A stretch of 31,882 bases of DNA from a virus: IMG/VR virus record IMGVR_UViG_3300044991_000084, positions 1 to 31,882 of that record. One strand, written 5' to 3'. This document shows positions 1 to 31,882 of this stretch, piece after piece (position 1 is the stretch's first letter; every line of letters begins with the position of its first letter). A program made the translations under genes and the position numbers. The notes beneath the pieces are model-generated. The model did not search any database. It saw only the letters and a program-made list of their open reading frames with translations, and was not told the DNA's origin.

Positions 1-102
1 GCATTGTGTGAGATAGACATAATACTTGCCGCTCCGTATACCAAGGCAGACGCATACGGCAGGATTAAGAAAGTAATTCTTGAAGTATTGGGGGACACAT
101 GA
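1..102 (+). CDS. C-terminal end of an unidentified phage protein (partial)
   Basis: The window opens inside a reading frame in frame 1. It encodes 33 residues (ALCEIDIILA... to ...EVLGDT) and stops at TGA 100-102. The stop overlaps the next gene's ATG in an ATGA junction, the usual arrangement for translationally coupled phage genes, which supports this short tail being real coding sequence. The family cannot be recognised from 33 residues, and the start lies left of the window. Confidence 0.6.
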   Translation, partial: ALCEIDIILAAPYTKADAYGRIKKVILEVLGDT

Positions 103-320
103 GAGGCACTGGATTTGGAAATGTTCTTGCGGGCAACATTGCGGCTCTCAAAGGACAGAAAAGAAACGAAAAACGCATGAGCCAAAAATGGAAAATGTGT
201 TGGAAATGCCAAAAAGACAAAAGCCCTAATGGTGGGTTTCTCCGAATAACTGCGGGGTTACACAAATTTATTTGCAAGGATTGTATGGATGCTAAACAAA
301 AGAAATTGGAGGATGTATGA
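99..320 (+). CDS. Small Cys4 zinc-ribbon-like phage protein
   Basis: This 73-aa basic protein has a CxxC...CxxC pattern (C34, C37, C59, C62), as in treble-clef or zinc-ribbon proteins that bind nucleic acid or partner proteins. The N-terminal third is rich in Lys and Arg. The start at 99 overlaps the upstream stop (ATGA) and has a G-rich stretch (GGGGGA) just before it. An in-frame ATG at residue 27, just before the zinc-binding core, is an alternative start. The gene ends with a second ATGA overlap into the next gene, so it sits in a coupled string of early genes. Zinc binding is inferred from cysteine spacing only; the function is unknown. Confidence 0.75.
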   Translation: MRGTGFGNVLAGNIAALKGQKRNEKRMSQKWKMCWKCQKDKSPNGGFLRITAGLHKFICKDCMDAKQKKLEDV

Positions 321-490
321 ACGATGACGATGACATTCAAGACTACGTTAGTACAAAGCAAGTGAACGAGGTCTACGAGAAGATACGCAACAACACGCTA
401 GAAGAAGTAGCGCAAGAGTTTGACAAGATGAAAGCCTTTGGGGATACGTCAGCATCCTTTGCAGTATTTGTACGGGGTATGAAAAGATAA
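317..490 (+). CDS. Small acidic phage protein, unknown function
   Basis: This short gene encodes 57 aa, beginning MNDDDDIQDYVST and ending VFVRGMKR. A strong Shine-Dalgarno GGAGG (308-312) lies 4 nt before the ATG. The gene overlaps its upstream neighbour by ATGA and its downstream neighbour by TAATG (488-492), so three consecutive genes are coupled. The N-terminus is strongly acidic; the centre (KQVNEVYEKIRNNTLEEVAQEFDKM) should form amphipathic helix. No family is recognised. The overlaps, Shine-Dalgarno and absence of a better frame support it as a real gene. Confidence 0.7.
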   Translation: MNDDDDIQDYVSTKQVNEVYEKIRNNTLEEVAQEFDKMKAFGDTSASFAVFVRGMKR

Positions 491-750
491 TGCCAAGACC
501 AAAACCGCCTGAGCCACTTAAAGGTCGCAACATGCGAATGTCTGATATTGAGTATCTTATGTTTATAGAATTAGGAGGAGCCGAATGGCTAAGAAAACAT
601 GTTAAGCAAAAAGCAAAGTACCCAAAAGGATACTACGAAGCCCTTGTCAAACAAGGTGCTAACTCAGGAAGAGCTAATGGCGTGGTGGCCGTTCACACGG
701 CTAGACCCGAAGCGATTCCCCAAACCAAAGAAGCCACAACAGGATTATGA
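490..750 (+). CDS. Small basic phage protein, ribbon-helix-helix-like
   Basis: The 86-aa product has a central segment (RMSDIEYLMFIELGGAEWLRKHV) resembling the 'SD-E----LGGAEWLR' signature of small ribbon-helix-helix-like proteins common in phages, so a DNA-binding or regulatory role is plausible. The start ATG overlaps the previous stop codon (TAATG). The last ~25 residues look unstructured and overlap a better-looking alternative frame (677-766), so the true end or the coding status of the tail is uncertain. The assignment rests on motif resemblance alone. Confidence 0.6.
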   Translation: MPRPKPPEPLKGRNMRMSDIEYLMFIELGGAEWLRKHVKQKAKYPKGYYEALVKQGANSGRANGVVAVHTARPEAIPQTKEATTGL

Positions 751-766
751 GGAGGCAACATTTTGA
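677..766 (+). CDS. Possible overlapping 29-aa microprotein
   Basis: In the +1 frame relative to the gene it overlaps, an ORF runs from ATG 677 to TGA 764-766 and would encode a Trp/Pro/Lys-rich peptide, MAWWPFTRLDPKRFPKPKKP, ending in an acidic tail. A purine-rich AGGAAGAG (666-673) lies three bases before the ATG, and the stop overlaps the TTG start of the next gene. The composition (WW, KRFPKPKKP) looks less random than the overlapped tail of the 490-750 gene. Nothing proves it is translated, and it may be a chance ORF. Confidence 0.35.
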   Translation: MAWWPFTRLDPKRFPKPKKPQQDYEEATF

Positions 767-969
767 CCACAGGAATTGAGTATTTAAAAATAGAGAAGAA
801 ACGCAAGGGGCGGGGGCTTGGTAAGAAACCCGCATTAACTTGCACGAGCTTGCGACTACCGAGAGAGGTGATGGATTATTTCGACACCAACCATCGAATG
901 TCAAAGCAAGCCAAGATGAGAGAAGTTCTTACCGAGTACGTCAACAACCAAACAGGAAATAAACCATGA
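763..969 (+). CDS. Ribbon-helix-helix-like DNA-binding protein, TTG start
   Basis: The 68-aa product has a basic N-terminus followed by TSLRLPREVMDYFDTNH and MSKQAKMREVLTEYV. This is the beta-strand, helix, helix layout of MetJ/Arc-type repressors, in which 'LRLP-EV-' is the strand and first helix. The start is TTG at 763, justified by a perfect AGGAGG (750-755) seven bases upstream and no nearby ATG. It ends in an ATGA overlap with the HTH-DUF3310 gene. Proteins of this size and fold often autoregulate early operons, so it is a candidate for the factor that reads the palindromes at the downstream promoters, but that link is inference. Confidence 0.7.
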   Translation: MTTGIEYLKIEKKRKGRGLGKKPALTCTSLRLPREVMDYFDTNHRMSKQAKMREVLTEYVNNQTGNKP

Positions 970-1475
970 TTAAAAAAGTAACCAAAGCCGCACAAGTGCG
1001 TAACTACGTAGCCTCTAACCCAAAGGCCAAACCACAGGAGGTAGCAGATGCTATCGGTGTTGGACTTCAGTACGTATACACAGTGCTGTGGAACGCAAAG
1101 AAGAAAGCCAAGGTAGTAAAGAAGGCTAAGCTCACGCTACCTAAGCCTAACTGGAAAAGTGGGGGTGTGTATTCATCGGAGATTCCAATGTTTGAAGGCA
1201 CATCTAGTCGCCTCACTGAACTTTCAATTCGACCCAAGATTCGTATGCAAGGTAGCGATGGAACACAACGCGAGTTGTTCGACCCAGTAGAGCACCCTGC
1301 CCATTACAAAGTAGGTGGAATCGAGACCATCGACTTCATCGAGGCGAAGAAGCTGAACTACAACATCGGCAACGTGATTAAGTATCTGACTCGTGCTGAC
1401 TACAAAGGCAACAAGCTCGAAGACTTGCGCAAAGCTCAGTGGTATCTGACTCGTGAGATCAGCATGCTGAAGTAA
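966..1475 (+). CDS. HTH-DUF3310 fusion protein
   Basis: The 169-aa protein has two parts. Residues 5-45 (VTKAAQVRNYVASNPKAKPQ, then EVADAIGVGLQYVYTVLWNA) read as a helix-turn-helix of the type that follows 'AKPQEVADA'. Residues 108-168 (PVEHPAHYKVGGIETIDFIE, ...NVIKYLTRADYKGN, ...LEDLRKAQWYLTREI) match DUF3310, a phage domain often annotated as a nucleotide-kinase-like or SaV-type protein with no firm function. A basic linker joins them. The gene starts with an ATGA overlap and is the last of its operon, 30 bp before a strong terminator. The DUF3310 call is confident, the HTH call moderate. Confidence 0.85.
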   Translation: MIKKVTKAAQVRNYVASNPKAKPQEVADAIGVGLQYVYTVLWNAKKKAKVVKKAKLTLPKPNWKSGGVYSSEIPMFEGTSSRLTELSIRPKIRMQGSDGTQRELFDPVEHPAHYKVGGIETIDFIEAKKLNYNIGNVIKYLTRADYKGNKLEDLRKAQWYLTREISMLK

Positions 1476-1505
1476 AACCAACCTAACAATGTTAGGGTAA
1501 TTCCT

Positions 1506-1528
1506 AGCCGCCTACGGGCGGCTTTTTT
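1506..1528 (+). terminator. Rho-independent terminator after the DUF3310 gene
   Basis: A 7-bp perfect stem, AGCCGCC (1506-1512) and GGCGGCT (1517-1523), with a TACG tetraloop, runs straight into a T-run (1523-1528). It closes the first early operon and lies just before the 1541 promoter. Confidence 0.9.
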
Positions 1529-1540
1529 ACGTCTGTACTA

Positions 1541-1553
1541 TTGACAAAGTCAA
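1541..1553. promoter_or_regulatory. Operator-like palindrome over the -35 box (site 1)
   Basis: TTGAC-AAA-GTCAA is an inverted repeat with 5-bp arms that includes the whole -35 box. An equivalent palindrome, TTGACA-A-TGTCAA, covers the -35 box of the 7355 promoter. Repeated placement at the same promoter position suggests binding by a dimeric regulator. Part of the palindrome follows automatically from TTGACA; the GTCAA arm does not. Confidence 0.5.
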
Positions 1554-1568
1554 GCGGTGTGCTATATT
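1541..1568 (+). promoter_or_regulatory. Sigma70-type promoter for the polymerase operon
   Basis: A consensus -35 box TTGACA (1541-1546) and a -10 box TATATT (1563-1568) are separated by 16 bp, with a TGC extension just before the -10 (TGCTATATT). The start point is expected near 1575, giving a short ~20-nt leader to the ATG at 1595. It follows the terminator at 1506-1528 directly, so it independently drives the 1595-7358 gene string. The design matches the promoter at 7355. Confidence 0.8.
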
Positions 1569-1594
1569 GACTCCATAAACAACTGGAGTATTAG

Positions 1595-1891
1595 ATGGCA
1601 ACGACACCTGAAGCCAAGGTCAAAGCAAAGATCAAGGCAATCCTCAAAGCCCACGACATTTACTATGCCATGCCCATCGGCACTGGATACGGAAGCAGTG
1701 GCGTTCCCGACTTTCTCTGTTGCGTCAACGGCAAGTTCGTAGCGGTTGAAGCCAAAGCTGGCAAGGGGCAAGCGACTGCCTTGCAATTAAAAAACCTACA
1801 ACTAATTAACGCATCGGGTGGGTACACCCTCATCATCCGTGAGGACAACCTTGAATACCTAGAACGAATCATTGAGGAGTGCATGCAATGA
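1595..1891 (+). CDS. VRR-NUC domain nuclease
   Basis: The 98-aa protein consists of a single VRR-NUC fold, a PD-(D/E)XK-superfamily nuclease related to FAN1 and phage Holliday-junction-type nucleases. Catalytic residues are visible: 'GSSGVPDF' with D39, 'VAVEAKAG' with E52 and K54, and Q64 in 'ATALQLKNLQ', followed by the typical 'INASGGYTLII' strand. Stand-alone proteins of this length are normal in phages and probably process branched DNA during replication or recombination. A TGGAG sequence precedes the ATG. The stop overlaps the polymerase start (ATGA), so the two are likely co-translated. It is the first gene after the 1541 promoter. Confidence 0.88.
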   Translation: MATTPEAKVKAKIKAILKAHDIYYAMPIGTGYGSSGVPDFLCCVNGKFVAVEAKAGKGQATALQLKNLQLINASGGYTLIIREDNLEYLERIIEECMQ

Positions 1892-3708
1892 ACATCATTA
1901 CAGTTGACTTTGAGACGTTCTACTCCCGCGAGATTGGGTTTGCCAAGCAGACTACCGAAGAGTACATCCGCGACCCGCAGTTCCATGTCGTAGGGGTATC
2001 AGTGCAGGTAGATGACGGAGAGCCAGAATGGTTCAGCGGAACGATGGTTCAGACTGCCGAGTACCTTAAGCAATTCGATTGGGGCAATTCATTGGCGCTA
2101 GCACACAACGCCATATTTGATGGGGCAATCCTGAGTTGGCACTTCAACATTAAACCAAAGGGTTGGTTGGACACACTCTCCATGGGCAGAGCCTTGCATG
2201 GCACTAACGTAGGGGGCAGTCTCAAGGTGCTAGCGCAGTACTATGGCATAGGCGAGAAGGGTACAGAGGTTGAGAACGCCCTTGGTCTGAGACGGGTCGA
2301 CTTTCCCCCCGAGCAGTTAGCAAGGTATGGGGAATACTGCATGAACGATGTAGCCCTGACATGGCAGTTGTTTGGCAATATGAGCAAAGGCTTTCCGCAG
2401 ATAGAGCTGCGCTTAATTGACTTAACCATACGCATGTTCACAGAACCGTCTTTGGCGCTGGACTTGCAAGTACTCGGTGACCACTTAGATTCAGTACAGG
2501 ATTTAAAGGCGATGGCGTTAGGCGCTTACGAAAAAGGCGACTTGATGAGCAACCAAAAGTTTGCGATTATGTTGCAAGCCGCTGGCGCTTTACCGCCAAT
2601 GAAGATTAGCCTAACCACAGGCAAAGAGACTTTCGCTTTCTCTAAAACTGACGAAGAGTTCAAAGCATTGCTTGAGCATAAGAACCCCGCAGTACAAGCC
2701 CTAGTATCTGCACGCCTAGGTACGAAGTCGACCATTGAGGAGACGCGAACCGAAAGGTTTATTGGCATTGCCAAACGTGGTCTTATGCCAGTTCCCTTGC
2801 GATACTATGCCGCCCACACAGGGCGGTGGGGCGGTGATGACAAGCTCAACCTACAAAACATCCCGCGCAACTCCCCCCTGAAACACGCCATTTTTGCGCC
2901 AACAGGATACGTGATGATCGACTCAGACTCATCACAAATTGAAGCCCGTACGCTAGCATGGCTTGCGGAACAAGACGACTTAGTGGAGGCATTTGATCGT
3001 GGCGAGGATGTATACAAAATCATGGCATCTGCTATCTATGGCAAGGACATGTCAGAAATTACAAAGGATGAGAGATTTGTGGGTAAGACCACTATCCTTG
3101 GTTGTGGGTACGGGATGGGCGCGGCAAAGTTCCAAGCGCAACTCAAGAACTTTAACGTGGAGATTACATTGGGCGAAGCAACACGGATTATCGACACGTA
3201 CCGCACAACGTATCCGAAAATTACTGCACTTTGGAAGAAAGCGGGCCTAGCCCTTGAAGCCATATTGCGTGGTAGTGCTACAGAATTAGGTAGAAACGGA
3301 GTGTTACTTGTCTGCGGTAGAGACGGCATCCTTTTACCCAACGAGTTATGGTTACGTTACCCCAACTTGCGTATGGTTACCGCTGAAGACGGATTGCGTA
3401 ACGAATTGGTCTACGACACCAAGCGGGGCAAAGCCACTATACCCAACCGAATCTATGGCGGCAAGGTGATTGAGAACGTATGCCAAGCCCTAGCCCGTAT
3501 CGTGATTGGTGAGCAGATGCTAATGATCGCTAAGAAGTACAAGGTTGTGATGACTGTGCATGATGCGATTGCCTGCATAGCGCCGAAAGCCGAGGCTAAG
3601 ACCGCGCAAGAATACGTAGAGATGTGTATGCGTATGCGCCCTAAGTGGGCAAAAGACTTACCGCTTAATTGTGAATCAGGATACGGACAAAACTATGGAA
3701 ACTGTTAA
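1888..3708 (+). CDS. Family A DNA polymerase with 3'-5' exonuclease
   Basis: The replicative polymerase (606 aa) has an N-terminal DEDDy proofreading domain: motif I 'VDFETF' (D7, E9), motif II 'AHNAIFDGA' (D78), motif III 'YGEYCMNDVAL' (Y150, D154). The C-terminal polymerase domain has motif A 'DSDSSQIEAR' (catalytic D347), O-helix/motif B 'RFVGKTTILGCGYGMG' (R396, K400, L404, Y408) and motif C 'TVHDAIA' (H558, D559). L404 aligns with Phe762 of E. coli Pol I, and A560 replaces the Glu of the usual VHDE. ATG 1888 is preferred over an upstream GTG (1879) because it lies 8 nt after GAGGAG and overlaps the VRR-NUC stop as ATGA. No 5'-nuclease domain is present. Confidence 0.95.
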   Translation: MNIITVDFETFYSREIGFAKQTTEEYIRDPQFHVVGVSVQVDDGEPEWFSGTMVQTAEYLKQFDWGNSLALAHNAIFDGAILSWHFNIKPKGWLDTLSMGRALHGTNVGGSLKVLAQYYGIGEKGTEVENALGLRRVDFPPEQLARYGEYCMNDVALTWQLFGNMSKGFPQIELRLIDLTIRMFTEPSLALDLQVLGDHLDSVQDLKAMALGAYEKGDLMSNQKFAIMLQAAGALPPMKISLTTGKETFAFSKTDEEFKALLEHKNPAVQALVSARLGTKSTIEETRTERFIGIAKRGLMPVPLRYYAAHTGRWGGDDKLNLQNIPRNSPLKHAIFAPTGYVMIDSDSSQIEARTLAWLAEQDDLVEAFDRGEDVYKIMASAIYGKDMSEITKDERFVGKTTILGCGYGMGAAKFQAQLKNFNVEITLGEATRIIDTYRTTYPKITALWKKAGLALEAILRGSATELGRNGVLLVCGRDGILLPNELWLRYPNLRMVTAEDGLRNELVYDTKRGKATIPNRIYGGKVIENVCQALARIVIGEQMLMIAKKYKVVMTVHDAIACIAPKAEAKTAQEYVEMCMRMRPKWAKDLPLNCESGYGQNYGNC

Positions 3709-3720
3709 GGAGAAGCAAGC

Positions 3721-3984
3721 ATGACATACAACGCAGAACAGATTACCTTTATGTTGGCCGAGGCCATAGACCAAGACCGAGAGTACAAGTCGTGGCACGT
3801 AAGCACCCGACACCTGATGGCTCTTGTTGAGAGGGTTGTTGCCGAGGAGCGTGAGGCGTGTGCTGAAGTTTGCAAGAAACACGCTGATGTGTATGCGGGG
3901 CTTGAAGGAAACCCAACGGCAAGATCAGCATGGGCGGCTTGCATCGACAACCATGACTTCATCCGAGCAAGGGGACAAGCATGA
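3721..3984 (+). CDS. Small phage protein, unknown function
   Basis: The 87-aa helical protein contains 'LVERVVAEEREACAEVCKKHA' and ends 'FIRARGQA', a layout often seen in small phage proteins of unknown function. AAGGAG before the ATG (3721) is a good ribosome binding site, and the stop overlaps the oxygenase start as ATGA. G+C is similar to the replication genes. No catalytic or metal motif is evident beyond two closely spaced cysteines in the helix and one later. Confidence 0.7.
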   Translation: MTYNAEQITFMLAEAIDQDREYKSWHVSTRHLMALVERVVAEEREACAEVCKKHADVYAGLEGNPTARSAWAACIDNHDFIRARGQA

Positions 3985-4568
3985 CCGTCAACGCATCTTG
4001 GCAATTTCAAGCCGATAAGACTCAAAACTGGGCGCACATGGATAACCTGTTTACACCTAAAGAGTGCGCTCAGATAATTACTATTGGTAACTCTAAGTTG
4101 GAAGAGGCAAAAATTGTTGGAAGTCAGATGTCTAAGCTGACCAACAAAGACGTGCGCGAAAGTCAAGTTTCTTGGTTGTATAGCTCAGACATTGAGTTTG
4201 CATTTCGTCGCGTAACTGATGGCATTCTCAATATTAATAGCCAATTTTTTAATTTTGATTTGTTTGGTTTAGCGGAAGGTTTTCAGTTCACCCGATACGA
4301 TGCCCCAACCGGCCATTATGGGATGCACATTGACAAAATTTTTAATAGCACAGTTCGCAAACTATCATTAACAATTCAGTTGTCTTCACCTGAAGATTAC
4401 GAAGGTGGGGAGTTGGCTCTTAAATTCGGTGCAAAGGCTAATTTAATGCCCAAAGATTTAGGCAAAATGGTAGTTTTTCCAAGTTATGTATTACATGAAG
4501 TGCGCCCTGTAACTAAAGGAACTCGATATAGCCTTGTTGCTTGGGTTACTGGTAAGCCCTTTAAATAA
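3981..4568 (+). CDS. 2OG-Fe(II) oxygenase, PKHD/prolyl-hydroxylase type
   Basis: The 195-aa protein is a 2-oxoglutarate/Fe(II)-dependent dioxygenase of the prolyl 4-hydroxylase/PKHD group. The iron triad is visible as H116-x-D118 ('GMHIDKI') and H172 ('YVLHEVRP'). R182 in 'TKGTRYSLVAWV', ten residues after H172, is the expected 2-oxoglutarate anchor. 'GFQFTRYDAPTGHYGMH' and 'EDYEGGELAL' are family signatures. The enzyme should hydroxylate a protein or small substrate; the substrate is unknown. Parts are clearly AT-rich: I counted about 40% G+C over 4201-4560 against 53-57% in sampled 60-bp blocks of neighbours, so it may be a recent arrival. ATGA overlap at the start. Confidence 0.85.
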   Translation: MTVNASWQFQADKTQNWAHMDNLFTPKECAQIITIGNSKLEEAKIVGSQMSKLTNKDVRESQVSWLYSSDIEFAFRRVTDGILNINSQFFNFDLFGLAEGFQFTRYDAPTGHYGMHIDKIFNSTVRKLSLTIQLSSPEDYEGGELALKFGAKANLMPKDLGKMVVFPSYVLHEVRPVTKGTRYSLVAWVTGKPFK

Positions 4569-4578
4569 AGGACAGAAC

Positions 4579-4671
4579 ATGACACAAGAAGACATTGAAC
4601 AGTGGACGAGAGAAACGGGTTGCTTTGATGCGACGCCTGAGTTTTTAGAACGCTTTGCCGCTTTAAAATGA
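4579..4671 (+). CDS. Phage microprotein of 30 aa
   Basis: This short ORF begins MTQEDIEQWTRETGCFDATP and ends FAALK. A purine-rich AAGGACAG (4568-4575) precedes the ATG, and the stop overlaps the nuclease start (ATGA at 4668-4671). It fills the only gap between the oxygenase and the nuclease. It would form a short acidic helix. Unknown function; it may act mainly in translational coupling of the downstream gene. Confidence 0.55.
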   Translation: MTQEDIEQWTRETGCFDATPEFLERFAALK

Positions 4672-5333
4672 AACAACTCATTTGGTCATTTAGTAGCTTG
4701 AAGACCTTTCAGCAGTGCCCTAAGAAGTACTATCACACCAAGGTTGCCAAGGATGTAATCGAGGGGGATACAACCGCTACGCTGTACGGCAAGGAGATGC
4801 ACACTGCCGCTGAAGAATACATCCGTGACGGCAAGCCCATACCTGAGAAGTTTGCATACGTTAGGTCTTCTTTAGATAGACTAAACGCCATCCCCGGGGA
4901 GAAGCATTGCGAGGTAAAACTAGGATTGACCAAAGACTTAGAGCCTTGCGAGTTCTCAGCCGAAGGCGTGTGGTGGCATGGGATTGCCGACTTGGTTATC
5001 TTAGACCGCGAGAAGAAGCTAGCCTATTCAGTTGACTACAAGACAAGTAAGAACGCACGCTACGCTGATATGGGTCAGCTTGATCTGATCGCCGCCGCCC
5101 TGTTTGCCAAGTACCCCGAGATTGAGCGGGTCAAGTCTGCGCTTATGTTCGTAGTCAGTAAGGAATTCGTCAAGGCCGACCATGATGCCAAGATGAAGTC
5201 AGTGTATGTGCAGAAAGTGTTGCCCGATATTGAGCGACTCGAAGGCGCATTCCTGAGCGGGGTTTGGAACCCCAAAACAGGGCCACTCTGCAAGTGGTGT
5301 TCAGTAAAGCAATGTGAATACAACAAAGGATGA
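4668..5333 (+). CDS. Cas4/RecB-like PD-(D/E)XK nuclease with Fe-S cysteines
   Basis: The 221-aa protein matches the Cas4/RecB-type exonuclease family. Nuclease motifs in order: 'WSFSSLKTFQQCPKKYY' at the N-terminus, H45 ('GKEMHTAAEEYI'), D108 ('GIADLVIL'), D123-x-K125 ('SVDYKTSK') and Q137 ('GQLDLIA'). Four cysteines, C17 plus the C-terminal C208, C211 and C216 ('LCKWCSVKQC'), have the split arrangement that holds a 4Fe-4S cluster in Cas4 and AddB. No CRISPR array or cas genes are present, so this is a phage DNA end-processing or recombination nuclease. It is translationally coupled to the 30-aa ORF. Confidence 0.88.
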   Translation: MKQLIWSFSSLKTFQQCPKKYYHTKVAKDVIEGDTTATLYGKEMHTAAEEYIRDGKPIPEKFAYVRSSLDRLNAIPGEKHCEVKLGLTKDLEPCEFSAEGVWWHGIADLVILDREKKLAYSVDYKTSKNARYADMGQLDLIAAALFAKYPEIERVKSALMFVVSKEFVKADHDAKMKSVYVQKVLPDIERLEGAFLSGVWNPKTGPLCKWCSVKQCEYNKG

Positions 5334-5336
5334 ACT

Positions 5337-5693
5337 ATGTCAGATGATTATGTACGCGCACGTAACACAGACCCCTCGACAAGTCACGAGGCGGCAGATA
5401 AAGTAGGGGAGTTCGCCCATGCCCATTACTATCAGATACTACACGCCTTGCTAGACCATGGCCCGCTAGGTAAAGATGGTATTGCTAAGGTAGCGAATAT
5501 GAATGGCCGTGAAGATGGGAATGCCGTAGCTCGCCGACTGCCTGAGTTGCTTAAGCAAAGTTTGGTATCCCTCACGGGTGAAAAAGTTCTATCACGTAGC
5601 GGTCGTAGCGAACGTGAGTGGGCTATTAACGAAGCCGTATATCAAGAAAGAGTTAAACAAAATGCCTTACGTAAACAAACCCCGTCCCTATAA
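5337..5693 (+). CDS. Winged-helix-like phage protein
   Basis: The 118-aa protein starts 'DPSTSHEAAD' and contains 'YYQILHALLDHGPLGKDGIA', 'VARRLPELLKQSLVSLTG' and 'SRSGRSEREWAI'. This is the helix-helix-recognition helix-beta wing pattern of a winged HTH that many phages carry in the replication region; the SxSGR-EW strand is the wing. AAAGGATGA precedes the ATG. The 3' end overlaps the start of the HNH-like gene by 32 bp in another frame. A DNA-binding role is likely; whether it regulates or aids replication is unknown. Confidence 0.75.
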   Translation: MSDDYVRARNTDPSTSHEAADKVGEFAHAHYYQILHALLDHGPLGKDGIAKVANMNGREDGNAVARRLPELLKQSLVSLTGEKVLSRSGRSEREWAINEAVYQERVKQNALRKQTPSL

Positions 5694-5976
5694 AAAAGAA
5701 TACCAACAGCAAGTTGCTCGTGGTGAGTTGCCTGACCGGATGGAGCGTCAGCGTGCCCGTAATGAGTACGACAAAAAGAACCCTGACAAGAACAACGACG
5801 GCACTGCCGATTCTAGGGAAGGCAAAGATATTGCCCACGTTAAGGCGCTGAGTAAGGGTGGCTCTAATAAAGATGGCACGAAGGTGCAATCCCCAACGGC
5901 CAACCGCTCATTTAAACGTAACTCACAACACAAGTTGGTGACTGAGACAAGCGCCAAGGAACGTAAGAAGAAATGA
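5662..5976 (+). CDS. HNH-like small basic protein
   Basis: From ATG 5662 the product is 104 aa and very basic. The segment 'DIAHVKALSKGGSNKDGTKV' followed by 'NRSFKRNS' resembles the core of small HNH nucleases ('D-H--PLSKGGSN---N-----NRSF'). One His (H70) lies in the HNH position, but no CxxC zinc knuckle is present and the expected Asn is not clear, so activity may be lost or altered. The frame extends upstream to a GTG at 5578, but that would cover the winged-helix gene; ATG 5662 gives the expected 'MPYVNKPRPYKKEY' start. The stop overlaps the helicase start (ATGA). Confidence 0.7.
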   Translation: MPYVNKPRPYKKEYQQQVARGELPDRMERQRARNEYDKKNPDKNNDGTADSREGKDIAHVKALSKGGSNKDGTKVQSPTANRSFKRNSQHKLVTETSAKERKKK

Positions 5977-7358
5977 AACTATTAGAGTATGACTGGCCGC
6001 GACCACACGGCTTCACCCCGTTCGATCATCAGAAGACCACCGCTGAGTTTCTAATTAGCAACCGCAAGAGCTTTTGCTTTAACGAGCAGGGCACAGGCAA
6101 GACCGCATCAGTGATTTGGGCGGTGGATTATTTGATGAAAGTTGGAGTAATTAGCCGAGTGCTTATTGTTTGCCCATTGTCGGTGATGAAGGCCGCATGG
6201 CAAGAAGATCTCTTTAAGTTTGCTCTGCATCGCACAGTAGCTGTAGCTCACGGCGGAAGAGAGAAACGCAAAGAAATCATTAACGGACTTGCTGAGTTTG
6301 TTATCATTAATTTTGATGGCGTTGAGATCGTTAAGAAAGAAATCATGGCGGGTGGGTTTGATCTCATCGTGATTGATGAAGCGTCTGCGTACAAGAACGC
6401 ACAGACCGACAGATGGAGAACCATGCGGGACATTACCAAAGTGGTTAAGGGTCTGTGGATGTTGACGGGTACGCCAGCGGCTCAGTCGCCTGTGGATGCT
6501 TACGGATTGGCAAAGCTTGTGAACCCCCAAGGTGTGTCACCTTTTTTTGGTCAGTTCCGCGACACAGTCATGCACAAGATCAGTGACTATCGTTGGATAC
6601 CTAAGCCCACTGCGGAAGCAACTGTACACAAAATACTTCAGCCTGCTATCCGGTTTGAGAAAGCCGACTGCCTTGACTTGCCCGAGGTTACTGCTGTTGA
6701 CAGAGAGGCCCCACTCTCGCCACAGCAGATGAAATACTACAACATACTCAAGAAGCAGATGTTAATTGAGGCAGCAGGAGAAGAGATTACAGCTATCAAC
6801 GCCGCAGTAAAGCTCAACAAGCTCTTGCAAATCTCAGGTGGCGCAGTGTATTCAGACACGGGCGAAGTGATTGAGTTTGATGTGTCTGATCGCCTCAAAG
6901 TAATTAAGGAAGTGATTGATGAGTCAAGCCACAAGGTGCTCGTGTTTGTTCCGTTCACGCACACGATTGAGTTGTTAACCAAATACTTAATTAAGAACGG
7001 CATTACATGCGATGTCATTAACGGGGCTGTGTCTGCTAACAGACGTGCAGAGATTGTCAAAGAGTTTCAGACACGGGATAACCCTAAAGTGCTTGTCATC
7101 CAACCGCAAGCGGCATCACACGGGTTAACACTGACTGCGGCTAACACTGTTATTTGGTACGCTCCCACCTCCAGTGTCGAAACGTATCTGCAAGCAAACG
7201 CACGCATCGACAGGCCCGGCCAACGCAATCCAATGACTATCGTACACATACACGGAAGCCCAACGGAGAAGCGTTTATATGCTTTGTTGCGTAACAACGT
7301 AGCGAACCATAACAAAATAATTGATTTGTACAGAGAAGAATTTATAGACGCCTCTTGA
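5973..7358 (+). CDS. SNF2-family (SF2) DNA helicase/translocase
   Basis: The 461-aa ATPase has the order typical of compact phage SNF2-like helicases: N-terminal Q-like region 'FTPFDHQKTTAEFL', Walker A 'GTGKT' (40-44), 'VLIVCPLSVM' (motif Ia), Walker B 'VIDEAS' (DEAS 135-138), motif III 'LTGTP' (165-168), then a second RecA lobe ('HKVLVFVPFTHTIELL', 'SHGLTLTAANTVIWY') and motif VI 'QANARIDRPGQ' (R411, R414). It probably remodels replication or recombination intermediates beside the polymerase; such SNF2-PolA pairings are known in virioplankton. AAGGAACG precedes the start. Its stop codon TGA lies inside the -35 box of the next promoter. Confidence 0.93.
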   Translation: MKLLEYDWPRPHGFTPFDHQKTTAEFLISNRKSFCFNEQGTGKTASVIWAVDYLMKVGVISRVLIVCPLSVMKAAWQEDLFKFALHRTVAVAHGGREKRKEIINGLAEFVIINFDGVEIVKKEIMAGGFDLIVIDEASAYKNAQTDRWRTMRDITKVVKGLWMLTGTPAAQSPVDAYGLAKLVNPQGVSPFFGQFRDTVMHKISDYRWIPKPTAEATVHKILQPAIRFEKADCLDLPEVTAVDREAPLSPQQMKYYNILKKQMLIEAAGEEITAINAAVKLNKLLQISGGAVYSDTGEVIEFDVSDRLKVIKEVIDESSHKVLVFVPFTHTIELLTKYLIKNGITCDVINGAVSANRRAEIVKEFQTRDNPKVLVIQPQAASHGLTLTAANTVIWYAPTSSVETYLQANARIDRPGQRNPMTIVHIHGSPTEKRLYALLRNNVANHNKIIDLYREEFIDAS

Positions 7359-7367
7359 CAATGTCAA
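7355..7367. promoter_or_regulatory. Operator-like palindrome over the -35 box (site 2)
   Basis: TTGACA-A-TGTCAA is a perfect 6+1+6 palindrome covering the -35 box, and the counterpart of TTGACAAAGTCAA at 1541-1553. Both are followed 16 bp after TTGACA by an identical TATATT. This site is the more symmetric of the two. A bound dimer would block RNA polymerase. Confidence 0.5.
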
Positions 7368-7382
7368 AAGTGGTGTTATATT
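7355..7382 (+). promoter_or_regulatory. Sigma70-type promoter for the SSB/primase operon
   Basis: TTGACA (7355-7360) and TATATT (7377-7382) are 16 bp apart, the same boxes and spacing as the 1541 promoter. The helicase stop codon (7356-7358) is embedded in the -35 box. The expected start point is near 7389, which is the first base or two of the 5' strand of the leader's closing stem. Confidence 0.8.
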
Positions 7383-7387
7383 AGAGT

Positions 7388-7488
7388 TGTGTCGCAGTGA
7401 TGGGTAACGGGTTAGCGCCGTTGCAGACGTTAAATGTTTTGAAACAATCACACTGCTTTATGTGAACTGTCACTGCGACACATTTAAC
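7388..7488 (+). ncRNA. Structured leader RNA: 3-way junction with pseudoknot
   Basis: A perfect 13-bp inverted repeat, TGTGTCGCAGTGA (7388-7400) and TCACTGCGACACA (7470-7482), closes a domain that extends three more pairs (U7401-G7469, G7402-U7468, G7403-C7467). Inside are P2, 7404-7410 with 7418-7424 (one G-U pair, 7-nt loop), and P3, 7448-7452 with 7461-7465 (8-nt loop). The 23-nt segment between them contains GTTAAATG (7429-7436), fully complementary to CATTTAAC (7481-7488). Six of these pairs (7429-7434 with 7483-7488) are compatible with the closing stem, giving an H-type pseudoknot that stacks on it and ends 4 nt before the AGGAG site (7493-7497). RNA should start at the first stem base. 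I do not recognise a known riboswitch class. Structure is read from sequence; function is inferred. Confidence 0.7.
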
Positions 7489-7503
7489 AATTAGGAGAAT
7501 CAG

Positions 7504-7926
7504 ATGGAAGAAGTTGAAGACAAAGTCACCTCCGTAGACTTGGACAGATTGACCTCAATCTATATCAAGATACGCGACAAGCGGGCGGCAAACAAGAAAG
7601 TGTTTGAAGCCGAAGATCAAGACCTCGAAGAGCAGATGAAAGTGTTAGCACAAGAGATGCTCGACGTATGCAAAGACATGAATGCCGACAGCATTCGCAC
7701 CCCACATGGCACGATCATGCGTTCAATTAAGTCACGGTATTGGACAAACGATTGGGATTCAATCTACGGTTTTATTGAAGAGACCGGAGCATTTGGCCTG
7801 TTAGAAAAAAGACTTCATCAAACAAACATGAAAGACTTTCTCGCTGAGAATCCAGACCTTTATCCCAAGGGGCTAAATGTCGAAAGTGAATACACCGTGG
7901 TAGTTAGACGTTCTAAAGAAAGCTGA
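7504..7926 (+). CDS. Gp157/Gam-like coiled-coil phage protein
   Basis: The 140-aa protein has a long N-terminal helix with coiled-coil character (about residues 12-58: 'VDLDRLTSIYIKIRDKRAAN'...'LEEQMKVLAQEMLDVCKDM'), then a beta-rich part 'TPHGTIMRSIKSRYWTNDWD' and a C-terminal 'LEKRLHQTNMKDFLAENPDL' ending in 'EYTVVVRRS'. This layout resembles phage Gp157/Gam-like proteins found beside SSB and recombination genes, some of which protect DNA ends from host nucleases. The function here is inferred. AGGAG (7493-7497) precedes the ATG, directly downstream of the structured leader, so this is the gene whose translation the leader could control. It is separated by 2 nt from the SSB-like gene. Confidence 0.75.
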   Translation: MEEVEDKVTSVDLDRLTSIYIKIRDKRAANKKVFEAEDQDLEEQMKVLAQEMLDVCKDMNADSIRTPHGTIMRSIKSRYWTNDWDSIYGFIEETGAFGLLEKRLHQTNMKDFLAENPDLYPKGLNVESEYTVVVRRSKES

Positions 7927-7928
7927 AA

Positions 7929-8819
7929 ATGAGTAACATTACAATCCTCAACGAAGACCTCCCCGAATTCTTGCAAACCGCAGGAGTTAGCGACCTTACA
8001 CGACAACTCGCTGGTCGTACCGGAGTCAAACGCATCGTGCCTAAGAATGGCATCTTCCGTAAGACAGTCGGCGGCGAAGAGATGGGCAAGGTCAAAGGCA
8101 ACGTGAATGCCGTCATCGTTAACGCATCCCCTGCTGTTGGCCGTATCTTCTACGCTAAACAGTGGAGCCCTGATGCCGAGCCGACTGCACCTGATTGCTT
8201 CTCTAATGATGGGCGTGCACCCGATGCAGGCTCAGCTAACCCACAAGCAGATCGTTGCGATAGTTGCGGTCAGAATATCAAAGGCTCAGGCCAAGGTAAC
8301 TCTAAGGCTTGCCGCTATTCACGCCGCATTGCGCTTGTGTTGGAAGAAGACTTCGGTACATCACTTGAAGGTTCAGTCTACCAAATGAACTTGGCATCCA
8401 AGTCTTTGTTTGGTGAGAGCGTAGGCGATAACACGCACACGTTTGAAAACTACTCTAAGTACTTGTCCAACAACGGCAAGAGCTTGGACTACGTTATAAC
8501 GCAAATTAGTTTTAACGAAGACAATGACAACCAGTCTGTGTTGTTTACGCCGACTAAGTACATTAACAAGACGCAGTACGCTGTGACTAGCAAAGTGGCT
8601 AACACCCCTGAAGTGCTGAAGATGGTCGTTATGACACCATACCAAGCAGACATGTCAGGTAAGCCTGCTAAGTTGGAAGCACCCGCCCCCAAAGCAGAAG
8701 CCCCCGCTAAAGTTGATCCAATCGACGAGCCAATCAAGCGCCCCGCTAAGACTGCGCCTGCACCTGTGACCAAGAAGGATTTGGATTCCGTGGTGAAGGC
8801 TTGGAGTGACGAGGAGTAA
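7929..8819 (+). CDS. Putative single-stranded DNA-binding protein with Cys4 site
   Basis: The 296-aa protein has an N-terminal domain with conserved-looking 'RIVPKNGIFRKTVGGEE', a Cys cluster (C90, C110, C113, C128: 'APDCFSNDG', 'RCDSCGQNIKGSGQ', 'ACRYSRRIA') and a beta-rich middle. It ends in an Ala/Pro/Lys linker (about 245-280) and an acidic tip 'WSDEE'. A folded core, flexible linker and acidic tip is the usual plan of SSB proteins, and the position between a Gam/Gp157-like gene and the primase-helicase fits. I do not see a canonical OB-fold signature, so SSB is an inference. The Cys4 site may bind zinc, as in T4 gp32. The ribosome binding site is weak (AAAGAAAG). Confidence 0.7.
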   Translation: MSNITILNEDLPEFLQTAGVSDLTRQLAGRTGVKRIVPKNGIFRKTVGGEEMGKVKGNVNAVIVNASPAVGRIFYAKQWSPDAEPTAPDCFSNDGRAPDAGSANPQADRCDSCGQNIKGSGQGNSKACRYSRRIALVLEEDFGTSLEGSVYQMNLASKSLFGESVGDNTHTFENYSKYLSNNGKSLDYVITQISFNEDNDNQSVLFTPTKYINKTQYAVTSKVANTPEVLKMVVMTPYQADMSGKPAKLEAPAPKAEAPAKVDPIDEPIKRPAKTAPAPVTKKDLDSVVKAWSDEE

Positions 8820-8822
8820 CGC

Positions 8823-9071
8823 ATGACCTATGGTTATAGCCAGAGCTTGGTGCACGCAAATAAAAAAGCAAGCGTCAAGTCTCTGGGTGTGGCCTTGGGT
8901 CGTGTATGTATCCGCGAAAACATAAGCGTTAGCAAGATTGCAGATGACTTTGGGGTAACCCGAATGACTATCTACAATTGGTTTAAGGGGGACTCAGTCC
9001 CCTTTCATTCCTACGATCAAGCGATTAGCGATTACATACTCTACCTTAAAGCCCACCATCAACTGAAATAA
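8823..9071 (+). CDS. HTH (XRE-like) DNA-binding protein
   Basis: The 82-aa protein carries a clear helix-turn-helix at residues 34-56 ('ISVSKIADDFGVTRMTIYNW') followed by 'FKGDSVP', like XRE/Cro-type or MerR-like minimal regulators. GAGGAG in the end of the SSB-like gene serves as its ribosome binding site. Being inside the operon driven by the 7355 promoter, it could be the dimer that binds the palindromes at 1541 and 7355 as autoregulator, or a replication accessory protein; nothing in the sequence settles this. Confidence 0.78.
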   Translation: MTYGYSQSLVHANKKASVKSLGVALGRVCIRENISVSKIADDFGVTRMTIYNWFKGDSVPFHSYDQAISDYILYLKAHHQLK

Positions 9072-9075
9072 ATAA

Positions 9076-11916
9076 ATGTCCCACTTTGACCTGCTAGATG
9101 CCGTACTACCCACAGAGGGTCGGTACTGTGTGTTTGGGCTAGGGAAGTATCCAGATCAGAAGTTTTACGATACAAGAGCAGAAGTAGATGAGCAGATTGA
9201 GACGCTAGTAAGCAACAAGTTCGATGTGTTTTTTGGTTGCGCCAAGTTTGGCCCGCTCAATAACCGCACACACGAAAACGTTGCCTATGTTCGCGCACTG
9301 TGGATGGATATTGATTGCGGCCCCACGAAGGCTGTACCCGATGAAAAGGGAGTTATCAAAGGTTACATTGACCAAGCCACAGGTCTTGCCGAGTTTAAGA
9401 AGTTCTGTAAAAACGTAGGGTTACCACAACCGATTTTAGTTAGTTCAGGCTACGGCATCCACGCATACTGGTTGCTAGAAGAGACCATAACTCGCACAGA
9501 TTGGGAACCCCTTGCAAACCGCCTTCGTGAGTTGTGCGTAGAGCAAGGATTCATTGTTGACCCTGCTGTATTTGAAGCATCCAGAGTACTGCGTGTCCCC
9601 GGCACATACAACTTTAAAGCTGAACCGGTAGAAGTAACGGTTCTTAACGAAGTCACTCAGCGTATGACCTACGCACAAGTGAAAGAGCTACTCGGCGCAC
9701 CGGATGCGGAACCGGAAGACGAGCGGCCAGACTTTATACCGCGCACCATGAGTCCTTTGATGGAATCGGTGATGCAGAATAAAGTGAAGCGATTTAAAAC
9801 AATAATGCTGAAATCAGCGCAGGGCGAAGGTTGCAACCAACTGATGCACTGCTACGAGAATCAAGCCACACTCGACTACAACTTATGGCGCTCAGCGCTT
9901 TCGATTGCAACTTTTTGCATCGACCGAGATTCCGCAATACACAAAATGTCTGCGGAGCATCCCGACTACGACCGGTTTAAGACCGAGTACAAAGTTGATG
10001 ACCTGCAACGCACGGGTGGGCCGCATCACTGCGCTACCTTTGAGAAGCAGAACCCCACGGGTTGCGAAGGGTGTAAACACAAGGGCAAGATCAAATCACC
10101 AATCATGCTTGGTGTGGAGATCGAGGAAGCCGAAGACGAAGATTACGATGTTGTAATCAAAGCCGAAGACGGTGAGGTTGAGACAGTACGCATACCTGAG
10201 TATCCATTCCCATTCTTCAGGGGTAAAAACGGCGGCATCTACCGCAGGCCCGCAACTGACGAAGCAGAACCAGACCTTGTGTATGAGCACGACCTGTACA
10301 TCATCAAGCGGCTAACAGACCCCGATATTGGGGAGACATTGCTATTCCGATTGCACCTACCAAGGGACGGCATGAAAGAGTTTGCAATCCCACTCGGAGT
10401 ACTTTCATCAAAAGACAAACTGCGGGAAGCACTAGCGTCTAAGGGTGTGGGCTTGTTTAGTAAGCAAGTTGACCTCATGTGCGTATATGTGATTACAGCG
10501 GTTAAAAATTTACAAGTTATGCGGAAGGCAGATATTATGAGAACACAGTTTGGTTGGGTCGATAACGATAGCAAGTTCATTCTTGGCGATAGAGAGATTA
10601 CAAAAGATGGCGTGTATTACAGTCCGCCCTCACACATTACCAAGGCGGTAGCCGAGCACCTTAACGAACACGGTGACTTTGAGAAGTGGAAAGAAGTCTT
10701 CAACATGTACGCGCAGCCCGGCCTTGAGCCTCATGCTTTTGCGGCGCTGACGGCCTTTGGTTCACCACTGCTTAAATTCACCGGCATGTCTGGTGCAATC
10801 ATCAACTTGATTCACAGTAGCTCAGGCTCGGGTAAGTCGACAGCGTTGTTTATGTGCAACAGTGTATGGGGTCACCCCGTTAAGAACGCCTCGATCTGGA
10901 AGGATACGTTCAACGCAAAGATGCACAGGCTTGGTGTGATGAACAACCTGCCCAATACAATCGACGAGATTACGAACACTAGCCCTATGGAGTTCTCTGA
11001 CCTGTCGTACAGCATCTCTCAGGGTCGGGGCAAGAACAAGATGCGTGGCTCGGTCAACGAGGAGCGGGTTAACTTAACTAGCTGGAATGGGATGACCTTA
11101 ACGTCCTCAAACGCTAGCTTCTACCAAAAGCTTGGCGCGGCAAAAGATTCCCCCGATGGCGAGTCCATGCGTCTACTTGAATATGAGATCAAGCCTAACA
11201 ACCTGATTGACGTGCAAGTCGGCAAGCAAATGTTTGACCACCAACTGCGGGAGAACTACGGGTTTGCCGGTGAGATTTACGCCCAGTGGCTTGTTAACAA
11301 CTTGGAAGACGCCAAAGACTTAGTGCGTAAGATTCAGGCTAAGCTCGACAAAGAAGTTAAGTTCACACAGCGTGAGCGTTTCTGGTCAGCCGTAGCCGCC
11401 TGTAACATTGCCGGTGGCCTAATCGCTAAGAACCTACAACTGCACGACTACGACATGAAGGCTGTGTACGACTGGCTTAAAGGCATGCTCGGCGAGATGC
11501 GTGAGGATATTAAGCCCCCAATCAGCAACCCTGCCTCTACGCTTGGTGAGTTTATCAACGGCAATATGAACCACGCTTTGGTTGTCAATGGTGAGAATGA
11601 CGCACGGAGCAACATGATCCCTATGCCGACTATGGAGCCAAAGGGTGAACTGCTTATACGCTACGAGCCGGATACCAAACTGTTATGGATTGCGGCCAAA
11701 TCGTTCAAAGACTTTTGCGTTCAGCGCCAGATTAACTACAAAGATTTACTTAAAGAGCTAAAAGAGGCTAATGTATTTAAAGAAGCAGTCAACAAGCGTA
11801 TGGCTAAAGGCATGAAGGTTGTGTCCCCCGCAGTGCGTGCCTTGATGTTTGATGCGTCTCGGTCTGATTTTATTCACATAGATACACCCGATGAAAATCG
11901 AGACAGTTCACTATGA
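9076..11916 (+). CDS. AEP primase-polymerase fused to helicase
   Basis: The 946-aa protein has an N-terminal archaeo-eukaryotic primase-like domain: 'ALWMDIDCG' (D78, D80), 'SSGYGIHAYWLLEE' (S124, H129) and 'VDPAVFEASRVLRVPGTYNF' (D162, R170). A Cys/His zinc site follows ('PHHCATFEKQ', 'GCEGCKHKGK'). The C-terminal half is an ATPase with Walker A 'SSGSGKST' (582-589) and a following 'TIDEITNTSP' Walker-B-like motif, matching the DUF927/D5-like phage helicases. It would synthesise primers and unwind DNA at the fork. No Shine-Dalgarno is visible before ATG 9076 (AAATAAATAA), so it probably relies on coupling to the HTH gene ending 4 nt upstream. Confidence 0.9.
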   Translation: MSHFDLLDAVLPTEGRYCVFGLGKYPDQKFYDTRAEVDEQIETLVSNKFDVFFGCAKFGPLNNRTHENVAYVRALWMDIDCGPTKAVPDEKGVIKGYIDQATGLAEFKKFCKNVGLPQPILVSSGYGIHAYWLLEETITRTDWEPLANRLRELCVEQGFIVDPAVFEASRVLRVPGTYNFKAEPVEVTVLNEVTQRMTYAQVKELLGAPDAEPEDERPDFIPRTMSPLMESVMQNKVKRFKTIMLKSAQGEGCNQLMHCYENQATLDYNLWRSALSIATFCIDRDSAIHKMSAEHPDYDRFKTEYKVDDLQRTGGPHHCATFEKQNPTGCEGCKHKGKIKSPIMLGVEIEEAEDEDYDVVIKAEDGEVETVRIPEYPFPFFRGKNGGIYRRPATDEAEPDLVYEHDLYIIKRLTDPDIGETLLFRLHLPRDGMKEFAIPLGVLSSKDKLREALASKGVGLFSKQVDLMCVYVITAVKNLQVMRKADIMRTQFGWVDNDSKFILGDREITKDGVYYSPPSHITKAVAEHLNEHGDFEKWKEVFNMYAQPGLEPHAFAALTAFGSPLLKFTGMSGAIINLIHSSSGSGKSTALFMCNSVWGHPVKNASIWKDTFNAKMHRLGVMNNLPNTIDEITNTSPMEFSDLSYSISQGRGKNKMRGSVNEERVNLTSWNGMTLTSSNASFYQKLGAAKDSPDGESMRLLEYEIKPNNLIDVQVGKQMFDHQLRENYGFAGEIYAQWLVNNLEDAKDLVRKIQAKLDKEVKFTQRERFWSAVAACNIAGGLIAKNLQLHDYDMKAVYDWLKGMLGEMREDIKPPISNPASTLGEFINGNMNHALVVNGENDARSNMIPMPTMEPKGELLIRYEPDTKLLWIAAKSFKDFCVQRQINYKDLLKELKEANVFKEAVNKRMAKGMKVVSPAVRALMFDASRSDFIHIDTPDENRDSSL

Positions 11917-12085
11917 GGTTAACTGGGCCAAGTTCCGCAAAGGGTACTCGTTTTTTGTACCCTGCATTGATACAGCAAAAGCTAAAGCGGAACTTGACCG
12001 AGTGGCCCGCCGACTAAAGATGGATCTACTTACGAAAGTAGTCATAGAAGACGGCATAAAAGGTTTGCGAGTGTGGAGGCTTTAG
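11891..12085 (+). CDS. Small conserved-looking phage protein, unknown function
   Basis: The 64-aa protein begins 'MKIETVHYEVNWAKFRKGYS' and ends 'VVIEDGIKGLRVWRL'. The alternating pattern 'FFVPCIDTAKAKAELDRVARRL' suggests a small alpha/beta fold. It starts 26 bp inside the end of the primase-helicase gene in another frame and is the last gene before the operon terminator. No Shine-Dalgarno is clear, so re-initiation after the primase stop is likely. I do not recognise a named family; the pairing with a primase-helicase suggests a replication-fork accessory role, as inference only. Confidence 0.75.
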   Translation: MKIETVHYEVNWAKFRKGYSFFVPCIDTAKAKAELDRVARRLKMDLLTKVVIEDGIKGLRVWRL

Positions 12086-12144
12086 GCTAAACTTTAGTTG
12101 TCGGGAAACAGTTGCCGACGGTTTATTTTGGTTGCCCTCCTTGT

Positions 12145-12174
12145 ACCCCCGGCTAATCCCCGGGGGTTTTTTTA
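12145..12174 (+). terminator. Rho-independent terminator closing the plus-strand module
   Basis: CCCCCGG (12146-12152) pairs with CCGGGGG (12160-12166) around a 7-nt loop, followed by seven T (12167-12173). The T-run overlaps the stop codon of the convergent minus-strand gene (12172-12174). On the minus strand no T-run follows the hairpin, so it appears to work mainly for plus-strand transcripts. The 60 bp before it hold only short inverted repeats (CTAAA-C-TTTAG at 12087-12097; GTCGG/CCGAC at 12100-12119). Confidence 0.88.
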
Positions 12175-15100
12175 TTTGTTAGCTAACCCTCTAAGCTCAA
12201 TGCGTCTAATCCCCTCTTCTTCTTTTTCTCTAAGAGCTTTGCGGGATGCTTTACCGGCTTCATAAGCAAACGGCGCATTTTGTTCAGTTATCTCAACACC
12301 ACGCCACGATTTGCCTCTAGCTTCCGCACGGGTCTCAAGTGACTTCTCAATCTCGTCAATACGCTTAGAGGGATACATCCGATTAAAGCGTTCGTTAATA
12401 TCCTTGTTAATCTTAGCGTACTCTTTCAAATCTTTATTTCTGTAAGCGCGATCAAGGTTGTTTAGCAGATCAGTGCGTTCGTTTTCAATACGCTTTTCAA
12501 TTGCCGTCAGTTTAAAGTTAACTGCCTGCGCGTTAGCTAACGGAGCCGACCTAAAACCAATTGCTTGACCGTAGTAGTCCCAGTTGTCAAACGCTTCGGG
12601 TTTTGCAATCACAGCGCCCTTGTTATCTTTAGCGCCTTCTTTTGCGTACTTGTTAGCAACTACGATGTTACGCAAAATAGCGGGGGCTACTTTTTCTAAA
12701 GCTTTTTGCTGGTCGCCTTGTTGGAATGCGTCATAAGCATCAGCCCAGTTTAATACCATGTTTGCGGCGGGGCCCGCACGCTCCAATGCTCGTGCTATTA
12801 CTTCTTCGCGGGGGCTTTGAGTTTCTTTAATATCACGGAAGAACATATTGCTTAAAGACGTGCGGCTAGAAAAGTCAAGACCCGTTAGTTTGTTAAGCAC
12901 GCCTTTAGATACCAAGTCGCTAAGGTCGCCAAGTTTGTAGCCAGCTACAGTTACGTCGCCAAGAATTTCTGGTAAGTACACTTCGGTAAACCATACGTCG
13001 CGGCTAAGATCTTTAAGTTCCTGTGGGCGCTCTTTGTCTTCCCACGCAAAACTTAGCAACGCCATAACAACGCCGTAGAAAGGCAAGCCTGTAACGCCCG
13101 CAATCAAAGTTGTACTGCTTAGCACACCAAAGAAAATCTTGAACGCTTCAGCACGCCCTTCGCCGTTTAACCCAGCTATCATGCGATAGAAGTTGCGAAT
13201 TAACAGCACCATGATGTTTAGCGCAAACGTCATAAACTGCAACGCAAGTCTACCGCCGGGGGCTTTCATTATTGCGGGTTTAGCGTACTCGGAAAAGTTA
13301 CCTTGTGATTCGTTAGTATCAATAACCGCTTGGTCTACAGCCTCTTCAAAAGTTTTACCTTTCTTGCGGTTAAGACGATAAGACGCAATCCAAACAATCT
13401 CGCGTGCCATGCGGTCGGCAGAATGTAGCAAGCCAAAAGTCACAGATGCAGCCGCAACTTTAGCTTTTTCTGTCTTAGACATTACCTCTTCGGTAGACTT
13501 AACATTGAACTCAAACAACTCACTTGCGTAGGTAGACGCAGTAACCGCACGTAAACGCATCTGCTGCACAGCACGTTTTTCTTCTTCGTTGAGATTAAGT
13601 GCTTTTGAGTTTTCAATGGTCGGCATAACCCATGCCGTAGTGCCATCAAGACGTTTTTTGGTGACGGCATACTCATCCCAAAACTTAGCCATTTTGCCAA
13701 TTTCAGTAAAGGCTGCCCCAAATCCGTGCCGTGCGCCCAAAATAACAACGCCGGTCTGCAAAATGCTGATTGGCTGAATAAGCGCAGTAGACGGGGCAGA
13801 CAAATAAGTAACTGCCGACAGCCTATTCATAATGGTTGCAAACGTATCAAACCCATCACGCTCTCTTGGATTTAACTCCGATACAACTCGACGCTCCATG
13901 TCGTCAATAAATACTTCAACTTCGGGTCTGCCTTTAGCCGAATCCCTTGCAGCAGATATAGAAAGACGCAGTTGCGGGCCGTACTTTAACCTTGACAGTT
14001 GCACCGCCATTTTGACTGAGGTTTCGTTAAAGCCACGCAGTACGTCAGTACTAAAGCCGGTAACGTTTTGTCGTTCAGAAAACTGCCCACGGAAAGAATT
14101 TTCTGGCATTGTGCGCAAGTACAACTCGTACACAGAGTCTTTTAAATTTTCTTTAGCTTTAGGATCAGTGTCTTTTACATTGTCGATTGCGGTAAATACG
14201 TCTTTGAGCAAGTCACTTTTTTGGTAGGTTTCTTTGCGCAAATCAGCAACGTTGTTGCCGGTAGTAATGTAATTTTTAGGAATGCCATCCGCTACAAATT
14301 GTTCAGCTAACGCATCTCGCTCAGCCAAAGACGGGCGCATCCAAAACTCTCGCTCTCCGCCCAACCCTTTTTTAACCGACAGCCAATACGGGCCTTCACG
14401 AGTCAAAGCAAAATAAGGCGTAATCCTTTTGCTAGCTTCGTAGATTTGTTTAATCCGCGCCATGATAAGCGCTTTGCCGTCTTCTGGAATATTTTCTTTG
14501 TTGATACTTTCCTCAAGCAATAACATGTAGTAATCAGTCATGTCGTTGAGGTGATCGCGCATCTCTGTGTACACACGTTGACCGTCGGAAGTCAAACCTT
14601 TAAACATATTATCCAACGTCACACTGCGGCGAGTAGCGTTCTTATCGGCGGGATCAATTCTTTGTAACGTTGCAGCAAGCGCCACGGTTTCAATTTTTCG
14701 CATTTCTCCGGGGTTCTTGGAGAATACGCGCATAGCATCAGTGCTTATATCTGCGGCGCTTTCTAGCAATATGTTGGTCAAACCCGCCATCTTTTGCATC
14801 AACACGTTTGTGTTGGCTAACTCAGGAACGTACGAAGAACCCCAGCTTGCTGAAACATCAATATTCATCTGCGCTAAGACAACCTTTAACTGCACTCTAT
14901 CCATGGACTTCACCAGACGATTAATTGCTGGCAAAATCTTTTTGGGGTTACGCAAGGCAAATAAAAGAGAAGCTTGCTTAGCCGTTTCTTCCGCATCTCT
15001 GCTTCGCTGAATCTGTTCAAGGTGGTACTGCACTCGCTCTTCAATGTCGGCTTGTGTTTCTTGTATTACCGCATTAGATTCCTCTGGCATCTTAGGAGTC

Positions 15101-18100
15101 TGAGTGTAGACTTTGCCGACACGGGCTTCACGTATTGCGTTAGCTTTATCAGCTTTGGCAATCATTTTCATTGTGGGTGTCAGCTTAGAAGACACAAGCT
15201 TGTCGGTAACTACAATCAAATCAGACAGTGCATTTATGGTGTCAGTAGCCATACCGAGCATCTCACGAAGCGCATCTACAAAACGATTAAAGAAACCTGT
15301 TTCTTCCTCAAAGCCATAAGCCCCCATCAGGAACTTTTGGAAGAAGGGGTCGGTCATGCCATAGGAAACAAACTCATGCGGATTGCTAAATACACCCGAC
15401 ACGGTCTTTAGGTAGTACATTTCTGCGGGCAGCTCACCCAAGTTGGCTAAGCGGTTGTACTCATCCTTAGCGTTGTTCATCACCGCAATCAGATCGTTGT
15501 ACGCACGTACCAGCTTTGCGTCCCCTGAGAATCCACGTTGAACCGCGAGGAGGGCCAGCTCAAGTTTTTGTTGCAGCGCAGCATGAAGCGCTTCGTGTAG
15601 CACTGTGGTGTTATTGATACCTTGGAAACTACCTGCGCTAGCACCGCGCACAAAAATAGTACGCTCACCGGTAGCTGTGTTCTCAAAGTAAACGCCACGA
15701 GCACGGGAGTTGTCATTACCCCAAGCTTCTTGATGGCGAGATAATTGTTCTGGCAGCGGATCGGTCTCTTCAACCACAACAAAGTTAACGCCAGCTACCA
15801 AACTACGGAGACGTTTGGCCAAGAACTTTTGAAAGCCAGTCCCTGTCTTAATAACTCTAGTCAATGCTTGGGCGGCGTTCTTAGCTTTGTTAAAGCCCTC
15901 ATCAGCGGCTTCAACTTCATCGTTGCTTGCAGAGCTTTTGTTTATACGTTCTTGCGCTTTGTACTTGCGTCCAGCAACTACGTCGTCGTATTCTTTTTGA
16001 GAAATCTTTGAGCGGTCAGCAAGTGCGGCTTTAACACGGTTGCCTAAAGCAGTGCCACGGTGTTTAGCTTCTAAGTCCAGCATTGCGTTAATTGCATTGC
16101 GCTTAGCCGCACGCTTGTCGTTTTCCGCGTTCTTTAGACCTTCATCGTCGGCAATGTTGGTCTCGTCAATAGGTGCGTTGGCTTTGTCCAAATCGGCTTG
16201 CAACTTAGGCAAGGCACGCTCGCCCTTCATGTAATCAGCACGGCCTTCGGTGCGGGCTTTATCTTTCTCCGCACGTTGCTCTTCAGTAATGTCAGCCTTT
16301 GGCCGACCACGTTTGCCTTTGCTTACTCCTGCGGCTGTTGATGCCGCTTGTCCTTCTTGCGTTGTTTTGACGGTTTTAGAGGTCTGAGTGCCAACGTCGG
16401 CTCCTTTTAGTTTGGTAACTTCATCATCAAATGCACGTTCTGCTGCATCACGTAGAGCTTCAAAGTCTGGGTCATCTTTTAACCCTTGCTCTAATAGCGT
16501 ATCAACAACATTTTGGCGGTAATCATCAACTGCCGCATCAATATTACCCCCGTACTGAGGGTCGTTTACTTGGTCAAAAGCGGTACGCGCATTAGATCGG
16601 GCGGTACTTTGAGCGTCTGCTTTTTTAGTTTGAAGAGATTGTTCTCTAGCTTTGTCTGCGAATTCTTGGTCTTGCGCTTTTTCTAACTTTGCCGTTTCTT
16701 CGTAAGAGGGGCGTCGTTGGTTAGGTATATTGCGGATAGCGTTAGCAAAATCTTTATCACCCGCTTGTTCATATCGGTCGGCGACACGTTTAATACGAGC
16801 ATCAGTATCGCTATAGGCAGGAGCGGTTGGATCGTCTTTGGTACGCTTGGCGTACGTTTCTTCATCCGTTACTGCAACGGGCTTAGATCCTTCTCTTTCA
16901 GTAGACTCTGTAACATCCGTTCTAGGAGAAACCACTCCATCTCGTTCAGCTTCTCTAACTCCTGTGGTGGTGGGAACGTTGTCGGCTGATTGTGCAGATA
17001 GCGCAGGGCTCTCTCCACCTGCTTCACTGATAGGTTTTGTAACATCTTCTGTTCCCTCTTCAATAGGCGCATTTGTTTCTGTAACCTTTGGTGTTCCGCC
17101 AAGTCTATCAGTTGCCATGCGTAGCGCATCAGCAGGGTCAATACCACGACGCTCAAGTTGAGCGGCAGCTTCTTTAATTTGTTCTGGTGTTGCTTGTTCT
17201 TTAATAGGAGCAGCTTCCGATACCACCGTAGGGGGCGCAGATTGTTCCTCAACCGCAGGTTTTATGCGTTTAGCTAGGGCATCTTTAAGTGCTTGGCGCT
17301 TATCAACGGGGGGCGCAGGTTGTTCCTGTTCTGTTTCTGGCTCAAGAGTTGGCTCAATCTTTACTGCTTCTTCTGTAGCTGCTTTTGGAGCGCCGGGTGT
17401 TCTAGCTATGTTAATAGCGCCTAGACCTGCTGTAGGAGCAATAGAACCAACGCCTTCTTTTGCGCCCGATTCAAACATTTCTTTGGCAGTTTCTACAGTA
17501 GCAAACTTTTTACGCTCGCCAGTTTGAACTTTACCTGCGGCCTGTGCGCCTTCTTGACCAGCACCGGCTACAAACTCTTGACCAAATTGTTTGGGGAATT
17601 CTTTAGCTACTTCTTTAACCGCGCCTGCACGACCTGCTGCTTTAATGAAACCTTTAACGCCTTCTTTAGCTACTTTAGCCGCAGGGCCAAGCACTAAATC
17701 TAATGCGCCAGAACTAATTGCAACGGCTAAATTAACGTCGTCGGTTTCTTGTAGCCTTTGAGCTACACGAGCGGCTCTTTCTTCTGGCGGCAAAGTTTTA
17801 AGTTCCGCAGCCATTGCTTCAAGGCGGTTGCTAACAGCTTCGCTGTAGCCCATACCAGTTCCCAAAGCAAGCAAGCCCGGTTGTTTTGTAGTGATCGCAG
17901 CAATGATAGAAGGTATGGCGTACACCGCACCAGAACCAATGCTACTGGCTAGCCAATTACCAAAGTCGGCGGCGCTTTCAACTTCCAAAACTTTTTCTTG
18001 CCGTGGCTTGTACTTTTGGTTTTCGCGTTGGTACTGAGACAGCAAGCCAAGTGAAGCGTTTACAAACTCTTTATTATTAGTTAGGTCTTTAGTGATTGAA

Positions 18101-18927
18101 TCCCGTAGTCGACCACGTACTTCTGGGTTAGAAGCAAAATACATACGTACTTGGGGGTCACGAGGCAAGTCGTTGGGAGACTTAATCTGCCCTTTGTCGA
18201 TTTGATCTAATAGTTGCAAACGTTGGATAGTGTTACCAAGAACTTCAGCACTACCGGCTAACTTAAATTGCTCAATTGAACTTGGAATGCCAATAGTAGC
18301 CGCGCTAGCAATGGCTTTTGAACCTTCCTCAATCGGAGAAAAACTTCTGTCCGGTTCTGGCTTAGCCGCCTGTGGTGGCAAGAACGATTGCGCTGCGGGC
18401 CTTTGCGCTACTGGAGTTGCTTTAGTTGGGGCTGGCGCTGGTACGCTTAAATCTCTATAACGGGGAGCTACAACATCACCGGGTCGTGCAAAAGTACTAG
18501 CGGGTTCGGCTTCGTTTGCCGCACGCATAGCGGCCCAATCTGCATCACTTTGTGCTAAGCCACGAGTAACTGCAACACCTTTTCTATCGTAGAAAGTATT
18601 GCTAATGTTGGGGGTTACATCTCCCTTTTCATACTCATACCTTCTTGATTTACTATCTTTAGTCGGCGCATTCTGATATTTTGTAGCCTTAGCTAAAGGT
18701 GTGTAGTCGTAAGTAGCGGGCTCTTCAGCGGGAGCTGGAGCAGGGGCAGGGGCAGGGGCAGGGGCAGGGGCAGGGGCAGGGGCAGGGGCGGCAACAACAG
18801 GCGCAGGGGCGGGAGCAGGGGCAGGTTGGCCTTGACTTCCTAAAAACCCAAGGATTTTTGCTTTAGCCGCAGCCGCATCGTCTGTATCAATATCGTAATG
18901 CAGACCTTTGTATTCGTAGATTGGCAT
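12172..18927 (-). CDS. Giant polyvalent virion protein: zincin plus LPD38-like
   Basis: This 2,251-aa protein starts 'MPIYEYKGLHYDIDTDDAAA', then has a Pro-Ala repeat (about 35-68). A long charged coil-rich region follows (to ~1,000), then a metallopeptidase-like domain with 'LHEALHAALQQ' (zincin HExxH at 1111-1115) and 'NPHEFVSYG' (E1185, possible third ligand). The C-terminal part (about 1825-1960) resembles large polyvalent protein-associated domain LPD38 ('HSADRMAREIVWIASYRLNR') with hydrophobic helices 'LALQFMTFALNIMVLLI' and 'GVVMALLSFAW'. Such proteins are thought to be packaged and injected with the DNA, where peptidase and membrane segments act early in infection. It is the last gene of the late operon. 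The protease call is a motif reading; ejection is inferred. Confidence 0.85.
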   Translation of the reverse strand: MPIYEYKGLHYDIDTDDAAAAKAKILGFLGSQGQPAPAPAPAPVVAAPAPAPAPAPAPAPAPAPAPAEEPATYDYTPLAKATKYQNAPTKDSKSRRYEYEKGDVTPNISNTFYDRKGVAVTRGLAQSDADWAAMRAANEAEPASTFARPGDVVAPRYRDLSVPAPAPTKATPVAQRPAAQSFLPPQAAKPEPDRSFSPIEEGSKAIASAATIGIPSSIEQFKLAGSAEVLGNTIQRLQLLDQIDKGQIKSPNDLPRDPQVRMYFASNPEVRGRLRDSITKDLTNNKEFVNASLGLLSQYQRENQKYKPRQEKVLEVESAADFGNWLASSIGSGAVYAIPSIIAAITTKQPGLLALGTGMGYSEAVSNRLEAMAAELKTLPPEERAARVAQRLQETDDVNLAVAISSGALDLVLGPAAKVAKEGVKGFIKAAGRAGAVKEVAKEFPKQFGQEFVAGAGQEGAQAAGKVQTGERKKFATVETAKEMFESGAKEGVGSIAPTAGLGAINIARTPGAPKAATEEAVKIEPTLEPETEQEQPAPPVDKRQALKDALAKRIKPAVEEQSAPPTVVSEAAPIKEQATPEQIKEAAAQLERRGIDPADALRMATDRLGGTPKVTETNAPIEEGTEDVTKPISEAGGESPALSAQSADNVPTTTGVREAERDGVVSPRTDVTESTEREGSKPVAVTDEETYAKRTKDDPTAPAYSDTDARIKRVADRYEQAGDKDFANAIRNIPNQRRPSYEETAKLEKAQDQEFADKAREQSLQTKKADAQSTARSNARTAFDQVNDPQYGGNIDAAVDDYRQNVVDTLLEQGLKDDPDFEALRDAAERAFDDEVTKLKGADVGTQTSKTVKTTQEGQAASTAAGVSKGKRGRPKADITEEQRAEKDKARTEGRADYMKGERALPKLQADLDKANAPIDETNIADDEGLKNAENDKRAAKRNAINAMLDLEAKHRGTALGNRVKAALADRSKISQKEYDDVVAGRKYKAQERINKSSASNDEVEAADEGFNKAKNAAQALTRVIKTGTGFQKFLAKRLRSLVAGVNFVVVEETDPLPEQLSRHQEAWGNDNSRARGVYFENTATGERTIFVRGASAGSFQGINNTTVLHEALHAALQQKLELALLAVQRGFSGDAKLVRAYNDLIAVMNNAKDEYNRLANLGELPAEMYYLKTVSGVFSNPHEFVSYGMTDPFFQKFLMGAYGFEEETGFFNRFVDALREMLGMATDTINALSDLIVVTDKLVSSKLTPTMKMIAKADKANAIREARVGKVYTQTPKMPEESNAVIQETQADIEERVQYHLEQIQRSRDAEETAKQASLLFALRNPKKILPAINRLVKSMDRVQLKVVLAQMNIDVSASWGSSYVPELANTNVLMQKMAGLTNILLESAADISTDAMRVFSKNPGEMRKIETVALAATLQRIDPADKNATRRSVTLDNMFKGLTSDGQRVYTEMRDHLNDMTDYYMLLLEESINKENIPEDGKALIMARIKQIYEASKRITPYFALTREGPYWLSVKKGLGGEREFWMRPSLAERDALAEQFVADGIPKNYITTGNNVADLRKETYQKSDLLKDVFTAIDNVKDTDPKAKENLKDSVYELYLRTMPENSFRGQFSERQNVTGFSTDVLRGFNETSVKMAVQLSRLKYGPQLRLSISAARDSAKGRPEVEVFIDDMERRVVSELNPRERDGFDTFATIMNRLSAVTYLSAPSTALIQPISILQTGVVILGARHGFGAAFTEIGKMAKFWDEYAVTKKRLDGTTAWVMPTIENSKALNLNEEEKRAVQQMRLRAVTASTYASELFEFNVKSTEEVMSKTEKAKVAAASVTFGLLHSADRMAREIVWIASYRLNRKKGKTFEEAVDQAVIDTNESQGNFSEYAKPAIMKAPGGRLALQFMTFALNIMVLLIRNFYRMIAGLNGEGRAEAFKIFFGVLSSTTLIAGVTGLPFYGVVMALLSFAWEDKERPQELKDLSRDVWFTEVYLPEILGDVTVAGYKLGDLSDLVSKGVLNKLTGLDFSSRTSLSNMFFRDIKETQSPREEVIARALERAGPAANMVLNWADAYDAFQQGDQQKALEKVAPAILRNIVVANKYAKEGAKDNKGAVIAKPEAFDNWDYYGQAIGFRSAPLANAQAVNFKLTAIEKRIENERTDLLNNLDRAYRNKDLKEYAKINKDINERFNRMYPSKRIDEIEKSLETRAEARGKSWRGVEITEQNAPFAYEAGKASRKALREKEEEGIRRIELRGLANK
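18741..18789. repeat. Hexanucleotide repeat GGGGCA
   Basis: About eight back-to-back copies of GGGGCA (plus-strand reading) lie within the 5' end of the 2,251-aa gene and encode its Pro-Ala repeat. The unit is a multiple of three, so copy-number changes keep the frame while changing linker length. Slippage is plausible. Confidence 0.9.
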
Positions 18928-18935
18928 TGCCTACC

Positions 18936-20477
18936 TTACTTAATTTTTATTGGGTTTTCTGCCGTACCTGCTTTTGCCGCTGGAGCGGCGGCGGGGGCCG
19001 CATCTGGGTTATCCCGTTTCCACTTAGCTCTCCAGTCACGCTCGTATGCTTCTTTATCTTTAGCATCTATGTAGGATGGCTGGTATTTTTCTTTGCGCCA
19101 GTCTTCGTTTATGTCTTTTCTTTCTTTTGCTGCAACAGCAGGTGCGGCAGCCGACTGCCTGTAAAGGTTAGTTGCCAAGGATTCAATTTCCGCGTCAGAC
19201 ATGTTTGGGAATTTTTCTTTTAAGCCCGCAGCAATAGCCCTTACACCCCTTTGCTGATCTGTTTCTCTAGGTGTTTTGCCGCCAGCAGCGCCTTTAGCAT
19301 CAGCTCTAATTTTTGCAGCATCGCGTGAAGCTTGAGCACTTTCGTATTTACCCATAAGGTTAAGGTTGCCCGTAACCAGTCGAGCCATAAGATTATTTTT
19401 AGACACGCCCAAGTCTTTAGCAATTTTAGCCAAGTCCAGATCATTTTTTTGTTCTGCCTTGATGTCACCATCTTTTTGCGCTTGGCGCAAGTTTTGGAAC
19501 TTGTACTGCGCTTCGTTCATTAACTCATCTCGTTTGATAACATTTTCGCGCAAGCCAGCTTCTTCGCCCATAAACTTCTCAGCGGATCCCATGCTACTAC
19601 GGGCTAATGCGCCAATACCACCAAGACCTGTTTGGCCACGAGTTGCATCGCTGTAGTCTAAAAGGGCTTTTCGAGTAGCAAACTTTTTGCGCTCGTCAAT
19701 ATCAGCTTGTTTTCTAGCGTCCTCAACGGCTTTAGCTTCTTTAAGAGACGCGAGACCGGCCAAATAATTTTTACCTATTGGGCCTTCGTCAACGCCGTAG
19801 TTTTTCTTTTCAATTAACTTTTTCTCAATGTCTGCTTCTGAGCGAATAGGGCGTACTTGTTGCTTCATAAGAGCTTGAATTTGCGGCATGAGTTTCTTTA
19901 ACTCTGCTTCTGCGTCGTAGCCGGGTTCATCTTCAACCGCAGCTTCAACTTCTTGGTCTCCGTCTGCACCACTAAAAGCAACAATGCCGCCTGAGCCGTA
20001 CTCAAACATGCGTGGGTCAACAGGAACACCCATCAAACCACCATTTGCTGCCATACGAACAGGTTGCGCCCCTTGGGGGGCTTGTTGTGGCATAGGACGT
20101 GGAGCCATCTGCATTTGCTGTTGAGGCATTGGCTGCTGTTGGCGCACTGGTTGAGGAATACCGGGGGGCGCTGCTTGCTGCGCGGCTCCAACTTGCTGAG
20201 CCATTTGCTGCATACCTTGCTGCTGTCGTCCTTGCTGCAACGCACCAATACCCATGCTTTGAAGGGCTTGCTTAGGTAGGCTTTGATTCAAAGGTTCAGC
20301 AGGGGGTTGCGGCTGTTGAGACGTCTGTATCTCTTTATTGATTTCGCTAATACGAGCAAGCGCCATGAACGGAGGCACTTGGGGGTTACCGCCTTGAGCC
20401 GCCGACGTCAAATACTGAATTGACTCGGGTAGAGGAGGCAGTTTATTTAGCCTGCTTTGTACTTCCATTAAGTTCAT
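18936..20477 (-). CDS. Virion-associated protein, Gln/Pro-rich N-terminus
   Basis: The 513-aa protein has a Gln/Pro/Met-rich region (about 50-140: 'QQGRQQQGMQQMAQQ', 'QQQPMPQQQMQM'), then a small 'AANGGLMG...FEYGSGGIVAF' motif. This 'GG-(L/I)...GGIVAF' pattern recurs in virion proteins of aquatic podovirus-like phages. The rest is highly charged helix (about 200-430), followed by a C-terminal 'PNMSDAEIESLATNLYRQSA' and an Ala/Pro tail. It sits 8 bp upstream of the giant polyvalent gene and 11 bp after the 311-aa gene, each with an AAGG-type ribosome binding site. A role as internal or ejection protein is inferred from context and composition; no enzyme motif is seen. Confidence 0.72.
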   Translation of the reverse strand: MNLMEVQSRLNKLPPLPESIQYLTSAAQGGNPQVPPFMALARISEINKEIQTSQQPQPPAEPLNQSLPKQALQSMGIGALQQGRQQQGMQQMAQQVGAAQQAAPPGIPQPVRQQQPMPQQQMQMAPRPMPQQAPQGAQPVRMAANGGLMGVPVDPRMFEYGSGGIVAFSGADGDQEVEAAVEDEPGYDAEAELKKLMPQIQALMKQQVRPIRSEADIEKKLIEKKNYGVDEGPIGKNYLAGLASLKEAKAVEDARKQADIDERKKFATRKALLDYSDATRGQTGLGGIGALARSSMGSAEKFMGEEAGLRENVIKRDELMNEAQYKFQNLRQAQKDGDIKAEQKNDLDLAKIAKDLGVSKNNLMARLVTGNLNLMGKYESAQASRDAAKIRADAKGAAGGKTPRETDQQRGVRAIAAGLKEKFPNMSDAEIESLATNLYRQSAAAPAVAAKERKDINEDWRKEKYQPSYIDAKDKEAYERDWRAKWKRDNPDAAPAAAPAAKAGTAENPIKIK

Positions 20478-20488
20478 ACTGCTACCTT

Positions 20489-21424
20489 TTATTTAGGAAT
20501 CAAACCAAGATCTTTAAGCGTCTGTTCAACAGTGGGCAAGCTACCAGTAATTTCAGCTAATTGGCCCATACCGGATTTACCTAGTGGGCTATTAGTTACA
20601 GTAGAGATAGGCAAACCTTGCAACATAGATTGCAGATATTGCGTTTGCTTCATTGGGTAATCACGTTGTGCCAAGAACTCATTGTAGTCGGCAGTAATAC
20701 CTTCTTGTTCAATACCACGCTGAGCTTGACCTGCGTTAGCAAAAATATTGGTGAGGTCTTTAGCTTGGCCCACTTCAGTATTAAACTGACCCATAGCTTT
20801 GTCGTACGCATTTGCGTACCCTTGGCCAATTGTTTTGTTTTGTTCTTGCAACAAATTACGGTTAGCTTCTGATTGCATAATTGCTTGACGACCACCACCA
20901 AAACCACCGGCTTGAGTAAGTTTGGCCAAGTCGGGTTGAAGGTTTATTTGCGAACGACGTTGTAATTCATCTAACTGTGGGTTAAGCACGGACTGCAAGT
21001 ACGGATTCATGTACTGAGAAGCGATACCCGGAGTACCAGCACCTGTTGCGCCAGTAGTACCAGTAGGTAATCCAGCAATCCCTGCACCCGCACCTGTACC
21101 TGTACCAATAGCGCCGGGGGTATAAGCATTAGTACCCATAGTTGGCGGTTGATATGCGCTAGTAGAACTAAAGCTTTGACCTAGTTGAGTAGGAAACGCA
21201 AGATTACCCAAACCTTTAAACACGTTGCTTTGCAGGCCAGACTCACCAGCCGTCATTGGGCCTTGATAGGTTTGATAAGGTGAATTGGCAATAGCTTGGG
21301 CTTGACCAAGCATGTTTGTTACATACGGGCCTATGTAACTAGACAGAGTTTGTTCCGACGTACCGCCAGCGGCGGGTAGTGCCGAGGCCGCCGTGCCTGC
21401 TGCATTTGGTAAGGGAGTAGCCAT
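20489..21424 (-). CDS. Virion-associated protein, Gly-rich linker
   Basis: The 311-aa protein has an N-terminal part 'YIGPYVTNMLGQAQAIANSP', a Gly/Thr-rich stretch (about 105-135) and a Gln-rich helical core 'ASQYMNPYLQSVLNPQLDEL' with 'KLTQAGGFGGGRQAIMQSEA' and 'TIGQGYANAYDKAMGQFNTE'. This core resembles a protein common in pelagic and freshwater phage late operons and thought to be virion associated; I know no established function. 'LQSMLQGLPIST' near the end is also typical. AAGGAA lies before the ATG and the neighbours are 9-11 bp away. Confidence 0.75.
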   Translation of the reverse strand: MATPLPNAAGTAASALPAAGGTSEQTLSSYIGPYVTNMLGQAQAIANSPYQTYQGPMTAGESGLQSNVFKGLGNLAFPTQLGQSFSSTSAYQPPTMGTNAYTPGAIGTGTGAGAGIAGLPTGTTGATGAGTPGIASQYMNPYLQSVLNPQLDELQRRSQINLQPDLAKLTQAGGFGGGRQAIMQSEANRNLLQEQNKTIGQGYANAYDKAMGQFNTEVGQAKDLTNIFANAGQAQRGIEQEGITADYNEFLAQRDYPMKQTQYLQSMLQGLPISTVTNSPLGKSGMGQLAEITGSLPTVEQTLKDLGLIPK

Positions 21425-21433
21425 AGTCGTTCC

Positions 21434-22426
21434 TTAAGCGGGTAAGTGCTTGTCTGATTTGGTATCGGCGGCAATGTTTTTGGCCTTGCCACGAGCCTTC
21501 TTAATTCTGTCCATCATTGCGTATAGTTTACGCGCACCAGCTTCTGTTGAGCCATTGCCTAATTCAGAGACAATACGTGCTGGGATTACAAATTCGCCGT
21601 CGGCTAACCGAGCAGGTTGGCGTTTACCAATCATAGCTGGGATGCTATCAGACACGCCATCACCGGGGCCTTTAAGTAGTCGACCACCATCTGAGTAGCC
21701 ACCCAAGTTAGCAATACCACCCGCTGCCAAACCTGTAGACTCCACAGGCGCAGCAACAGATTCAGCAGGTGGAGTTACTGGAGCCGCAGGAGTTGTACCC
21801 GCAGGTGTTTGACCGGCTTTGAGATACTGCATTGGGCTGAAGTACGTAACACCGCCAGAACCGGGTCGGCGAGCTACCATGTTTGGCCCCATAGCTGCTT
21901 GGTAGCGAGATTGAACTTGGTCAACAGGCAACTGCATAATGCCAGCCATACGCTCTGGGCTGACTCCAAATTGATTCATACCCCTAGCTACCATTGCATC
22001 GTTAATACCGGGGCGCAGGGCGTAGTCACGGATCTCAGTATCTGATGGTTTGTATGTACTTGGCACTCCAGTAGTTGGCACTGCGTACTGTTGGCGATAC
22101 GCAGTTAAAGTGGGGATACCACCTCTGTAACCACCGGGGCCTTTTTGTACATCAAAAAGTTTGTCTGCCAACTTGCCCATACCAACAGCGCCCAAAGTTT
22201 GGAGCAAGGGCGAATCTTTAAACAGTTTAGCAAGGTCTGAGCCGCTAAATAGACTGCTGTTGCCATACATATTACCGGAGGTGGTGTCACCTGTAGTAGA
22301 TACATTTTGCCATGGCTGAACATCCTCATAACCTTGGGAGGTCATGTAGTCATTAAGCTCTGCCCCAGCAGTGGCATACCCGCTGTCGTCTACGCTCCAG
22401 TCAACTTGTTGATTTTCATCATCCAT
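21434..22426 (-). CDS. Virion-associated protein with GDGxSDSIPA motif
   Basis: The 330-aa protein ends with a domain (about 232-308) containing 'GGYSDGGRLLKGPGDGVSDS', 'IPAMIGKRQPARLADGEFVI' and 'PARIVSELGNGSTEAGARKL'. This is a signature I associate with late-operon virion proteins of many aquatic phages, whose exact role is unsettled. The N-terminal two thirds are Gly/Ser/Pro-rich and probably disordered. AAGGAG lies in the end of the upstream 2,013-aa gene, whose stop is 1 nt from this ATG, so the two are translationally coupled. The gene is followed 9 bp later by the 311-aa gene. Confidence 0.78.
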   Translation of the reverse strand: MDDENQQVDWSVDDSGYATAGAELNDYMTSQGYEDVQPWQNVSTTGDTTSGNMYGNSSLFSGSDLAKLFKDSPLLQTLGAVGMGKLADKLFDVQKGPGGYRGGIPTLTAYRQQYAVPTTGVPSTYKPSDTEIRDYALRPGINDAMVARGMNQFGVSPERMAGIMQLPVDQVQSRYQAAMGPNMVARRPGSGGVTYFSPMQYLKAGQTPAGTTPAAPVTPPAESVAAPVESTGLAAGGIANLGGYSDGGRLLKGPGDGVSDSIPAMIGKRQPARLADGEFVIPARIVSELGNGSTEAGARKLYAMMDRIKKARGKAKNIAADTKSDKHLPA

Positions 22427-22427
22427 A

Positions 22428-25400
22428 TTAAGCTCCTTGCCTTATGATTTCTGCAATTTCTTCAGGAGTCGCAGCGTTGTCGCTTGACCCTTCAATCTTT
22501 TTAAGCAATTCTTCGATGTCATTTTCGTCGGTTTTGCCCTTCTGGGCAAGTGCTTCTTCCTCAATCTTTTCACCTTCAGCACCGGCTTTGGTAACGCTCA
22601 GCGCCTTGTATTCTTCTTGCTCCAACTGGCCTTTCTTGCCAACCTTCTGTTTCTTAGACCCAAATTCTTTGCCGTAGTAGAACACGTTGGCCAATTGAGG
22701 TACGCCAAAAGTACCTGCAAGTGCGGTAGCTTGAGGCCAAGTTAAACCCGTTTGCTTACTTGGAACCTTTGGATTCTTAGGCGGCTTAGGCGGCGGTGAC
22801 TTAGTTGGATCAGCAATAATTTTATCAATAATTGGGTCATCTATCAGGGTAGTAACCTTGTCAATTACGTCATCGTCTAAGTCGTCAATGATGTCGTCAA
22901 CCTCTGCTTTTGTTTTAACTTCGTCCTTAGTTTCAACTTCTGCTTTAGTTTCGGTCTTGGTTTCAGCTTTGGTTTCAGCTTCGGTCTTGGTCTCAGCTTC
23001 GGTCTTGGTCTCAGCTTTGGTTTCAGCTTCGGTCTTGGTCTCAGCTTTGGTTTCAGCTTTAGTATCTGCAACTACATCTGCCTTAGTGTCAGCTTTAGTA
23101 TCTGCAACTACATCTGCCTTAGTGTCAGCTTTAGTATCTGCTTTAGTGTCTGCAACTACATCTGCCTTAGTGTCAGCTTTAGTATCTGCTTTAGTGTCTG
23201 CAACTACATCTGCCTTAGTGTCAGCTTTAGTATCTGCTTTGATGTCTGCAACTACATCTGCCTTAGTATCTGCTTTGGTGTCAGCCTTAGTATCTGCTTT
23301 GGTGTCAGCCTTAGTATCTGCTTTGGTGTCTGTAAGCACATCTGCAACAGTGTTAGCTTTAGTCTCAGTTAACCCCGCAGTTTGTAGCTCAGAAACTACA
23401 TCAGCTTTAGCGCCAACCGTAGCGTCAGCTTTAGTAGCGTTTTCAATTTTAGTTGCTAACGACGTTGCCGTTTCATCTGAAACTTTAAGCCCAAGATCAG
23501 CCATAGTTTGCTGAGCCGTATCAACCGCAGTGGTTGTACCCGTAGTTGTTTTGTTAGACGTAATAGCGTTTAGGTCAGCAACGGTTACGCTCTCGCCCTT
23601 AGCGTTTGTGCCAATGACCGCAGACGTATCAACCTTTACTTCGCCTGAAGTTTTACCTGTTGCCGATTCACCAAGCAGCTCGGCCAGAGTTACGGGTTTA
23701 CCCTCAGAATCTGTAGCTACAACTTGGTCACCGTTAAGTTTTGTAACACCTAAGTTATCAAGTGTCTCTTTGCTACCTAAAATTTGGTCGCCAATGATTT
23801 CATTAGACGCAGTAATGGACTGATCTTCTGTAAGCCCAGCATCTTGTAATTGCGTAATGAGCGTATCAGACGCATTGCTTGGAGAAGTGCTGTTCTTTAA
23901 CGTAGTTGCCGCAGTATCCGCAACAGACTTAACTTGGGTCTCGGACAACCCAGAGTCTTGAAGCGCTGAAACAGTAGAGTCGGCGGCGCTAATAGTCGCC
24001 GTGGTTTTGCCGCCAATAACTGCTTCCCATGCGCTTGTACCGGCAATCTTAGTCCAGTTTAAATCATCGTCGGGTTTGATTATTTTTTGCGTACCGCCTT
24101 CAATAATGCCAGCTTCTACGCCTTCTCCAGTACCTTCTTTAACACCCACTTTAGCGGCAGTTGTGGCTATTTCTTTTGCGCCAACTTTACCTGCGGTATC
24201 TCCAAAAATTTGTTTGGTCAGTGCGTTACCGCCGGGAACTAAATTGAGTGTACCTGTAGTTACTGCACCAAGAGCTAGCGCCTTTTGTGACGCAGTTTGA
24301 GCGTCTTTGTCCGACATGCCAGCGTCTTTTGCGCGTTTGTAAGCATCTTCAGCAGCACCGCCACCTGACTCCATCATGTCTAAAACAACTTCGGTAGAAA
24401 TACCTAAAGCCCTAGCAATTCTTGGCGCTGCGCCAACTAATTTAGCCGCAGTAAGCACGCCCCCAGATGCAAGCAGTTGCGTGCCTTCTTGAAGAATTTC
24501 AGACGCTACGTTATAGGCTACAAACCCGGGGTTACTAACAATTGTTTTACCTACAACAGCCAAAGCTTCCCAGCCATCTTTAGCAGCGGCCATGTTTTTA
24601 TTAAAGTCCGAGCTAGCAGCCTTCATTTCTTCTGGCGTTTTAGCTTTAGAAAAAGCAGCGTAATCACTAACAGCTTGATCTACCGTACCGCCACGTTCTA
24701 AAACGTTAATAGCTTTAAGAGTACCCGTAACAAATGAAGCAATTTGAGATGTTGAGTCTACTGCTAACGCACCAGCATACTCGGCAATCTTGCCGCGCTC
24801 AGACAAATTCATACTGCCACCGGTCACATTGCCGTTTGCGTCGTATTGAACATCATTTACGTAGCTACCACCGTTGTCGGCATTGGAAGTTTTAAGCGCG
24901 GCAATTCGTGCAGCGGTTGCATTAAGTGAAGCGTTACGGGCGGCTGTGTCATTTTGAGCGGCTACTGTTTTACCCGCATCAGTAATTGTGGCTAGGTTAG
25001 ACTGATTAATTGAAGCAATCTTTGCATCAGCTTTTTTCTCTGCTTCGGTGGCCGACTCGGTTGTGTATTTACCTGTTACGCCCGTCGCAGGGTTAGTCCA
25101 TTCAAAAGTTGTATTGGGCCCAAAGGCTAAGCGATTAGCAGCATAAACGTCTTTAAAAGACGCGGCCTTTGTACCAGCGGCTGTGTTTTTATCAATAGCA
25201 CCTTGCAAATCACCGAACTCAGTGTCCTCGGTTAAGCCCGCATTTTGAAGATTTGTTACAACGTCAGTGCTCGCAGTGCCCGCAGCGCCAATTTTGTCAA
25301 CCTCTTTCATGGCGTCAAAATCTGCTTGGGTTTTTGCGTCAACGCCACTTAAAGTCACGCCGTTCCCAGCATCAGACACTACGTTATTAACAACACTTGC

Positions 25401-28400
25401 TAACTGAACGCCATCGGTTGTTGCATTGCCGTCTGTTAATCCAGCGTTAGCCAAAACATTTGTAACGTCGGTGTTCTGCAACGTAGTGTTATCCACTACG
25501 TTAGTTTTAGTATCGCTTGTATTGGTTGTCGTTGTTGATTGATTAGACGCTTGAAAAGCGTTACCAAACGTTATGCCAGCTTGAATAATATTTGTTTCGT
25601 TACCACTCTTAAGCGCGTCAACCAAGTTCTTTGCAGAAGCCGCGACGTACAGGTCTTTACTGCCAGTCAGGTCGCCAAGAGAAACCAAAGCGGCTGAAAG
25701 GTTGTCATCTTTAATTGCAAGTGCTAAGTTTGCGGCTTGAAAAGCTGTTGTGACGCCTGATGGAAGTGTTCCACCAGTTTGACCGTACGCTGACAAACTT
25801 GCGTTAATAACACCAGCAATGTTTTCAGATTGAAGAGCGGCAACCCCAGAAATGGCTGTCTGGGCGAGCTTGACGTTTGATACCGTGTTTTGCAAATCAA
25901 GAATTCGCGAGGTATTGACAATGTCTCCAGCGGCTTCTGCTGTTTTCAGCGTTGACAACTCGGTTCCAGCAAAAGAACCAGCCGCATTTAAGCCACTCAG
26001 CACAGCGCCAAGGTAGTTCTTCTGCTCTATAGCTAACGCCGCATTTGCCATCATTGCAAAGGGCTGGTGCGGCCCCGGGATCATGGCGGCAATCGAGATG
26101 ACCATTGGCCCCATCTCGCTTACAAATCCGTATATTCCTGTTTTTTCTGAAGTTGCCGTGAGGTATGGCGTACCGTCTTCTGTAAACTTTACATTCAACC
26201 AATTCTTTCTACCCTTTAAATGGCCACCGCTTCTTTGATAAGCTAATTGACCTGAGATATCAGTAAGCTCTGCACCAGTGTCTTTGTCAATGACAACGCT
26301 ACCAATTTTATGTTGGTAAGTTCCATCTTTAAGTGTTGCCAACTCCGCCTCAGACAACGGCACAACTGAGACGGTGGAATTCTCTCCACTGCCTTCGAAG
26401 ACGTGCTTAAAGTATTTTTTTGTAACTTTAGAAGGGTCAACTTTTTCATACGACGTGGGGTTGCCTTCCGCGTCCGTTATTGGCACAAGGTATTCATTGC
26501 CCTGCTTAATAACTGGTTTACCATCAGCCATGAAAAATTGTTCAAATGCCGATGTTGTTGTAAACTTGTCTTTCTGACCAAGGTCACCAATAGTGTCTAA
26601 ACCTTTTTTGACAAGTAGCGCGGCGGAGTTCTCCAAGTCGCCAAACACACCTTGGAAATACTGACCGCCTAGTGCGTTCCTCTGAGCGTTTAGTTGCTGA
26701 AATAAATTTTCTGACTGGATAGCGTCAGATCCATACGCACTCCACTTTGTTTCAAGTTCTGCAATCTTGTTCTCGTATCCAGTCAAAGCACTGCCATACA
26801 ACTTGTCAATGGCTGAATTTGCCTTTGAGCTAATTACGAAGTCTTTAAGTTGCTGAGTGGTTGAGTCCGTGTTGTTAGCAATTTTTGAAAAGTCTGTCTC
26901 AAAGTTTCTGACGGGGTTCAGGCTGTTCTGAATAACCTTAACATCAACGCCAGTAGCTTTTGCAATGTCATCATCAGTAAAGCCAAACTGTTTCTCTAAA
27001 GCGTAACTAGCAATTACCCTGTCAGCATCTGTTAAAACGTTCGGGCCTGTGAGGGTATCGTTGATGATTTTGTTGCGGTTGGTGTCGTAGCTTGTTAAAA
27101 GAGTATCAAACAGAGACTTGTCTTTACCCGTCAGGTCGGCAAGTTGTTGTGAGTTATACCCAAGATCACGAGCTAATTTGGAAACTTTTTGCGACTCTTC
27201 AAACGTTGCGGAGTTGTCTGCAATAATGTCGTTAATGCTTGTGGTTGTAGTAGTTTTAAGTTGATCTTTGTACTGGTTATATAAAGCTTCACCAAGAGTT
27301 GCTTTTAAACCAGCATCGCTAATGCCAAGATCTTTGGCGTATTTAAAACCAGCTAACGAATTAACACCACCCGCGCCAAATGCACCAGACAACTCTGCGG
27401 CGGCGGCAGTACGGAACTTCTCCCGCTCAGAGGCGTCAATCTCGTTACCAAAACGGTCTCTCCAGTATTTCTTTCCCTCTTCCTCTGCAATTCTTCCCGG
27501 CCCCATAAATTCGCTGTACAAATCTTGAATTCGGCTATCCAGTTCTGCTTGCGCCGCAGTTTCAAATATTGCGCGATCTTCTGGGCTAATCTCAGAACCA
27601 ACCGCTTTAAACCAGTCTGCTAAACCTTTAGCATCAGGTTTACGTCCCAGCACGTCTTCGTACAGACTAACAATACCTGAAACCGCAGCAGGTTTGGTAT
27701 CTGTTAGATAGTCCGTGACATAAGTACTGTATTTATCTTCAGGATTGCTTGATAGGTAGTCAACAACAGCGGCTTGAAATGTATTGTTTAAATCCTCTGG
27801 TTTGATTTGCCCAGTTTCCAAAGCCGCAGTCCATGCGTCAAGACTTTCTTTATCAACGTTGGATGCTTCAGTACCGACCCCTGTACGCCCAATAGAAGCG
27901 TAGCGATCCAACACCATTTGTCTATAGTTAGGTTGTACTTGTGTGTCTACAGTAGCCACAAGATTGGGGGCTAGTACCGCTTGTTCTTCTACAGACCGGT
28001 TGGCAAGTTCTGATTGGGCGGCTTGCAAGAAGTCAGCTTTTTCCGACTCATCTACAGTAGGCCCAAATGCGTTTTCCCAGAATGCCTTACCACCTGCATC
28101 TGATGGACGACCAAGAATGGTTGTATACAAATCCTCAACCGTCATATCAGACTCAGGAATAGACGCAATGTAGTCGTCTACTATGTCAGTAGTTTTTGCG
28201 GTGGGAGTTTCAACAGCGGCGGCGCTTGTATCAGCAGGGGTGGTTACAGCGGCAGGGGTGGTTACAGCGGCGGGAGTTTCAACAGCGGCGGGAGTTTGAA
28301 CAGCGGCAGGAGTAGTGGCTGGTCGATACGGGGCTAAAGTAGACGCAATTGCAGCATCATCTAAACCCATACCCCTTAATGTTGTCAGCAAGTCATTGGT

Positions 28401-28469
28401 AGCATCCCGCCCACCAAAAACGTCATACACGTCTTCATAAGCATTAGAAAAATTTGTTGGTAATGCCAT
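22428..28469 (-). CDS. Giant virion protein: DUF4214-like units and KADT repeats
   Basis: The 2,013-aa protein begins 'MALPTNFSNAYEDVYDVFGG', has an Ala-Ala-Val-Thr-Pro repeat (about 51-76), then three DUF4214-like units near 109-155 ('VEDLYTTILGRPSDAGGKAF'), 265-311 ('LYEDVLGRKPDAKGLADWF') and 312-360 ('IQDLYSEFMGP...YWRDRFG'), with a weaker one around 185-240. A hydrophobic stretch lies near 790-815. A Thr-Lys-Ala-Asp/Glu repeat fills about 1713-1850, and the acidic C-terminus follows a basic Pro/Lys segment. DUF4214 occurs in bacterial surface and secreted proteins, but its role is unclear. In this late operon a virion or ejection role is likely. No catalytic motif is seen. The ribosome binding site is weak. 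Confidence 0.8.
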   Translation of the reverse strand: MALPTNFSNAYEDVYDVFGGRDATNDLLTTLRGMGLDDAAIASTLAPYRPATTPAAVQTPAAVETPAAVTTPAAVTTPADTSAAAVETPTAKTTDIVDDYIASIPESDMTVEDLYTTILGRPSDAGGKAFWENAFGPTVDESEKADFLQAAQSELANRSVEEQAVLAPNLVATVDTQVQPNYRQMVLDRYASIGRTGVGTEASNVDKESLDAWTAALETGQIKPEDLNNTFQAAVVDYLSSNPEDKYSTYVTDYLTDTKPAAVSGIVSLYEDVLGRKPDAKGLADWFKAVGSEISPEDRAIFETAAQAELDSRIQDLYSEFMGPGRIAEEEGKKYWRDRFGNEIDASEREKFRTAAAAELSGAFGAGGVNSLAGFKYAKDLGISDAGLKATLGEALYNQYKDQLKTTTTTSINDIIADNSATFEESQKVSKLARDLGYNSQQLADLTGKDKSLFDTLLTSYDTNRNKIINDTLTGPNVLTDADRVIASYALEKQFGFTDDDIAKATGVDVKVIQNSLNPVRNFETDFSKIANNTDSTTQQLKDFVISSKANSAIDKLYGSALTGYENKIAELETKWSAYGSDAIQSENLFQQLNAQRNALGGQYFQGVFGDLENSAALLVKKGLDTIGDLGQKDKFTTTSAFEQFFMADGKPVIKQGNEYLVPITDAEGNPTSYEKVDPSKVTKKYFKHVFEGSGENSTVSVVPLSEAELATLKDGTYQHKIGSVVIDKDTGAELTDISGQLAYQRSGGHLKGRKNWLNVKFTEDGTPYLTATSEKTGIYGFVSEMGPMVISIAAMIPGPHQPFAMMANAALAIEQKNYLGAVLSGLNAAGSFAGTELSTLKTAEAAGDIVNTSRILDLQNTVSNVKLAQTAISGVAALQSENIAGVINASLSAYGQTGGTLPSGVTTAFQAANLALAIKDDNLSAALVSLGDLTGSKDLYVAASAKNLVDALKSGNETNIIQAGITFGNAFQASNQSTTTTNTSDTKTNVVDNTTLQNTDVTNVLANAGLTDGNATTDGVQLASVVNNVVSDAGNGVTLSGVDAKTQADFDAMKEVDKIGAAGTASTDVVTNLQNAGLTEDTEFGDLQGAIDKNTAAGTKAASFKDVYAANRLAFGPNTTFEWTNPATGVTGKYTTESATEAEKKADAKIASINQSNLATITDAGKTVAAQNDTAARNASLNATAARIAALKTSNADNGGSYVNDVQYDANGNVTGGSMNLSERGKIAEYAGALAVDSTSQIASFVTGTLKAINVLERGGTVDQAVSDYAAFSKAKTPEEMKAASSDFNKNMAAAKDGWEALAVVGKTIVSNPGFVAYNVASEILQEGTQLLASGGVLTAAKLVGAAPRIARALGISTEVVLDMMESGGGAAEDAYKRAKDAGMSDKDAQTASQKALALGAVTTGTLNLVPGGNALTKQIFGDTAGKVGAKEIATTAAKVGVKEGTGEGVEAGIIEGGTQKIIKPDDDLNWTKIAGTSAWEAVIGGKTTATISAADSTVSALQDSGLSETQVKSVADTAATTLKNSTSPSNASDTLITQLQDAGLTEDQSITASNEIIGDQILGSKETLDNLGVTKLNGDQVVATDSEGKPVTLAELLGESATGKTSGEVKVDTSAVIGTNAKGESVTVADLNAITSNKTTTGTTTAVDTAQQTMADLGLKVSDETATSLATKIENATKADATVGAKADVVSELQTAGLTETKANTVADVLTDTKADTKADTKADTKADTKADTKADVVADIKADTKADTKADVVADTKADTKADTKADVVADTKADTKADTKADVVADTKADTKADVVADTKAETKAETKTEAETKAETKTEAETKTEAETKAETKTETKAEVETKDEVKTKAEVDDIIDDLDDDVIDKVTTLIDDPIIDKIIADPTKSPPPKPPKNPKVPSKQTGLTWPQATALAGTFGVPQLANVFYYGKEFGSKKQKVGKKGQLEQEEYKALSVTKAGAEGEKIEEEALAQKGKTDENDIEELLKKIEGSSDNAATPEEIAEIIRQGA
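22921..23331. repeat. 12-nt/48-nt nested tandem repeat in the 2,013-aa gene
   Basis: A 12-nt unit encoding TKAD (left part: TKAE/TEAE variants) is repeated throughout. From about 23040 to 23330 it is organised in larger 48-nt units encoding VVADTKADTKADTKAD. Copies differ by single synonymous changes. The repeat explains the long Val/Ser/Ala-rich opposite-strand ORF here. Confidence 0.9.
28236..28312. repeat. 18-nt tandem repeat near the 5' end of the 2,013-aa gene
   Basis: Roughly four to five copies of an 18-nt unit (GGGGTGGTTACAGCGGCA and variants, plus-strand reading) encode the AAV-T/E/Q-TP repeat at about residues 53-76. Variants keep the frame. Confidence 0.8.
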
Positions 28470-28471
28470 GA

Positions 28472-28741
28472 TTATGAAGTCTTTATACGAAGCATCTGGC
28501 TGGTATCTTGAACACCGTCTTGTGTGTCTCGATAGACATCACCTAGCCTTAAATTAGCCAGATCAGCGTCTGTGGGTAGGTTGTTTAAATCAAAGTTTAA
28601 ACTGGTTGCACCTATAGGCCCGGGGTTGTCTAACTGGTTAAAGTACAGACGCAAAACGTTTGTAAGTTTATCAAAATACTCACGCTCGTATTCATTACCG
28701 GCTAAAGGTAAGCTTGGCGCTTTAGCATTAAGTTGTGCCAT
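28472..28741 (-). CDS. Small phage structural-module protein, unknown
   Basis: The 89-aa protein reads 'MAQLNAKAPSLPLAGNEYER', 'YFDKLTNVLRLYFNQLDNPG' and ends 'DGVQDTSQMLRIKTS'. A strong GGGAGGCGG lies before the ATG, which directly follows the stop of the 634-aa gene (TAAATG). The next gene starts 2 bp after its end. It appears to be a helical connector-type protein between the neck-like and giant virion proteins, but I recognise no named family. Confidence 0.7.
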   Translation of the reverse strand: MAQLNAKAPSLPLAGNEYEREYFDKLTNVLRLYFNQLDNPGPIGATSLNFDLNNLPTDADLANLRLGDVYRDTQDGVQDTSQMLRIKTS

Positions 28742-30646
28742 TTACCGCCTCCCGTCGGGTCTGATGTCAATTCTAGGAGCGCCCAGTTGCCACTGAGTAT
28801 TGATCTGGTTACTAGCAATCTTAAAGATCATCTGCCGTCCCCGTATTCGGGTATAGATCTGTCCTGTAAATTCTTCCGTAATGACATAGGTACTGCCTTT
28901 AGTAACTAAAGAAGAGGCAGTTTCAGTTACGCCAGAGCCTGAATTACTTAACCCCAACAGGCTGATAGTAACTCGTGGGGTGACAGCGGTTGGACTGTTT
29001 GTAGAATCACCAAACGTCAAGTCTGGAAGAATTCTCCAAACAAAACCAAAGTTATGGCCGTCTTCAATGTCAAACTCAGAAGATGAGATGTAAGCGTCTA
29101 AAGCCGCTTCTGTGCCCGTTGCGTTGTCGTTCAGACCGTTTTCATGCTCTACAAGGTTACCTGTATTATTTGGTTGGTACGTCGCTGCCAATGGGTAGTC
29201 TCTTAGCCCTGAGTCCAGCCAAGCTGTCCTGCCCATAGTGCCGTAGTACCACACACCTTTACCGTCGTTCTCGATGTAGTTATAAATAACATATCGATCA
29301 ATTTCTGTGCTGTTTTTTGAACAGTAAAACCACCAAATCTCATTAAAACCTTCATTTAATCCAGCAAAGACTTGTAAGTTTTGATTTTTGTTAATGTCGT
29401 TAAAAATAAACCTGCGCAGGTCGCAGTTCAATGTCTGTACCCGGCCATCGTATTTATAGAACTTGTCTATGCCCATCCAGTACACAATACCTGAAGCAAG
29501 GACGGCTGCGTTCGGGCCATAGATGGATGTGTTATCACCCAAGAGTTGGGTTTGCCAAACAACTGGCGGGCCGAGATACTGTAATGAATACACCGCAGAG
29601 TCTGTAAAGACAATCTGCTCCTGCCTTGACTGCACCACAGCAATGATCTCAGAGCCATGTGACAGCGTCACACTACCAGCTTGATTGGTAGGAAGTGGAT
29701 TCCAGATAAGTAGGTTTTCTTGATCTGACCAGCGTATTAACATTGGATTTAATACGGAGCTTCCATAATCATCGCAGCCAAAACAAAAAACAAATCTGGA
29801 TGTATCTGAGACTGCAACTAAATTAACAACCGAAGGCACTTCAGCATCTGCACCCATTAGGCTAGACACCAAAACACCTCTGGTGTTTAAACCACCACTA
29901 GCGTCCCAATAATACAAACCACCGCCGCGAGGGTTAAATACTAAATCCTCGCCAAAGTTCTGCTGGCTCCAGATTCGTAAAGCACCAAAGACAGTTGCTA
30001 CGGGAGCGCCATTACCCCATGTACCTAAACCCCATCCGCCAGAACCCCAGCCCTCTAACACTTGTTGCACTTCAGGGCCAACACTAATTTGATAGGTTGC
30101 AACCACAGAAGCGCCACCACCCGCACCCGCAGCATCTGTTGCGTTAGCTGTAGCTGTGGCTACAAAAGTGTATGTATTGGCGGTTAGAACAGTAATCTGA
30201 TACTCAGCGTTTAACACCGTAGCGGTAATATTGCCGCCCAGACTGGTCGCGCCACTGAAGGTTACAAAGTCCCCTGTAACAGCGCCATGCGCTGTGTCTG
30301 TAACGGTAATAACGGCAGAGCCGTTTGTAGCCACAAAAGGGTTGGTGTTAATTGTGCTGGTTGCCCGGATGGGTGTGATGTCATAGTAAGCACCGCCATT
30401 CTCAAGGTAAAACTTGAGGTTTGTGCCAAGACCAATAATATTCTTGCCGTCCAATAAAACCCAGTTCCACAAAGACCGGCAGATACCTAAAAATGTATTG
30501 GTAGAAATACGTACCCAGCCACCAATTACTTCAGGGTTGCCCTGACGGAAACGAACCTTATCGCCCTCATACCAACCACCCTCGGTGGTGTACCGTGTGT
30601 TTTCGCGGTTTACACCCGGGCGGAAAAGTATTTTTTTAAGTGGCAT
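28742..30646 (-). CDS. Neck/stabilisation-type virion protein
   Basis: The 634-aa protein opens 'KKILFRPGVNRENTRYTTEG' and 'GWYEGDKVRFRQGNPEVIGG', typical of proteins seen in podovirus-like phages at the head-tail stage. It also has repeated blade-like strands ('WVLLDGKNIIGLGTNLKFYL', 'IVYWMGIDKFYKYDGRVQTL', 'NEIWWFYCSKNS'), a beta-propeller pattern compatible with P22 gp10-like DNA-stabilisation proteins. Residues 96-188 form an inserted beta-sandwich-like module ('GSAVITVTDTAHGAVTGDFV', 'NAEYQITVLTANTYTFVATA'), followed by the Gly/Trp stretch 'GWGSGGWGLGTWG'. TAGGAC precedes the ATG. The family is assigned by resemblance; a tail-fibre-associated role is an alternative. Confidence 0.72.
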   Translation of the reverse strand: MPLKKILFRPGVNRENTRYTTEGGWYEGDKVRFRQGNPEVIGGWVRISTNTFLGICRSLWNWVLLDGKNIIGLGTNLKFYLENGGAYYDITPIRATSTINTNPFVATNGSAVITVTDTAHGAVTGDFVTFSGATSLGGNITATVLNAEYQITVLTANTYTFVATATANATDAAGAGGGASVVATYQISVGPEVQQVLEGWGSGGWGLGTWGNGAPVATVFGALRIWSQQNFGEDLVFNPRGGGLYYWDASGGLNTRGVLVSSLMGADAEVPSVVNLVAVSDTSRFVFCFGCDDYGSSVLNPMLIRWSDQENLLIWNPLPTNQAGSVTLSHGSEIIAVVQSRQEQIVFTDSAVYSLQYLGPPVVWQTQLLGDNTSIYGPNAAVLASGIVYWMGIDKFYKYDGRVQTLNCDLRRFIFNDINKNQNLQVFAGLNEGFNEIWWFYCSKNSTEIDRYVIYNYIENDGKGVWYYGTMGRTAWLDSGLRDYPLAATYQPNNTGNLVEHENGLNDNATGTEAALDAYISSSEFDIEDGHNFGFVWRILPDLTFGDSTNSPTAVTPRVTISLLGLSNSGSGVTETASSLVTKGSTYVITEEFTGQIYTRIRGRQMIFKIASNQINTQWQLGAPRIDIRPDGRR

Positions 30647-30654
30647 GAGCAGTC

Positions 30655-31161
30655 CTAGGATAGAAACAGTGCTTTTTCAGCGTCCCTGCGCTTTTTTAGC
30701 CCTAAGAGAATTTTACCCCCTGCCATGCAGTACAGCAAGAGGGCATCGGCTGCACCTTCCCAATCACCACGATTGATTTTCATCCGAATAGAAGAACGCT
30801 GAAAAGCCCCCACTCCGGCGTTGAAGGCAAAGCTGACGCACGCGTCGAAAGCGCCTTGACGACCAGATAAAGCGGGAGCAAGTCGTAGAACACCACGTTC
30901 AGTAGGGCCGACGTCATCCTCGAATAGTTTCTCGATTTCTTCTTTAGTCCAGACACGATTGTCCTCCGGCTTTAATGGCATCTCTTTGCGGATCATGGGT
31001 GTTTCTTTGCCCTCTACCCTGACTACAGGCAGGCGGATTTGATCTTGGTACAGCACATGGCCATAGCCAATCGTCCAAATGTGGGCTGGGCAGAGGTACG
31101 GCTTAGTGCGATACCCCTCCCACTGGTGCATCAAATCAGCGCCAGCTTTGCCTAGTTTCAT
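30655..31161 (-). CDS. GH24 (T4-type) lysozyme endolysin
   Basis: The 168-aa enzyme matches glycoside hydrolase family 24, cutting the MurNAc-GlcNAc bond of host peptidoglycan at lysis. The catalytic E15, C24, T30 triad follows the family spacing E-8-D/C-5-T ('WEGYRTKPYLCPAHIWTIGY'), with Cys in the Asp position, as in some phage endolysins such as P1 Lyz. 'AFDACVSFAFNAGVGAFQRS' is the second family signature. There is no signal peptide or signal-anchor segment, so release should depend on the holin. It starts in an ATGA overlap with the holin stop. Confidence 0.93.
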   Translation of the reverse strand: MKLGKAGADLMHQWEGYRTKPYLCPAHIWTIGYGHVLYQDQIRLPVVRVEGKETPMIRKEMPLKPEDNRVWTKEEIEKLFEDDVGPTERGVLRLAPALSGRQGAFDACVSFAFNAGVGAFQRSSIRMKINRGDWEGAADALLLYCMAGGKILLGLKKRRDAEKALFLS

Positions 31162-31661
31162 TTCTTGCTCCAGCTACGTGAGCCAAACCAGAAACCAATG
31201 ATGCCTCCAAGCATTGCCATCTCGTCTGTGGAGAAAATGATGTCAGATACACGAATCAAGTCTTCCATGCTCAAGACAAGCCGTGGGTTGCTGTAGACGT
31301 AATAGGCAATCCAAGCATTGATGGCACATAGTTCCAGTACAAAGATGTAGGTGACCATCGGGCGCACAGTACCTACAAAGTTTACTACCCAGCGGCTGGC
31401 GTTGTCCATGATCTTCTTGTCGTGGTCGTAGGCGGCAACGGTCATTTGCGCGTCTGTTTCCATAGCAATCTGGTCGGTGCGAATCTCTTCCATGCGCTCT
31501 TGAGCCGCAAAGCCCTGCGCCATCATCTGTAGTTGCATCTGCACTTGAATCTGCGCTAAGGCTAACTCATGGCGTTGATCTGCCTTGTTCTGGAAAAAGT
31601 CAAGCAGTTTGGGCAAGCCTGAGATTAACAAGCCGCCAAGTGTTGAGAATAAAGATAGCAT
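31158..31661 (-). CDS. GTA-type 3-TM holin
   Basis: The 167-aa protein has an N-terminal hydrophobic segment (1-20), a charged Gln-rich coil (25-85), a TM segment around 91-122 ('WVVNFVGTVRPMVTYIFVLE') and a short C-terminal one at 147-161 ('MAMLGGIIGFWFGSR'). 'VRP-V' after the coil and 'GGIIGFWFGSR' near the end are signatures of the holin_3TM/GTA holin family. It should form membrane lesions that release the GH24 endolysin encoded just downstream. The start overlaps the previous stop codon (TAATG). Confidence 0.82.
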   Translation of the reverse strand: MLSLFSTLGGLLISGLPKLLDFFQNKADQRHELALAQIQVQMQLQMMAQGFAAQERMEEIRTDQIAMETDAQMTVAAYDHDKKIMDNASRWVVNFVGTVRPMVTYIFVLELCAINAWIAYYVYSNPRLVLSMEDLIRVSDIIFSTDEMAMLGGIIGFWFGSRSWSKK

Positions 31662-31882
31662 TATTTTTTCCCCAGTTTTTCGTAGATAACGGCAATGTCT
31701 TGCCGGTTGTGCATGATGTCATCACGGTTCTTTTGGATTTCTTTTTCCAAATCTTGACGTAGCTTCTCACGGGCTAGTTCTGCTCCCGTATTGGTAGCTT
31801 GTTTGTTGTCTGAAGTAACAACCAAACTAATCTTGTTGTTTAGCACAGTCACTTCATGCGACAAGTGGGAAAGTGAATTCAT
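31661..31882 (-). CDS. Coiled-coil phage protein at the window edge (possibly partial)
   Basis: Seventy-three residues are seen, with a possible ATG exactly at the last three bases of the window, so the true start may lie further right. The sequence 'LRQDLEKEIQKNRDDIMHNR' and 'QDIAVIYEKLGKK' predicts a charged coiled coil. Located directly before the holin with a TAATG overlap, it may be a lysis accessory, but no transmembrane or lipoprotein motif is visible, so it is not an obvious spanin. Confidence 0.6.
   Translation of the reverse strand: MNSLSHLSHEVTVLNNKISLVVTSDNKQATNTGAELAREKLRQDLEKEIQKNRDDIMHNRQDIAVIYEKLGKK

Follow-up and report, generated by a model that had tools for sequence, protein, structure and literature searches.

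The window, a 31,882-nt stretch of viral DNA, carries a replication operon on its plus strand, and the leader RNA of this operon is the subject of our analysis (Table 1). The family to which PHROG assigns the first gene product is labelled 'minor head protein', a label that is doubtful because the gene adjoins primase genes. The product of the second gene gave no significant sequence match to a solved homologue or SSB, and in a PDB fold search with a low-confidence model (pLDDT 57) the best hit was PrgE, an SSB-type protein, at a non-significant E of 0.38; we use the name SSB-like provisionally. No strong internal terminator was found in the operon. Elsewhere in the window, a 2OG-Fe(II) oxygenase gene (PF13640; 3981-4568) lies amid replication genes, and the minus strand encodes a 2013-aa protein (22428-28469) with long degenerate C-terminal repeats of the TKADTKAD/ETKAETK type.

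Table 1. Features of the leader RNA and of the operon that follows it; positions are those of the window
Feature	Positions	Strand	Basis and remarks
Promoter	7355-7382	+	-35 TTGACA 7355-7360, 16-nt spacer, extended (TG) -10 TATATT 7377-7382
P1, 5' strand	7388-7403	+	fold; pairs with 7467-7482; starts at the predicted +1
Covariance model R1 match	7396-7474	+	54 bits, E 4.5e-13
P2 hairpin	7404-7424	+	stem 7404-7410/7418-7424; near-invariant loop core GGUUAGCGC 7410-7418
Kissing-loop strand 1, AGCG	7414-7417	+	partner 7454-7457
V, hypervariable segment	7425-7450	+	P3 hairpin in some copies; contains GTTAAATG 7429-7436
P4 hairpin, CAC-UGCUUUAU-GUG	7451-7464	+	near-invariant
Kissing-loop strand 2, UGCU	7454-7457	+	partner 7414-7417
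P1, 3' strand	7467-7482	+	fold; covariation
AGGAG Shine-Dalgarno of the first gene	7493-7497	+	sequence
First operon gene, 140 aa, function unassigned	7504-7926	+	ORF; PHROG 13900, E 8.5e-24
Second gene, 296 aa, SSB-like at most	7929-8819	+	PHROG 27714 (function unassigned)
DUF927-type primase/helicase	9076-11916	+	homology
Intrinsic terminator after the plus-strand gene cluster	12145-12167	+	terminator scan

The leader contains a perfect 13-bp inverted repeat (7388-7400/7470-7482) that the fold extends inward by three additional pairs (7401-7403/7467-7469), exactly as the original prediction had read it from the letters. The 95-nt element at 7388-7482 folds at -41.0 kcal/mol, compared to a mean of -24.3 for shuffled sequences (z -5.9), and none of 200 dinucleotide shuffles folded as well. 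The original prediction was right that this is a selected, structured leader RNA. In a consensus scan the window promoter matched 11 of 12 consensus bases and placed +1 at ~7388-7390, the first base of the P1 stem. Because this near-consensus promoter lies directly upstream, the transcript should start at the first stem base. The earlier suggestion that the RNA begins already paired is thus supported, by promoter prediction only, and the first transcribed nucleotides would be paired as they are in 5'-terminal stabilising stem-loops. A search of the leader against Rfam 15 yielded nothing at the gathering threshold and nothing meaningful up to E 10, in agreement with the earlier remark that it fits no known riboswitch class. 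We conclude that the element at 7388-7482 belongs to an RNA family that seems not to have been described before; we name this family X.

The members of this new family are structured RNAs of 75-110 nt that Burkholderiales phages carry. Their outer stem (P1), which varies freely, encloses a junction; P2, a variable segment (V) and P4 extend from it, and the loops of P2 and P4, GGUUAGCGC and CUGCUUYAUG, respectively, are near-invariant and kiss. We built the covariance model R1 from 23 non-leader copies of X; it retrieves 108 copies in 100 loci and matches the window copy, which has P1, P2, P4, both loops and the kissing pairs AGCG:UGCU. Among 107 distinct copies, 95.9% of cells were paired, 15 of 18 pairs had changed on both sides, and double-change cells numbered 564 versus 168 in shuffled alignments; the covariation score was 0.722, compared to 0.161 after shuffling and at most 0.17 with slid partners. 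As this alignment was fitted to the model, copies that had not been selected for pairing were tested separately. In 62 such independent copies the four loop-adjacent pairs of P2 reached 0.98, 0.92, 0.85 and 0.82 (0.66, 0.52, 0.44 and 0.41 with the strands re-dealt), and the P1 stem of independent unselected copies scored 11.1 versus 4.25 in the control. The P2 stem showed double changes in five of its six pairs, and P1 covaried at all nine modelled positions, so that the compensatory changes in the outer stem that the original prediction had named as a check do occur. G-U cells greatly outnumbered A-C cells (100 versus 20, junction pair excluded); therefore the structure is selected on the transcribed strand. 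V ranges from 17 to 43 nt, and V segments are common to unrelated contexts (for instance L271 and the window clade), which suggests, from the sequences, that X has been exchanged as a module between contexts. Other scans of X copies and their neighbourhoods for known RNA families, ribozymes and riboswitches included, found none.

A pseudoknot-type contact does exist in X, and it differs from the one proposed earlier: it joins the P2 loop to the P4 loop (7414-7417/7454-7457). In 33 aligned copies the pair 7414-7457 was A-U in 26 and G-C in 7 and was never mispaired; it adjoins three unvarying pairs. A variant scan, in which a base other than U was required at the fourth P4-loop position while its partner was left free, yielded five genuine X copies, all with G for A in the P2 loop. 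The same joint change of A to G and of its partner was seen in the loops of two prophage copies (L311 and L312). No change turned up when the second kissing position was scanned, and this pair, being unvarying, is uninformative. The kissing helix also includes an invariant G-U. Two further compensated changes occur in Achromobacter, where the top pair of P2 has changed from G-C to C-G and a P4 pair from A-U to C-G.

The contact originally proposed, between GTTAAATG (7429-7436) and CATTTAAC (7481-7488), fared differently. Both segments are present and complementary in the window, so that this part of the proposal stands. Across 49 homologous leaders, however, the segment was on average no more complementary to the downstream region than shuffled sequences were (mean z -0.23); 11 of the 49 reached p<=0.05, and the window's own allele gave 0.05-0.08. 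The segment lies in the hypervariable part, and conserved pairing of the 7429-7434/7483-7488 type, named as a check on the proposal, is not seen across the relatives. The same numbers show that pairing of the leader with the Shine-Dalgarno region, as expected of a translational switch, is not conserved. Moreover, X lies 17-900 nt from very different genes; this variation in distance makes a Shine-Dalgarno switch unlikely, and the variety of downstream genes makes a gene-specific switch unlikely, so that the earlier idea of a translational switch of this operon is improbable. We also considered an anti-Shine-Dalgarno role for V. Of 73 clusters, 12 contained 6 nt or more of the 16S 3' end, compared to 4.2 in shuffled sequences, an excess that is real but confined to a minority and that does not represent the function of the family. 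In this minority (e.g. L026, L028, L033, L065 and L080) the variable segment carries CCUCCUAA or CUCCUUUC, resembling the 3' end of 16S rRNA, and in some leaders it could pair perfectly with ATTAGGAG of the downstream gene.

Relatives of the first two operon genes are numerous in IMG/VR (at least 597 for the 140-aa gene and 398 for the SSB-like gene). The order common to their leaders is promoter, P1, P2 with the loop GGGTTAGCGCC, V, the P4 block CACTGCTTYATGTG, the second strand of P1 and the Shine-Dalgarno sequence. P1 varies in sequence while its complementarity is always kept, and the P2 and P4 blocks, 25-42 nt apart, are invariant in 122 of 122 homologous loci, Y excepted. When 80 distinct homologous leaders were compared, X was present in 62 and absent from 18. 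The X-less leaders keep the promoter and the ribosome site; in ten of them a simple hairpin near +1 takes the place of X, and the other eight lack a stable 5' hairpin. Judging from the ten, a 5'-terminal stem seems to be the feature that is retained. Even near-identical phages differ in the presence of X (L008, L099, L100 and L102 versus L001), indicating that it is dispensable and was recently gained or lost.

A two-block pattern search detected X in at least 120 IMG/VR stretches and, in a set of 84,980 species genomes of bacteria and archaea, in six contigs. These contigs belong to Curvibacter, Achromobacter, Variovorax, other Burkholderiales-type MAGs and one Armatimonadetes MAG. With R1, copies were found in 6 of 401 species genomes of the Curvibacter family, in 2 of 399 of the Achromobacter order and in 2 of 369 of the Achromobacter class; the Achromobacter genome itself contributes to both of the latter figures. 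X is abundant in freshwater viromes, and a record usually contains one copy and sometimes two. When several copies were searched with their flanks by blastn, no match was found in named phages or plasmids, and a literature search for the motif sequences returned only unrelated matches. In Achromobacter dolens (L282 3813-3896, minus strand) two copies, separated by ~100 nt, run antisense to a pair of lysis-type genes, and in the second of them both loop-closing pairs are swapped with compensation.

We then related X to promoters, terminators and genes. In 22 promoter matches the -10 box ended 0-11 nt before P1, compared to ~0.8 matches per 6-nt bin elsewhere; counted by record, ~20 of 89 independent contexts had a promoter at P1, with the end of the -10 box 2-11 nt ahead of the stem, and 15 of these lay outside the leader class of the window. 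X is therefore often the first thing transcribed. As a promoter is visible at P1 in only about a quarter of contexts, X may also act inside transcripts. In non-leader cases the next large gene was co-directional with X in 68 of 83 (68:15), and terminators were found upstream of X in 26 of 100 cases and downstream in 7 of 100. The downstream genes fall into 49 clusters, including the large and small terminase subunits, DUF1376 replication proteins, ParB-like proteins, DNA polymerase, primase and the 140-aa/SSB pair, and in L258 and L312 X lies directly upstream of tRNA genes. X is thus optional, and the transcripts that it heads include early, late, replication and tRNA ones alike. A terminator followed X within 60 nt in 6 of 23 GC-rich prophages and phages versus 0 of 93 AT-rich phages (of which two had a downstream terminator at all), and the GC-rich pair of X and terminator sometimes preceded terminase or other late genes. 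In the GC-rich Comamonadaceae contig L312 (5582-6096, minus strand) the tRNA-Met behind X is followed by a permuted tmRNA (RF04321), whose tag reads ...SSKKSVALDAAFA, and by further tRNAs.

Several other RNA modules came to light. One is a second recurrent hairpin (acgcatggggattga ... tcaatccccagccgtgttggt, with a variable interior), which many freshwater phages carry in tandem with X ahead of their terminase genes (L183 5335-5430; L242 9560-9630; also L182, L240 and L261); the structured RNA modules there form arrays. Two phages (L183 5135-5232; L242 9984-10065) have a third cassette (ggcaggtatgaagtcggtcatggcgaat...ctgggttcgaaaccaacgtgtacggcgcttcatcccgatgctctgtgc, including the T-arm-like GGTTCGAAACC), which caps a different stem in each, as if inserted into hairpins. 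Finally, an RNA of ~130 nt has its own TTGACA/TATAAT promoter and a long-range stem, GCCGTTTACA...TGTAAGCGGC, with a run of U behind it (L242 9720-9872; L175 1795-1960 in reverse-strand numbering; L267 6075-6210); further unannotated structured RNA lies downstream, and no Rfam match was found.

What could such a module do? The purine-riboswitch-type architecture consists of an outer stem and two hairpins with kissing loops. X shares this plan but differs in that it has no Rfam match, that its loops and not its junction are most conserved, and that no common metabolic gene lies downstream. According to the original prediction, a leader pseudoknot would let the SSB-like product repress its own operon, as T4 gp32 does by binding a 28-nt pseudoknot together with UUAAA repeats in its own leader (PMC535899). 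The T4 leader is likewise a structured phage leader ahead of a DNA-replication gene, the SSB-like gene is second in the operon of the window, and 11 of 49 leaders can pair V with the Shine-Dalgarno region. However, the proposed pairing is not conserved, and X, which is far larger than the T4 recognition element, has another fold and lacks the UUAAA repeats on which the T4 operator depends. X is also not tied to an SSB gene: it heads many unrelated operons, most of them SSB-free, and close relatives without X keep the operon and the SSB-like gene. Autoregulation by the SSB-like product is hence not general, and we regard it as highly improbable. We give equally little credence to X as a DNA-level element, with the RNA a mere by-product of a mobile hairpin or protein site. 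Its clean presence or absence between near-identical leaders, the sharing of variable segments across contexts and its location at melted promoter starts would suit such an element, whereas wobble pairs kept on the transcribed strand only, the invariant G-U of the kissing helix, the lack of target duplications and the low copy number speak against it.

Our leading explanation, which we hold tentatively and at less than even chance, is that X is a domain at the 5' terminus that acts in cis, sealing the 5' end, docking a host factor and most likely promoting survival of the phage transcript. X would act on the RNA that it heads: P1 would bury the 5' end and leave the RppH/RNase E route little access to the 5'-triphosphate, and the rigid core of kissing loops would offer an invariant surface to a host factor, either the decay machinery or, as for HK022 putRNA, RNA polymerase. 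The most likely effect would be a longer-lived transcript, and in the window X would raise the output of the replication operon (7504-12085). The 5'-end protecting element mentioned in the original prediction is thus still a live reading. The 5'-terminal stem-loops that stabilise bacterial mRNAs by blocking RppH/RNase E access resemble X in that the stem starts at +1, and simple hairpins near +1 replace X in relatives, for which reason we favour a clamp with a docking core. A mere 5' clamp, in contrast, would not need the near-invariant kissing-loop core of X; P1 alone would protect, so the loops need a partner. The eight of 18 X-less leaders without a stable 5' hairpin count against protection and show that it is not essential, and an immediate terminator behind X, as in the GC-rich cases, suits a free-standing RNA or an attenuator better than a stabilising domain.

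To our knowledge, it is very rare for a structured RNA to act on host machinery from the very beginning of a phage transcript, put being the textbook case. The putRNA of HK022 (~70 nt) needs no phage protein, pairs from +3, occurs twice per genome and binds RNA polymerase at its beta' zinc-binding domain (PMC9378689). X could be a nascent RNA of this kind, folding immediately on being made, binding the host RNA polymerase and enabling it to resist pausing and termination along extended early and late operons. We consider this reading possible though not probable. X and putRNA are phage RNAs of similar size, at or near transcript starts and of narrow host range; X usually has one or two copies per phage, compared to two per genome for put, heads both early and late operons, and in several GC-rich phages (L311, L436/L441) is followed directly by a terminator, with co-directional genes beyond it. 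Nevertheless, the action on RNA polymerase is known for putRNA and only proposed for X. Antitermination through nearby terminators was considered and set aside, as these are not generally enriched downstream of X and are almost lacking in AT-rich phages; the operon of the window has no strong internal terminator, and close relatives do without X. The folds differ too, since put consists of two stem-loops and only X has the enclosing P1 and the kissing helix. We place the 5'-terminal clamp with its docking core slightly ahead of put-like antitermination, and the two are hard to separate. In a bolder form, about which we are slightly more doubtful, X would be a protein-free device of Burkholderiales phages that, once the first 100 nt exist, engages the host RNA polymerase in the act of transcription, or some other core machine of the host, and reprograms it over whole early and late operons: a structurally unrelated second solution to the task of putRNA, based on a junction with kissing loops and passed between phages as a module. 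It is unlikely that X is instead a free-standing functional RNA (a decoy, trans-acting small RNA, ligand-binding aptamer or self-cleaving ribozyme) riding on convenient transcripts. It is location-independent and optional, has a near-invariant core on free stems, shares variable segments between unrelated contexts, forms units of ~120 nt with a terminator in prophages and adjoins tRNA genes; yet it strongly prefers +1 and co-direction with the next gene, most copies lack a terminator of their own, and there is no match to known ribozymes or riboswitches.

X is naturally present or absent in near-identical phages, which provides ready-made controls. Finding the partner of X would reveal a new RNA-only control of polymerase or of mRNA decay, or a new RNA interaction between phage and host.
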